A DNA stretch of 52,343 nt, from the IMG/VR virus record IMGVR_UViG_3300024346_000092, positions 1 to 52,343 of that record. One strand, 5' to 3'. How positions within the stretch are numbered: the stretch's first letter is position 1; each line of letters opens with the position of its first letter. Below the pieces are notes generated by a model, which ran no database searches, was not told where the DNA came from, and was given only the letters and a program-made list of their open reading frames with translations. Source of the stretch: a virus. The position numbers were made by a program, and so were the translations under genes. Positions 1 to 52,343 of the stretch are shown one piece after another.

Positions 1-579
1 GAAGACCTAGACAAATGCGCAGAGTATCATGTCGACAAGCACATAGTAAAGATGCCTCTCGAGGCAGCACAACTCTTATGTACTGCGATATGGATTGATG
101 CCAAACTAGGTTTTGTACCCCGTGCGCTTGACAAGGACGAACGTGAGGTACTAAATAGTGAGAAAGCCAAGATTAAGCACCTACCGCTTGACCAGCGACC
201 ACTCACGCCCTACTTGCCGATGATGTATAATCATCCCTGCACGATATGGGTTAGGTCGAGCTTGGATAACTTTGAGTGGACTCATTGTTATGCTAACGCA
301 TTGAATGATGAGTACCACTATCGTTATGGTAAACAACACAAATCTATAGTAGAAGTAGTAAATAAACTACCTGAGCCAAAGAATATGCCCAGACTTGGAT
401 TTACAGAATTTGGACTAGCAATGCCAGATGACTTGAAAGATTATGAGAATCCGATACAAAGCTATCGGGACTACTATCATCTAGACAAAGCTACGTTCGC
501 CGCATGGTCTCACAGAGACAAGCCTCATTGGTGGAGCGAAGACTACGCTGACTATGAGAAAAGGATAACAGCAACATGA
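1..579 (+). CDS. Conserved phage protein, 5' end outside window
   Basis: The reading frame is open from base 1 (17 codons before the first in-window ATG at 52), so the gene begins upstream. The pattern is a 'DKHIVKMPLEAAQLL' segment, then 'NHPCTIWVR', 'EYHYRYGKQHK' and a C-terminal 'YRDYYHLDK...W' segment. I recall this as a widespread conserved phage family. Some annotations call it pyrimidine-dimer glycosylase-like, but I see no catalytic residue that proves this. It overlaps the next gene by four bases (ATGA), which implies translational coupling in a rightward operon. Coding is confident; function is unknown. Confidence 0.8.
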   Translation, partial: EDLDKCAEYHVDKHIVKMPLEAAQLLCTAIWIDAKLGFVPRALDKDEREVLNSEKAKIKHLPLDQRPLTPYLPMMYNHPCTIWVRSSLDNFEWTHCYANALNDEYHYRYGKQHKSIVEVVNKLPEPKNMPRLGFTEFGLAMPDDLKDYENPIQSYRDYYHLDKATFAAWSHRDKPHWWSEDYADYEKRITAT

Positions 580-770
580 AAATAGAAGTAAATGGCATGT
601 CAATGGTATTTCCAGACAGCATTACAGAAGAAGAGATGCATGAAGCAATCAAGAAAAGATTAAACAATTTATACTTTACTAGACGACCTATTGTTGTTAG
701 AAAAAGCAATGGCGAAGAATATAAATTATTAAATGGCGTAAGAATGCAAGGCAAGAGACACTCATCGTGA
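576..770 (+). CDS. Small hypothetical protein (64 aa)
   Basis: A short, charged protein that begins 'MKIEVNGMSMVF' and has an acidic 'TEEEMHEAIKKR' helix near residues 17-28. Its start overlaps the stop of the previous gene (ATGA), and its stop overlaps the GTG of the next gene (GTGA), so it sits inside a tightly coupled operon. No family was recognised. Confidence 0.7.
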   Translation: MKIEVNGMSMVFPDSITEEEMHEAIKKRLNNLYFTRRPIVVRKSNGEEYKLLNGVRMQGKRHSS

Positions 771-970
771 ACTTGTCAGAATTAATAGCAGTGGCAGAGG
801 AGCCTCCAAGAGTTATGGGAAAAGCAGAAGTAGTAAAACAAAACTTACAAGTACAACATGAAAAGGTTAGTGCTGAGATTGGCATACTAGAGAAAAAGTT
901 AGCTGATAAAAAAGAGTACCTCGCAAAAATAGAGGGTGGAATAGATGTAGTTGATGAATTACTAAAATGA
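767..970 (+). CDS. Small coiled-coil protein (67 aa)
   Basis: It starts at GTG, overlapping the upstream stop as GTGA. From about residue 20 to 60 it is a continuous Lys/Glu-rich helix with hydrophobic spacing that suggests a coiled coil ('VSAEIGILEKKLADKKEYL'). It ends in ATGA overlap with the oxygenase gene. It could be a small adaptor or structural peptide. Function is unknown. Confidence 0.65.
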   Translation: MNLSELIAVAEEPPRVMGKAEVVKQNLQVQHEKVSAEIGILEKKLADKKEYLAKIEGGIDVVDELLK

Positions 971-1641
971 TAGTAGTTGAAGACGATTTTTATCCAAACC
1001 CAGATGAGGTGCGTAAGAGCGCACTTGATATGTTTTTATACCCTGGACAAAAGGGTCATAAGAATATGTTTGCAGGTCAAAGAACTTTAGGTTCTTTTTC
1101 TACACAGAATAGACTATACTGTAAAAATAGAATGGAACAGTTAATCAATAGAAAGATAGTACAATTTCCATCAAGCAACAGTAATGCAGCCTTTACTTTA
1201 GGTAAAGAGTTTAACTCACAAGGTTTAAAGTATGATAACTGGGTTCATATGGACAAAGGTAATCATGAGAAGAAACGAAGCAAAGAACTACAGAGTCAAA
1301 TGTTTGCTGCTGTTTGCTATTTATCTCCTAATGCTCCTAGAGGGCATGGGACTGCTTTGTTTAGGTCTAACAAGAACAACTCAAACTGGGTAACTCCAGA
1401 GTACACTTATAACAAAACAGTAGGTTTTAGAGGAGAGTGGCAGTACAGAGAGAAAGAAGAGTGGGAATTACATACTTATGTAGACAATCTCTACAACAGA
1501 ATAGTAGTATATCCAGCAACTTACTGGCATGCCCCTTATAATGCAGGGTTTGGACATGATAAAGAAACAGGTAGACTAATACAAATATTCTTCTTTTACG
1601 CTGAGAAATCAGGAGTAGAAAAAGGATATGAACAATGTTAA
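967..1641 (+). CDS. 2-oxoglutarate/Fe(II)-dependent oxygenase-like protein
   Basis: This 224-residue protein has the layout of a small phage 2OG-Fe(II) oxygenase. An H-x-D pair is at His94/Asp96 ('WVHMD'), a distal His is at 188 ('YWHAPYNAG'), and an Arg about 15 residues later (Arg203, 'GRLIQIFFFY') could bind 2-oxoglutarate. These would form the iron facial triad on a double-stranded beta-helix fold. Such enzymes hydroxylate proteins, nucleotides or small molecules; the substrate cannot be read here. The start overlaps the previous stop (ATGA). It lies directly before a glycosyltransferase-like gene, so a role in making or modifying a glycan or protein is possible. Fold assignment is moderately sure. 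Confidence 0.7.
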   Translation: MIVVEDDFYPNPDEVRKSALDMFLYPGQKGHKNMFAGQRTLGSFSTQNRLYCKNRMEQLINRKIVQFPSSNSNAAFTLGKEFNSQGLKYDNWVHMDKGNHEKKRSKELQSQMFAAVCYLSPNAPRGHGTALFRSNKNNSNWVTPEYTYNKTVGFRGEWQYREKEEWELHTYVDNLYNRIVVYPATYWHAPYNAGFGHDKETGRLIQIFFFYAEKSGVEKGYEQC

Positions 1642-2636
1642 GTCCTGATGGAAACAAGATTAGAGACTTAGAGAAAAGCGTATTAAATGACCATATACTT
1701 AGGTCTGAAAAGCATTATGAAGAATTAAAAACTATTCCTATAACTAATACTTTATGGGATAGACCAGTTAATCATGCCTTCGTATATACATTATACGGGG
1801 ATGAAATGTATCTGACTTATCTTAGATACTCTATAATGAGTTTAAGATTAGTTGCGCCCGACTGTAAAATCATAGTATTTGCAGAAGCAAAAATTTGGGC
1901 AAGAGCAAAACAAGAACTTAAACACTTGATGTTTGAGTATGATATAATATATGTGAATGGTACTGCAGCTTGTTATAAACAAGTCATTGCATGCCATCGT
2001 TTACTAAAAGATTATAAACAAGCAACTTTTTTAGATGCAGACTTATTCTTTTTAGGAAAGAAAGGTAGTTTAACAAGACCTTTATCTATCATAAAACATA
2101 TGATAAATAATGACCCTGAGTCTTTCGTATGGGCATTCTCTAGACAAGAGAAACCAAACGTATCACATACATTTATGCACAAGAGAGGCAGGTCTAAGAC
2201 TTTGCATCCACATACATATGCTTGGGATATAGAAGAAGAACTAGGTATGGAACTACAGGATTTATTAGAGACTGATACCATATGGAATATATCTTATATA
2301 TTTACTTTTTCTCCTAGAGCTATACAGACAGATGCTTACAAAGCATGGGCGTTGTACACATTACTAGATAATAATCATTGTGATGAAAGTTGTTGGTACT
2401 TGTGGGGCAAGAAACATAAGTGGAAAAACTATAGTTGGTATAGAGATGTAAAAGAATATGTATCTATCAGCTCTACAACACATCAGTCTGAGAAAGACCT
2501 TCACTTGTTTCAACCTATGTTTACAGATACTTTAGAGACAAAGACCCATAGAAAGCAAGAAACTTTCATGGCAATATTAGAAATAGAAAACAAATACAGA
2601 GAGTACATTAAAGATGACAGAATACAACAACGATAA
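1635..2636 (+). CDS. GT-A-like glycosyltransferase
   Basis: A 333-residue soluble protein. A Rossmann-like half (about residues 47-140) leads to the metal-binding D-x-D in 'FLDADLFFLG' (Asp134-Asp136), as in nucleotide-sugar transferases of the GT8/GT-A type. The first residues around 'HAFVYTLYGDEMYL...SIMSLR' match the usual N-terminal strand of such enzymes. It would transfer a sugar from a nucleotide sugar; donor and acceptor are unknown. It overlaps the oxygenase by seven bases and the next gene by 23 bases. It is one of about six glycosyltransferase-like genes in this window. Confidence 0.7.
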   Translation: MLSPDGNKIRDLEKSVLNDHILRSEKHYEELKTIPITNTLWDRPVNHAFVYTLYGDEMYLTYLRYSIMSLRLVAPDCKIIVFAEAKIWARAKQELKHLMFEYDIIYVNGTAACYKQVIACHRLLKDYKQATFLDADLFFLGKKGSLTRPLSIIKHMINNDPESFVWAFSRQEKPNVSHTFMHKRGRSKTLHPHTYAWDIEEELGMELQDLLETDTIWNISYIFTFSPRAIQTDAYKAWALYTLLDNNHCDESCWYLWGKKHKWKNYSWYRDVKEYVSISSTTHQSEKDLHLFQPMFTDTLETKTHRKQETFMAILEIENKYREYIKDDRIQQR

Positions 2637-2931
2637 GTTTAACGAAAGAGTGGCATTGAACATGCTAAAAAATCACATACTAAAAACTTATGACAGTCAC
2701 TACAGTATGAATAAAATCCAGTCAACGGAGTTTATCTTTGACGCTGGTCATGGCGAAGGCTTCTGCCTAGGCAACATTATAAAGTATGCCCAACGCTATG
2801 GAAAGAAAGATGGAAGAAACGAGCAGGACTTATTAAAGATTCTGCATTATGCAATAATTCTACTGGGGGTAGAAAATGAGAATAAAAAAACACGAACAGA
2901 TTACACAAGCGAATATAACCAAGGTAATTGA
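2614..2931 (+). CDS. DUF3310-like small phage protein
   Basis: A 105-residue protein with the pattern 'GFCLGNIIKYAQRYGKKDGRN...DLLKILHYAI' (about residues 49-83), which resembles the C-terminal helical part of the DUF3310 (SaV-like) phage family. That family is common near nucleotide and replication genes but lacks an agreed function. The start lies inside the end of the glycosyltransferase, and its own 3' end overlaps the next gene by 56 bases, a long overlap for this genome. Confidence 0.65.
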   Translation: MTEYNNDKFNERVALNMLKNHILKTYDSHYSMNKIQSTEFIFDAGHGEGFCLGNIIKYAQRYGKKDGRNEQDLLKILHYAIILLGVENENKKTRTDYTSEYNQGN

Positions 2932-3535
2932 GTTATTAAATCCAACGGATGGTAGTAGACCTATTACCAAGAAGGAAGCTTGTGGTATACTAAATATTGC
3001 TTACAACACAACAAGATTAAGTAATATTATAACAGAATTTAACGAGACTATGGAGTTTCGTGCAAAACGAAAAGCACAGAACAAAGGTAAGGCAGCAACA
3101 CCACAAGAGATTACAACCGCAGTAGCGATGTACTTGGAAGGAGCTACAGTATCAGATATAGCCAAAGGGTTATATCGTTCTCCTGCTTTCGTAAAAGGTA
3201 TCATTGATAGAATTGGAGTACCTCAGAAGCTCTCAATGACAGACTATGAAGGAAGAAGGAACGCAATGCTACCAGAGCAGTGCGTATCTGAAGAGTTTAA
3301 GCCTGAAGAAAAAGTTTGGGCAATTAGACAAAACTATCCAGCGATAGTTAATAAAGAGATTCAACCTGAATTGGCAGACGAAAGAGGGTACAGAGTGTAT
3401 TTAGTAAATACAATAGAGTGTACACAAGAAGATTTAAAAGATACGTACTTTCCATATCTAAGTTTTGCAGGTAAACAATATTGCCTAGCATCTTATGAGA
3501 TGGGCAGTCTAAGACATTTACGCGAGTATATGTAA
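2876..3535 (+). CDS. Putative helix-turn-helix DNA-binding protein
   Basis: A 219-residue protein with two segments that look like helix-turn-helix units: 'ITKKEACGILNIAYNTTRL' near residues 29-47, and 'ATVSDIAKGLYRSPAFVKG' near 93-112. The C-terminal third contains 'EKVWAIRQNYPAIVNKEI' and a beta-rich end. It is probably a phage DNA-binding or regulatory protein. Its start lies 56 bases inside the previous gene; no other in-frame start gives a better ribosome site. The target is unknown. Confidence 0.55.
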   Translation: MRIKKHEQITQANITKVIELLNPTDGSRPITKKEACGILNIAYNTTRLSNIITEFNETMEFRAKRKAQNKGKAATPQEITTAVAMYLEGATVSDIAKGLYRSPAFVKGIIDRIGVPQKLSMTDYEGRRNAMLPEQCVSEEFKPEEKVWAIRQNYPAIVNKEIQPELADERGYRVYLVNTIECTQEDLKDTYFPYLSFAGKQYCLASYEMGSLRHLREYM

Positions 3536-3546
3536 AAAGGAAAATT

Positions 3547-3786
3547 ATGGAATATTTAGTAGCTATGTGGTTAAGTGCATGGGTAATACAATTGTGGACA
3601 ATATTTAGACCAATGTTTTTATCACTACCGAAAAATAATATTGTAGTTCAACATAAAATTATCACGTTCCTAGTAATGGGAGTATTAGTACTTTTCTTAG
3701 TACCTTTATTATTATTACCAATGATGAGTGATACACATAAATTAAGATTTCAGAACAGTTTTCTGAAAGGATTATTAGGAGAATAA
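3547..3786 (+). CDS. Small membrane protein, two predicted TM helices
   Basis: A 79-residue protein with two long hydrophobic stretches, about residues 3-26 and 37-61, the second rich in Leu/Val/Pro. They are separated by a short polar loop and followed by a basic tail. A Shine-Dalgarno AAAAGGA precedes the ATG. It could be an inner-membrane protein that affects the host envelope. A holin is conceivable by topology, but no endolysin gene is nearby, so I do not call it one. Confidence 0.6.
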   Translation: MEYLVAMWLSAWVIQLWTIFRPMFLSLPKNNIVVQHKIITFLVMGVLVLFLVPLLLLPMMSDTHKLRFQNSFLKGLLGE

Positions 3787-3787
3787 A

Positions 3788-4000
3788 ATGGCGTATAAAG
3801 GAAACCCTTACTACGATGCTCTAGAAGCAAAGTATATTGCAGAAAAGAAAGAAGCACTAGCAGTACTACAGACATATTTTCAAAATTCAGTAGGGATTGG
3901 GGAACACTCAGACCTGTTACCTGAGTTTGATAAATGGATTAATAAATTAGCAAGTGCAGAAGAAAATCTACAAGCACTGGAAAGTTTGTGCAAGAACTAA
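3788..4000 (+). CDS. Hypothetical protein (70 aa)
   Basis: A short, mostly helical, acidic protein preceded by GGAGAATAAA, a good ribosome site. It starts two bases after the stop of the membrane protein, so the two are probably co-translated. It overlaps the next gene by 13 bases. No family was recognised. Confidence 0.65.
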   Translation: MAYKGNPYYDALEAKYIAEKKEALAVLQTYFQNSVGIGEHSDLLPEFDKWINKLASAEENLQALESLCKN

Positions 4001-4341
4001 TACTAACCTATGAAGGTAAAGATATAGCTGTAGTAAGAAACAGCTATGAGAGAGCAGTAGCTTGTTACCTTCAAGGTATGGATTGGATTGGTTTTGATAT
4101 TTGGTTAGCAGAAGGCAACTTACTAGACCAAAAGAAACTATATAAAAACTGTACTTACTTTATTGATTTTAGAGACTGGAAGAATGAGTTAGAGTCATTA
4201 GACTTACATCCGAAAGATACATCAGTTATGGCGGGTCTAAATCATATATCGGACTATAAGAATTGGTATACAATGAAAAGTATAACTTTAATGTACCAGC
4301 TGTATCATGATGAGATTAATCACTTCGGATATGACTATTAA
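3988..4341 (+). CDS. Hypothetical protein (117 aa)
   Basis: It starts at GTG inside the previous gene, behind GGAAAG. The protein is rich in aromatic residues ('GMDWIGFDIWLAEG', 'KNWYTMKSITLMYQLY') and acidic, with no signal peptide. It is the last gene of the first operon, and its stop lies immediately before a conserved promoter. Function is unknown. Confidence 0.65.
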   Translation: MQELILTYEGKDIAVVRNSYERAVACYLQGMDWIGFDIWLAEGNLLDQKKLYKNCTYFIDFRDWKNELESLDLHPKDTSVMAGLNHISDYKNWYTMKSITLMYQLYHDEINHFGYDY

Positions 4342-4380
4342 AAAATAGTTCTTGACTCATGCTCAAAATTCTTGTATAAT
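4342..4380 (+). promoter_or_regulatory. Sigma70-like promoter P1 with conserved 5' extension
   Basis: AAAATAGTTCTTGACT at 4342-4357 holds the -35 box at 4352-4357. A 17-base spacer leads to the -10 TATAAT at 4375-4380. The start of the next gene lies 24 bases after the -10, behind AAGGA, leaving a leader of about 17 bases. The 15-base 5' part is identical in four other promoters of this window. Confidence 0.85.
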
Positions 4381-4404
4381 ATATTTATATTAAGGAAATA
4401 AGCA

Positions 4405-4875
4405 ATGAGCGACAGGTATTACACACAAATGCTGGAAACCACAGGTTGGTGTCCTGGCTACCGCAGTACCTACACTCTTGCCGAATACAAACAAAACTAT
4501 AAACTAAAAAGGAAAAGAACTATGGCGTGGACAGACGAAAGTAAAGAACAAGCAGTTGAAATGTATACTGCAGAAGAACCAACTCCAGAAAACAGTATGG
4601 AGATTGTTAAGATGATTGCTGAAGAATTAGGCGAGAGCCCAAATGGTGTCAGAATGATTCTAACTAAAGCAGGTGTTTATGTTAAGAAAACACCAGCAGT
4701 CAAATCAAGCAGCGGTGGAACAGGTGGCGGTAGAGTCAATGTTGCAGCAGCTCAAGATGGATTGACTAAAGCTATTGCTGATGCAGGCGAAGAAGCAGAC
4801 AGTGCTATTGTAAGTAAGCTTACAGGTAAAGCAGCTGTGTATTTCACAAACCTAATCAACAAACTTAACGATTAA
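4405..4875 (+). CDS. SANT/HTH-like 'WTDE' regulator, single module
   Basis: A 156-residue protein. Residues 1-39 are a basic leader, then comes a module beginning 'MAWTDESKEQAVEMY' and ending 'GESPNGVRMILTKAGVYV' that looks like a small Myb/SANT or helix-turn-helix unit. A Gly/Ser linker and a helical tail follow. The module resembles those of the 238-residue protein at 10826. ATG 4405 has AAGGA upstream; an in-frame ATG at 4522 (starting at the WTDE module) also has AAGGA, so two products are possible. The gene stands alone between promoter P1 and a strong terminator, as expected for an abundant DNA-binding regulator. The role is inferred. Confidence 0.65.
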   Translation: MSDRYYTQMLETTGWCPGYRSTYTLAEYKQNYKLKRKRTMAWTDESKEQAVEMYTAEEPTPENSMEIVKMIAEELGESPNGVRMILTKAGVYVKKTPAVKSSSGGTGGGRVNVAAAQDGLTKAIADAGEEADSAIVSKLTGKAAVYFTNLINKLND

Positions 4876-4887
4876 TACCCCTGGAAT

Positions 4888-4919
4888 GTGGGTAGTCTTA
4901 GGACTGCCCGCACTTTTTT
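4888..4919 (+). terminator. Intrinsic terminator
   Basis: A GC-rich hairpin: left arm GTGGGTAGTC at 4888-4897, loop TTAG, right arm at 4902-4913 pairing over ten base pairs with a two-base bulge. Six T residues follow (4914-4919). It lies 13 bases after the stop of the single-module WTDE protein. Confidence 0.88.
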
Positions 4920-4995
4920 GCATCTAACAGAAAGACCTTGCAAGACGATACCATGATTGGACGGTAATAGATATTAACCTACCAACAAGGAACGC

Positions 4996-5268
4996 ATGAA
5001 AAAAGACGATTTTGTTAAAAAAATTGATGACGCTGGTGATGCAGTAGTCACTTACAGAAGTCAGAACAGTCGCAGAATGAAATATAATGTCTGTACTAGA
5101 GACTTCGACAATAAATACATACAGGAGAAAAGAAACAGAGCAAAGCCGAATAATAATCAAGTATTATTATTTTGTTGGGACACTGATTCTTATAGACTAT
5201 TATCTCCTGAAAGCGTAACTTCTATCTTACCTCTAGCGAGGATTTTGAAAAATGATAGAATTACATAA
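4996..5268 (+). CDS. Hypothetical phage protein (90 aa)
   Basis: It starts at ATG behind AAGGA, about 75 bases after the terminator. The N-terminal half is basic; the C-terminal half, 'VLLFCWDTDSYRLLSPESV...PLARIL', looks like a small beta-sheet domain. No promoter of the conserved type precedes it, so it may rely on terminator read-through or an unseen promoter. Function is unknown. Confidence 0.65.
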   Translation: MKKDDFVKKIDDAGDAVVTYRSQNSRRMKYNVCTRDFDNKYIQEKRNRAKPNNNQVLLFCWDTDSYRLLSPESVTSILPLARILKNDRIT

Positions 5269-5554
5269 CGCACCAGCTGTTTACGAAAAAGAAATAGGTT
5301 ATAACGAAGCTAAACATGAAAAAATCTTCGTTATGGTCAATACTTTTCGTGAGACAGAGTATTTACATATAAGAAAGTACTATCAAGACTTTGACGAAGA
5401 ATGGAAACCTACAAGGAACGGCATAGCCATGCCTTTAGATTTTAATAATAGTCGTGGATTGTTTGAGGCGTTAGTAGAGATTCTCTCGATATCAGAAGTC
5501 AAAGGAGTGCTAGAAACTCATTTTAAAGAAGTGTTAGACAAGATTTACCTATAG
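5252..5554 (+). CDS. Hypothetical protein (100 aa)
   Basis: It starts inside the end of the previous gene (17-base overlap). The protein is acidic and predicted soluble, with no recognisable domain. It ends just before promoter P2. Only the coding call is supported. Confidence 0.65.
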   Translation: MIELHNAPAVYEKEIGYNEAKHEKIFVMVNTFRETEYLHIRKYYQDFDEEWKPTRNGIAMPLDFNNSRGLFEALVEILSISEVKGVLETHFKEVLDKIYL

Positions 5555-5560
5555 CACACA

Positions 5561-5599
5561 AAAATAATCCTTGACAAATCCTTAAAAATTCTGTATAAT
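5561..5599 (+). promoter_or_regulatory. Sigma70-like promoter P2 (leaderless output expected)
   Basis: AAAATAATCCTTGACA at 5561-5576 carries the -35 box at 5571-5576. A 17-base spacer leads to TATAAT at 5594-5599. Only six bases separate the -10 from the ATG at 5606, so transcription should begin at or next to the A of the start codon. Confidence 0.85.
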
Positions 5600-5605
5600 A
5601 TTCAT

Positions 5606-6544
5606 ATGAATAAGACAGAATACCTAGAATATTGTAATCAAATGTATGCAGAAGGCACTCCTATATTGCCAGATGAAGTATACGATAGACTTGTAGAGAA
5701 CACTGCTCTTGAGGAGCAAGTAGGTCATGCAAGTATTGATGCACGATATTCACACCCTTTCCCAATGTATTCACTTCAGAAAGTCTTTGTAGGAGAAGAT
5801 GAAGAACCAAACTGGGACGCCAAACAACCAACTATTATGACTGCCAAACTGGATGGTGCAGCTGTGTCTATAACTTATGTAGACGGCATCTTCTATCAAG
5901 CACTCACACGTGGTGATGGTAAAGCAGGGTTAGATATTACTGATAAAATTAAGACTTTAGTGCCAAATGAAATATGGAGCAAAGGAATCAAACAGATTAC
6001 TGGAGAAATCGTTGCCCCTAAAACAATACCAAACGCTAGAAATTATGCGAGTGGTGCTTTGAATCTAAAAGACTTAGAAGAATTTAAATCCCGTAACCTT
6101 ACTTTTGTTGCATATGGAATCCAACCAGCCATTGGTGCTGAATGGACAGAAGATATGAACTTAGTATCAGGTATGGGGTTTAACGCTGTCACCAAAAGTG
6201 ATTATCGTGAATTCCCTCAGGACGGTAAAGTTGTAAGAGTCGACTCTAATACATATTTTGAAACATTAGGCTACACATCACACCACCCTAGAGGTAGTTT
6301 CGCTTTAAAAACAAGACAGGCTGGAGTAGTTACTCGGCTCTTGGACGTTGAATGGAATGTCGGGAAGTCAGGTGCTGTTTCACCAGTTGCGATTTTAGAG
6401 CCTTGCACTATTGGAGAAGCAACAATAAGCAGAGCAACCTTACATAACATTGGATATATCGAGGCACTAAACCTAGAGATTGGATGTAATGTAGAGGTTA
6501 TTCGTAGTGGAGAAATCATACCTAGAATAGTGAAAAGAGTATGA
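5606..6544 (+). CDS. ligA: NAD+-dependent DNA ligase, N-terminal half (split ligase)
   Basis: This 312-residue protein carries the catalytic half of a LigA-type ligase. It has part of domain Ia ('LPDEVYDRL' near residue 21), the adenylation site Lys81 in 'KLDGAA', 'TRGDG' at 101-105, 'NYASGAL' near 146, and an OB-fold ending 'GCNVEVIRSGEIIPRIVKRV'. It stops exactly at the end of the OB-fold. The zinc finger, helix-hairpin-helix and BRCT parts of a normal ligase (about 670 residues) are in a separate gene at 10065-10823. Phage T5 also has a two-gene NAD+ ligase. The mRNA from P2 should be leaderless, and no Shine-Dalgarno is seen. Confidence 0.92.
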   Translation: MNKTEYLEYCNQMYAEGTPILPDEVYDRLVENTALEEQVGHASIDARYSHPFPMYSLQKVFVGEDEEPNWDAKQPTIMTAKLDGAAVSITYVDGIFYQALTRGDGKAGLDITDKIKTLVPNEIWSKGIKQITGEIVAPKTIPNARNYASGALNLKDLEEFKSRNLTFVAYGIQPAIGAEWTEDMNLVSGMGFNAVTKSDYREFPQDGKVVRVDSNTYFETLGYTSHHPRGSFALKTRQAGVVTRLLDVEWNVGKSGAVSPVAILEPCTIGEATISRATLHNIGYIEALNLEIGCNVEVIRSGEIIPRIVKRV

Positions 6545-6738
6545 AACTAAGAGAGAAGATACAGAAAAAACTAGATGTACTAGAATACATGATGAAGAAC
6601 AATGTGCATATTGCAGACCCCAACGGGTGCATGGAATACAGTTGCACCATCAGTAAGTTTTGGTCTGTACTCTCCGAAGAAGATAGAGACTTTATTCAAG
6701 GCTGTCAGTCTTCAATCGAAGATGGAAGCGAGTGGTAA
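6541..6738 (+). CDS. Hypothetical protein (65 aa)
   Basis: It overlaps the ligase stop (ATGA) and ends TAATG into the next gene. It is a helical protein with 'LDVLEYMMKNNVH' and 'FWSVLSEEDRDFIQG'. Coupling with the ligase gene suggests co-expression. No function was recognised. Confidence 0.65.
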   Translation: MKLREKIQKKLDVLEYMMKNNVHIADPNGCMEYSCTISKFWSVLSEEDRDFIQGCQSSIEDGSEW

Positions 6739-7373
6739 TGAGAGTATTAATCTTAGCAAATGGAAGAACAGGAAGTACCACATTAATGAAAGGACTTGCC
6801 AACGGACTTGGCTGTAATTATATAGCTGAACCTTGGAATCTAGACCTAGTAGATAACTTGCCACCTATACATCATGATATAGATTATCACAATCTTCCCG
6901 AAGATGTGGTTGTTAAAGTTATTGTTAATGTAAAACAATATCTTGGATTCTATATGTATTGGACGAACCGTCCTTTTGATTGTTCAGGTTTGGACTGGTT
7001 AGACAATGCAAGTGAAGCTGTATTTTGGTACAGGTTTGCACAAAAGTTTGACAAAATTATACTGCTAGATCGATACGATACCCAAGCAAAAGTAGTAAGT
7101 GCATTACACGCACAACACTACGAGTCGTGGGATGGTCAGTATGAATTCAAAAAAGAAATAATACCTCCCTATAAAAATATGAAAGAACTCTACATCAAGG
7201 AAGAAGTGAGTAGTGAACTTTTAAAATTGCTTTCAAGAAAATTAGAAGTTGATATAACATACTATGAAGAAATTTTCAATAATAAACAAAGGCAAAGTTA
7301 TTTCGGTCTTCCAATAGATTCTAAAGAACTTTGTGATAATTTTTTGAATACTAAATATAGATATCAACGATGA
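6738..7373 (+). CDS. Sulfotransferase-like P-loop protein
   Basis: A 211-residue protein that starts 'MRVLILANGRTGSTTLMKGL'. The 'NGRTGSTTL' loop at residues 8-16 after the first strand matches the 5'-phosphosulfate-binding loop of the sulfotransferase superfamily (usual form R-S/T-G-S-T). The ATG at 6738 overlaps the previous stop (TAATG) and places this loop directly at the N-terminus, as usual. Sulfotransferases move sulfate from PAPS to sugars, lipids or proteins. The acceptor is unknown, but the next genes (carbamoyltransferase, SGNH hydrolase) also suit glycan decoration. It lacks clear PAPS 3'-phosphate residues that I can name. Confidence 0.65.
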   Translation: MRVLILANGRTGSTTLMKGLANGLGCNYIAEPWNLDLVDNLPPIHHDIDYHNLPEDVVVKVIVNVKQYLGFYMYWTNRPFDCSGLDWLDNASEAVFWYRFAQKFDKIILLDRYDTQAKVVSALHAQHYESWDGQYEFKKEIIPPYKNMKELYIKEEVSSELLKLLSRKLEVDITYYEEIFNNKQRQSYFGLPIDSKELCDNFLNTKYRYQR

Positions 7374-7750
7374 GTGGCGGAGTATATAATCAAACCTTTT
7401 TCAACAACCATCCGTGGGAAAAAGAAAAAGACGGCATACTATACGGAATAGTACTGGTAAACATGCAAACATGGGAACGAGAAACAATAAAAGTAGGAAT
7501 CGCAAAAGGGCGAACATTCAAAGACGCAGTAAAGCGAGGGCGTGGATTTACAAACTACGACATAAGAATACAGAGACTTTGGCAGGGGACGATATACGAC
7601 TGCTGGAGATGGGAACAGAAATTACACAAGATGTATGAAAAAGACAGACATAAAACACAACACCATTTTGGAGGGCATACGGAATGCTTTGGCATGGACT
7701 CAAAAATCCTACACAGTTTCCCCAAGAAAAATGAAGTATTTAGGGATTAG
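7370..7750 (+). CDS. GIY-YIG-like nuclease domain protein
   Basis: A 126-residue protein with 'GILYGIVLVN' near residue 22 and 'IKVGIAKGR' near 40, in the place of the two strands of a GIY-YIG domain. An Arg-rich helix follows ('KDAVKRGRG'), then Glu in 'WEQKLHKMY' and a final 'FGGHTECF', as in the T5orf172/MUG113-like branch. Such proteins are often free-standing phage endonucleases. The canonical Tyr-Ile-Gly is degenerate, so activity is uncertain. The start overlaps the previous stop (ATGA), and the 3' end overlaps the carbamoyltransferase by 20 bases. Confidence 0.6.
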   Translation: MSGGVYNQTFFNNHPWEKEKDGILYGIVLVNMQTWERETIKVGIAKGRTFKDAVKRGRGFTNYDIRIQRLWQGTIYDCWRWEQKLHKMYEKDRHKTQHHFGGHTECFGMDSKILHSFPKKNEVFRD

Positions 7751-9059
7751 TGAAGGATTCCATGATGCCGCAGTGGCACATATGGAAGACGATAAGATTC
7801 TATTTGCAACTCAAGCTGAGAGGTATAGTCGTGTCAAGAATGATAAACATCTTCCTATAGAGTTTAAGAAACTAGAATGTAATCAAAGTTTTTTCTATGA
7901 AGATACAGAGTTGAAAAATGCTCGTAGAATAGCTAGTGGCATGAAGCCCACAGATAATGGTAAGTTTATATCAAACCATGTTAGACATCATGAGAGTCAT
8001 ATGGCAGCAGCTTATTATACTGCTCCTTTTGTTCCAGATGTTACAGTAGTTATAGATGCTATTGGAGAATGGGACACAGCAAGTATTTGGGTAGACCACG
8101 AGAAAGTATGGAGTCGACAGTACCCTTGGTCACTAGGATTATTCTATAGTGCAATTACAAAACGAATAGGACTCAAGCCAAACGAAGATGAGTATATAAC
8201 AATGGGCATGGCTGCATATGGTACACCTTGTATAGACATGACTAGTATAGTACATGAAAATCTACATAAAGGTATTCCTATGAAAAAATGGTTTTGGCAA
8301 ACACCTGAAGATATTGCCGCTAGTGCGCAGTTGCAAATTGAATTTGAGATTGGAAAAATATTTGATAAGGCAAGAACGTACGGAGATAAAGTAGCATACG
8401 CTGGTGGCGTTGCACTAAACTGTGTAGCAAACAGTAAAATAAGAAACAAGTTTAAAGAGATGTGGATATTTCCTAATCCAGGAGACGCAGGTAGTGCATT
8501 AGGTTGCATACTTGCTAGTACAAAACAAAGGATAGAATTTAAAGATACTTTTTTAGGATATGATATTGATAGACCTATCAATCCTTATAAAGTAGTAGAA
8601 GAATTAATTAATAACCGAATGGTAGGAGTAGCAAATGGAAAAGCAGAGTTTGGCCCTAGGGCGCTTGGTAATCGCAGTCTTCTTGGCGATATCCGTTATG
8701 ACATTAAAGACACCGTTAATGATGTCAAAAAACGACAGAAGTTTAGACCCTTCGCTCCCGCGATATTGGAGGAGTTTGTAGATGAATATTTTGAAGGGCA
8801 TTGTAACGAGTATATGCAGTATGTTGCAAAAGCAAAACACGACCACAAAGCAGTCACCCACGTTGATGGAACTGCAAGAGTACAAGTGGTTCGTAAAGAC
8901 AGCACCTCAGCATTACGACCAATACTAGAAGCGTATTACGAAGTGACGAAGATACCAATGTTATTAAATACAAGTTTAAATATAAAAGGGCAACCTATGG
9001 TTAACACATGGGAAGACGCCAAATTATTTGAAAAAAGATATGGAGTAAAAGTATTTTGA
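7731..9059 (+). CDS. Carbamoyltransferase, NodU/CmcH family
   Basis: A 442-residue protein. The start at 7731 gives 'MKYLGISEGFHDAAVA', the typical N-terminus of the family; an in-frame upstream ATG at 7635 would add residues that overlap the previous gene and fit no family. The metal/ATP motif 'HHESHMAAA' is at 86-94, 'AGGVALNCVANSKI' lies mid-protein, and the C-terminal YrdC-like part has 'EFGPRALGNRSLLGD' from residue 306. These enzymes carbamoylate hydroxyl groups of sugars (NodU), antibiotics or nucleoside-linked glycans, using carbamoyl phosphate and ATP. The family is also known from other phages. A capsule, LPS or virion-glycan substrate is inferred from the neighbours. Confidence 0.88.
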   Translation: MKYLGISEGFHDAAVAHMEDDKILFATQAERYSRVKNDKHLPIEFKKLECNQSFFYEDTELKNARRIASGMKPTDNGKFISNHVRHHESHMAAAYYTAPFVPDVTVVIDAIGEWDTASIWVDHEKVWSRQYPWSLGLFYSAITKRIGLKPNEDEYITMGMAAYGTPCIDMTSIVHENLHKGIPMKKWFWQTPEDIAASAQLQIEFEIGKIFDKARTYGDKVAYAGGVALNCVANSKIRNKFKEMWIFPNPGDAGSALGCILASTKQRIEFKDTFLGYDIDRPINPYKVVEELINNRMVGVANGKAEFGPRALGNRSLLGDIRYDIKDTVNDVKKRQKFRPFAPAILEEFVDEYFEGHCNEYMQYVAKAKHDHKAVTHVDGTARVQVVRKDSTSALRPILEAYYEVTKIPMLLNTSLNIKGQPMVNTWEDAKLFEKRYGVKVF

Positions 9060-9889
9060 GTGAGTCAGTACTAGATTTAAATTATATAGATAATCCAGGG
9101 CAGTGCAAAAGATATACTAGCACAAAGCCTGACATGTATTTTAATGGAGACAGTTTTACACAAGGAATGGAACTACAAGATAGATTCAACGGATGCTATA
9201 CGCATTTAGTTGCAGAACATTTTGACCAAACTTGGAGTAGGTCTTCTAAGATAGGTGGAGGTAATGACAGAATACTCAGAGTTACTAGTACAGATATGAT
9301 ACAAATGCCTAAGAAACCGAAGATAGCAATTATATTGTGGTCAGGACCAAACAGAGTAGAGTACCTAAATGACGAGAATATCTGGAGACAGGTAGGTCAT
9401 ATTAGGTTTGCATTTGATAAAAGAAACTTAGAAATAAAAAGAAGTGAAATATATTGTCACCCAGACATGACTAGACATCAGCACGATGGTTGGAAGAATT
9501 ACATGAGATATTGTAGAAATATTAAATGGAATTTACATGAGACCCTTATGCAAATGATATATCTTAGACACATGTTAAATGGATTAGGTATTCCACATTT
9601 ATATTACTGGATGAGTAAAGGACAGGTAGACTGTGCTATTGATTCACTAGATGATGTAAAGAAAGAAGGAGCTAATGTGGTCTGGGAACAGCAGTACAAT
9701 ATGAAAAAAGATGATTTCCTTAGAGAAATACCTGAACTAGCAGACGAAGGCTTCTATGAGTTAACTAAGTATAGAATACAAACAAAGTACGGGCCAATGG
9801 ACCACCCCTTAGAAGATGGTCATAAGGCAATGGCGGATAAAATAATAGAGGATATTTATGATAAAAAATTGGATAAGCTCTTTAGTTAA
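9056..9889 (+). CDS. SGNH/GDSL-like hydrolase or acyltransferase
   Basis: A 277-residue protein that starts at TTG, overlapping the carbamoyltransferase stop (TTGA). 'NGDSFTQGMEL' gives the catalytic Ser33 in G-D-S, 'GGGNDR' gives the block with the oxyanion Asn, and 'MDHPLEDGHKAMADKI' near the C-terminus supplies candidate Asp249/His250 or Asp254/His256. SGNH proteins remove or add acyl groups on sugars and lipids. In this gene set a role in O-acetyl trimming or transfer on a glycan is plausible but unproven. Confidence 0.72.
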   Translation: MSESVLDLNYIDNPGQCKRYTSTKPDMYFNGDSFTQGMELQDRFNGCYTHLVAEHFDQTWSRSSKIGGGNDRILRVTSTDMIQMPKKPKIAIILWSGPNRVEYLNDENIWRQVGHIRFAFDKRNLEIKRSEIYCHPDMTRHQHDGWKNYMRYCRNIKWNLHETLMQMIYLRHMLNGLGIPHLYYWMSKGQVDCAIDSLDDVKKEGANVVWEQQYNMKKDDFLREIPELADEGFYELTKYRIQTKYGPMDHPLEDGHKAMADKIIEDIYDKKLDKLFS

Positions 9890-9962
9890 AAAACTAAAGG
9901 CATTATACTTTCAGTGGAAAAATCGAAACATTGTGGAAGATACCCACATCTACGAGGAGTAG
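9858..9962 (+). CDS. Possible tiny gene (34 aa)
   Basis: An ATG at 9858, seven bases after GAGG, opens a 34-codon frame that starts in the tail of the SGNH gene (different frame) and stops at 9960-9962. The peptide has a Trp/Leu/Lys-rich amphipathic first half ('LVKKLKALYFQWK') and an acidic end with 'YEE'. It also contains an AT-rich perfect inverted repeat at 9880-9899. It resembles other very short phage peptides in composition, but it may be chance. Confidence 0.4.
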   Translation: MIKNWISSLVKKLKALYFQWKNRNIVEDTHIYEE

Positions 9963-9998
9963 TAAATTTTGAATGTGGAAATTTTCCTGAGCATTTCA

Positions 9999-10037
9999 AA
10001 AATAGTTCTTGACAGATGCTTAAACTTTTTGTATAAT
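9999..10037 (+). promoter_or_regulatory. Sigma70-like promoter P3 with conserved 5' extension
   Basis: AAAATAGTTCTTGACA at 9999-10014 carries the -35 box at 10009-10014. A 17-base spacer leads to TATAAT at 10032-10037. The start codon at 10065 lies 27 bases after the -10, behind a weak GAGAGAG ribosome site. Confidence 0.88.
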
Positions 10038-10064
10038 ATATTATATATTTGAGAGAGAAAAGAA

Positions 10065-10823
10065 ATGACAACGATTACACCACCAACCAATTGTCCTTGT
10101 TGCGACTCTATTTTAGAGTTAGTCAATGAGCAGTTGTTCTGCAGAAACACAAAGTGTCCTGCACAATGGAGTAAAAAGTTGGAGTCCTTTTCATCTTCTC
10201 TTAAAATAAAAGGGCTTGGACCTTCAACTATCTCTAAGTTAGGTGTTGAATCTTTGCCCGAGCTTTACGAACTTACTGTATCAGATATACAGGATAGAAT
10301 ACAAAGTGAAAAACTAGCTGAGAAACTTTTTGATGAATTGCAGAAGTCAAAGAGTAGTAAGTTGATAGACATTCTACCAGCTTTCTCAATACCACTTATT
10401 GGTCGGTCGGCTTCTCAAAAATTATGCGATATAATATCAAACATCGAAGATATTAGCGAGAACAGTTGTACTGAGGCAGGTATCGGACCAAAAGCATCAG
10501 CTAACTTGGTAAATTTCATGGAAACAGAATTCTATCCTAACAGATACAAAGACACATTACCCTTCAATTGGAATAATAAAATTAATAAAAAGAAAGAGGT
10601 CACTGGTGTTGTATGTATTAGTGGTAAGTTAAAAAGCTACCCTACAAAAGCCCATGCTACTAAAGTATTAGAACAGTATGGATTCGTAGTAAAATCAAGT
10701 CTAACAAAAGTTTGTACTCATCTTATAAATGAGTCAGGCATTGAGTCAGCAAAGACGGAAACAGCTCGTGACCGAGGTGTTATTATAATAAGTAATATAA
10801 AACATTTAATTGGAGAAAATTAA
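10065..10823 (+). CDS. ligB: NAD+-dependent DNA ligase, C-terminal half (zinc/HhH/BRCT)
   Basis: A 252-residue protein that starts with a four-cysteine zinc finger (Cys10, Cys13, Cys26, Cys31; 'CPCCDS...CRNTKCP'). It continues with helix-hairpin-helix motifs ('IKGLGPSTISKLG', 'GIGPKASANLV') and ends with a BRCT domain (about 178-252, 'GVVCISGKLKSYPTKAHATK'). These are exactly the domains missing from the ligase half at 5606-6544. The two proteins should assemble into one nick-sealing ligase. Its own promoter P3 allows expression apart from the catalytic half. Domain order is clear; assembly is inferred from T5-type ligases. Confidence 0.9.
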   Translation: MTTITPPTNCPCCDSILELVNEQLFCRNTKCPAQWSKKLESFSSSLKIKGLGPSTISKLGVESLPELYELTVSDIQDRIQSEKLAEKLFDELQKSKSSKLIDILPAFSIPLIGRSASQKLCDIISNIEDISENSCTEAGIGPKASANLVNFMETEFYPNRYKDTLPFNWNNKINKKKEVTGVVCISGKLKSYPTKAHATKVLEQYGFVVKSSLTKVCTHLINESGIESAKTETARDRGVIIISNIKHLIGEN

Positions 10824-10825
10824 AA

Positions 10826-11542
10826 ATGGCATTACCAAAATGGACAGACGAAAGAACTTCAGAGTTAACTTCTTTCGTGGGCAGTGAGTCCCCTATCTCA
10901 CAAACTACTGTTGCGTCAGCAGCAGAGCAGTTAGAAACTTCTGTAAGAAGTGTATCTAGCAAATTAAGAAAAATGGGTTTTGATGTAGAACTAGCTTCTG
11001 CTTCAGCTTCTAAGTCTTTTTCAGACGAACAAGAAGCAACTCTTAGCACTTTTGTGCAAGATAACTCAGGTTCTTACACATATGCAGAAATTGCATCAAA
11101 CTTTGAAGATGGAAGCTTCACAGCTAAGTCAATTCAAGGAAAAATCCTTTCTATGCAGTTAACAGAACATGTTAAACCAGCACCTAAAGTTGAGACTGTA
11201 AAGTCATACAACGAACAGGAAGAAGGACAGTTCGTATCATTAGTTAATGATGGTGCGTTTATTGAAGATATCGCAGAAGCTATGGGCAGAAGCGTAAATT
11301 CAATCAGAGGAAAAGCTTTATCACTACTAAGAGCTGGTGAAATCAATGCTATTCCTAAGCAGAAAGAAACTAAAGGTTCTAGCAAAGCTGACCCTTTAGC
11401 AGGTGTCGACATTGACGGCATGACTGTTGAAGAAATTGCTGATGAAATCGGCAAAACAGTAAGAGGCGTGAAAACAATGCTTACTAGAAGAGGTCTACAA
11501 TGCTCAGACTATAACGGAGCTGCTAAAAAAGATATAGGCTAA
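10826..11542 (+). CDS. Multi-module SANT/HTH-like 'WTDE' regulator
   Basis: A 238-residue protein made of four related modules, about residues 5-54, 64-117, 126-176 and 192-228. Each starts with an aromatic-[T/S/N]-[D/E]-E helix or its remnant and ends in a recognition-helix-like segment ('SVRSVSSKLRKMGF', 'SVNSIRGKALSLL', 'TVRGVKTMLTRRGL'). The pattern suits tandem Myb/SANT or HTH units that bind repeated DNA sites. The same module occurs once in the protein at 4405. It follows ligB by two bases, and a strong UUCG-loop terminator comes right after it, so it probably closes the P3 transcript. A phage transcription factor or DNA-organising protein is inferred. Confidence 0.65.
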   Translation: MALPKWTDERTSELTSFVGSESPISQTTVASAAEQLETSVRSVSSKLRKMGFDVELASASASKSFSDEQEATLSTFVQDNSGSYTYAEIASNFEDGSFTAKSIQGKILSMQLTEHVKPAPKVETVKSYNEQEEGQFVSLVNDGAFIEDIAEAMGRSVNSIRGKALSLLRAGEINAIPKQKETKGSSKADPLAGVDIDGMTVEEIADEIGKTVRGVKTMLTRRGLQCSDYNGAAKKDIG

Positions 11543-11557
11543 TACCTATACATCGCG

Positions 11558-11592
11558 GGCGAGCTTTCCTTCGGGATTGCCTCGCCTTTTTT
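11558..11592 (+). terminator. Intrinsic terminator with UUCG tetraloop
   Basis: Outer arms GGCGAGC (11558-11564) and GC-C-TCGCC (11579-11586) surround an inner TCC-TTCG-GGA hairpin. Six T residues follow (11587-11592). It lies 15 bases after the stop of the four-module WTDE protein and just before the helicase gene. Confidence 0.92.
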
Positions 11593-11622
11593 ATAAATTA
11601 ATAATTGTCTTGGGAGATTCAA

Positions 11623-12984
11623 TTGACATTAGAAAGTGCATTACTAAAGCAAATACTTGCGCTAGGCGATTTCAATACTTGGAATGGTCTAAAAGAACAC
11701 TACTTCCCTGAAGGTGAGTACCGAAAACTGTGGAAAATAGTAGACAAGCATGTACATAAGTACCAAGATTTGCCAACATTTGAAGATTTAAAACTAGAAG
11801 TCCGTTCAAGGGAACTTCAAGAAAAAATCTATGCCATTGAAACTGTGGAAACAGATGTTGCTCCAGAACTTTTATTAGATTATTTAAAAAACCAATTTAC
11901 ACAAAGTGAGATTCTTACAAGAATTGAAACTTTTGTAGACACTCAAATAGCTATCGGAGATGCTCGTGAAAACATTGACTTGTTGCAAGAAATTGTAGTA
12001 CAAGTTGAAGATAGAGTAGAAACGAATGATGCCAACGAAAGTATGGAACATATTGAGTTATTTGATAGTGAGGAAGATTTAGCAATGGCTCTTCCACTAG
12101 GTCTGAACTCAGAATTCGATTTTGATTATAAGTTCTCTCCCAAAGACTTAGTAGTTATCGGTGCTTCACGAGGCAAAGGTAAATCACTTTCTCTATGTAA
12201 TAGTGCTGTTTCTTCCCTTCAAAGAGGTAAGTCAGCATTATACTTTACTATAGAGATGTCTACTAGAGAAATACTACAAAGAATATGTGCAATGTCAGTC
12301 GGTGTTCCGCTTGGCAGACTAGAAGCTAGAAACCTTACTACTATGGAGTGGCATAAGGTAGCTGACTGGTGGGCTGCAAGATTCGAGAATGGAGACGAGG
12401 TTAGGAAAGAGTACGACGATCACCAAGATTTTGACAAGTTTCATTATCAATTGACTCGTAATCCGCTTCGTAAAGATGTTCCTCAAATAGACATCTATTA
12501 TGACCCTTCCCTTACATTAGCAAAAGTTATCAGCGTAGTAAAACAAAAACTAGTAGAAGACCCTAATCTAGGGATTATCATAGTGGATTATCTAAACCAA
12601 GTTAAGCGCCATAACGCGCCTACTCGTGGAGGTCAGTACGAATGGACTGAACAAATAGAAATATCAAAAGGGTTAAAATCACTAGCCCAAGAGAGTAACG
12701 TTCTTGTTCTCTCAGCATATCAAGTAAATAAAGACGGTGAAGCAAGATTCTCTAAGGGTATTCTTGACGCTGTTGATGCGGCCTTTACCCTAGACCATTG
12801 GGGTGATGAGCATGATTGTGTAGAATTTAAATGTGATAAAATGAGAAGTGGAAAAGAAAAAGGTTTTATTACTAGAATGAACTGGGAAACATTGAGAATG
12901 GGACCTGAGACAGAGATAAACCCTGATACTAAAGAAGAAATGAAAGAGGCTCTAAGCACAGGAGAAAGTGCTTATGATATATAA
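11623..12984 (+). CDS. Replicative DNA helicase, DnaB/RecA-like
   Basis: A 453-residue protein from TTG 11623, chosen because GGGAG sits six bases upstream; the in-frame TTG at 11605 lacks a site. The C-terminal RecA core has Walker A 'GASRGKGKS' (about residues 180-188), the 'ALYFTIEMS' strand with catalytic Glu, and Walker B 'LGIIIVDYLNQV', with a final 'DAAFTLD...CDKMRSGKEKG' arginine-finger region. The shortened N-terminal domain suggests a phage-type helicase. It should unwind the fork with the primase at 14861 and the polymerase at 16105. It lies directly behind a terminator, so its level may depend on read-through. Confidence 0.88.
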   Translation: MTLESALLKQILALGDFNTWNGLKEHYFPEGEYRKLWKIVDKHVHKYQDLPTFEDLKLEVRSRELQEKIYAIETVETDVAPELLLDYLKNQFTQSEILTRIETFVDTQIAIGDARENIDLLQEIVVQVEDRVETNDANESMEHIELFDSEEDLAMALPLGLNSEFDFDYKFSPKDLVVIGASRGKGKSLSLCNSAVSSLQRGKSALYFTIEMSTREILQRICAMSVGVPLGRLEARNLTTMEWHKVADWWAARFENGDEVRKEYDDHQDFDKFHYQLTRNPLRKDVPQIDIYYDPSLTLAKVISVVKQKLVEDPNLGIIIVDYLNQVKRHNAPTRGGQYEWTEQIEISKGLKSLAQESNVLVLSAYQVNKDGEARFSKGILDAVDAAFTLDHWGDEHDCVEFKCDKMRSGKEKGFITRMNWETLRMGPETEINPDTKEEMKEALSTGESAYDI

Positions 12985-13642
12985 TCCTCTACAACAAAGA
13001 GTGTGTATTGGAGAAATACTCACTAAAGATTTATTAAAAACACTACCGCCTGTAGACCTTTGGAATGTCAAGGGGTGGTACGAGCGACAGCAGGATAGAT
13101 TAGACATAAGACTGTACGCTTTTGTAAAAGATGTGTTGAGCAACGGGTTCGTCAACCCAGTTATAATATGGTATAGTGACACTGCAAAAGAGTTTTCTAT
13201 ACATCCAGGAATGAATAGGCTCATGCTAAATAGAGTACTAAATTTAGATATGAAAGCATGGGTAATTAGTTATGATGTAAACAACTACAGAAGACTAGGA
13301 AAACTATTCCCAGGTATTACTAAGTTAAGAACTGATATTAACGGGAACAGAGACATAAAACTAACTGCTCAACACAGGACAGATAACAGATTATACGAAA
13401 TAGTATTCGATAAAGATAGAATACTACCACAGCTAAGAACCGAGAGTAATAGTGCAAAGTGGAATGAAGTATCAAGTAAAACAGGTTTTCATATATGGCA
13501 CAACAATGAGTACATTGGTGCAGTAGGAAATGCACAAGACCACTGGAACGTAAAAGATGTTTCAGGAGTATATGAATTAGCACTAAAATATTATTTTAAC
13601 AAGGAGACATCTAATGCTTTTATACACAGAAAGACAACTTAA
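12974..13642 (+). CDS. ParB-like N-domain protein A
   Basis: A 222-residue protein that starts at ATG 12974 behind GGAG; it overlaps the helicase end by 11 bases. Residues 57-90, 'NGFVNPVIIW...IHPGMNRLMLNRVL', match the ParB/Srx core in which the 'H-P-G-x-N-R' segment takes the place of the GxxR nucleotide-binding motif. The C-terminal part ('NNEYIGAVGNAQDHW') is not recognised. ParB-like domains occur in CTP-dependent clamps, nucleases and modification enzymes; the type cannot be told here. A second ParB-like protein follows at 13777, so they may work together. Confidence 0.55.
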   Translation: MIYNPLQQRVCIGEILTKDLLKTLPPVDLWNVKGWYERQQDRLDIRLYAFVKDVLSNGFVNPVIIWYSDTAKEFSIHPGMNRLMLNRVLNLDMKAWVISYDVNNYRRLGKLFPGITKLRTDINGNRDIKLTAQHRTDNRLYEIVFDKDRILPQLRTESNSAKWNEVSSKTGFHIWHNNEYIGAVGNAQDHWNVKDVSGVYELALKYYFNKETSNAFIHRKTT

Positions 13643-13787
13643 ATTAGCATACGAAAAGTATATACAAAATTTAATAACAACTAATAGACAAGGTATAGAA
13701 ATACCCCTTCCAGGCTTAGAAGAGTTTAGAGATATATTTGAAGCCGAATGGACACAGAAATACAAGGAAATGGACAATGGCTTATGA
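13614..13787 (+). CDS. Small hypothetical protein (57 aa)
   Basis: An ATG at 13614 with AAGGAG eight bases upstream opens a 57-codon frame. It fills the space between the two ParB-like genes and overlaps each slightly. The peptide is helical and charged ('RQLKLAYEKYIQNLI', 'LEEFRDIFEAEW'). The strong ribosome site and the fit between neighbours make it a likely real gene. Function is unknown. Confidence 0.7.
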   Translation: MLLYTERQLKLAYEKYIQNLITTNRQGIEIPLPGLEEFRDIFEAEWTQKYKEMDNGL

Positions 13788-14259
13788 TAGAGTAAGCCGA
13801 GAGACAGCGGAACTAGTACCATTACCACCACATACATGGTACGTAAGAACAGTAGGATGGTTATTAGAACAAGAAAAAATAAAAGAAAACATAAAAAATG
13901 TTCCGCTTAATAAAAAGTTAAAGGACAGTTTGGCAACTGACGGAGTAAAATCTCCCATACTCTGTATGCCAAACTGGTACCCCATAGCAGGGAGTCAGAG
14001 GATGAGATGTCTTCAAGATCTCCCTGCGCTACATGGACAAGAGATAAGAGTATGTCGTTTTGACAAAGAGTGGTGGTTAGTGTTCTATCTATGGGAAAAG
14101 ACAGAAAGAGATAGAATAGTAGCAATTTACTTCCAAATGCTAGAGTTAGTATGGAAGTCAATGTATTACGAAGATGCTACAGATTCAAAAGGAATAGACT
14201 ACAAAGAATTTGAAAAAATAGGAGACGAGCTAGATGGCTGGAAACACAAACAAACCTGA
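13777..14259 (+). CDS. ParB-like N-domain protein B
   Basis: A 160-residue protein from ATG 13777 behind AAGGA; longer in-frame versions run into the small gene upstream. Residues 45-90, 'LNKKLKDSLATDGVKSPILCM..WYPIAGSQRMRCLQDL', match the ParB/sulfiredoxin-like fold, with 'AGSQRMR' as the nucleotide-binding G-x-x-R segment. The last third is acidic and helical. It overlaps the methyltransferase gene by 26 bases. It could bind DNA or a nucleotide near the replication genes; no partner ParA is seen. Confidence 0.6.
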   Translation: MAYDRVSRETAELVPLPPHTWYVRTVGWLLEQEKIKENIKNVPLNKKLKDSLATDGVKSPILCMPNWYPIAGSQRMRCLQDLPALHGQEIRVCRFDKEWWLVFYLWEKTERDRIVAIYFQMLELVWKSMYYEDATDSKGIDYKEFEKIGDELDGWKHKQT

Positions 14260-14818
14260 GAATTATTTAGAAGGGGGACTTCCTGAATGGGGTAGTATGA
14301 GATTTAGTCCTCCATCAAGTTGGAATGTAAAACCTAATAGAGAATGGTTTGGACTAATAGGGTTTATAAACTCTTTAGATATATCTGATGGACACATGAT
14401 AGAGGTAGGTACATACGCAGGAGAAAGTACTGCAATGTTTGCATCTAGTGGTAAATTTAAAAAGATTCATACAATAGACCCATATTTTTATGGGTGTGGG
14501 CATGAGGTATTTATGGAAGCAAAAGTTAACTGTAGATACTGGAATAACATAGAGTTTCATAGAAATTACTCTCAAAAAATTTCTAATAAATTTACAGACG
14601 GTGTATTTGATTTAGTATATCTTGATGGCGACCATAGAGGAGAAGCAGTAGAACAAGATTTAGAACTATACTGGCCGAAAGTAAAGCCTGGCGGGTATAT
14701 GGGAGGTCATGACTACAATCCAGAGTATTGGCCTGAAGTATACAACGCAGTCAACAAGAAGTTTAAGGGAAAAATGATGCAAACTTTTGATGATAAATCA
14801 TGGCTTATCCGAAAATAG
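14234..14818 (+). CDS. Class I SAM-dependent methyltransferase (Methyltransf_24-like)
   Basis: A 194-residue protein with motif I 'IEVGTYAGES' at 56-65, 'IDPY' at 81-84, motif II/III 'FDLVYLDGDH' at 125-134, and 'GGHDY' at 157-161. This set is typical of the Methyltransf_24/CmcI-like group, which often methylates sugars or small molecules rather than DNA. Among the other decorating enzymes it may O-methylate a sugar, though this is inference. The stop codon TAG is formed by the AAAATAG of promoter P4. Confidence 0.8.
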   Translation: MAGNTNKPENYLEGGLPEWGSMRFSPPSSWNVKPNREWFGLIGFINSLDISDGHMIEVGTYAGESTAMFASSGKFKKIHTIDPYFYGCGHEVFMEAKVNCRYWNNIEFHRNYSQKISNKFTDGVFDLVYLDGDHRGEAVEQDLELYWPKVKPGGYMGGHDYNPEYWPEVYNAVNKKFKGKMMQTFDDKSWLIRK

Positions 14819-14850
14819 TTCTTGACAACAATATAAAAATTTGATATAAT
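14812..14850 (+). promoter_or_regulatory. Sigma70-like promoter P4 with conserved 5' extension
   Basis: AAAATAGTTCTTGACA at 14812-14827 carries the -35 box at 14822-14827. A 17-base spacer leads to TATAAT at 14845-14850. The next ATG is only ten bases after the -10, so the leader should be about 3-4 bases and holds no ribosome site. The conserved element also supplies the stop codon of the methyltransferase. Confidence 0.88.
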
Positions 14851-14860
14851 ATACATAATT

Positions 14861-15706
14861 ATGATAGCAGAAGACTTATTAAGAGAGAAAAAGATACATT
14901 ATGTCGTTAGTGGCAGGGATGCACTTATAAAGTGTTTGAACCCAAAGCATGAAGATAATTCTCCATCAATGAGAGTAGACAAAGTTACAGGAATATTTCA
15001 CTGTTTCTCATGTGGCTACAAAGGTAATCTGTTTACACATTTTGGTGCACCAGCTTCTCCACTAGAAGTTCGTATGCACCGCATTAAAGAATCAATCAAC
15101 AAAGTCAGGTCAGCAACTGTCGGAATCCAACTCCCAAAGGATAGACTGTCTTGGAGAGGTGGTGGAATCAGAAATATATCTGAGGAGACTCTTGCAATAT
15201 GGGGAGCGTTCACATGGAACGTACCTAAGTTCGAGAATCGTATCATCTTTCCAATACGCGATTTAACAGGAAAGACCGTGGCATTGATAGGTAGAAGTCT
15301 GGACGACTTTAGCACTCAAAAGTATTATATCTACCCACAGGGAGTAGAGATGCCTTTTTGTCCAGCAAAGATAAAACCTATTCAAAACAGAGTTATATTG
15401 GTAGAGGGCATCTTCGATGCTCTTAACCTTTGGGACAAAGGTCTCAAGAATACAGTGTGCTGTTTTGGCACACAACAAGTAAACTGGGTTAAGCTTAGTT
15501 TATTAAAACTCCAAGGGATAACTGGTGTAGATATCATGTTTGATGGAGATGAAGCAGGCGAACTAGCTGCTGAAAAAGCAAAAGGTCTAGCAGAACAACT
15601 AGAGTTAAGTGCTAGAGTAGTAAAACTACGAGATAATATAGACCCTGGCAATTTAACAACGCCAGAGATAGAAAGATTAAAGGAGAAATTGTATGCCCAC
15701 AAATAA
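14861..15706 (+). CDS. DNA primase, DnaG-like (zinc finger plus TOPRIM)
   Basis: A 281-residue primase. Its N-terminal CHC2-type zinc ribbon uses Cys25, His30, Cys48 and Cys51 ('KCLNPKH', 'HCFSCG'). The TOPRIM catalytic domain has Glu182 in 'VEGIFDAL' and 'FDGDEAG' with Asp228/Asp230 binding metal. It is shorter than bacterial DnaG and lacks a helicase-binding domain, as in phage forms. It should make RNA primers for the polymerase that follows. The mRNA from P4 is nearly leaderless. Confidence 0.92.
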   Translation: MIAEDLLREKKIHYVVSGRDALIKCLNPKHEDNSPSMRVDKVTGIFHCFSCGYKGNLFTHFGAPASPLEVRMHRIKESINKVRSATVGIQLPKDRLSWRGGGIRNISEETLAIWGAFTWNVPKFENRIIFPIRDLTGKTVALIGRSLDDFSTQKYYIYPQGVEMPFCPAKIKPIQNRVILVEGIFDALNLWDKGLKNTVCCFGTQQVNWVKLSLLKLQGITGVDIMFDGDEAGELAAEKAKGLAEQLELSARVVKLRDNIDPGNLTTPEIERLKEKLYAHK

Positions 15707-16112
15707 AATTTGTAAAGTTTGTGAGTTTTCAGAAGAAGAAGTAAAAGAATATTGTCCTGAAGACAAGGGGTTTCCTGTAAGCTATGGTGATTTGTGTAGT
15801 GTATGTAAAAATGGCAGAAGTCGATACGGTTTAAATAGAAGAGAGCAGCTTGAATTACTTGCCTCACAAGATAACAAATGTAAAATTTGCAAAACAGAAG
15901 TTAAGCTGCATCAAGGAAGAGGCAAAGTAAGTGGACAAATAGACCACACCCCTGGGACAGGAAGAGGCTCCAGAGGACCAGGAACAGGTAAACCAGCAGA
16001 CGTACGAGGAGTACTATGTTTTACTTGCAATAAGAATTTAAGCGACAGCGATATTACTTGGTTAAAAGCAGCTGTAAAATATTTAGAAGAACACGGAGAA
16101 AAAAATGGCTAA
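15693..16112 (+). CDS. Recombination endonuclease VII-like (Holliday junction resolvase)
   Basis: A 139-residue protein with the endonuclease VII layout: zinc-binding Cys63/Cys66 ('CKIC') and Cys109/Cys112 ('CFTCN') flank 'IDHTPG' (Asp84-His85), the beta-beta-alpha metal site, with a C-terminal 'AAVKYLEEHG'. An extra N-terminal pair of CxxC motifs (Cys7/Cys10, Cys35/Cys38) may bind another zinc. In T4 the homologue, gp49, cuts branched DNA before packaging. It overlaps primase by 14 bases behind AAGGAG and polymerase by eight bases. Confidence 0.85.
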   Translation: MPTNKICKVCEFSEEEVKEYCPEDKGFPVSYGDLCSVCKNGRSRYGLNRREQLELLASQDNKCKICKTEVKLHQGRGKVSGQIDHTPGTGRGSRGPGTGKPADVRGVLCFTCNKNLSDSDITWLKAAVKYLEEHGEKNG

Positions 16113-18363
16113 AGTAGCAATTATAGAAACAACAATGTCCAGTACTAACTGGAACAAGTACTTTGAGTTTGAACTCGACAGGTTTGCCCTGTGTTCAGAT
16201 TCTAGTAAAAAGAAAATTTTAAAAAGAGATGTTGATATCGAAATCGATATTGATGCGTATGATTGGCTCATAGTTGTGGGTTCTGAGCCTTTCAAAATGT
16301 TTACAAAAAAGACATCAATAACTGAGTACAATGGAAAAGTTGTTGATTCTAAGTTTTTGGCAATAATCAATCCCGCAATGATAAAGTTCAGACCAGAAGC
16401 AAAGAAGTCGTTCGAGGAAGCCGTCGAGAGCATAACGGGATATGTTAGCGGAGAACTCAAACAACTTACGATACCGAAAGACAAATGTTACGGTATACAA
16501 GACACAGAAGAATTAAATGCGTGGCTGCAGAAAGCGTTAGACCACCAAGGGGATTTCATAGCCCTTGACTCTGAGACATCAGCATTGTACTGCCGTGATG
16601 GCTACATGCTTGGTTTCTCTATGTCCTATGAGAACGAGCATGGTATTTATGCAGATTGTGATTGTATGGATGAAGAATCCGAACGACTCATGCAAGAAAT
16701 ATTTACTAAAAAACGAGTTGTATTTCATAACGCTAAGTTTGATTTACAATGGTTTGAGTATCATTTCAACTTTGAGTTTCCACATTTTGAAGATACTATG
16801 CTCATGCATTATATGTTTGATGAAAGACCTGGAACACATGGTCTTAAAACACTAGCAATTAAACACACTCCATATGGAGACTACGAAGCAGAACTTTCTA
16901 ATTGGATAGCAGACTTCAAGAAAAGAACAGGTATACTCAAAGATTCATTTGATTATAGTATGGTTCCATTTGAAGTTATGCGTAACTATGCTGCAATGGA
17001 TGCGATAGTTACTTTTATGTTATTTGAAAAGTTTGAAAAAGCACTAAAGACTAATGACAAACTGTACGGAGTATATAAACATATTCTAGTAGAGGGTTGT
17101 AGATTCTTGAAGTGTATAGAAAGCAACGGAGTTCCTTTTGATGCTGTGCGTTTAGAGTTTGGTTCTAAAAGAATGGGTGAAGACATAGATAGAGCAGTAA
17201 AAGCTTTATATGAGTTCCCCGAGATTAAACAGTTTATAAAAGATAAAGGAGAATTTAATCCTAACTCAACATTACAACTAAGATCTTTGTTGTTTGATTA
17301 TCTTGGACTTAAATCTACTAAAAGAACCGCAACGGGTGCGCTGTCAACTGATGCCGAAGTACTTGGCAACTTATCAGAAGAACATGACGTACCTAAACAT
17401 ATACTAGAAGTCAGACAGAAAGTTAAAATCAAAACTACATATCTTGATAAAATTATACCAAACCTTGATAGAGATGGTAGACTTCGCACAGGATTCAACC
17501 TTCACGGTACAACCAGTGGTAGATTGAGTAGTAGTGGTAAACTGAATATGCAACAGCTTCCAAGAGACAACCCGACAGTAAAAGGTTGTATCAAAGCAAA
17601 GGCTGGACATAAAATAGTTGCAATGGATTTAACAACAGCAGAAGTATACTGTGCGGCTGTACTTGCAAATGATGTCGGACTTATGAATGTATTTAAGTCT
17701 GGCGGTAATTTTCATAGTACGATTGCGAAACAAGTATTCAGACTGCCAGGGGACGTTGACGACATAGCAACAAACTTTGGTGCGCAAAGACAACAAGCAA
17801 AAGCTGTTACCTTTGGTATCATGTACGGAGCAGGACCGAAAAAGATTAGTGAACAAGTAACAAAAGATAGTGGAGAGTATTTCAGTATGCAAGACGCAGC
17901 GAATACTATCAAAGACTATTTTGAGGCTTTCCCTAAACTTCGTGAATGGTTAGACAATCAAAAACAATTTATTCAAGCGAATGGATTTGTATATAGTAGG
18001 TTTGGCAGAAAGAGAAGATTACCTGATGTGTTTTCACAAGATAAGGGAATCGCCTCACATGAAGTACGTAGTGGAATTAACTTCTTAGTACAATCAGTTG
18101 CATCCGATATTAACCTTATGGGCGGTATAGATATGCAAAGATATGTAGAAAAGACAGGTATGAAAGCGAAGATATTTGCACTTGTTCACGATTCCGTACT
18201 AGCAGAAGTACCTGAAGATGAAATAGAACATTACTCAGAAAAACTTCAAGAGTTTATACAAAAAGATAGAGGATTATCAATCCCAGGCGCTCCAGTTGGA
18301 TGTGACTTTGATGTTGCAGATGACTATTCATTAGGAAAGTTTGAGAAATTGTATGCAAATTAA
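16105..18363 (+). CDS. polA: DNA polymerase, family A, with 3'-5' exonuclease
   Basis: A 752-residue replicative polymerase. The exonuclease domain shows Asp155/Glu157 ('LDSET'), 'HNAKFD' (Asp213) and 'YAAMD' (Asp299). The polymerase has motif A with Asp508 in 'MDLTTAE' (a variant of the usual D-Y/F-S-Q-I-E), motif B 'RQQAKAVTFGIMYG' (Arg562, Lys566, Phe570, Tyr574), and motif C 'VHDS' (His695-Asp696). The residue that matches E. coli Phe762 is Phe570, so it is the unmodified type in that position. There is no 5'-3' exonuclease; that job falls to the gene at 28088. It starts at ATG behind GGAG. Confidence 0.95.
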   Translation: MAKVAIIETTMSSTNWNKYFEFELDRFALCSDSSKKKILKRDVDIEIDIDAYDWLIVVGSEPFKMFTKKTSITEYNGKVVDSKFLAIINPAMIKFRPEAKKSFEEAVESITGYVSGELKQLTIPKDKCYGIQDTEELNAWLQKALDHQGDFIALDSETSALYCRDGYMLGFSMSYENEHGIYADCDCMDEESERLMQEIFTKKRVVFHNAKFDLQWFEYHFNFEFPHFEDTMLMHYMFDERPGTHGLKTLAIKHTPYGDYEAELSNWIADFKKRTGILKDSFDYSMVPFEVMRNYAAMDAIVTFMLFEKFEKALKTNDKLYGVYKHILVEGCRFLKCIESNGVPFDAVRLEFGSKRMGEDIDRAVKALYEFPEIKQFIKDKGEFNPNSTLQLRSLLFDYLGLKSTKRTATGALSTDAEVLGNLSEEHDVPKHILEVRQKVKIKTTYLDKIIPNLDRDGRLRTGFNLHGTTSGRLSSSGKLNMQQLPRDNPTVKGCIKAKAGHKIVAMDLTTAEVYCAAVLANDVGLMNVFKSGGNFHSTIAKQVFRLPGDVDDIATNFGAQRQQAKAVTFGIMYGAGPKKISEQVTKDSGEYFSMQDAANTIKDYFEAFPKLREWLDNQKQFIQANGFVYSRFGRKRRLPDVFSQDKGIASHEVRSGINFLVQSVASDINLMGGIDMQRYVEKTGMKAKIFALVHDSVLAEVPEDEIEHYSEKLQEFIQKDRGLSIPGAPVGCDFDVADDYSLGKFEKLYAN

Positions 18364-18829
18364 TTTTGAACCAGACTGTGATTATATACTAGAAAAATCT
18401 TGTAACTTTTATGAGAGAACACCCTATACAAATGTCAATGTTGGTTATAGTTATGTAGACTATATAGACTCTAGTATAAGAGGATTTTTGGGAATAGACG
18501 TACAACAAATCATAGCAGAGAAAAGGGGTGAAAAAACATTAACACTAGGCACTACTCATCAAATGGGACTAGGAGAATTAGTAGCTTCACGAATAGAATG
18601 GAGATGGGAATACTCAGGCGCTCGTTATTATCCAGTAGGTGCAAAGACTTGCATAGAGTGGGATTTACGAGAGAATAAAGGCAATATAATAAACCTAGAA
18701 TTAGGTAAATCAATTAGAACTGTACAACCTGAACAGGTATTTTTTTGTGCTTACGGAAAAAATTCCTATGACCAAGTAACAAAGTTTTGGGAAAAAACAT
18801 GGATGCAGAGAAGAACTGAAAATGATTAA
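18353..18829 (+). CDS. Hypothetical protein (158 aa)
   Basis: The ATG at 18353 overlaps the polymerase end by 11 bases; an in-frame TTG at 18341 is the other possible start. The protein has a Tyr-rich N-terminal part and a beta-rich middle ('ASRIEWRWEYSG', 'KTCIEWDLRE'). No domain was recognised. It lies between polymerase and two small coupled genes. Confidence 0.6.
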   Translation: MQINFEPDCDYILEKSCNFYERTPYTNVNVGYSYVDYIDSSIRGFLGIDVQQIIAEKRGEKTLTLGTTHQMGLGELVASRIEWRWEYSGARYYPVGAKTCIEWDLRENKGNIINLELGKSIRTVQPEQVFFCAYGKNSYDQVTKFWEKTWMQRRTEND

Positions 18830-19286
18830 ATATCCAGTTTATGTAATACATGAAGAACCTGAAGAACAGGATAATCTATTGTGGCTTAACGACCAAGTTA
18901 TTGATGATAGAAATATGCTAGGAGAAACACTAGGCATAAGAAGATTACAGACTCCAATGAAGAGTATATATCCTCTTAAGTACCAATGTGATGATGAAGT
19001 AGCAATGTTAAAACACAGAGGAAAACATTTTGTAGATTCTAACGGATGTTACTTCTATAATGAAAAGCTTGATACAGCACCTTTAAAGTATCACAAGATT
19101 AAAAAAATTATTAAAAAAGACGTGGCAACAGTAGTATGGATTAAGGATGTTCCTTTTCCTTTTGCTATTGCTAGACCACCAAGAGTTGAACAAACATGGG
19201 CAGGTATTCTATACAAAAAAGGATTACCTTATGCTATATGGGAGTTTGCTGAAGAAAGGAAAAAAGATACATGGCGCAAGATTTAG
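18822..19286 (+). CDS. Hypothetical phage protein (154 aa)
   Basis: It starts inside the previous gene. A distinct central part is 'IKKDVATVVWIKDVPFPFAIARPPRVEQTW', shown here only by its ends 'IKKDVATVVWIKDVPF' and 'ARPPRVEQTW', followed by an aromatic C-terminus. It appears soluble and conserved in style, but I cannot name a family. Confidence 0.6.
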   Translation: MIKYPVYVIHEEPEEQDNLLWLNDQVIDDRNMLGETLGIRRLQTPMKSIYPLKYQCDDEVAMLKHRGKHFVDSNGCYFYNEKLDTAPLKYHKIKKIIKKDVATVVWIKDVPFPFAIARPPRVEQTWAGILYKKGLPYAIWEFAEERKKDTWRKI

Positions 19287-19522
19287 ACAAAATGGTAAAA
19301 GCACTGGAAGAAGGAATAGTACTAGTACAGTATGAAGACCTAAGAACAGGAGAAACAAAAGAAAGAGAGATGACTTTAGTACCTGAAAATACTAGAGGTA
19401 TGGATGCACGTGCGTTAAATGACGGAGACAAACTAGGTGGTAGAATACTTATGTTTGATGTTGAATTTTGCAAATGGGCAGACATAAGAGAAGATACAAT
19501 TATAGACTGGAGAAAGTATTAA
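19271..19522 (+). CDS. DUF2693-like SH3-fold protein
   Basis: An 83-residue protein with the order helix, 'VLVQYEDLRTGETKEREMTL', a loop, then 'MFDVEFCKWADIREDTIIDW'. This fits the small SH3-like DUF2693 phage family, which is widespread in T4-like phages and has no firm function. AAGGA precedes the ATG. Its TAA overlaps the ATG of the next gene (TAATG). Confidence 0.7.
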   Translation: MAQDLDKMVKALEEGIVLVQYEDLRTGETKEREMTLVPENTRGMDARALNDGDKLGGRILMFDVEFCKWADIREDTIIDWRKY

Positions 19523-21036
19523 TGTGCGGTTTTGTTGTAACAACTGAAAACAATTTAGCTGATAAATACATTGACGCACAGAGATTTAGAGGTCCCGATG
19601 CTCGTGGTGAAACTATAAGGTATATGCACGATTTAACTTTTGCGCATGTACTATTAGACATATCAGGAGAAAATGAGGTACAACCTTATATAACTAAGAA
19701 GGGCAACATAATGGTATTCAATGGAGAAATGTATGACTCTAATATACCCAACGATACTAAATTCCTAGCTGAAGGCTACGAGAAGTATGGTTTCAAGTTT
19801 ATAGAGTTCGGAAATTGGCATGGTTCTTTTTGTTTTATGGACTACAAGACAGGCATATGTGACATTGTTAGAGACCATTTTGGGGCAAAACCTTTATGGA
19901 TAAAAAGCGACAATGGAGGAATATCAGTAAGTACAAGTCTTGCTAGTTTTGTTGGTGCGAAACCTAAAGAACTTAATAAAAAGTTTTTATCTAATCCTAT
20001 TTGGTCAGGTTCAGACTCACCTTTCAAGGGTATAAGAAAAGTAGAACCAGGGCAGCTTTATCATTATGACACAAAGAAATGTGTATTAAAAAGAGGTGAT
20101 AATTTATGGTCAGGATATAGAGTAAAAAATAATCCCTTTGTAGAGGAACAGTTTAAACATGAACTTGTAAAGGGAATACAAAAAGTAGCAAAAAATAAAC
20201 AAAAAACAGCTATATTTTTAAGTGGAGGACTAGACAGTACCTGTGCTTTGGGTGTAGTTAAAGATATGGGGTTAGACTTAACTGCATACATTTGTGCATA
20301 TTCAGAGGAAGAAGGAGTAGAGTATAGACAAGACATATTTGCCAATGAAGCCGCTCTTGCAATAAAGACTTGTAAAGAGTGGAATGTTCCTTACAAAGTA
20401 GTAACTCTAACTAGAAAACAAAGAGATGAGTACGGCAGAGCATGGATGGAGAAAAATAATTATCTATGGAATGATAATAATAGAAGAGCTCCTAGATATG
20501 CACTTGCAAAAGCAGCATCTGAAGATGGGTGTAAAGTTGTACTGACAGGGGATAGTGCAGACGAGTTTTTTAGTGGGTATCAACATCACTCCAAAAGATT
20601 TACAAAAGGGTACAATGCTAAATGGATAAAAGGCTTTTGTGAGAATCAGTCTTGGGTTCGTAAAGAAATATTTAAAGGAGATAAAGACGGATTCAATTCT
20701 ACTTTATTTATGGACTTAATGATAACAAGTGAAAATAATGTTTTAGCCGCTGACCAGACTTGCGGGTTATTTGGTATGGAAAGTAGACCTGTATTTTTAA
20801 CTCAAGAATTTGCTAGATATGTGTATGAATTTGAGGGAAAAACTAAAATGAAACTACATAAAGACTACGTTACAGGCACTTATAAGTACTTACTAAGAGT
20901 AATAATGAAAGATTATATACCTAAACATATACAAGATAGAAAGAAAAAATGTGGATGGTCTAGTCCTTGGGATAACAACTCTAAGATGAATCAAATACAC
21001 AATCAAAAAATATGGCGAAAATGGACAAAACAATAG
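19522..21036 (+). CDS. Asparagine synthetase-like glutamine amidotransferase
   Basis: A 504-residue AsnB-type enzyme. The ATG at 19522 is chosen because it gives 'MCGF', where Cys2 becomes the N-terminal nucleophile of the glutaminase domain (about residues 2-190). 'FNGEMYD' and 'RFRGPDARG' match that domain. The synthetase half has the PP-loop 'SGGLDSTCAL' (234-243) and 'TGDSADEFFSGY'. Phages rarely need asparagine, while AsnB paralogues often amidate sugars or acids in glycan and antibiotic loci, so an amidotransferase on a glycan building block is a fair alternative. It overlaps the cytidylyltransferase by 25 bases. Confidence 0.85.
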   Translation: MCGFVVTTENNLADKYIDAQRFRGPDARGETIRYMHDLTFAHVLLDISGENEVQPYITKKGNIMVFNGEMYDSNIPNDTKFLAEGYEKYGFKFIEFGNWHGSFCFMDYKTGICDIVRDHFGAKPLWIKSDNGGISVSTSLASFVGAKPKELNKKFLSNPIWSGSDSPFKGIRKVEPGQLYHYDTKKCVLKRGDNLWSGYRVKNNPFVEEQFKHELVKGIQKVAKNKQKTAIFLSGGLDSTCALGVVKDMGLDLTAYICAYSEEEGVEYRQDIFANEAALAIKTCKEWNVPYKVVTLTRKQRDEYGRAWMEKNNYLWNDNNRRAPRYALAKAASEDGCKVVLTGDSADEFFSGYQHHSKRFTKGYNAKWIKGFCENQSWVRKEIFKGDKDGFNSTLFMDLMITSENNVLAADQTCGLFGMESRPVFLTQEFARYVYEFEGKTKMKLHKDYVTGTYKYLLRVIMKDYIPKHIQDRKKKCGWSSPWDNNSKMNQIHNQKIWRKWTKQ

Positions 21037-21428
21037 GGTTTACTTGTGGAGCATTTGACTTGCTACATGCAGGACACATAGTAATGCTCAAAGAAGCAAA
21101 GGATAACTGTACTCATTTAATAGTAGGGCTACAAACAGACCCTAGTATTGATAGACAAGAGAAGAATCAACCTGTACAATCAGTGTTTGAAAGATATATA
21201 CAGCTAAGAGCAGTAAAGTATATTGACGAGATTATACCCTATGATACAGAACAAAGTCTTTTAGATTTACTAGAAGCAACACCAATACACCTTCGATTTG
21301 TTGGAGAAGATTGGACAGACAAACATTTTACAGGAAAAGGATTACATGAGATTTTTTACACTAGTAGAGCTCATTCTTTTTCTAGTACGAGTTTGAGGAA
21401 CAAGATAAATGAAAGCAGTTCTAAGTAA
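21012..21428 (+). CDS. Cytidylyltransferase-like nucleotidyltransferase
   Basis: A 138-residue protein with 'GAFDLLHAGHIVML', holding the HxGH signature at residues 19-22, and a C-terminal 'FSSTSLRNKI' that matches the ISSTxxR motif. This is the fold of glycerol-3-phosphate cytidylyltransferase and HldE-type enzymes, which make CDP-glycerol, CDP-ethanolamine or ADP-heptose precursors. An ATG nine bases downstream is a possible start. It could supply an activated group for the glycosyltransferase-type genes in this window; the substrate is unknown. Confidence 0.82.
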   Translation: MAKMDKTIGFTCGAFDLLHAGHIVMLKEAKDNCTHLIVGLQTDPSIDRQEKNQPVQSVFERYIQLRAVKYIDEIIPYDTEQSLLDLLEATPIHLRFVGEDWTDKHFTGKGLHEIFYTSRAHSFSSTSLRNKINESSSK

Positions 21429-22692
21429 CAGAATATATATGAGTGTAACTAAAGAGTTACATAATTCTATCGAAAAAGAGTTGACTTATACTATTGCTCC
21501 ACGTATACCTTCTGACCCTCCTTTAGTTTTTAAAACAATTCGTTTTATAAAAGAAGGTTTGATTTCTATACCTATGGGAAGAATAGATTTAATACCAGAT
21601 GATTACGAAATAATCGACAAGAGAGTTACCTCGCCTATAGAACATGCAAAATTTAAGTTTGATTTACGACCAAGCCAAAAGAGGGTTTATGATGAGATTG
21701 AAGACAACGCAATAGTTAACGCTTGGGTAAGTTGGGGAAAGACATTTACAGGTTTAGCTATCGCAGCGAAGCTTGGTCAGAAAACATTAGTTGTTACTCA
21801 TACTACTAACTTGCGTAATCAGTGGGAAAAAGAAGTAGAAAAATGCTTTGGAATTAAACCAGGCAGAATAGGTAGTGGAGACTTTAATATTGACGCTCCT
21901 ATAGTTATTGGGAATATTCAGAGTTTATACCGAAAAATGGACGACATAAAACAAGAATTCGGAACACTGATTTTAGATGAAATGCATCATGTTAGTAGTC
22001 CTACTTTTACTAGAATTATAGATGAAATGCCTTCTAGATATAAGGTAGGGTTGACAGGAACATTAGAGAGAAAAGATGGAAGGCATGTAGTTTTTAGAGA
22101 CTACTTTGGACATAATGTTTTTAAACCGCCTAAAGAAAATTATCTTATTCCCTGTATACATATAGTCAAATCAGATATTAGATTTCTAGATGGTTCATTT
22201 ACACCATGGGCAGAAAGAATCAATGACTTAGCATACAAAGAAGAGTATGTGCATAGTGTTGCAATGATAGCCTCTAAGTATGCAGCTCTAGGACATAACG
22301 TATTGGTTGTTTCTGATAGAGTAATGTTTCTAAAAGCATGTGCTAGATTAGTAGGGGATAATGCAGTATCAATTACAGGAGATATGGATTTCAAAGAAAG
22401 AGAAGATACAATGCAATTAATAAAACAAGAAGGAAAGAATATATTATTCGGTACACAGTCTATTTTCTCTGAAGGCATATCACTAAATGAATTAAGTTGT
22501 TTAGTACTAGGTACACCAGTAAACAATGAACCTCTACTCACACAGTTAGTAGGTAGAGTTATACGAAAAGTAGAAGGCAAACCACAGCCTATTATTGTGG
22601 ATATACATTTAAAAGGCAAAACAGCAACTCGTCAAGCAAACGCTAGAATGGGTTACTATTTAAAACAAGATTACGAGGTAAAAATACTATGA
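21409..22692 (+). CDS. SF2 DNA helicase, T5 D10/UvsW-like
   Basis: A 427-residue helicase. Its Walker A is unusual, 'AWVSWGKTFT' at 105-114 with Trp in place of the usual Gly. Walker B is 'DEMHH' (Asp190-His194), motif III is 'GLTGT', and motif VI is 'QLVGRVIR'. This set matches the XPB/UvsW/D10 group that branch-migrates recombination and stalled-fork intermediates. It starts at ATG behind GAGGAAC, overlapping the cytidylyltransferase by 20 bases, and its stop overlaps the next gene by four bases. Confidence 0.88.
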   Translation: MKAVLSNRIYMSVTKELHNSIEKELTYTIAPRIPSDPPLVFKTIRFIKEGLISIPMGRIDLIPDDYEIIDKRVTSPIEHAKFKFDLRPSQKRVYDEIEDNAIVNAWVSWGKTFTGLAIAAKLGQKTLVVTHTTNLRNQWEKEVEKCFGIKPGRIGSGDFNIDAPIVIGNIQSLYRKMDDIKQEFGTLILDEMHHVSSPTFTRIIDEMPSRYKVGLTGTLERKDGRHVVFRDYFGHNVFKPPKENYLIPCIHIVKSDIRFLDGSFTPWAERINDLAYKEEYVHSVAMIASKYAALGHNVLVVSDRVMFLKACARLVGDNAVSITGDMDFKEREDTMQLIKQEGKNILFGTQSIFSEGISLNELSCLVLGTPVNNEPLLTQLVGRVIRKVEGKPQPIIVDIHLKGKTATRQANARMGYYLKQDYEVKIL

Positions 22693-23585
22693 AGGAAATA
22701 CAATTAAACATAGAAAAAATGAGAAGGTCAAAGATATTTTTGGCAACTCCTATGTATGGCGGAATGTGTCATGGCATGTATACAAGAAGTTTAGCACAGA
22801 CTATTGGTACTGCTGCAAAACACGGATTACAGTTACAATTATACTATTTATTTAATGAAAGTCTCATAACAAGGGCTAGAAACTATGCAGTAGCAAACTT
22901 TTTAAAGTCAGACTCTGAGTACTTATTATTTATTGATAGTGATATATCATGGGAAGACCAGGATTTATTATATATGTTTCATTTAATGGTAGAACAGCCT
23001 GAGAAATATAGAATACTTACAGCAATGTACCCTAAAAAAGCTATAGCATGGGAGAAAGTATTGCATGCCGCTAAGTCAGGAGCATATGATAACAACCCAG
23101 CGGGTTTAGAGCAGGTAGCAGGAGATATGGTATTTAACCCTCTTCCTGGCATATATGAGAATGATGAAGTTCCAGTGTACGAACCAGTACAAATTAAAGA
23201 AGCAGGTACAGGTTTTATGATGATTCATAGAAGTGTGTTTGAAGAAATGGAAGCAGTAATGCCAGACAGAAAGTACACTCCTGACCATATAAGAGAAGGT
23301 ATAAGCTCTGAGCAAATAACTGCTTTCTTCGATTGTGTAATTAATGAGGAAAATAGATATCTAAGTGAAGATTATATGTTTTGTGCTAATGCTAGAACGT
23401 TAGGTATTAATATTTATACTCTTCCATTTATAAACTTAACTCATACAGGAAGTTATATCTATAAAGGAAATTTAATAGAAATGGCAAATGCAGGAGTTCA
23501 TGCTAGTATAGACCATACAACAGCAGAAGAGCTAAGAAGAACTAAAACATCAGGTAATAATAGACCAGAGGAAAATAGTTCTTGA
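22689..23585 (+). CDS. GT-A/GT2-like glycosyltransferase
   Basis: A 298-residue protein. 'FLATPMYGGMCHGMYTRSLA' begins it, 'LFNESLITRARN' follows, and the metal-binding D-S-D is at 83-85 ('LFIDSDISWED'). 'AGTGFMMIHRSVFE' and 'LSEDYMFC' match the later conserved parts of this GT2-like group seen in phage and bacterial polysaccharide loci. Donor and acceptor are unknown. Its last codons lie in promoter P5: the stop TGA is part of the -35 TTGACA. Confidence 0.75.
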   Translation: MKEIQLNIEKMRRSKIFLATPMYGGMCHGMYTRSLAQTIGTAAKHGLQLQLYYLFNESLITRARNYAVANFLKSDSEYLLFIDSDISWEDQDLLYMFHLMVEQPEKYRILTAMYPKKAIAWEKVLHAAKSGAYDNNPAGLEQVAGDMVFNPLPGIYENDEVPVYEPVQIKEAGTGFMMIHRSVFEEMEAVMPDRKYTPDHIREGISSEQITAFFDCVINEENRYLSEDYMFCANARTLGINIYTLPFINLTHTGSYIYKGNLIEMANAGVHASIDHTTAEELRRTKTSGNNRPEENSS

Positions 23586-23610
23586 CACAAGTCGGAATTT
23601 TTGTTATAAT
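23572..23610 (+). promoter_or_regulatory. Sigma70-like promoter P5 with conserved 5' extension
   Basis: AAAATAGTTCTTGACA at 23572-23587 carries the -35 box at 23582-23587. A 17-base spacer leads to TATAAT at 23605-23610. The apparent ATG of the next gene touches the -10, so transcripts from P5 should start after that ATG. Confidence 0.86.
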
Positions 23611-24003
23611 ATGTTACTATTTAATTGGAATAAGATAATAAAAGTAAGCAAAGGAGATATTGGTAAGATAATACAAATACTTCGTATAATTACTTATAAG
23701 ATTCAACCAAAAAATTACTATGATAAAACATTTGAGTTTTATCAGCATCGCTTCGGCGGAGAGTCATATCTTCTAAATCCGAAAGATTTACTCGAAGTTG
23801 GACGTACATTTAGTGATAGAGAAGTTGCAGAGTATGCAGGTGTCGCATCCTTTCGCAATTATCACAACTATGTAAATACTAAAGACACCACACTAGAATG
23901 TCTGCTATCACCGATATCAGACGAAATTATAAAAAATAACAGACTGCTCGATATAAAGGAAGGTCGGATTACCTTTATGTTTGAGGAGACAATGGAGAAA
24001 TAA
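23611..24003 (+). CDS. Hypothetical protein (up to 130 aa), start uncertain
   Basis: The first ATG (23611) lies directly behind the -10 box of P5, about six bases upstream of the expected transcript start, and has no ribosome site. No in-frame ATG, GTG or TTG follows until near the C-terminus. AAAGGAG at 23650-23656 sits before near-cognate ATT/ATA codons at 23659-23671. So it is translated either from longer read-through mRNA or from a non-standard codon. The protein contains 'YYDKTFEFYQHRFGGESYLL' and 'FSDREVAEYAGVASFRNY', the latter HTH-like. Function is unknown; it precedes the ssDNA-binding protein gene. Confidence 0.6.
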   Translation: MLLFNWNKIIKVSKGDIGKIIQILRIITYKIQPKNYYDKTFEFYQHRFGGESYLLNPKDLLEVGRTFSDREVAEYAGVASFRNYHNYVNTKDTTLECLLSPISDEIIKNNRLLDIKEGRITFMFEETMEK

Positions 24004-24005
24004 TT

Positions 24006-24641
24006 ATGGCTATAGGCTTTAATACAACAAAGGGCTCTGCCCAAAAAAATAAAATAGAAACATATAACTACGCAGGTAAAGAAGACCATCATGTAAGACT
24101 GGTGGGTGACCTATTACCTAGATATGTGTATTGGATTAAAGGGGAAAACGGTAAAAACATTCCTATGGAGTGTCTATCTTTTGATAGAAATGCGGAAACC
24201 TTTAACAATGTAGAACATGACCATGTTCGAGACTTTTACCCTGATTTAAAATGTGGATGGAGTTATGCCGTTCAGTGCATCGACTACGCCGATAAATCTA
24301 TAAAAGTTCTTAATTTAAAAAGAAAGTTATTCGACCAAGTTATAGTAGCTATGGAAGAGTTGGGAGACCCAACCGATCCAGTTACTGGTTATGACATTCA
24401 TTTCAAAAGAAAGAAAACTGGTCCACAGGTGTTCAACGTAGAATATCAACTAGCAGTTTTAAAATGTAAGCCGAGAGAATTGGAAGACTGGGAAAAAGAA
24501 TTGACTTCAGGACTTAAGTCTATGGATGAAATTCTTGTAAGACCTACTGCAGATGCGCAGTTAGAATTACTTAGAAGAGTCACTAATCAAGAAGGCGGGG
24601 AAGTATCAGAAGATATATCTAGCGAGTTTGACGTTTCATGA
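24006..24641 (+). CDS. Single-stranded DNA-binding protein, gp32-like
   Basis: A 211-residue protein with the pattern 'HVRLVGDLLPRYVYWIKG...PMECLSFDR', 'PDLKCGWSYAVQCID', 'LGDPTDPVTGYDIHFKRKKTGP' (given in parts) and 'FNVEYQLAVLK', which matches phage OB-fold ssDNA-binding proteins. It ends in an acidic tail ('EVSEDISSEFDV') of the kind that contacts other replication proteins. GGAG lies 11 bases before the ATG. The stop overlaps the next start (ATGA). It should coat ssDNA at forks and in recombination with SbcCD. Confidence 0.82.
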   Translation: MAIGFNTTKGSAQKNKIETYNYAGKEDHHVRLVGDLLPRYVYWIKGENGKNIPMECLSFDRNAETFNNVEHDHVRDFYPDLKCGWSYAVQCIDYADKSIKVLNLKRKLFDQVIVAMEELGDPTDPVTGYDIHFKRKKTGPQVFNVEYQLAVLKCKPRELEDWEKELTSGLKSMDEILVRPTADAQLELLRRVTNQEGGEVSEDISSEFDVS

Positions 24642-25591
24642 TTTTATATACAGCAGACTGGCATATTAAACTTGGACAGAAGAATGTACCTGTAGCGTGG
24701 GCTTGCTCTCGCTATGAGTTATTCTTTCAACAAGTACAGGAAGCTGTAGATAATCATGACGTAACTCTTCATATCATTGGCGGGGACTTGTTTGATCGAG
24801 TCCCTTCAATGGATGAGATTACTCTGTACTTTGACTTTGTAAAAAGACAAACAGTAGAGACAATTATCTATGATGGCAACCATGAAGCCACTAGAAAGAA
24901 TCAGACTTTCTTTGATAACTTAAAGAGAGTAACCAATCAACTTAACCCACTAGTAAGTGTGGTTACAGAAACATACTATAAAGACGACTGGTGTATACTG
25001 CCTTACGCAGATTTACACAGAAAAAATAGTATAGAAAATATAGATGCAGATTATCTATTTACCCATGTGCGTGGAGAAATACCGCCACATGTTATGCCCG
25101 AAGTAGAACTAGAAAGATTTGATAAGTTCAAGACGGTTTTTGCAGGAGACTTACATGCTCACGAGAATACTCAACGAAACATTGTATACCCTGGAAGCCC
25201 TATGACTACATCATTTCATAGAAATATAGTTAAGACTGGATATCTAATTATAGACGACAATTGGGACTGGACATGGCATGAATTTAACTTGCCCCAGTTA
25301 CTAAGAAAGACTATTGAAGACCCAGCGGGTATGCAACAAACAGAATTCCATCACACTATTTACGAAGTTACAGGAGATGTACAGGATTTGGCCAAAGTCA
25401 AAAACTCAGAACTTCTTGATAAGAAAGTAGTAAATAGACAAGTTGATGCACGACTAGATTTGAGTGGAGACTTATCTATGTCGGAAGAATTAATTAAGTA
25501 TTTGCAAGAGATATTGTCTCTTGACGATGAAAAAGTAAAAAACATTATAGGAGTATTCAATGATTATTCTTCAGAAGTTGAAGTGGGATAA
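24638..25591 (+). CDS. SbcD/Mre11-like nuclease subunit (gp47/D12-like)
   Basis: A 317-residue calcineurin-like phosphoesterase. The metal ligands are in 'ADWH' (Asp7, His9), 'GGDLFDR' (Asp50), 'GNHE' (80-83), 'FTHVRGE' (His143) and 'GDLHAHE' (170-176), followed by 'YPGSP'. With the ATPase encoded next it should form the Mre11-Rad50 type complex that processes DNA ends during phage recombination. It is four bases overlapped with the SSB gene and 32 bases with sbcC. Confidence 0.92.
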   Translation: MILYTADWHIKLGQKNVPVAWACSRYELFFQQVQEAVDNHDVTLHIIGGDLFDRVPSMDEITLYFDFVKRQTVETIIYDGNHEATRKNQTFFDNLKRVTNQLNPLVSVVTETYYKDDWCILPYADLHRKNSIENIDADYLFTHVRGEIPPHVMPEVELERFDKFKTVFAGDLHAHENTQRNIVYPGSPMTTSFHRNIVKTGYLIIDDNWDWTWHEFNLPQLLRKTIEDPAGMQQTEFHHTIYEVTGDVQDLAKVKNSELLDKKVVNRQVDARLDLSGDLSMSEELIKYLQEILSLDDEKVKNIIGVFNDYSSEVEVG

Positions 25592-27374
25592 TTGTTTCTC
25601 ATATGGCGAAGGCAACGAGTTAGACCTTTCCAGAGATACACTTACACAACTAGTCGGAACAAACGGCGTAGGTAAATCTTCCATACCTTTGATATTGGAA
25701 GAAGTATTATTTAACAAGAACAGCAAGAATGTTAAAAAGGCAGATATAGCAAACAGATATGTTAACCAGGGTTATGATATTAGTCTCGACTTTACTGTCG
25801 ACGATAGCTTATATAGTATTGATGTTAGTAGGCGTACTAACCTCAAATGTAAGTTAACAAAAGATGGCGAGGATATAAGTTCTCATACAGCATCAAACAC
25901 TTACAAAACACTCGGGGAAATACTGGGTATTGATTTTAAGACATTTTCGCAATTAGTGTACCAAAACACAAACGCTTCATTACAATTCTTAACAGCAACA
26001 GATACGAACCGTAAAAAGTTCTTAATTGACTTGCTAAAGTTAGATGACTATGTAGCGTACTTTGATACATTTAAAGAGGCAGTACGTGTTGCTTCAAGTA
26101 CAATTACTAGTGAGAATGCAAAAATTGCAACAATTGAGAAATGGTTAAAAGATAATATTCTCGAAGATAGTTCCATACTTGAAAAGAAAATTCTACCAAA
26201 AATGTCAGAAGAAGACGAACAATCTTTACGTTCTTTACAAGTAGACTTTGAAAATATCTCGGAAAAGAATAAAAAAATAAATCTGAATGAAAATCTCAAA
26301 GAACGCTTAAAAACTATAGACCTTGACAAAGCAAAAAATAACTTACAAAGGTTTCCAAAAGAACAGCCTTATATAGAGGAGTTAGGACAAGTACAAACAC
26401 TTAAAGTAGAGTCTCTAAATGAGGAAAGTATGGTAGCTAAATATAAAGAACTAGCTACACAAACAGACGCTGAGTGTCCTACCTGTAGTCAACAGATAGA
26501 CAAAGAGTTTGTAACAAGTCAATTAGACAAACACAGTACTAAATTGATTAGTATAACGGAAAAGCTGATAGATCAGCAGGCCAAGACAGATAGAATAGGG
26601 AAAGAGAATGAGATTAATAAACAAGCAAGGAAAGATATCAAGCAGTGGGAGGACCTCTACAGGTCTATCGACTATTCGCTCCCAGAACAAGCAATTAATG
26701 GCGAAGAAGTCGAGCAACAGATTACGGAACTTCGTGCAAAAATTACCACTGTTAGGTCGTCTCTTCAAGAGGTCATAGATGAGAATACTAGAAGAGAAAG
26801 ACATAATACGAGAATTGGAATCATTCAAGAGCAAACAGACCAATTTGAGACAGACCTTAGCGAGTCTCAGTCTAGACTTGAGAGTGCAGAAAGCAAATTG
26901 GCGATACTTGAAACACTTAAAAAAGCTTTCTCAACAAACGGACTCCTGGCATACAAAATAGAGTCTTTAGTAAAAGAGTTAGAAATTCTTACAAACGAAT
27001 ATCTAGCAGAGTTTAGCGATGGCAGATTCGCCATCAATTTTGTAGTGGAGAACGATAAATTAAATGTGGAAGTCTCAGATAATGGCAATATTATTGACAT
27101 TCTTGCTCTTTCTAGCGGCGAGTTAGCTAGAGTAAATATTGCAACATTAGTATCAATTAGAAAGTTAATGACTTCAATTAGTAGAAGTCAAATCAATGTT
27201 CTTTTCCTTGACGAAGTAAATCAAGCTTTAGATGAAGTTGGAAAAGAAAAAGTAGTGGAAGTATTATTAAAAGAAGAAAATCTAAATACTTATATGGTAT
27301 CACATGGTTGGACTCACCCATTACTAGAGAAAATAGAAATTACAAAAGAGGATAATATTAGTTATCTTGAATAG
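25560..27374 (+). CDS. SbcC/Rad50-like ATPase subunit (gp46/D13-like)
   Basis: A 604-residue SMC-like ATPase. Walker A is 'GTNGVGKSS' at 33-41. Two long coiled coils flank a zinc hook 'CPTC' (Cys306-Cys309). The ABC signature 'LSSGELARVN' starts near 517, and Walker B 'VLFLDEVNQALDE' near 547. It is compact compared with bacterial SbcC (about 1000 residues), as usual in phages. It pairs with the nuclease upstream. A promoter lies after its stop. Confidence 0.93.
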   Translation: MIILQKLKWDNCFSYGEGNELDLSRDTLTQLVGTNGVGKSSIPLILEEVLFNKNSKNVKKADIANRYVNQGYDISLDFTVDDSLYSIDVSRRTNLKCKLTKDGEDISSHTASNTYKTLGEILGIDFKTFSQLVYQNTNASLQFLTATDTNRKKFLIDLLKLDDYVAYFDTFKEAVRVASSTITSENAKIATIEKWLKDNILEDSSILEKKILPKMSEEDEQSLRSLQVDFENISEKNKKINLNENLKERLKTIDLDKAKNNLQRFPKEQPYIEELGQVQTLKVESLNEESMVAKYKELATQTDAECPTCSQQIDKEFVTSQLDKHSTKLISITEKLIDQQAKTDRIGKENEINKQARKDIKQWEDLYRSIDYSLPEQAINGEEVEQQITELRAKITTVRSSLQEVIDENTRRERHNTRIGIIQEQTDQFETDLSESQSRLESAESKLAILETLKKAFSTNGLLAYKIESLVKELEILTNEYLAEFSDGRFAINFVVENDKLNVEVSDNGNIIDILALSSGELARVNIATLVSIRKLMTSISRSQINVLFLDEVNQALDEVGKEKVVEVLLKEENLNTYMVSHGWTHPLLEKIEITKEDNISYLE

Positions 27375-27381
27375 CAACACA

Positions 27382-27420
27382 AAAGTATATCTTGACATGA
27401 AACTTATTTTCTGTTATAAT
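27382..27420 (+). promoter_or_regulatory. Sigma70-like promoter P6 (divergent 5' extension)
   Basis: The -35 TTGACA at 27392-27397 and TATAAT at 27415-27420 have the same 17-base spacer. The 5' part (AAAGTATATC) differs from the common AAAATAGTTC. The leader to ATG 27441 is about 13 bases and holds GGAG. Confidence 0.82.
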
Positions 27421-27440
27421 ATATATCTTATGGAGAAAAA

Positions 27441-27668
27441 ATGAAAGTAGAAATTTATAGTATACCAAATTGTACTTATTGCAAGAAGGCTAAGTTTTTA
27501 GCTGACCATGTAGATGAAGTAACAGAGGTGTCATATAAAATGATTGGCGTAGATTTTTCTGCGTCTGACGTTAGGGAAAAGTTTCCCGAAGCAAGAACCT
27601 TCCCACAAATACTAGTAGACGATAAACATATCGGTGGCTATGTAGAGTTGGAGAAGTTAATTGGTTAA
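27441..27668 (+). CDS. Glutaredoxin
   Basis: A 75-residue thioredoxin-fold protein with the redox pair Cys11-Thr-Tyr-Cys14 ('NCTYCKKAK'), the cis-Pro segment 'RTFPQILVD', and the glutathione-site 'GGYVELEKL'. It likely reduces the ribonucleotide reductase encoded downstream (28923-31658), whose C-terminal CxxC needs such a donor. It opens the P6 transcript with a GGAG ribosome site. Confidence 0.92.
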   Translation: MKVEIYSIPNCTYCKKAKFLADHVDEVTEVSYKMIGVDFSASDVREKFPEARTFPQILVDDKHIGGYVELEKLIG

Positions 27669-28149
27669 TAGCAGACAAAAAGGAAATAACGCAGAACTTA
27701 AAGTAGCAGATATGCTACACAGAATAACAGGAGAGTCTTTTGTACAAACTCCTGGATCGGGTAGTGGTAAAATAAAGGGAGACTTGATGGTGCCACACAA
27801 AGATAATTTATTCACAATTGAGGTTAAATTCTATAGAGATATGGCATTTAATCACAAGATATTTACTCAAAAAAGTAATACCTTCGTGGGTTGGTGGGAA
27901 AAACTAGTAGTACAGGCCGAGCAAATGCAGCAAGAACCTTTACTTATATTTAAAGAAAACCACTCACGATGGTACGTGGCAACGACAAGAAAGCCATGTT
28001 ACAAAAAACATATGTATATTAGTTGGCTGGGGTGCTATGTTACCTTTGCCGAACAATTTTTAGAAACACAAAACCTGGAATTTACAAATGGCGATACAAT
28101 TTATGAACCATGGAAAAGCGACCCCGAACGGGAACTTACTGATTGTTGA
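27661..28149 (+). CDS. PD-(D/E)xK nuclease, Holliday-resolvase-like
   Basis: A 162-residue protein that starts at TTG 27661 behind GGAG (seven-base spacing), overlapping glutaredoxin by eight bases. Glu12 in 'NNAELKVADML', Asp41 in 'GSGKIKGDL' and Glu54-x-Lys56 in 'FTIEVKFYRD' form a PD-(D/E)xK site of the Hjc/archaeal-resolvase style. It may act on branched DNA or as a restriction-like nuclease. A second resolvase type (endonuclease VII-like) is at 15693. It overlaps the flap exonuclease by 62 bases. Confidence 0.72.
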   Translation: MVNSRQKGNNAELKVADMLHRITGESFVQTPGSGSGKIKGDLMVPHKDNLFTIEVKFYRDMAFNHKIFTQKSNTFVGWWEKLVVQAEQMQQEPLLIFKENHSRWYVATTRKPCYKKHMYISWLGCYVTFAEQFLETQNLEFTNGDTIYEPWKSDPERELTDC

Positions 28150-28939
28150 TGGACTCAATCTAGCTTTTCGATGGAAACACCAAGGCACTACAGACTTCGA
28201 ATATGAATATGTTCGTACTGTACAGTCCCTTGCAAAGTCCTATAACTGTGGAGAGATAGTCGTCTTAGGCGATGGCGGTAGTAATTATCGTAAAGAAATC
28301 TATCCAGAGTACAAAGCAAATCGTAAAGAACGATATGCAGAACAAACTCCTGCTGAAGCAAAAGAATTTGAAATGTTCTTAGCAGAGTTTTCAACTACAC
28401 TTAAAACTTTATCTCGTAAGGGTTATCTTACACTAAAGTATTCAGGCGTAGAGGCTGATGATATAGCCGCACTTATCACACAGAATCGAGAGCAATTAGG
28501 TCTCGATGAGATATGGATGGTGTCATCAGATAGAGACTGGGATTTACTAGTCGATGGTAACGTAAGTAGATTTTCTACAGTTACTAGAAAAGAAACAACA
28601 CTCCTAAACTGGGACGAGCATTATGACTTTGACCCTGAGTACTTTTTAACATACAAGTGCTTAACTGGAGATAAAGGAGATAACGTTCCTGGTGTTGATG
28701 GAATCGGGCCTAAGAGAGCCACACAGATTATTCAACAGTATGGAGATATCTTTGATATTATGGCGAGTTTGCCAATGGAAGGAAAATACAAATTCATTCA
28801 GAACTTAAATGAGTTCGGAAGTGAAGGGTTAGAAGTTGGTATTAAACTCATGGACTTAACTTATGACTTAGACGGAGCAGTCTTAGGTCATGCACAAGAA
28901 ATTATAGGATTAGTAGAAGATTATGTCAGTAAAAATTGA
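28088..28939 (+). CDS. 5'-3' exonuclease / flap endonuclease (T5 D15-like)
   Basis: A 283-residue FEN. Metal-binding acidic residues are seen in 'LLIVDGLN' (Asp21), 'VEADDIAAL' and 'SSDRDWDLLV', and the H3TH motif is 'GDKGDNVPGVDGIGPKRAT'. It should remove RNA primers and flaps, the function missing from the polymerase. ATG 28088 is far inside the previous gene; an in-frame ATG at 28103 is also possible. It overlaps nrdA by 17 bases. Confidence 0.92.
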   Translation: MAIQFMNHGKATPNGNLLIVDGLNLAFRWKHQGTTDFEYEYVRTVQSLAKSYNCGEIVVLGDGGSNYRKEIYPEYKANRKERYAEQTPAEAKEFEMFLAEFSTTLKTLSRKGYLTLKYSGVEADDIAALITQNREQLGLDEIWMVSSDRDWDLLVDGNVSRFSTVTRKETTLLNWDEHYDFDPEYFLTYKCLTGDKGDNVPGVDGIGPKRATQIIQQYGDIFDIMASLPMEGKYKFIQNLNEFGSEGLEVGIKLMDLTYDLDGAVLGHAQEIIGLVEDYVSKN

Positions 28940-30695
28940 TTTTAGTAAAGATAGTCTTTTAGATACGTTTGCATTAGCAACTCTAAAAGATAGATATATG
29001 GTAGGTGATGAGACGTCACCTCAAGAAGCTTTTGCTCGTGCTGCAATGGCTTTTGCAGATGATGACGACCACGCACAAAGGTTATATGATTATGTAAGTA
29101 ATTTATGGTTTATGTTCGCTACTCCTGTACTTTCTAATGGAGGTACTCGTAGAGGCTTACCTATAAGTTGTTTCTTGAATTATGTAGATGACAGTAGAGA
29201 AGGAATAACAGACCATTTTGTAGAAAATGCGTTCTTGAGTTCCTTTGGCGGAGGTATAGGCGGCACGTGGAGTGATGTAAGATCTATGGGAAGTAAGACT
29301 TCTAAAGGTTCTGAAAGCACAGGTGTTATACCTTTCGTAAAGGTTGTAGATGCAGAAATGTTGGCGTTTAGCCAAGGAGTAACTAGACGGGGTAGTTACG
29401 CAGGGTATCTACATATTTCCCACCCCGAAATAGAGGAGTTCTTAGATGTTAGAAAACCTACTGGCGGTGACACGAACCGTAAGTGCCTTAACCTTCACCA
29501 CGGGATTGTCATATCTGATGCTTTCATGGAGCTCATACACTCAGCTTCAAAGTATCCTGATTTCGATGATAGTTGGGATTTGGTTGACCCGCACTCTAAT
29601 GAAGTAAAGAAAACTGTTTCAGCAAGAGCTTTATGGGTAAAGATACTACAGAATAGAATTGAAACAGGAGAACCTTATGTAATGTATGAAGATGCAGTTC
29701 AAAATGGATTACCTGAGTTTCAAAAGAAAAAGGGATTAAAAGTTCATCACTCTAATTTATGTAGTGAGATTACTCTTGCTACTGACGAAGAGAGAACAGC
29801 AGTATGTTGTCTTTCTAGTGTAAATTTAGAGTATTATGATGAGTGGAAAAATCATCCTTCATTCATACCTGACTTAGTTAGAATGTTAGATAATGTATTA
29901 ACGTACTTTATTGACAATGCACCTAGTCAGCTTGATAAAGCTAAGTTCAGTGCTTATAGGGAGAGAAGTATTGGGCTTGGTGCTATGGGTTTCCATGCGT
30001 ATTTACAACAGAACGGTGTTCCATTTGAAAGTGCTATGGCAGGCAGTATTAATTTAGAAATGTTTGCTTACATAAAAACTTTTGCAGATGAAACCACTAG
30101 AAAATTAGCAACAGAGAGAGGAGCTTGTCCAGATGATGATTCTTGCACAGTAAGAAATGCTCATCTATTAGCTATAGCTCCTAATGCAAGTTCTAGTATT
30201 ATATGTGGAAACACGAGTCCAAGTATTGAGCCGTTTAGAGCCAATGCTTATACTCAAAAAACAAAAACAGGAAGTAACTTAGTAAAAAATAAATACTTAG
30301 ACAAAATTATAAAAGAAAAAGTTACTCCTGCAATGTACGACGAAGTTTGGTCTAGCATTATTGCTAACAAAGGAAGTTGTCAACATCTAGATATACTAGA
30401 TGACTGGGAAAGAGATGTATTTAAAACTGCGGTTGAAATTAATCAATCTTGGATTATAGAACATGCTTCTGTAAGACAAGAGTTTATATGTCAATCACAA
30501 AGTGTAAATTTATTTTTCCCGCCTGATGTTAACAAAGGAGAGTTACATAACGTTCATATGTTAGCATGGGCAAAAAATTTAAAAACATTATATTACTTGA
30601 GAAGTGAAGCTATCAGTAGAGCTGATAATGTATCTAATCAAGCCAAAAGAGAGATAATTTTTGAGCAATCAGATTGTCTAAGTTGCGAGGGATAA
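28923..30695 (+). CDS. nrdA: Ribonucleotide reductase class I, alpha subunit
   Basis: A 590-residue catalytic subunit. The active-site thiols are Cys83 ('PISCFL') and Cys296 ('CCLSSVNL'); the radical Cys280 lies in 'NLCSE' with Asn278 and Glu282; the C-terminal shuttle is 'CLSC' (585-588). It has no N-terminal ATP-cone, so it may lack dATP overall inhibition, which would suit phage DNA synthesis. Bacterial forms are about 760 residues. It is followed without a gap by nrdB. Confidence 0.95.
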   Translation: MSVKIDFSKDSLLDTFALATLKDRYMVGDETSPQEAFARAAMAFADDDDHAQRLYDYVSNLWFMFATPVLSNGGTRRGLPISCFLNYVDDSREGITDHFVENAFLSSFGGGIGGTWSDVRSMGSKTSKGSESTGVIPFVKVVDAEMLAFSQGVTRRGSYAGYLHISHPEIEEFLDVRKPTGGDTNRKCLNLHHGIVISDAFMELIHSASKYPDFDDSWDLVDPHSNEVKKTVSARALWVKILQNRIETGEPYVMYEDAVQNGLPEFQKKKGLKVHHSNLCSEITLATDEERTAVCCLSSVNLEYYDEWKNHPSFIPDLVRMLDNVLTYFIDNAPSQLDKAKFSAYRERSIGLGAMGFHAYLQQNGVPFESAMAGSINLEMFAYIKTFADETTRKLATERGACPDDDSCTVRNAHLLAIAPNASSSIICGNTSPSIEPFRANAYTQKTKTGSNLVKNKYLDKIIKEKVTPAMYDEVWSSIIANKGSCQHLDILDDWERDVFKTAVEINQSWIIEHASVRQEFICQSQSVNLFFPPDVNKGELHNVHMLAWAKNLKTLYYLRSEAISRADNVSNQAKREIIFEQSDCLSCEG

Positions 30696-31658
30696 ATGGC
30701 AAACTTACTAGAAGAAAGAGAATATTATAAACCGTTTGATTACGGGTGGGCATTTGAAGCCTACAAAAAACAACAACAAATGCATTGGATGCCTGAAGAA
30801 GTAAGTATGGCTGATGATATTAAAGACTATAATCAAAATCTTACAGAAGATAATAGACAGTTAGTAGATAACATATTTAGATTTTTTACACAAGCAGACG
30901 TAGATGTTTGCTGTGGATATGCTAAACATTATTTACCAACTTTTAAAGCACCAGAAGTAAGAATGATGTTAGTATCATTTGCTGCTATGGAAGCAGTGCA
31001 CCAAGATGCATATTCATCTTTATTAGAAACGCTCGGTAAATCCGATAGTATATATAAAGAGTTTATGGATATACAAGAGATGGTAGAGAAACATGAGTAC
31101 CTATCTGACTTCAATATGAATGACCCTCATAATATTGCCAAAACTATGGCAGTGTACAGTGGGTTTACAGAAGGAGTACAGTTATTCTCATCATTCGCTA
31201 TACTATTAAACTATCCTAGACATAATCTAATGAAAGGGATGGGACAGATTGTAACATGGAGTATTCGTGATGAAACATTACATGTCGAGTCTGTGTCAAA
31301 ACTATTTAGACAGTTCATCTCTGAACATCCAGAGATATGGACAGACAAACTAAAATATGAAATCTATTGTGCTGCTGAAAGAGTAGTAGAGTTAGAGGAT
31401 AAGTTTATTGATATTTGCTTTGATAAAGCAGATATACCTGACTTAACCGCCAAAGAAGTAAAAGAGTATATTCGTTATATAGCGGATAGAAGATTACTAG
31501 GTTTAGGCATGAAAAACATATTTCACAGTACAGCTAATCCTTTACCTTGGATTGATGTACAAGTAAACGCAGTTGAGCATACCAACTTTTTTGAAAACCG
31601 TGCTACCGAGTATGCTAAGGCAAGTACACAAGGAAACTGGCAGGATATATTTAAATGA
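30696..31658 (+). CDS. nrdB: Ribonucleotide reductase class I, beta subunit
   Basis: A 320-residue ferritin-like protein. The diiron ligands Asp68, Glu99, His102, Glu159, Glu193 and His196 match E. coli spacing, and Tyr106 in 'EAVHQDAY' is at the radical position, so it is a classical Tyr-radical class Ia type. The ATG directly follows the nrdA stop. The stop overlaps the next gene (ATGA). It forms one operon with glutaredoxin and nrdA. Confidence 0.95.
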   Translation: MANLLEEREYYKPFDYGWAFEAYKKQQQMHWMPEEVSMADDIKDYNQNLTEDNRQLVDNIFRFFTQADVDVCCGYAKHYLPTFKAPEVRMMLVSFAAMEAVHQDAYSSLLETLGKSDSIYKEFMDIQEMVEKHEYLSDFNMNDPHNIAKTMAVYSGFTEGVQLFSSFAILLNYPRHNLMKGMGQIVTWSIRDETLHVESVSKLFRQFISEHPEIWTDKLKYEIYCAAERVVELEDKFIDICFDKADIPDLTAKEVKEYIRYIADRRLLGLGMKNIFHSTANPLPWIDVQVNAVEHTNFFENRATEYAKASTQGNWQDIFK

Positions 31659-31870
31659 GCAAAGAACAAACCATCAACATTGACGGTATTGACTATCCAA
31701 TAAATGAGTTAACAGACGAGCAGAAAGCTATTGTTACTTCCATTGGACAAGGAGATATAGAGATAGAAAGATGTAAACATCTTATAGCTATTTGTCAAAC
31801 AGCTAGACAGGCTTACATTAATGATTTGGGAAACCAATTAAGTGGTGAAGTCGGTGAAGAAGAAGTTTAG
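31655..31870 (+). CDS. DUF6447-like small protein (71 aa)
   Basis: It begins 'INIDGIDYPINELTDEQKAI' and ends with a helix 'AICQTARQAYINDL', the layout of the small DUF6447-type family common in marine phages and bacteria. The function is unknown. It overlaps nrdB by four bases and the glycosyltransferase downstream by 29 bases. Confidence 0.65.
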   Translation: MSKEQTINIDGIDYPINELTDEQKAIVTSIGQGDIEIERCKHLIAICQTARQAYINDLGNQLSGEVGEEEV

Positions 31871-33161
31871 ATTTTACATATTAACTACTGCATCGGGCAG
31901 GTATACGGATTGGGATAATAGAGTTGCTGAAACTGATTGCAACTTCAAAAGTCTTAAAGTTCACTTTGATCCTAGGTGGTCAAACATACAATGCAAAGAT
32001 GCAGTAGTAGTAGTAAACACACTAAGTTCTAGCTACAATAAAGTAGTAAAGAACTGGTGTATAAGTAAGGGAATAGAATGTCATATAACGGAATGTAACA
32101 ACACTCCAGGAAAGGGCAAGAACGAATTACTTAAAGTATTTTTAGACTCCAAAGATGACTATATGGTACAAATTGACGGAGACGACATGTTAACCCCTTA
32201 TGGGGTTGATTTGTATAAGAACCTAGCAAATCAAAAAGCTCCAGATAGTATAATAATATATCATCAATGGTCTCAACAAATTACTAAGTATGGTCAGCGT
32301 TTTTTTACACGAATAATGAACAACCAAGACAGACCTGCTAATTACAAAAAAGATTTACAATTTTTCTATAAGTTTGTATCTCTTGCTGCTAAGTACCAAA
32401 AAGATTATGGTAGAAAAGTTAAAAGCATGGGCGGTGTAGACAAGGTATGCCACTTATACGCTAAGTATTCAAATGACATGCACGAGCTATGTAGAAAGTA
32501 TAATGAGAAGTATTTTTCTCATGTTACTAATCAACATATGGTAGACAACCACTGTAGACCTGTATGGTACTCTAGAAAAGCAGCTGAGTACAGATTTGAT
32601 GAAGAGATGAGAATAGGAGAAGATACACGCCTATATCTACAACTAAAAACAGCACACTTTAAAGGTCTGTTAAATGTGGTAAGATTAAAAGAAGTTCCCT
32701 GTAGCTATGTCTATAACAATATACATGGAGGTATAGTAGCAGAAGAATCCAACGGTATGACTAATATGGATTGGATGAAAAAATTTATGGATTTACTAGC
32801 AGAAGATGTAAAGAACGGAAAAATAGGTGAGTACCCAAATTTACCCGAACTACAAGTCGCAATTCCAGAAGAAGTAAATGATTACTATATCACACAAGAG
32901 TTTAATATAGAAGACCTCGACCCATCTAGTGAAGAATACAAAAATATAAAGATGTGCGATGATACTAGAAAAGAACTAAAACAAAGAATAAATTTATTAG
33001 AAGATCAAATGACTAAATTAGGAAGAAAGTTAATACTTGACATAAAACCTAGCGGAGCAACTTATGCATTTATGAAGAATCCTTATTTAAAAAATATATA
33101 CTTACTGACTCCTATGGAGCATAAAATGGAACACTACTTCCAAAAAAGGATAATACTATGA
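31842..33161 (+). CDS. GT2-like glycosyltransferase (439 aa)
   Basis: A 439-residue protein. 'FYILTTASGRYTDWDNRVAE' leads to the metal-binding 'QIDGDDMLTP' (Asp112-Asp115), typical of a GT-A fold. 'RIGEDTRLYLQLK' corresponds to the acceptor/ED motif. A C-terminal helical part ('LKQRINLLEDQMTKL') may mediate dimers. Several GTG codons (31842, 31845, 31854) could be the start. It opens a run of three or more adjacent glycosyltransferase-like genes, downstream of nrdAB. Confidence 0.72.
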   Translation: MVKSVKKKFRFYILTTASGRYTDWDNRVAETDCNFKSLKVHFDPRWSNIQCKDAVVVVNTLSSSYNKVVKNWCISKGIECHITECNNTPGKGKNELLKVFLDSKDDYMVQIDGDDMLTPYGVDLYKNLANQKAPDSIIIYHQWSQQITKYGQRFFTRIMNNQDRPANYKKDLQFFYKFVSLAAKYQKDYGRKVKSMGGVDKVCHLYAKYSNDMHELCRKYNEKYFSHVTNQHMVDNHCRPVWYSRKAAEYRFDEEMRIGEDTRLYLQLKTAHFKGLLNVVRLKEVPCSYVYNNIHGGIVAEESNGMTNMDWMKKFMDLLAEDVKNGKIGEYPNLPELQVAIPEEVNDYYITQEFNIEDLDPSSEEYKNIKMCDDTRKELKQRINLLEDQMTKLGRKLILDIKPSGATYAFMKNPYLKNIYLLTPMEHKMEHYFQKRIIL

Positions 33162-33787
33162 AAATTTTTATTGGGTATGAATCAGCATACCCCGAAATGT
33201 TTGATGTATGCAAAAAAAGCATACTTCGTTACAATTCTAGTCATGAAATCATACCACTCAAAAAATCGGAAATATCCGAATATACTCGTCCTTTTCAGAA
33301 CGAGAGTACAGAGTTTGCCTTTACTCGTTTTCTAGTACCACAGCTCTGTGACTACGAAGGCGAAGCTTTATTCTGTGATGGAGATTTCTTATGGCTCTGT
33401 GACCCTGAAGAAGTTATGGATTATTTTTCCGATGAACATACAGTTCATGTGGTAAAACATCCTAATTTTCTCGTTCAAAGTAAAAAAATGAAAGGCAAGA
33501 AAAATCATAGTTACCCTAGAAAGTACTGGTCTAGTCTTATGCTTTTTAATAATCCTAAGTGTACAGAACTTACTTATGATTATATAAACCAAGCCCCAGC
33601 GGGTGCATTGCATGAGTTACGATGGGCAGATAGTATAGGGGGAATTCCTGCGCAATATAATGCAATGGTAAATTATTACAAATTCAAGAAACCAAAAGCA
33701 CTACACTTTACAGACGGTGGGCCTTGGTTAAATATAAACGAATGTTCGGAGATGACAGCAAAATGGGTAGAACTTTACAAGAGTTAA
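33158..33787 (+). CDS. GT8-like glycosyltransferase
   Basis: A 209-residue protein with 'IFIGYESAYPEMFDVC' at the start, 'STEFAFTRFLVP' near 50-61, metal-binding D-G-D at 74-76 ('FCDGDFLWL'), 'WSSLMLFNN', and 'LHFTDGGPW' near the end. This is the layout of GT8-type glycosyl transferases acting in LPS or glycogenin-like pathways. It overlaps the genes on both sides, so three transferases are co-translated. Confidence 0.75.
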   Translation: MKIFIGYESAYPEMFDVCKKSILRYNSSHEIIPLKKSEISEYTRPFQNESTEFAFTRFLVPQLCDYEGEALFCDGDFLWLCDPEEVMDYFSDEHTVHVVKHPNFLVQSKKMKGKKNHSYPRKYWSSLMLFNNPKCTELTYDYINQAPAGALHELRWADSIGGIPAQYNAMVNYYKFKKPKALHFTDGGPWLNINECSEMTAKWVELYKS

Positions 33788-34425
33788 CAGAAAATAAAAA
33801 CATAGTACTTGTGGGAAATTCAGTCGAAATTCTACAGTATGATTTGGGAGAATACATAGAGAGTTTTGATACAGTTGTGCGATTTGGAAAAGGAGTGCCT
33901 GAAGATAAATTGCAACAACATATAGGAAAACGTACAGACATATGGGTTACGGGCTGGTTACGAATGAACTTTCATCCTGCGTTTGAAGACGCTTATCCTC
34001 TGTTTAATCGCTGTCGTATACACCTCGACAAATACCCAGACCATAGAGGTCCGCCTCCTTGGGGACATGATAACGATATGTTTAATGATGAGGAGTTAAT
34101 GAAAATATTTGAATTGGTGGGAGCAAAGAACGGAGTAGCACCTGGTGGTGGTAGACCGAGTGCAGGTTTTCTTGGTATATTGTTTTTCTTGCAGAAGTGC
34201 AAATGTAAGAGTATAACTTTGATTGGTTTTGATTTCTTTGCTAAGAAGTTACCGATTAAAACAGGAGGAGATTATCCATCAAGTTGGCATATGCCAGTAA
34301 ACTCAACAAGTAAAAGTCCTCACAATCCTAATGAAGCTAAACTAGTTAAAAAGTGGGAACAAAAAGGTAAACTACATTGGAAAATTCTTTCCGACCTAAA
34401 TGACGAAATGTTAAAGTTTTCCTAA
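33763..34425 (+). CDS. Sialyltransferase-like (GT29-type) glycosyltransferase
   Basis: A 220-residue protein from ATG 33763 behind GGAG; longer in-frame starts overlap the upstream gene more. 'NIVLVGNSVEIL...IESFDTVVRFG' matches the sialyl L-motif, and 'RPSAGFLGILFFL...ITLIGFDFF' matches the S-motif. The later 'SSWHMPVN' may include the catalytic His. GT29-type enzymes transfer sialic acid-like nonulosonates from CMP-sugars. No CMP-nonulosonate synthesis gene is seen, so the donor would come from the host. Its 3' end overlaps the opposing gene by 15 bases. Confidence 0.68.
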   Translation: MGRTLQELTENKNIVLVGNSVEILQYDLGEYIESFDTVVRFGKGVPEDKLQQHIGKRTDIWVTGWLRMNFHPAFEDAYPLFNRCRIHLDKYPDHRGPPPWGHDNDMFNDEELMKIFELVGAKNGVAPGGGRPSAGFLGILFFLQKCKCKSITLIGFDFFAKKLPIKTGGDYPSSWHMPVNSTSKSPHNPNEAKLVKKWEQKGKLHWKILSDLNDEMLKFS

Positions 34426-35331
34426 TCTATATCCAACTTCTATTAATTTTCTTGCAGTTTGTTTTTGTCTATTTGTTTTATATGATAAGTTTTCACATAC
34501 TCGTGCATTCCTAAAGTTAACAGGAATTTTAGGTATAAGTTGAGCATATAACTCCCAAGGAGTTGATAGTTGAGTTCCTGTACTTACTTTAGCATAACCA
34601 TTTGATAGTGCCTTTGTCGGTAGTGCTATACTCCATGATTTTCTTAACATCACATTATAGTTTATATATTCTTTTGACGGTAGTGCATCCCATTGTATTA
34701 ATAAGTCACTCTTACCATTCATATATCTAGGAAGTACTCCATGTTCTTTTTCGTGTAATTTTGTAAAGAAAAACTGATTTGTTGTAGCTAGTACTCTGCT
34801 ATCATAGTCATTATAGAATCCTCTAGAATAAAATAATTCATTATCATTTAGATCTTTGAGTAAGTCGTAATTCAACATAAAAAAGTCAGTGTCCCAGTTT
34901 GCAGGCATGTCTGCTTTAGCAAAATCTAGTATTCCATAATAAGATGCAAATTGCTTGTGTCCAACAAATACTTTCTTTCTAGATAAGTGAGATAGTTTTG
35001 TTTGGAAAAAAGATTCGTTTGGTATTTCATCTGTCCATCCACTCTTTAAAAATATTCTATTGCCACCTGCATAAAGTATTCTTTTGTGTAGCCCTTTATC
35101 TTTCCAATGTAATCTAAGATGTTGAATAGCTCTAGATGCATAATCTTTTTTCCAATATGCTTCATATATCCTTACATTTGGAATATTGTCAAATATCCAA
35201 TTAATTGGTAAGTCGGCATAGTGTTCTTCCTCCACATAGAGATGTAGACGATATTCTTCGTCTTTATCAATTAAAGAAGCGATAGTAAAATAACTCCACT
35301 CTGGCTTCCATGTATGTACTAATTCAATCAT
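34411..35331 (-). CDS. Hypothetical protein, possibly glycan-related (306 aa)
   Basis: The last leftward gene. 'MIELVHTWKPEWSYFTIASL' and 'RILYAGGNRIFLKSGW', then 'ANWDTDFFMLNYDLL', are reminiscent of capping or transferase proteins, but I recognise no family. The start overlaps the GT-B-like gene by four bases, so both are co-translated downstream of the large Thr-rich fibre gene. Its end overlaps the sialyltransferase-like gene on the other strand. Confidence 0.6.
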   Translation of the reverse strand: MIELVHTWKPEWSYFTIASLIDKDEEYRLHLYVEEEHYADLPINWIFDNIPNVRIYEAYWKKDYASRAIQHLRLHWKDKGLHKRILYAGGNRIFLKSGWTDEIPNESFFQTKLSHLSRKKVFVGHKQFASYYGILDFAKADMPANWDTDFFMLNYDLLKDLNDNELFYSRGFYNDYDSRVLATTNQFFFTKLHEKEHGVLPRYMNGKSDLLIQWDALPSKEYINYNVMLRKSWSIALPTKALSNGYAKVSTGTQLSTPWELYAQLIPKIPVNFRNARVCENLSYKTNRQKQTARKLIEVGYRLGKL

Positions 35332-36206
35332 TTTGTATGTTTCCTATAATCCCAAAAATTATTTATATATAAATCTAGTCTTTGTTGTGCATCCTCATCG
35401 AATGAAAATATCATTCCTGAGTTCCTTGCTGAGAATATTTTTTCGATTGCTTTGTACCCATTTGTACTTCCACAAGCATGATAAATACTTTCATATGTTA
35501 ATAAACTTTTTTCTCTTTCTTTTTTTGAGTAGCTTATCATTCTTAAGTTTTTCTTAAGTAAGAGTGCGATAAGTCCCATTTCACTATTAGGCATTGTTGC
35601 TACATTAGAACACTTCATAAGTAATTCCATGCCTCCACTTCTTTTATCTAAAACTTTATCTTTTCCGAACTTTCTTTTAAATTTAGCAACCATTAAATCG
35701 GTGGTAATTGGATGTGGTTTTATTACATACCCTTCGTCTATACATTGTTTTATTCTACCCCAATGCACACAAGTTTGTTTAGTTAGTAAGTTTGTTCCTG
35801 GAGGAAATACAACTTTATCATATTCTTCTTCAGTATATTTTAAATGATACTTATTTCTTAAATTATTTTTAATCTTATCTATTCTAGCAGTATCTATTTC
35901 TATATCTGAATCGGCAATTACACGCATCAATTTATCATTTATGAGTACAGAATTTACTCTTAGATATATACCTGCACCCAAAAAATCTGTGTATAACCAA
36001 CTTCTAATAGTTCTTGTTTCGTTAGTGTTAAACCACAAATCATAATCAAAATTAATACCTTCTCGTTGTTCGGGTATTAATTCTTTCTTCATTCTAGATA
36101 ACTCATCTAAATCTTCTTTAGGTCTAGTGCAAGATCCTGACTTGTATATATGAGTACTAAAATCTCCTAACTCCTCTACATTAGAGAGAGGGACTAATTT
36201 ACCCAT
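35328..36206 (-). CDS. GT-B-like capsule/teichoate-type transferase
   Basis: A 292-residue protein. 'IKPHPIT' at 162-168 and 'ATMPNSEMGLIAL' (Ser207-Glu208) match the H-P and S-E motifs of CDP-glycerol glycerophosphotransferase and capsule-polysaccharide synthesis proteins (GT-B). Such proteins are usually longer; the N-terminal half is not recognised. A cytidylyltransferase in this window (21012) could supply a CDP-activated donor. It starts within the stop region of the small gene upstream (overlap of eight bases). Confidence 0.6.
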   Translation of the reverse strand: MGKLVPLSNVEELGDFSTHIYKSGSCTRPKEDLDELSRMKKELIPEQREGINFDYDLWFNTNETRTIRSWLYTDFLGAGIYLRVNSVLINDKLMRVIADSDIEIDTARIDKIKNNLRNKYHLKYTEEEYDKVVFPPGTNLLTKQTCVHWGRIKQCIDEGYVIKPHPITTDLMVAKFKRKFGKDKVLDKRSGGMELLMKCSNVATMPNSEMGLIALLLKKNLRMISYSKKEREKSLLTYESIYHACGSTNGYKAIEKIFSARNSGMIFSFDEDAQQRLDLYINNFWDYRKHTK

Positions 36207-36366
36207 TTTTTAAATCTCTAATTTGTTTTTTAAGGTCTACTATATGTACCTCTTGTTCTTTTAATCTTTCTTCAAATTGATGTATTGAGTCAAAAAGAGC
36301 TTGTCCTAAGCTTTCTAATTTATCATTAACAAATCTAGGAGTAATATCCTTATCTTGTAATTTCAT
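36199..36366 (-). CDS. Small coiled-coil protein (55 aa)
   Basis: A leftward ATG at 36366 behind AAAGGA opens a 55-codon frame ending at 36199. The second half is a Lys/Glu helix with heptad-like hydrophobics ('FEERLKEQEVHIVDLKKQI'). It fills the gap between the Thr-rich fibre gene and the GT-B-like gene. It could be a trimerisation or assembly peptide for the fibre; this is inference. Confidence 0.7.
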   Translation of the reverse strand: MKLQDKDITPRFVNDKLESLGQALFDSIHQFEERLKEQEVHIVDLKKQIRDLKNG

Positions 36367-36387
36367 TGTTTTTCCTTTGGTTAGTTA

Positions 36388-39300
36388 TTATTCTGTCCAC
36401 TGATTACCATCCCAGTAGGACGCGCTAAACGCATCTGCACTAGATACTTCGGTGTCGAAGATTGTTCCAGCTGCTGATGCAGTAATTCTTTCAAATACTA
36501 CAGTTGAAGTATCAAAAGTAGTTGTAGTTGTAGGTGTCGTTGTTCTTGTTGTATCTGATAGTCTACTTGTTTCAATCGTAGTGGTAGTAGTTCTACCTGT
36601 TGCAAATACAGTAGTTCTAGTTGTATTAAATACTGTTGAAGTTGCAAATACAGTAGTTCTAGTCGTGTCTGTAGTCCTTGAAGTATTGAATGTAGATGTA
36701 GTACTTCTACTAGTTTCTGTACCTCTACTTGTTAACGAAGCTCTTGATGTATTAAAGGTAGATACTGTATTCTGTGAAGTAACGGTTCCTCTACTTGTGA
36801 GGGATGCTCTAGACGTCTCAAATGTAGAGACTGTATCTCTGACTGTAACTGTACCCCTAGTTGTTTCTGATAATCTAGAAGTATTGAATGTAGATATTGT
36901 ACTTTTTGAAGTAAGTGTATTTTTACTTGTACCTGTCGTAGTATTAGTATTGAACGTAGTTGTAGTACTTTTACTTGTACCTGTGCTTCTAGTTGTAAGA
37001 GTTCCTTGAGTAGTAGCGTATGTTGTTGTAGTTGCTCTACTTGTAATAGTTGCTCTTGTTGTATCTGTTGCTCTTGTTGTATTAAATACTGTACTTGTAG
37101 CTCTACTAGTTTCTGTTGCTCTTGTTGTATCTGATACTCTGGAAGTATTAAATGTTGTGTCTGTTGCTCTGCTTGTTCCAGTTGTTCTAGTTGTATCTGA
37201 TAGTCTAGTAGTATTAAATGTTGTGGTTGTACCTCTGTCTGTAACAGTTCCTCTAGCTGTGTTAAATATTGTAGTTGTAGCTCTGCTTGTACCTGTACTT
37301 CTTGAGGATAACCTAGAAGTTTGATATGCTGTTTCAAACGTAGTAGTTCTGCTAGTATTAGTAGTTTGTGACGTAGTATAACTGGTTGACTGTGCAGTAT
37401 TACTTGTTCTACTTGTATTAGTACTCTGTGTAGTAGTATAACTAGTTGACTGTGAAGTATTACTTGTTCTACTTGTATTAGTACTTTGTGTAGTAGTATA
37501 ACTAGTTGATTGTGAAGTATTACTTGTTCTACTTGTATTAGTACTCTGTGTAGTAGTATAACTAGTTGATTGAGTTGTACCTGTTCCTCTACTTGTATTA
37601 GTATTTCGTGTAGTGGTAAATGCTGTAGCATCTACATAAGATGTTGTTATACTCGTGTTGGTACTTCTACTTGTAGTAAACGCTGTGGCATCTACATAAG
37701 ATGTTGTTATACTCGTATTGGTACTTCTTGTTGTAGCAAATGATGTATTATTTGTAAATCCTGTGCTTATACTCGTATTGGTACTTCTTGTTGTTGCAAA
37801 TGATGTATTAGCTGCAAAGGTTGTTGTTATACTTGTGTTGGTACTTCTACTTGTAGCAAATGATGTATTAGCTGCGAAGGTTGTTGTTATACTCGTATTG
37901 GTACTTCTTGTTGTAGCAAATGATGTATTATCTACATAAGCAGTTAATCTACTTGTATTTGTTGAGTTTGTAAAACCTGTGTTATCTACATATGCTGTTA
38001 CTCTTGCTGTGTTAGTATTTCTTGTTGTAGCTTGAGAAGTATTATCTGTGTATGTTGATACTCTCGCAGTATTTGTATTTCTTGTTGTAGCTTGAGAGGT
38101 ATTATCTGTGTATGCTGTTGTTCTAGCAGTGTTTGTATTTCTTGTTGTAGCTTGAGAAGTATTATCTGTGTACGCAGTTAGTCTACTTGTAGCAGTATTA
38201 TAAGCTGTACTTCTTGTTGTACCTGCTAAATCTTCTGTTACTCTTGTTGTATTATTTGTAAATGATGTACTTCTTGATGTATTAGTTCCAAATGAAGTTG
38301 CATTAGTAAAGCCTGTATTATCTGTGTATTCTGTTGTTCTTGCTGTGTTAGTAGCAAATGATGTACTTCTAGAAGTATTTGTACCTCTAGCTGTGTTAGT
38401 AGCAAATGATGTATTATCTGTGTATGCTGTTGTTCTTGCAGTATTTGTGCTATTAGTAAATCCTGTACTTCTTGACGTATTTGTACCTCTAGCTGTATTA
38501 GTAGCAAATGATGTACTATTTGTAAATCCTGTACTGTTTGTAAAACCAGTATTCCAACTTGTGTTTGTGTTTCTAGAAGTATTGTTCTGGAATGCTGTAT
38601 CAGTATTACTTACTGCGTAATCAGTAGACTCCGCAATTACCTGTACATAACCACCACTATAAGTAAAGTAAGTGTAGGTAAAAGCAGTTGTTGTTGTTCT
38701 TGCAGTATTTGTTAAAAAAGATGTAGAGGCAAATGAACCACTTGCTCTTACAGTATTAGTATTTCTCGCAGTATTTGTATTTCTAGCGGTGTTATTTGTA
38801 AATCCTGTATTATCTGTATACGCTGTTGTTCTTGCAGTGTTAGTATTATTTGTAAATCCTGTACTTCTTGATGTATTTGTACCTCTTGTGGTATTGTTCG
38901 TAAAGCCCGTATTAGCTGAAAAGGTTGTTATTCTAGAGGTGTTATTTGTAAAGCCAGTACTTCTAGAAGTATTTGTGCCTCTAGCTGTATTAGTGTTTCT
39001 AGTTGTGTTTGCAGTAAAACCTGTAGCTCTTGCTGTATTAGTTGCAAATGCTGTTGCGTATGATGTATTCGTTCCAAACGATGTATTTCTTGTTGTGCTG
39101 TTTGTAAACGTTGATGTTCTTGATGTATTAGTAGCGAAAGCTGTATTGTAAGATGTACTATTTGTAAACCCTGTACTTCTTGATGTATTAGTAGCAAAAG
39201 CTGTATTGTAAGATGTACTATTTGTAAACCCTGTACTTCTTGACGTATTAGTAGCAAAAGCTGTATTGTAAGATGTACTATTCGTGAAGCCAGTACTTCT

Positions 39301-40965
39301 AGAAGTATTTGTGCTTCTTATAGTATTAGTATTTACAGCTGCCAATGCAGTGTTTCTACTCGTATTTGTACTTTGAGTAGTAGTATATGATGTATTTACA
39401 GCAGCTAACGCAGTGTTTCTACTCGTATTTGTACTTTGAGTAGTATCATATGTAGTATTTACAGCGGCCAATGCAGTGTTTCTAGAAGTATTTGTACTTT
39501 GAGTAGTATTATATGAAGTATTTACAGCAGCTAACGCAGTGTTTCTTACAGTATTAGTACTTTGAGTAGTATCATATGAAGTATTTACAACGGCCAGCGC
39601 AGTATTCCTACTTGTATTAGTATTTTGAGTAGTAGTATAATTAGTATTTACAGCTGCCAATGCAGTGTTTCTACTCGTATTAGTATTTTGAGTAGTTGTA
39701 TAACTTGTACTTACTACGAAAGTAGATACAGTATCATACGTTGTATCTCTTGTAGTAGCAAATGATGTGTTGTCTGCATAAGCAGTAACAGTACCAAATG
39801 TTGTTGTTCTCGTTGTGGCAAATGAGGTATTGTCTGCATAAGCAGTGACAGTACCGAATGTTGTTGTTCTTGTTGTAGCAAATGAAGTGTTATCTGCATA
39901 AGCAGTAACAGTACCAAATGTTGTTGTTCTTGTTGTAGCAAAAGCTGTATTGTTAGTAAACTCACTAAGTCTACTTGTAGAGATTACTGTATCAAAGAAT
40001 GTTGTAAAAGTAGTAGTAGTTTCATACGCAGTTGTTGTAGTTAAATTAGTCTCAAATGTTGTAGTAGTAGTAAAATCAGTTGTAGTCGTAAGTGTTGTAT
40101 TAAACGTTGTCGTTGTACTAAAGGTAGTAGTTGTATTATACGCTGTAGTTGTACTTAAGCTAGTCTCAAATACTGTTGTAGTTTCAAAAGTAGTAGTTGT
40201 ATTAAATGCTGTAGTTGTGCTTTTACTTGTATTAAATGTTGTTGTTGTGGTAAAAGTAGTAGTCGTATTAAACGCTGTAGTTGTACTAGTATTAGTATCA
40301 AATGTTGTAGTTGTGGTAAAAGTAGTAGTTGTATTAAATGCTGTAGTTGTACCCTGTGTAGTATTATACGTTGTAGTAGTATTAAAAGCAGTAACAGTAC
40401 TAAATACTGTAGTGGTTGCAATTGTTGTGTTAAATGTTGTGGTTGTATTAAACGCAGTGGTAGTAGTAAAATCAGTAGTTGTAGTTGTGTTTGTATTAAA
40501 CGTTGTTGTTGTATTAAACTGCGTTGTAGTTGTAAAATCTGTAACAGTAGTAATTGTTGTGTTAAACGTTGTGGTTGTATTGAAAGCAGTGGTAGTAGTA
40601 AAATCAGTAGTTGTATTTACTGTTGTAGCAAAAACGGTAGTAGTTGCAAATGTAGTTACTAAATTAGTTTCAGTACTTCTAGATGTATTGAACTCTGTTA
40701 CTCTGCTTGTATTATATCCCGATACTGTAGCTACGTCTGTATCAAAAGCTGTAGTTGTATTGAATGTTGTAACAATGTCATTTGTGTTTGTAGTTCTAAC
40801 AGTTGCTGTGTTTCTAGCAGTTTCATGAACCGCAGAGAATGGGCCAGCTAAGTTACTGTTATCATTTACATATACTTCATTGACCCTTCGTATTGTTCCG
40901 CCATCATTGACTGCAAGGAAGGATATCTGACGTAGTGTACCACTGTCATTAACATATATTGCCAT
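36388..40965 (-). CDS. Giant Thr/Asn/Ser-rich repeat fibre protein (1525 aa)
   Basis: The protein has a short non-repeat head (about residues 1-50, with three 'YVNDSG/VNDGG/YVNDNS' units), then about 1440 residues of low-complexity repeats. A C-terminal 35 residues end 'SYWDGNQWTE'. Thr dominates: a typical N-terminal unit has 14 Thr in 22, a C-terminal unit 6 Thr plus 5 Ser in 22. Units of 20, 21, 22 or 16 residues are built from hexads of the form T-x-[R/F/Y]-x-T-x with four-residue spacers. Asn-Thr-[Ser/Thr] is frequent. No cysteine is seen in the repeats I read. A tail or head fibre with a beta-solenoid or extended trimeric fold is likely. The Thr/Asn density would also suit glycosylation. 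Confidence 0.85.
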   Translation of the reverse strand: MAIYVNDSGTLRQISFLAVNDGGTIRRVNEVYVNDNSNLAGPFSAVHETARNTATVRTTNTNDIVTTFNTTTAFDTDVATVSGYNTSRVTEFNTSRSTETNLVTTFATTTVFATTVNTTTDFTTTTAFNTTTTFNTTITTVTDFTTTTQFNTTTTFNTNTTTTTDFTTTTAFNTTTTFNTTIATTTVFSTVTAFNTTTTYNTTQGTTTAFNTTTTFTTTTTFDTNTSTTTAFNTTTTFTTTTTFNTSKSTTTAFNTTTTFETTTVFETSLSTTTAYNTTTTFSTTTTFNTTLTTTTDFTTTTTFETNLTTTTAYETTTTFTTFFDTVISTSRLSEFTNNTAFATTRTTTFGTVTAYADNTSFATTRTTTFGTVTAYADNTSFATTRTTTFGTVTAYADNTSFATTRDTTYDTVSTFVVSTSYTTTQNTNTSRNTALAAVNTNYTTTQNTNTSRNTALAVVNTSYDTTQSTNTVRNTALAAVNTSYNTTQSTNTSRNTALAAVNTTYDTTQSTNTSRNTALAAVNTSYTTTQSTNTSRNTALAAVNTNTIRSTNTSRSTGFTNSTSYNTAFATNTSRSTGFTNSTSYNTAFATNTSRSTGFTNSTSYNTAFATNTSRTSTFTNSTTRNTSFGTNTSYATAFATNTARATGFTANTTRNTNTARGTNTSRSTGFTNNTSRITTFSANTGFTNNTTRGTNTSRSTGFTNNTNTARTTAYTDNTGFTNNTARNTNTARNTNTVRASGSFASTSFLTNTARTTTTAFTYTYFTYSGGYVQVIAESTDYAVSNTDTAFQNNTSRNTNTSWNTGFTNSTGFTNSTSFATNTARGTNTSRSTGFTNSTNTARTTAYTDNTSFATNTARGTNTSRSTSFATNTARTTEYTDNTGFTNATSFGTNTSRSTSFTNNTTRVTEDLAGTTRSTAYNTATSRLTAYTDNTSQATTRNTNTARTTAYTDNTSQATTRNTNTARVSTYTDNTSQATTRNTNTARVTAYVDNTGFTNSTNTSRLTAYVDNTSFATTRSTNTSITTTFAANTSFATSRSTNTSITTTFAANTSFATTRSTNTSISTGFTNNTSFATTRSTNTSITTSYVDATAFTTSRSTNTSITTSYVDATAFTTTRNTNTSRGTGTTQSTSYTTTQSTNTSRTSNTSQSTSYTTTQSTNTSRTSNTSQSTSYTTTQSTNTSRTSNTAQSTSYTTSQTTNTSRTTTFETAYQTSRLSSRSTGTSRATTTIFNTARGTVTDRGTTTTFNTTRLSDTTRTTGTSRATDTTFNTSRVSDTTRATETSRATSTVFNTTRATDTTRATITSRATTTTYATTQGTLTTRSTGTSKSTTTTFNTNTTTGTSKNTLTSKSTISTFNTSRLSETTRGTVTVRDTVSTFETSRASLTSRGTVTSQNTVSTFNTSRASLTSRGTETSRSTTSTFNTSRTTDTTRTTVFATSTVFNTTRTTVFATGRTTTTTIETSRLSDTTRTTTPTTTTTFDTSTVVFERITASAAGTIFDTEVSSADAFSASYWDGNQWTE
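36720..37300 (-). repeat. 66-bp coding repeats (22-residue units)
   Basis: Within the Thr-rich fibre gene. Units begin with the codons for 'FNTSR' and carry three Thr-Ser-Arg-like hexads plus a four-residue end. Copies differ at many third positions, so they are older than the 60-bp blocks. Confidence 0.7.
37381..37620 (-). repeat. 60-bp tandem repeat block A (4 units)
   Basis: Four units of exactly 60 bases start at 37381, 37441, 37501 and 37561. The first three differ by only a few bases; the fourth is more changed. Each encodes a 20-residue unit with 'STSYTTTQSTNTSRTSNTSQ'. Confidence 0.9.
37621..37920 (-). repeat. 60-bp tandem repeat block B (5 units)
   Basis: Five 60-base units start at 37621, 37681, 37741, 37801 and 37861. 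They encode 20-residue units with 'NTSFATTRSTNTSITTTFAA' and close variants. Confidence 0.88.
37981..38160 (-). repeat. 60-bp tandem repeat block C (3 units)
   Basis: Three 60-base units start at 37981, 38041 and 38101, encoding 'YTDNTSQATTRNTNTAR' units. Confidence 0.85.
39121..39300 (-). repeat. 60-bp tandem repeat block D (3 nearly identical units)
   Basis: Units start at 39121, 39181 and 39241. The first two differ by a single base over 60, so this block expanded recently or is kept alike by recombination. They encode 'TNTSRSTGFTNSTSYNTAFA'. Confidence 0.92.
39331..39720 (-). repeat. 63-bp tandem repeat block E (about 6 units)
   Basis: Units of 63 bases, one codon longer than blocks A-D, encode 21-residue units with 'NTSRNTALAAVNTSY'. 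They contain Leu/Ala/Val where other units have Thr/Phe, which gives a different surface. Confidence 0.85.
39721..39960 (-). repeat. 60-bp tandem repeat block F (4 units)
   Basis: Units start at 39721, 39781, 39841 and 39901; the last three are nearly identical. They encode 'DNTSFATTRTTTFGTVTAYA'. Confidence 0.9.
40000..40640 (-). repeat. 66-bp and 48-bp poly-Thr coding repeats
   Basis: Units of 22 or 16 residues with 'FNTTTTF' and 'TTTTDFTTTTAF'. This is the most Thr-rich part of the fibre, near its N-terminus. Confidence 0.75.
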
Positions 40966-40968
40966 ATC

Positions 40969-41190
40969 TTAACTCGAATAAACAAACCATACATGACCGT
41001 CACTCGTTCCAGTAGTATTTGTTGGTGCTGTTGTTGTTATTGTAAAAGGCAATCTAGCTTTTGCTATGATTCCTGAACCAATCTTATTTGTCGCTACTGC
41101 TCCCTCAAAGTTTCTACTGGCATCAATTACATCACTACCATCAATTTTTAACCCTGCGTCTTCGATATTAAAGTCTAATTTTTGTCCCAT
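40969..41190 (-). CDS. Small virion-associated protein (73 aa)
   Basis: A small protein ('MGQKLDFNIEDAGLKIDGSD', then 'IGSGIIAKARLPFTITT', ending 'GHVWFVYSS') between two fibre genes on the same strand, with GAGG before its ATG. The layout suggests a small fibre-tip or connector protein. No family was recognised. Confidence 0.6.
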   Translation of the reverse strand: MGQKLDFNIEDAGLKIDGSDVIDASRNFEGAVATNKIGSGIIAKARLPFTITTTAPTNTTGTSDGHVWFVYSS

Positions 41191-41191
41191 G

Positions 41192-44100
41192 TTATACCTC
41201 TATTGTTGTCCTTATAAATTTAAATGCCATACTATCTGTACTTGCTGGCGTTACTCTTAACCTTATATTACCTGATACTAAGTCTGCATCAAATGCTGCC
41301 TGTGCTCCATTTTCAAATATAGATGCGTACTGTGTTAAGTAAACATCTGAGCCATCATGGAATAATAAAATTTCTATTGCTTGAAAATCTGTGTCTGTTG
41401 TATTATGTACTTGTACTAAGTACTTAGCAGTTCTAAATGTAGCTGCTGCAAAAGTGTCTAGTGTAAATTGTGCTGTTGCTGAAGAAGTTCCTGAACCTAC
41501 ATCCATACCAGCTACTTCGTCTATATGAAGTTTTTGTGGTGGATTAGTGTCTTGAATACCTATGCTACCTGCTACATTTACTTTATTAGATGTGCTTCCA
41601 CCAAACCCTAAATCTCCTCCAAATGTAATACTTCCTGTCATTGTTTTACCACCAAGTGCTGCACTTGATAATTGTGTTGTTGTTACAGAATTATTTGCAA
41701 TCTCACTTGATCCAACAGCGTTTGCTGCTATTTCACTTGAACCTACATTGTTAGCGGCTATTTTAGAACTTGTTATTGCATTGTTTGCTATTTTAGCATT
41801 TGTTACATTTAAGTTAGTGATATGAATAGTATCTACACTACTGCTTACTATCTCTGCACTATCTACAGAGTTACCTGCTAGTTCGTTTGAAGTTATTTGA
41901 TTAGTGCCTATTTGTGTGCTAGTAATAGAGCCATCTGCTATTTTAGCTGCTGTTACACAGTTATCAGCTAGTTCATCTGTTCCTACAATACCGTTTTGAA
42001 TTATGCCAGCTGTGACCGAGTTAAGTGCTATTTCGCTTGTTCCGACAGCATTACCAGCTATTTTACTAGAGGAAACAGAGTTTACAGCTAAATGTATTCC
42101 ATCAATACTACCTGATACTAATTCACTTGAATCTACTGAGTTTGCAGCTAGTTCTGACGAACCTACTGCTCCAGTTGCTATTTTAGTAGCACTTATAGAG
42201 TTATTCGCTAAATCTGCGTTTACAATAGAGCCATTTACTATTTTTGATGAGTTTACAGAGTTTGCTGCTAATTTGCCTTCTGTTACTTGTCCGTTTCCAA
42301 TATGTGCTGTATCAATACTGCCATCTGCATAATGTTCTGAATCTATAGAATCATCTGCAATTTTTGTTCCATCTACTGCATCACCTGCTATTTGTAAGGC
42401 TGCTACAGCTCCTGTTGCTATCTCACTAGTATTTACTGCATTTGCAGTTATGTGTCTACCTACAATTGCATTAGTTATAATCTTAGTGCCATTTATATTG
42501 TTATCTGCAATGTTTGCTGTTAAGATTGTGTTCGCTGCTATCTCAGCTGTTGTTATACTTCCTGCTACAATCTTACTTGCATTTACAGTATTGTTTGCTA
42601 TTGCACTTGCTGTTCCTGTTAAGTTACCTGTAACATTTCCTTCTACGTTTGCTACAAGTGTTCCTGTTGCATAGCCTGTGCCTTCTGTGTTTACTACTGT
42701 GGTTGGTACAGTCTGTAAATCTTTAAATATTTTCCATTTACCTGAATCTCCAGCATCTCTGAATAAACCTGTATACTTATCTGTTCCGCCTACATCATAC
42801 AATCCATAAAAACCTATGTCAACTGTATCTGCTGAACTATTTGTTGTCGCTAGTGCAAGAAGTGGGTCTGCTACATTGATTGTTGTAGAAGATACTGTAG
42901 TTGTTGTTCCTGATACAGTTAAGTTTCCAGATAACACAACGTTACCTGAGAAGGTTTGTCCGCCTAGTGCATCTGATTTTAATTCACTTGCACTTACACT
43001 ATTCGCTGCTATTTTTGTTGCATCTATTGCGTTGTCTTGTATTTTTGCAGTTGCTACTGAATTACCTGCTAATTGTGCAGTGTTAATTAAACCGTCTGTA
43101 ATAAAGTCAACACTATTAATTGCATTAGCTGCAATATGTCTTGCTACAATAGCATCGCTTACTATTTTTCCTGAAGTAACATTGTTATCAGCTATTTTAG
43201 CTGTTGTTACTTGTAATGCTCCAATATGTATAGTATCTATACTACCAGTTACTAATTCTGATGAATCTACTGAATTTGCGGCAAGTTCTGAAGAACCTAC
43301 TACACCAGCTGCTATGTGTGATGCATCGATAACATCTGTACCAATCTTGTTAGCATTTATTGCGTTATTTGCAATGTTTGGGCCAGTAACTGTTAATCCT
43401 GCTATTTTAGCACCAGTAACTGCGTCATCTGCTAAGTGTATAGTATCTATACTACCAGTGACTAATTCTGCACTATCTACTGAGTTAGCTGCTATATGTC
43501 TTGCAACTATACTGTCCGTAGCTATTTTTGTTCCGTTTATATTGTTGTCAGCAATGTTTGCTGTTAAAATTGTGTTTGCAGCTATCTTACCACTTGTTAT
43601 AGCAAGGTCTGCAATGTCTGCTGTCGCGATTGTTCCATTGACTATTTTTGCTGAAGTGACAGAATTATCTCCGAGTTTAGCAGTTGTGACAGCTCCTGCA
43701 GCGATCTTTGCAGTAGTAACCTGTAAACCTCCTAGATGTATCGTATCGATCGAGCCAGTAATTAATTCTGCGCTGTCGACACTGTTTGCTCCAAGTTGAG
43801 TGCTAGTGATACTCCCATCAGCAATATGATGAGCAGTAACGTTGTTGCCAGCAATTTTTGCAGTTGTAACTGCATTTGCCGAAATGTGAATTGTGTCGAT
43901 ACTACCAGTGGCAATTTCGCTTGAATCGATTGAATTTTGTGCTATCTCATTTGAGGTTATTGCATTTCCAGCTATCTTCGCTGTTGTAACTTGTCCTGTT
44001 CCTAAATGTATAGTGTCTATGCTACCTGTTACAATTTCTGAACTATCTACTGAGTTTGCAGCTAAGCCTGAAGCTGTTACAGAGTTATCTGCTACTGAAG

Positions 44101-44278
44101 TTACAGCAGTTGACTGTAGTTCTGCAGCTCCAACAGAGTTTGTTGCTAATTCTGCAGATGTTACAGAATTTAAAGCTAACTCAGATGCTGTAATAGCATT
44201 TGCAGCAATCTTACTTGCAACTACACTATTATTACCTATTGAGTCTTGTTGTACTAAAAATTTACCTATTAACGGCAT
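41192..44278 (-). CDS. Tail-fibre protein with decapeptide repeats (1028 aa)
   Basis: The N-terminal part (about 10-437) and residues 560-875 are repeats of about ten residues, such as 'NSVDSSEIVTGSIDTIHL' and 'TTAKIAGNAITSNEI', with Ile/Leu and Ala/Ser at regular places. This beta-rich repeat is common in tail fibres of marine phages. A central module (438-560, 'SGNLTVSGTTTTVSS...DIGFYGLYD...GLFRDAGDSGKWKIF') is typical of cyanophage fibre proteins. The C-terminal domain (876-1028, 'SIGIQDTNPPQKLHID', 'VHNTTDTDFQAIEILLFHDG') is probably the distal tip. The protein probably binds the host surface or joins fibre parts. Confidence 0.82.
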   Translation of the reverse strand: MPLIGKFLVQQDSIGNNSVVASKIAANAITASELALNSVTSAELATNSVGAAELQSTAVTSVADNSVTASGLAANSVDSSEIVTGSIDTIHLGTGQVTTAKIAGNAITSNEIAQNSIDSSEIATGSIDTIHISANAVTTAKIAGNNVTAHHIADGSITSTQLGANSVDSAELITGSIDTIHLGGLQVTTAKIAAGAVTTAKLGDNSVTSAKIVNGTIATADIADLAITSGKIAANTILTANIADNNINGTKIATDSIVARHIAANSVDSAELVTGSIDTIHLADDAVTGAKIAGLTVTGPNIANNAINANKIGTDVIDASHIAAGVVGSSELAANSVDSSELVTGSIDTIHIGALQVTTAKIADNNVTSGKIVSDAIVARHIAANAINSVDFITDGLINTAQLAGNSVATAKIQDNAIDATKIAANSVSASELKSDALGGQTFSGNVVLSGNLTVSGTTTTVSSTTINVADPLLALATTNSSADTVDIGFYGLYDVGGTDKYTGLFRDAGDSGKWKIFKDLQTVPTTVVNTEGTGYATGTLVANVEGNVTGNLTGTASAIANNTVNASKIVAGSITTAEIAANTILTANIADNNINGTKIITNAIVGRHITANAVNTSEIATGAVAALQIAGDAVDGTKIADDSIDSEHYADGSIDTAHIGNGQVTEGKLAANSVNSSKIVNGSIVNADLANNSISATKIATGAVGSSELAANSVDSSELVSGSIDGIHLAVNSVSSSKIAGNAVGTSEIALNSVTAGIIQNGIVGTDELADNCVTAAKIADGSITSTQIGTNQITSNELAGNSVDSAEIVSSSVDTIHITNLNVTNAKIANNAITSSKIAANNVGSSEIAANAVGSSEIANNSVTTTQLSSAALGGKTMTGSITFGGDLGFGGSTSNKVNVAGSIGIQDTNPPQKLHIDEVAGMDVGSGTSSATAQFTLDTFAAATFRTAKYLVQVHNTTDTDFQAIEILLFHDGSDVYLTQYASIFENGAQAAFDADLVSGNIRLRVTPASTDSMAFKFIRTTIEV

Positions 44279-44279
44279 T

Positions 44280-44612
44280 TTATGTTTGCTCCAAATACGA
44301 TAGAACTATGTCTATTGAACTTGTCGTGTTTGATAGACACTTTATAATGTCACCTGCTTCTAAAACGACTTTTGCATCACCACCTATTGGAGCTAGTGTT
44401 GAACCCGCAGGTATTTCTACTCCATTTACTATTGAGGCGTGATGATTGGCACTTGCATTAAACAATTGAACAGTTGCTGTAATGTCTGCTCCTGCAACAT
44501 TGCAAATATATAATCCTATAAGTGTTGTTGTTGTGCTATTTGGACAGGTATACACAGAGGTTAATCCTGTGCCTATATCTACTGCTGTTTCTGTTTTAAA
44601 TGCTGATGCCAT
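44280..44612 (-). CDS. Small virion protein (110 aa)
   Basis: A beta-rich protein: 'TSVYTCPNSTTTTLIGLYICNVAG', with the later 'IPAGSTLAPIGGDAKVVLEAG' and 'IDIVLSYLE', resembles a small Ig-like or jelly-roll decoration protein. AGGATA precedes the ATG. It lies between fibre genes. The fold is a guess from composition. Confidence 0.62.
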   Translation of the reverse strand: MASAFKTETAVDIGTGLTSVYTCPNSTTTTLIGLYICNVAGADITATVQLFNASANHHASIVNGVEIPAGSTLAPIGGDAKVVLEAGDIIKCLSNTTSSIDIVLSYLEQT

Positions 44613-44616
44613 AATA

Positions 44617-44826
44617 TTATCCTAATGCTATTGAGAAAGCTACGAGGTCGTCTGCTGTTAACGCTCCTTCTACATGACTGGCTAGTATTACTACTGTGCC
44701 ATCTGCTTTCTTTGTATAAATTCTTTGGTCAGCCACATTCATAGCGATTTCATGAGTTTGTAAATCACTTGTCTGTGGCACTGAGTTTGTTGTCTCTGAC
44801 CTTTTTGGTTTAATAACTTGAGCCAT
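44617..44826 (-). CDS. Short fibre-head module protein (69 aa)
   Basis: It starts 'MAQVIKPKRSET' and carries 'DLQTHEIAMNVADQRIYTKK', the same N-terminal module as the 541-residue protein next to it ('MAQTIKIKRSSS...GAGELAYSSNSQKLFVG'). This is the particle-attachment head seen in many phage fibres. It looks like a head module without a shaft, possibly a remnant of duplication or a connector. Confidence 0.68.
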   Translation of the reverse strand: MAQVIKPKRSETTNSVPQTSDLQTHEIAMNVADQRIYTKKADGTVVILASHVEGALTADDLVAFSIALG

Positions 44827-44828
44827 TC

Positions 44829-46454
44829 TTAGAATGTGCCACCGTCTATGCTATTAGACCATGCTATTGTTCCGTTTGCCCCAACTTGTAGAATTTGTCC
44901 TACTGCATTTGTTGAGTCGTATGTTCCTATTGATAAAGAAGCGAATGAACCACCTGTATTAGCACCATATAATAGTACTCCTTCTGGTAATGCGCTTACT
45001 CCTTTTAATCTTAAAGTATCTGAAGCTATTTCAATTGTAGTATCATCAACATTTACGGATAGTGTGTTTCCTGATTTTCCAAGACCGTCTCCTGCAGTAA
45101 CACTACCAGCTCCTGAGAACTGTGTAAATCCTAAACCAGTTGTACCTAGTGTTGCTGAACCTGTTACGTTTGATAGTACAAATCCTGCATCTGCATTTAC
45201 TGACCCTTCTTCGATGAAAGTAAAACAACCACCTGTCATACGTGCTGATGAATCGTTATCGGTTGCTCTTGTTAGTACAAAAACTGCTGATCCACTACCT
45301 ACTGTAGTTACTGTATAAATACCATTTTGTGCTGTTGCAGTCTGATTTTTAACAAGTATTCTATCGCCAGTTGTAGGTGATACGCCATCTACAGCTATTG
45401 CTCCATTAGAGTCTCCTGTTAAAGTAGCTCCTACACCGTTTGTACCGTTGTTGTAAGCTGCTGCTAAATTAGCTGTTGTTGTTGCTCTTACTGAATCTTT
45501 AATATCTAGTGCTTGTTTTACTGCATCTACATATCCTTTATTTGCTGCATCTGTTGTGCTTACAGGAGTTCCTACGTTTAGGATTTTGTTTCCACCTGCG
45601 TCTACAGTCTGTGACCCAGCTATTGTTAAGCCTCCATCAAAGTCTGCTGATTCTGTAAATGTTGAAGTACCCGTAACTGTTATAGTGTCTCCACCTGCGT
45701 TACCTAAAGTAACGTTTCCATTTAAAGTTGTGTTTCCATCTACGTTTAAATTGGAATCAAAGTCTACATTGCCTTGACCGTTGAGTGTTCCTGCTATAAT
45801 TGTATTACCAGTTCCACCTACTACAGAGAACTTGTTAGTATTAACTGTTAGATTACCTGTTGCGGCTATTGAAGTATTAGAACTTAAAGAGTTAACAGTA
45901 GCAGAACCTGATACATCTAAAGTACCATTTAAATCTACATTTTTACCAAATTGTATCTTTTCACCACCGTTAGTAGTTACTAATTTAATGTAAGATGTTC
46001 CGCCTTCATTGATATCTAACGCTGCTGCGTTATCATCTAAAATTGTTATTGAGTTGGCTTGAGTTGCTAGATTTAGAGTACCGCCATGTTTTAGAATTAA
46101 ATCTGCCGCAGAATTTATTGTTAAGTTTCCGCTTGTTACTGTTTTTAATTCAAAAGTAGCTGAGGTAGTAGCAATAGTATTATTAGCACCTGTGATTACA
46201 GTAGAACCAGTTTTTAACTGATCAATCTTACTGTCTGAGCCTACTAATATAGCTGAACTAGCTGTTAAAGTACCTGCTGAATGGTCAAGCATTGCAACAT
46301 ACAAATCTCCTCCGATTGTTGTTACTGCGTTACCGACTGCCGGTGAGCCTACAAATAGCTTTTGCGAATTAGAAGAATATGCTAATTCACCAGCACCTAA
46401 TGAGGTAGGAGCAGCGGAGGAGCTACTTCTTTTGATTTTAATGGTTTGTGCCAT
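44829..46454 (-). CDS. Tail-fibre protein with head module and beta repeats (541 aa)
   Basis: Residues 1-35 form the head module ('MAQTIKIKRSSS', 'GELAYSSNSQKLFVG'). A beta-rich repeat shaft ('GNLTINSAADLIL', 'GNVTLGNAGGDTITVTG') runs to about 300. 'KGYVDAVKQALDIKDSVRA' at about 308 starts a domain with 'GDRILVKNQTATAQNGIYTV' and 'FTFIEEGSVNADAGFVLSN', found in many marine phage fibres and structural proteins. The C-terminal end repeats 'TFDST'-like residues and 'GTIAWSNSIDGGTF'. It is probably a virion fibre. Confidence 0.8.
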   Translation of the reverse strand: MAQTIKIKRSSSSAAPTSLGAGELAYSSNSQKLFVGSPAVGNAVTTIGGDLYVAMLDHSAGTLTASSAILVGSDSKIDQLKTGSTVITGANNTIATTSATFELKTVTSGNLTINSAADLILKHGGTLNLATQANSITILDDNAAALDINEGGTSYIKLVTTNGGEKIQFGKNVDLNGTLDVSGSATVNSLSSNTSIAATGNLTVNTNKFSVVGGTGNTIIAGTLNGQGNVDFDSNLNVDGNTTLNGNVTLGNAGGDTITVTGTSTFTESADFDGGLTIAGSQTVDAGGNKILNVGTPVSTTDAANKGYVDAVKQALDIKDSVRATTTANLAAAYNNGTNGVGATLTGDSNGAIAVDGVSPTTGDRILVKNQTATAQNGIYTVTTVGSGSAVFVLTRATDNDSSARMTGGCFTFIEEGSVNADAGFVLSNVTGSATLGTTGLGFTQFSGAGSVTAGDGLGKSGNTLSVNVDDTTIEIASDTLRLKGVSALPEGVLLYGANTGGSFASLSIGTYDSTNAVGQILQVGANGTIAWSNSIDGGTF

Positions 46455-46474
46455 GATTATTTCCTATCGAGCTA

Positions 46475-46855
46475 TTAAAAGCTCCCTGCGTCTACCGTGT
46501 CTGAGTCCGCTGAATTGTTACCTATCATTATAGGGACAAATTCAAAGTTTCCACTTGTTATTTCTCGGTAGATCTTTAACTGATTATCATCAGTGTCATA
46601 AAATAAATCTCCTTCAGCTAAGTTTGCAAGGTCTGCTGATGGAGCCGTTGTAGCAACATGAAATTGGTCTGCTAAAAAATTTAGTGCATCTTCGACATTG
46701 TTTGTGCCTACAAGAGTACCTGACGGTGAGGAAAGAGTTATCCCCGACGCATCACTGAGTGCTGCGGCTACTGCTGAAGAAATAGTAAGGGTGGTAGTAT
46801 TAGAGGTGGCAGTTATAGCGCTAGTTTTAGGAGTTATAGTTACTGTTGTTGCCAT
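46475..46855 (-). CDS. Virion structural protein (126 aa)
   Basis: A Thr/Ser/Ala-rich N-terminal part, then 'VEDALNFLADQFHVATTAPS' and 'EGDLFYDTDDNQLKIYREI', the last resembling the 'GDLYYDTDTNELKIY' units of phage tail fibres. It shares its last base with the start of the upstream gene (TAATG-style overlap), so both are coupled. Confidence 0.7.
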   Translation of the reverse strand: MATTVTITPKTSAITATSNTTTLTISSAVAAALSDASGITLSSPSGTLVGTNNVEDALNFLADQFHVATTAPSADLANLAEGDLFYDTDDNQLKIYREITSGNFEFVPIMIGNNSADSDTVDAGSF

Positions 46856-47196
46856 TATCTTGTTACATTTGGAGTAACTCTTGCTACCCCCTCGATTATT
46901 CTTGTAATACTATCTGCTGATGTATTTTGCAATTCTAAATCATAATAGTATTTACCTGCAGCTACGTTACTTGTAACGGCATGCCCCATAGCCATATTTA
47001 ATTTGCCTTGGGATCCGCTAGTAATAGTACATGTAAATGTTGCTGTAAGAGTGCTTGATGTGGGGGTAGGTCGCAACTGTGCTGTTGCTACGTGATTGCT
47101 AGTTAAAACTATTGGACTTCCATCTTCTGCAAGTGCAATTTCAAGGGCGAAATCCGCTCCCTGGTCAATAACTATATCATATTTTCCTGCTGCCAT
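46855..47196 (-). CDS. Virion structural protein, baseplate/fibre domain (113 aa)
   Basis: 'KYDIVIDQGADFALEIAL', '...LRPTPTSSTLTATFTCTIT' and 'GKYYYDLELQNTS...RIIEGVARV' form a beta-sandwich pattern seen in phage tail and baseplate-upper proteins. It is the first gene after promoter P7, with GGAG before the ATG, so it starts the leftward transcript that reaches the Thr-rich fibre. Confidence 0.72.
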   Translation of the reverse strand: MAAGKYDIVIDQGADFALEIALAEDGSPIVLTSNHVATAQLRPTPTSSTLTATFTCTITSGSQGKLNMAMGHAVTSNVAAGKYYYDLELQNTSADSITRIIEGVARVTPNVTR

Positions 47197-47216
47197 ATTG
47201 TACTCCTATATGCTAA

Positions 47217-47255
47217 ATTATATCAAAAACTTGAGGTGGTGTCAAGAACTATTTT
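47217..47255 (-). promoter_or_regulatory. Leftward sigma70-like promoter P7 with conserved 5' extension
   Basis: On the minus strand AAAATAGTTCTTGACA lies at 47255-47240 (-35 at 47245-47240). A 17-base spacer leads to TATAAT at 47222-47217. The -10 is 20 bases before the ATG at 47196, and GGAG lies between them. It is identical in the 16-base 5' part to P3, P4 and P5. Confidence 0.9.
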
Positions 47256-47274
47256 TGAGGGGTATATGCTTGAC

Positions 47275-47463
47275 CTACGAGTTCGGGAATTTGTCTTTAA
47301 CTGCTTTCCTAGCTAAATAAAATTGTCCAGTTTTTGCTGTATCACCAAACTTTCCAGAATCAATATCGTGATATAATTTATCTAGTTGTTCATTAAGCAT
47401 AGAATAATACTTTGCTCTTTTATCAGTAGAGTTTTCTGTTGTTGTAATTGTTATATCTGTCAT
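47275..47463 (-). CDS. Small hypothetical protein (62 aa)
   Basis: A helical protein ('AKYYSMLNEQLDKLYHDID', ending 'FYLARKAVKDKFPNS'). Such small genes sit next to tail genes in many phages, but no function is known. Its start overlaps the next gene by four bases. It ends just before promoter P7, so it closes the preceding leftward unit. Confidence 0.65.
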   Translation of the reverse strand: MTDITITTTENSTDKRAKYYSMLNEQLDKLYHDIDSGKFGDTAKTGQFYLARKAVKDKFPNS

Positions 47464-47876
47464 GATTGTCTCGCTGTTGTTATCTTTTTAGTATAGTCTA
47501 GATAATCAAACTTTTGTAATTTTAACATAAAAGTGCCTGGGTCGTTAAAAGTTAAATTTAATGTAGTATCAGTCATAGTTGCTTTTAGTACATTATCTAT
47601 GTATACTTTTGTTCCTACAACTAATCCTGTAATGCTTACAGTTCCTTCTAATGCAGGAGTGGTAGTGTTAAATGTAGGGTCAAATGTACTCTTTGCTACT
47701 ATACCATCTTCTGTAGAATTTACCATATTAGTACTTGCGTCTATATGGTCGTCTTGTTCTACAGCTATATGACTAAAGCCTCTCTCAAGTTCTCCCGCTA
47801 TTATATCCTCGTTTACTCCTCCTGTCGAAGTCCACGCTATTTGTTTATCTGATTGATAAAATATGTTCCATATCAT
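47460..47876 (-). CDS. Virion-associated protein (138 aa)
   Basis: An acidic N-terminal half ('WTSTGGVNEDIIAGELERG') and a beta-rich C-terminal half ('GTVSITGLVVGTKVYIDNVL', 'LTFNDPGTFMLKLQKFDY') that looks like an Ig-like or carboxypeptidase-regulatory-like fold. It overlaps the genes on both sides by four bases. A structural role is inferred from position. Confidence 0.65.
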   Translation of the reverse strand: MIWNIFYQSDKQIAWTSTGGVNEDIIAGELERGFSHIAVEQDDHIDASTNMVNSTEDGIVAKSTFDPTFNTTTPALEGTVSITGLVVGTKVYIDNVLKATMTDTTLNLTFNDPGTFMLKLQKFDYLDYTKKITTARQS

Positions 47877-48802
47877 ATACTTTTTCCTCCTGTATAATCT
47901 TCTTCAAAAAATATTATTAATGCCCAATATATTGTAGTTGCTCTACCTCCGTCTATATCGTAAGCTTCAAGTTCTACTTTTATATTGTCTTTGTCTATAT
48001 GCTCTCCATATATATGAAATCCATCATTCCATTCTGCTATTAACTCTTCTTCGCCTTCCTCTTCTTCATATATTTCTCCATCGCTATAAACTTCCATAGG
48101 TGGAAAACATCTAGTAGCGACTCCGCTAGTTATATCTGTAGAATGGGACCAACGTAATGCATAAGCAGGTCTTGCTGCTGTAGCTGCTCCAGAATTAGTA
48201 CCCCATTCGTGATTTATAGTAGTAGCTACATCTGTAGTAGCACTTCCTCCTGTTATACTTAAAGTGCCTTGATGCCAAGAGTAAGATTGTAAACCTCCCC
48301 CTATGTGTGCTCCTCCATCAAAAGAAGTAGCTTCTAATTGACCTTGAGCATTCGTTGCTACTACATTTGCTGAAGCGTAAGGACTTGCATTAGTTCCCGC
48401 ACCACTTCCTGTATTTATACCTGAAACAAAAGTTCCCCGAGATAAAGTAGGACTTCCTATTACTATAGGGGTACTATTAAACTGCGTTTGTCCATAGTCA
48501 TTTAACCTAATCATAGGCCCATTTACTCCTCCCGGAGGTTGAGCACTACTACCGTAGTAAGGTTGATAGTTACCAGTTGCTTGATATGTATAATCATCTT
48601 CTACATAAGTAGTTCCATCTGGCATAGTTACAGTTACATTTCCACTAAAACTTGCTGTTGATTGTAAACTTAATATAGCTTTTACTATATAGAATCCACC
48701 TGCATCTATGTAATCATACTCTACTCGTGTGACATTTACAGTTGTTGTTCCATCACTAACAGTTGTTGGTTGTGACCTTTTTCCTAATACTACTCTTCCC
48801 AT
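47873..48802 (-). CDS. Structural protein (309 aa)
   Basis: It begins 'MGRVVLGKRSQPTTVSDG', similar to the 'MGNNTILGKLRTQHTV' start of the next gene, so both may share a particle-attachment motif. The middle is Gly/Ser/Thr-rich and beta-like; an acidic patch 'EIYEEEEGEEELIAEW' lies near residues 240-256, and the C-terminus is aromatic. It is a virion-type protein by composition and context; no enzyme signature is seen. Confidence 0.68.
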   Translation of the reverse strand: MGRVVLGKRSQPTTVSDGTTTVNVTRVEYDYIDAGGFYIVKAILSLQSTASFSGNVTVTMPDGTTYVEDDYTYQATGNYQPYYGSSAQPPGGVNGPMIRLNDYGQTQFNSTPIVIGSPTLSRGTFVSGINTGSGAGTNASPYASANVVATNAQGQLEATSFDGGAHIGGGLQSYSWHQGTLSITGGSATTDVATTINHEWGTNSGAATAARPAYALRWSHSTDITSGVATRCFPPMEVYSDGEIYEEEEGEEELIAEWNDGFHIYGEHIDKDNIKVELEAYDIDGGRATTIYWALIIFFEEDYTGGKSI

Positions 48803-48803
48803 C

Positions 48804-50105
48804 TTAAAATAAACTCAATGTTGTAAAGTTCTGTTTTTCTGCGGAAGCAAATAAATCAAAACTTCCTGAACTTGCACTTAGTGTATACGTAATATTGGAA
48901 GTAAGTCCTGCTAGATTACTTACACTAGTTGTTACTTCTGAACTAGAAGCTGCACTTGTTGTTATTCCTGAAAAAGCAATAGGGCTGAATGTATATGGAT
49001 TAAACATACTTAATGTAAAAGTTTGAGTAGTAGAAGTATTAACACTTGTTGTTATACTTGTAGAAGGAAGTGCTGTACCTGCTATAACTGCATCATAGTT
49101 GAGTGCAAATTTTTGCTCCTCTCCTCTATACCCTGTAGCTCCTTTTCCATCATCTACAGTTAACAAAATATCATCTAGTCCACAACTATCAATATCTGTA
49201 CCTGCTCTAGATACAAATAATCCACCTTTACTACTATATCCTGCTGTTGAATTTGTTAGCTTGCCTTGCAGTACTCTTTTCTTGTCTTTTATTTCTCTTC
49301 CGCCCCCAACTAATCCTCTGCTTGTATCTGTTGTAGTTTGAGGATTTGCAAAATAAGTATCTGTCATATATCCATATGCACAGGGTATTCTTAACACTTT
49401 AAAACTTAAATCTGTAACAGCATTACCTGTTGTTCTTGTTCTGACTGTGGGATGTATATCTCCATCATAACTATTGTCACCTTCCTCTGCAGGATAAATA
49501 TGTGTTTCAGTAAATTCTAGTGAATTTCTCAGACTTGTGTAAAAAGCATCTTCCTCATCACCGTCTCCGTCATATTCAAAGTCACCTTCGTTTGCTTCTG
49601 AAGAAACAACTAAAGGAATATACCCTAAAGTATCTTTGCTGCCTTTGAAATCAATTCCTGATGAACCTAAAGAAGATTGAAAACCTGTTCCATATACTAC
49701 ACCTCTTCTTCTTATTCTACTATCAAATATAGTATCTTTTGGCCCTGCAGTTGTAACATCAGCATTTTTCTTTGCTATTTTTAAGCCATAAGTATCGTAA
49801 TCAAAATATACAGTATCTCCTACTGCTAAAAAACTATTTGCAATTGTGTAATTTAATCTTACATCATAACTAGTCCCTGAACTTGTGTCATGTTTACCTC
49901 TAACTGTATAGTATAGTCCATAAACTCCACCACCATAGTGGCCTGTATGATTTACTTGGTTTACTCCATCTATACTCATACTGCTACCGACAAGTATACT
50001 TTCTGGGTTAGTTACATTTAAATATGCACTAGTGCCATTACTATTTCCTTTTGCAGTAACAGTATGTTGAGTTCTTAATTTACCTAATATTGTATTGTTT
50101 CCCAT
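48804..50105 (-). CDS. Structural protein (433 aa)
   Basis: The start 'MGNNTILGKLRTQHTV' resembles the previous protein. The middle includes 'DYDTYGLKIAKKNADVTT', 'DFEYDGDGDEEDAFY' (acidic, perhaps metal-binding) and 'HIYPAEEGDNSYDGDI', and the C-terminus is Ser/Thr-rich ('SITTSVNTSTTQTFTLSMF'). It overlaps the next upstream gene by one base. It is probably a tail or fibre-associated protein. Confidence 0.68.
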   Translation of the reverse strand: MGNNTILGKLRTQHTVTAKGNSNGTSAYLNVTNPESILVGSSMSIDGVNQVNHTGHYGGGVYGLYYTVRGKHDTSSGTSYDVRLNYTIANSFLAVGDTVYFDYDTYGLKIAKKNADVTTAGPKDTIFDSRIRRRGVVYGTGFQSSLGSSGIDFKGSKDTLGYIPLVVSSEANEGDFEYDGDGDEEDAFYTSLRNSLEFTETHIYPAEEGDNSYDGDIHPTVRTRTTGNAVTDLSFKVLRIPCAYGYMTDTYFANPQTTTDTSRGLVGGGREIKDKKRVLQGKLTNSTAGYSSKGGLFVSRAGTDIDSCGLDDILLTVDDGKGATGYRGEEQKFALNYDAVIAGTALPSTSITTSVNTSTTQTFTLSMFNPYTFSPIAFSGITTSAASSSEVTTSVSNLAGLTSNITYTLSASSGSFDLFASAEKQNFTTLSLF

Positions 50106-52343
50106 TAGTCTTCTATTAATATCCTTTCGTTATTTCTATCTATTGTAAATTTGGAACCAACTGTTATTGTTTCCCCTGTGTCTACATTTCCTGATGTATC
50201 AAATGGTGAGTTTGCTATGCTTCCTACATTTATCTGTGCTGAACTTCCTCCTCCCGATAGTACACCTGAAGCTGATAATGTTACACTTGAATTTTTGAGT
50301 GTGGATGGAATAGCAACAGCTGAGTTAGTATCTCCCGCTTTGGTTATAGTTACATTAGTTCCATCCATAGCAATACCAATATCACTATTTAAGAATTTAT
50401 TTGTAGCTGTTTGACCTGTTCCGCCTACTCCTACAGGGACTGTTCTATTAACATCTCCATCAGAATTAAGTCCTGCATTAGCTCTTACAGCTCCTGCCTT
50501 CACTGTTGAGGCTGCTGTACCGTTTACATTAGTAACATCTGCAGCAGTATTACTACTTGTTTGGTCGGCGTTATTAGATACTCCACTTAATCCAACGAGA
50601 GCTTGAGTAGCACTTACAGTTGAAGTTTCAGTACTTCCAATTTTTAATTTAATTGCTGTTCCTGATATGGCTACATCTAAAGAAGCGTTTTTAACATCAT
50701 CGTCTCCTAATGTAGTTGTACCATTAGCTGCTTTAAGATTAGTGCCTAAAACTGCACCTACTGTAGCTCCTGTTGCTATACCACTCAGTTTAGTTCCTGA
50801 ACCAGTTTCAAGTGAATTTAAATTAGTTAGTCCAACACTACCTTTGTCAAGAGTAGTTGATTGTATGACTGTTGAGCCTTTCTTAATTCTTATAGATGTA
50901 CCGTTTGTATCTATGTCAAGACTGTCGTTTTTAACGTCATCGTCGCCTAATGTAGTTGTACCGTTAGATGCTTTAAGGTTAGTACCTAATACCGCACCTA
51001 CTGTAGCTCCTGAAGCTGGTAAAACTGCGAATGCTTTTCCGGAGCCACCTATGTCAGCTGCTACTATCTTAGTGTTTGATATAACAGTATTTACCCCGGT
51101 ACCAATACCAGTTAGCTGTCCGCTACCATTAATTGCTATATTAGAGTTTTTAAGTGCAGTAGGTACTGTGTCCGTTGAGTTAGTATCTCCTGCTTTTGTA
51201 AGTGTAATATTAGTACCGTCTAAGGTAATTCCTAAGTCACTATTTAAGAATTTATTTGTAGCTGTTTGACCAGTACCACCCTTACCTGTAGGGACTGCTC
51301 TATTAACATCTCCATCAGTAGTTAAACCTGCGTTAGCTGCTATAACAGCTTGTTGGGCGTTTGCTACAGTCTGAGTACCTACATTTGATACATTATTTGC
51401 TGTATTATTCCCTGTAATGTCAGCACCGTCTGTATATGAAAGTCCTAGTTTACCTTTTGTTATAGTAGTGGTATCAGTTGTACCATCTCCTTTTGTTAGT
51501 GTAAATACACCAGAGTTTCCTTGGCTAATAGCTATGCCGCTATTTAAAAATTTATTTGTATTTGTTTGTCCTGTTCCACCTACACCTACTGGTACTGCTC
51601 TGTCTACATCTCCATCAGAATTAAGTCCTGCATTAGCTCTTATAGCCCCTGCTTTAGTAGTACCTGTATCATTTATATCGTCAAGGTCTAGTGTTCCTCC
51701 ACCTGCTCCTGTTAAAGCACCTGCAGAACTTAGAGCTATTCCTGAATTTAAGATACTTCCTGTTCCTCCGGGCGCAGTTCCAGCTCTTAGATTATTTAGC
51801 TTTGTTCTTTCTTCACTAGAAAAAACATTATTTACAACGGCAGTGCCTCCGCCTATTTGGAAACTGAATCTTCCCTCTGTATTATCAGTTGGGAATGTAA
51901 CTCTGTTATTAGACTCTTGTAATTTAGCTGCTGCTTCTGCTGCATCTGATTTTGTAGTAGCATCTGAAGCTGCGGCTGTTTGAGCTGCTGTAGCTTTACT
52001 TTGAGAACCTGTAGTACTTTCTATACTCCCTGTTCCTCCAGGCAAAGTTCCTGCTCTTAAATTATCTAGTTTAGTTCTTTCAGTGTCAGAGAAAACATCT
52101 ACATCAGTTGTACTACCATCATTTATTGAGAATCTCCAACGACCTTCTGTGGAATCGGCAATTGGTGTAAATTTATTCGCATCTTCAGGTGGTTTTGTTC
52201 CGCCTAAGTTTCCATAATCTTCTACATATCTTATAGGTACGCTCCAAGTAATCGTATTACTTGTTCCTGGTTTTGTTCCTACAGAGAACCATACTAATCC
52301 ATCTCCAGATACTGCGTTTCTTGCAGCAGTAAGAGTAGAGTAC
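50105..52343 (-). CDS. Large repeat fibre protein, 5' end outside window
   Basis: The frame stays open to the window end. Bases 52046-52343 still encode 'WSVPIRYVEDYGNLGG' and 'SDTERTKLDNLRAGTLPGG', so the gene starts beyond 52343; a TTG at 52045 is only internal. At least 745 residues are present. Repeats include 'RTKLNNLRAGT(A/L)PGGTGS' and 'GLNSDGDVDRAVPVGVGGTG', and 'KFLNSDIGIAMDGTN' in three forms. It is a beta-rich fibre with long repeat units and ends 'GETITVGSKFTIDRNNERIL'. Confidence 0.82.
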   Translation of the reverse strand, partial: YSTLTAARNAVSGDGLVWFSVGTKPGTSNTITWSVPIRYVEDYGNLGGTKPPEDANKFTPIADSTEGRWRFSINDGSTTDVDVFSDTERTKLDNLRAGTLPGGTGSIESTTGSQSKATAAQTAAASDATTKSDAAEAAAKLQESNNRVTFPTDNTEGRFSFQIGGGTAVVNNVFSSEERTKLNNLRAGTAPGGTGSILNSGIALSSAGALTGAGGGTLDLDDINDTGTTKAGAIRANAGLNSDGDVDRAVPVGVGGTGQTNTNKFLNSGIAISQGNSGVFTLTKGDGTTDTTTITKGKLGLSYTDGADITGNNTANNVSNVGTQTVANAQQAVIAANAGLTTDGDVNRAVPTGKGGTGQTATNKFLNSDLGITLDGTNITLTKAGDTNSTDTVPTALKNSNIAINGSGQLTGIGTGVNTVISNTKIVAADIGGSGKAFAVLPASGATVGAVLGTNLKASNGTTTLGDDDVKNDSLDIDTNGTSIRIKKGSTVIQSTTLDKGSVGLTNLNSLETGSGTKLSGIATGATVGAVLGTNLKAANGTTTLGDDDVKNASLDVAISGTAIKLKIGSTETSTVSATQALVGLSGVSNNADQTSSNTAADVTNVNGTAASTVKAGAVRANAGLNSDGDVNRTVPVGVGGTGQTATNKFLNSDIGIAMDGTNVTITKAGDTNSAVAIPSTLKNSSVTLSASGVLSGGGSSAQINVGSIANSPFDTSGNVDTGETITVGSKFTIDRNNERILIED
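50390..51620 (-). repeat. Long coding repeats in the large fibre gene
   Basis: Two repeat families occur. 'KFLNS...GVGGTGQT...VNRAVP' is encoded near 50390-50470, 51240-51320 and 51540-51620. 'VLGTNLKASNGTTTLGDDDVKN' (about 66 bases) is encoded near 50690-50760 and 50930-51000. Copies are close enough at base level to allow recombination. Confidence 0.75.

Follow-up and report, generated by a model that had tools for sequence, protein, structure and literature searches.

A D5 orthologue with repeated helix-turn-helix modules, and one upstream element at both early- and late-type promoters, in an uncultured marine T5-like phage

The window analysed here is the whole of a 52,343-nucleotide stretch of viral DNA. 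The gene of interest lies on its plus strand at 10826–11542, from ATG to stop, and encodes a protein of 238 amino acids that an earlier note had described as a four-module regulator, possibly reading a repeated promoter sequence. The protein matches PHROG 323 ('transcriptional regulator, D5-like') at 5.5e-42, aligning residues 2–235 with positions 4–258 of the 319 in the profile; for this family 897 phage records reach a coverage of at least 80%. It is 46–50% identical to the D5 proteins of T5, VCPH and KEY, and the top BFVD match of its structural model, at E = 7.7e-25, is D5 from Vibrio phage vB_ValS_X1. The replication region of the window is ordered as in phage T5, running D3, ligA, ligB, D5, DnaB-type helicase, primase, polymerase, helicase and SbcCD, and the order ligA..ligB–D5–DnaB is common to the window, T5 and six other phages. 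Full-length similarity to PHROG 323, the succession of ligB, D5 and replicative helicase, and a helix-turn-helix fold are thus all found in this protein. We therefore identify it as the orthologue of T5 D5 in an uncultured T5-like phage from the sea; it belongs to a known family and is not a new regulator.

The likeness to T5 D5 (gpD5, T5.118) extends over the full length (46% identity) and into the surroundings. In both phages ligB comes before and a DnaB-type helicase after, there is promoter sequence 5′ of ligB, and a terminator lies directly 3′ of D5. The window protein differs in being shorter (238 as against 255 amino acids in T5) and more acidic, and its first module is without the insert carried by that of the T5 protein. 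Moreover, a single perfect promoter with the marine-type element discussed below lies 5′ of ligB in the window, where T5 has two.

Rice and colleagues reportedly purified T5 D5 in 1979 and found that it binds double-stranded DNA cooperatively. The GenBank record of T5 notes that the protein binds DNA, is needed for replication and for late transcription, and takes part in shutoff. In the T5-like phage phiR2-01, D5 ranks among the most abundant particle proteins (PMC8624392). A 2026 preprint (PMC13405049) reports that the T5 protein is a 26-kDa monomer that is toxic on its own, that it triggers retron-Kva2, and that it disrupts a retron complex; phages escaping this retron carry mutations in D5 or D3. 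In an AlphaFold3 model from the same work the helix-turn-helix of T5 D5 contacts the stem-loop of the retron-Kva2 msDNA (PMC13405049). Contact with DNA of so unrelated a kind suggests that sequence specificity is low. The T5.1 retron escaper is reported to have a premature stop (W74*) in D5 (PMC13405049). This is hard to reconcile with an essential D5, and may be explained by mixed plaques or reinitiation.

The AlphaFold2 model of the window D5, calculated from an alignment of 28 sequences, has a mean pLDDT of 85.6 and a pTM of 0.35, values that indicate well-formed domains with no fixed orientation to one another. A fold search with the whole model against the PDB returned nothing at E ≤ 0.001, as expected of a flexible chain. 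Four modules can be delineated along the plus strand. Module 1 (10838–10996, residues 5–57) has predicted helices at 8–18, 26–35 and 40–49, of which the last is the recognition helix with a net charge of +4. Module 2 (11009–11185, residues 62–120) has helices at 67–79, 86–92 and 100–109, and module 3 (11195–11356, residues 124–177) at 130–141, 146–153 and 157–169. Module 4 (11390–11521, residues 189–232) is incomplete, having helices at 201–208 and 212–222 and lacking the first. Profile comparison relates modules 2 and 3 (E = 2.6e-8), 1 and 4 (2.7e-6), 1 and 3 (8.4e-6), and 3 and 4 (1.5e-5), where the highest probability among 400 column-shuffled controls was 24; taken alone, the pairing of module 2 with module 4 or with D3 was not significant. 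The modules thus form a repeat family, to which the N-terminal module of D3 also belongs. To this extent the earlier description of four SANT/HTH-like modules holds, in that both model and profiles give helix-turn-helix repeats, a DNA-binding fold, three of them complete; the fourth lacks its first helix, and the SANT name has to be dropped. No SANT/Myb family of Pfam was matched at E ≤ 1 with the protein or at E ≤ 10 with the modules, and the fold is rather a generic tri-helical helix-turn-helix. A relationship with GcrA-type regulators, suggested by a WTDER...GK pattern, was also discarded, as PF07750 has no match in the window while the control search was positive in Caulobacter.

The distribution of charge and conservation follows the modular plan. 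The protein as a whole is acidic (pI 4.93, net charge –8), as are the first and second helices, but the third or recognition helix of every module is basic, with a net charge of +2 to +4. Compared with seven T5-type D5 proteins the recognition helices are 60–65% identical as against 46% overall, with the exception that the second helix of module 2 is conserved as strongly as they are. Basic, conserved third helices within an otherwise acidic protein are the pattern expected of four DNA-reading helices. Strings of small helix-turn-helix modules likewise occur in the CRISPR-repeat binding protein Cbp1, in Tc3 transposase and in the paired domain of PAX6. These have weak structural and sequence similarity to D5, but they belong to unrelated families and bind defined sites. 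That D5 might be a protein of the sigma-factor kind was raised by a match to PF08281 (sigma-70 region 4) of 41.6 bits, above the cut-off of 25.7, and by record PQ657804, in which an orthologue is called 'sigma 70'. Yet module 4 contributes most of this score (24.8 bits) and modules 1 and 3 match weakly, as generic helix-turn-helix similarity would give; moreover the modules repeat one another, and only models of the region 3/4 type match, with none for the core-binding, –10-reading region 2. We regard a sigma-like D5 as highly improbable.

The second gene, which the earlier note had called a single-module paralogue, lies at 4405–4875 on the plus strand and encodes 156 amino acids. It matches PHROG 1725 at 1.9e-27, a family annotated as D3 in many records, and it is placed between an early promoter and ligA. 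Since the two proteins match PHROG 323 and PHROG 1725 and occupy the same places as in T5, the pair corresponds to T5 D5 and D3. The relationship between them is borne out by profile comparison, in which the N-terminal module of D3 matches module 1 (E = 8.5e-10) and module 4 (5.5e-8) of D5. The predicted model of D3 has a single tri-helical module (residues 44–89) and a separate C-terminal helical domain; T5 D3 (T5.113) likewise combines one helix-turn-helix module with a helical domain at the C terminus, and stands in the same place, after P-N26. The four-module repeat structure of D5, with D3 as its single-module relative, is new. The window D3 begins with a 39-residue extension (4405–4521; M[SG]DR[FY]Y...G.CPG...KRKR, with a basic KRKR end) that marine-clade D3 proteins conserve and T5-type D3 proteins lack. 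An internal start at 4522 was rejected as the true one, because the stretch of 39 residues before it is conserved and some relatives have no ATG at this internal site.

Each of the two genes lies at the end of a transcription unit. Promoter P3 (9999–10037, plus strand) consists of AAAATAGTTC followed by TTGACA-17-TATAAT and the early-type discriminator ATATT; it is succeeded by ligB, encoding subunit B of an NAD-dependent DNA ligase (10065–10823, plus), then D5, and then an intrinsic terminator at 11557–11593 (plus; GGGCGAG...CTCGCC TTTTTT, with –15.8 kcal/mol for 11557–11587). Promoter P1 (4342–4380, plus), which has AAAATAGTTC, TTGACT-17-TATAAT and an early-type discriminator, drives D3 alone, with a terminator at 4887–4919 (plus; –17.7 kcal/mol for 4887–4912). 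These P1 and P3 starts and hairpins confirm the layout described in the earlier note, in which both regulator genes are the last of transcripts that begin at the conserved promoter and end at an intrinsic terminator. The statement that only two clear intrinsic terminators exist in the window also stands, for the remaining strong hairpins with T-runs lie inside genes or are antisense. P1 and P3 are the counterparts of P-N26 and P-K28a/b, which in T5 itself lie 5′ of D3 and of ligB, respectively. The terminator lies directly after D3 in the window, but after the next gene in T5.

The strong promoter–gene–terminator cassettes are conserved in relatives. A terminator follows D5 in T5, VCPH, KEY, Bennett, PM135, 234P1 and AmPh_EK80, and is present in 39 of 50 distinct marine flanks, with 23/50 for that of D3; six other genes of the region gave 0–3 of 50, and shuffled flanks gave none. 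The stems are unrelated in sequence, so that what is kept across the family is the position of the D5 terminator, a feature that is new. Since there is no perfect promoter between this terminator and P4 (window 11543–14811), expression of the DnaB-type helicase (11605–12984) seems to require read-through. Taken at its simplest, this arrangement means that D5 has to be made in excess over its downstream neighbours. Such an excess would fit a stoichiometric DNA-binding protein, as may be compared with the abundance of D5 in phiR2-01 particles (PMC8624392).

Five further promoters have been located in the window. P2 (5561–5599, plus; AAAATAATCC with TTGACA-17-TATAAT) lies upstream of ligA, which in T5 is also preceded by a promoter. 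P4 (14812–14850, plus) and P5 (23572–23610, plus) both carry AAAATAGTTC and lie upstream of the primase and of the gene at 23611 with the SSB/SbcCD genes, respectively. P6 (27382–27420, plus) has perfect –35 and –10 boxes and the diverged element AAAGTATATC. P7 (47217–47255, minus strand) has AAAATAGTTC with the late-type discriminator TTAGC, and lies upstream of a tail-fibre assembly gene (46855–47196). Some neighbouring genes also deserve mention. A 100-residue protein at 5252–5551, just before P2, matches PHROG 4053 ('transcriptional regulator') and is another candidate phage factor for promoter choice; at the equivalent position VCPH has a gene annotated as an ssDNA-binding transcriptional regulator. 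The gene at 19468–21036 weakly resembles those of QueC-type queuosine biosynthesis (PHROG 1550), and at 7635–9059 there is a Nol-like carbamoyltransferase (PHROG 1601); these are possible DNA or surface modification functions.

How specific is the upstream element? In the window there are five exact copies of AAAATAGTTC where 0.37 would be expected, all adjoining TTGAC, and of 37 exact copies counted over five marine genomes 36 lie directly against a –35 box, compared with an expectation of ~0.4–0.7 per genome. Over 273 distinct perfect marine promoters the ten positions from –45 to –36 hold 14.7 bits, with A-40, T-38 and C-36 conserved at 91–97%. The same positions in 52 promoters of T5-type phages hold 7.6 bits and have another consensus, AAAATTTTA. 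When IMG/VR was scanned for the composite promoter, 115 of 119 loci proved to encode homologues of these T5-like phages. In prokaryote genomes totalling 257 Gb there were 64 matches, with T5-like homology at just 12 loci. On these last counts a general feature of bacterial promoters was rejected; the element is the signature of one phage lineage. One contig binned to a Halieaceae MAG, NZIJ01000061 (L298, L312), contains the composite phage promoter twice and encodes proteins with identities of up to 79% to those of these phages, either a possible hint of the host or a binning artefact.

The upstream A-tract of a promoter is the expected binding place of the alpha subunit of RNA polymerase. P1 and P3 have the –45 A-tract, the TATAAT and the ATAT-type discriminator of T5 early promoters (P-N25, P-N26, P-K28 and P31, with the A-tract at –45 to –42), and the promoters occupy the same positions relative to D3, ligA and ligB in the window as in T5. 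The difference lies in the upstream sequence and –35 box, which are AAAATAGTTC with TTGACA in the marine clade and AAAATTTTA with TTGCTN in T5-type phages. Host RNA polymerase might be the sole reader, its alpha C-terminal domain on AAAAT and sigma region 4 on GTTC-TTGACA; the element would then be kept for very strong promoters and D5 would have no direct part in promoter choice. This is consistent with a location at –45 to –36, where the element adjoins a perfect –35 box, and with the A-tract being common to T5 promoters, which sigma-70 RNA polymerase transcribes (PMC7472727). On the other hand the element is almost absent from bacterial genomes and other viral contigs, although related polymerases are used there, and the conservation of A-40, T-38 and C-36 is high for an upstream site. 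We put this possibility at a little below evens, and as regards the element it is compatible with the explanation that we prefer.

The element is not confined to promoters of replication genes. It is found also at those of tail-fibre assembly (PHROG 3304), the small subunit of terminase (PHROG 3802) and Hsp20/endolysin (PHROGs 432 and 7), where the discriminators are TTAGC, TATTTT and CAAAA instead of ATAT. By discriminator the perfect promoters of these phages, among them window 47217–47255 (minus strand) and L158, L159, L162 and L163 (G001/G002), form two sets, one with the ATAT type 5′ of replication genes and one with other sequences 5′ of the tail-fibre, terminase and Hsp20/endolysin genes. 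The element is present at 14/14 promoters labelled late and 43/57 labelled early, the labels being in part assigned after the discriminators had been seen. A discriminator starting AT occurs at 56 of the 57 early-labelled and at none of the 14 late-labelled promoters, with the same partly post hoc labels and with the 'late' of endolysin being an inference, so that a p-value for this contrast should not be read literally. Thus the element occurs at replication and at late structural and lysis promoters alike and cannot distinguish early from late, and as an early-class operator it was rejected; it is the discriminator that separates the classes. In T5 the early promoters share an ATATT discriminator and the late ones differ mainly at this place (PMC7472727), a rule that on the promoter sequences appears to extend to an uncultured marine lineage. 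What is new is a two-class promoter set with one common upstream element.

In the light of this, the idea in the earlier note that D5, perhaps with D3, reads AAAATAGTTC beside the –35 box and so autoregulates P3 and P1 can be weighed. D5 has four DNA-binding modules, D5 and D3 are both driven by element-bearing promoters, and the element is restricted to T5-like phages and holds more over its ten positions than the expected need of an alpha-subunit site. That restriction, together with the 14.7 bits, would also fit a specific reader encoded by the phage, and the room so left has led us to keep this model as a rival. It is countered by the presence of an identical element at early- and late-type promoters, by the use of the same promoter by many other genes, and by the coincidence of the first half of the element with the A-tract common to T5 promoters. 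Furthermore, the element and the –35 box differ in concert between the marine phages and those of the T5 type, whereas the recognition helices of D5 changed least. A specific reader of this kind seems to us unlikely. What survives of the regulator proposed earlier is a DNA-binding, transcription-related protein, as the orthologue of T5 D5; AAAATAGTTC as its specific operator fits poorly with early and late occurrence, the different T5-type sequence and the A-tract overlap. A broader version is that D5, perhaps with D3, appropriates promoters, marking every phage promoter through AAAATAGTTC against the –35 box so that the polymerase of the infected cell would prefer phage to host promoters, with the discriminator separately setting early or late. 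We consider this quite unlikely.

We think it probable that D5 is an abundant, weakly specific double-stranded DNA-binding protein of several helix-turn-helix modules, and that AAAATAGTTC is a general part of the phage promoters. With transcription from P3, a strong early promoter of the sigma-70 type, running through ligB, D5 would be made in quantity, and the terminator that follows D5 directly would keep the downstream replicative helicase at a lower level. The three complete and one incomplete modules would grip double-stranded DNA by way of four basic recognition helices and, with many modules and little sequence preference, D5 may coat or bridge the phage DNA. DNA coated in this way could support replication and the change from early to late transcription. 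The element would be an upstream extension of the –35 box and in part an A-tract site for the alpha subunit, rather than an operator specific to D5 or to one promoter class. For the phage of the window we infer the abundance, low specificity and regulatory route of D5, where non-specific coating is based on the number of modules, the abundance of D5 in one relative and the biochemistry reported for T5.

The early-to-late switch of T5 with the sigma-70 polymerase has been described as unknown (PMC7472727). The marine clade provides a clean natural comparison, with hundreds of near-identical promoters that have the same AAAATAGTTC and core boxes and a discriminator that varies by gene class, alongside the same four-module plan of D5. 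This promoter set offers precise mutations for finding which part of the promoter D5 and other phage factors act on. Given that D5 triggers retron-Kva2 (PMC13405049), a modular plan that is kept in widespread marine phages may also matter for studies of defence.
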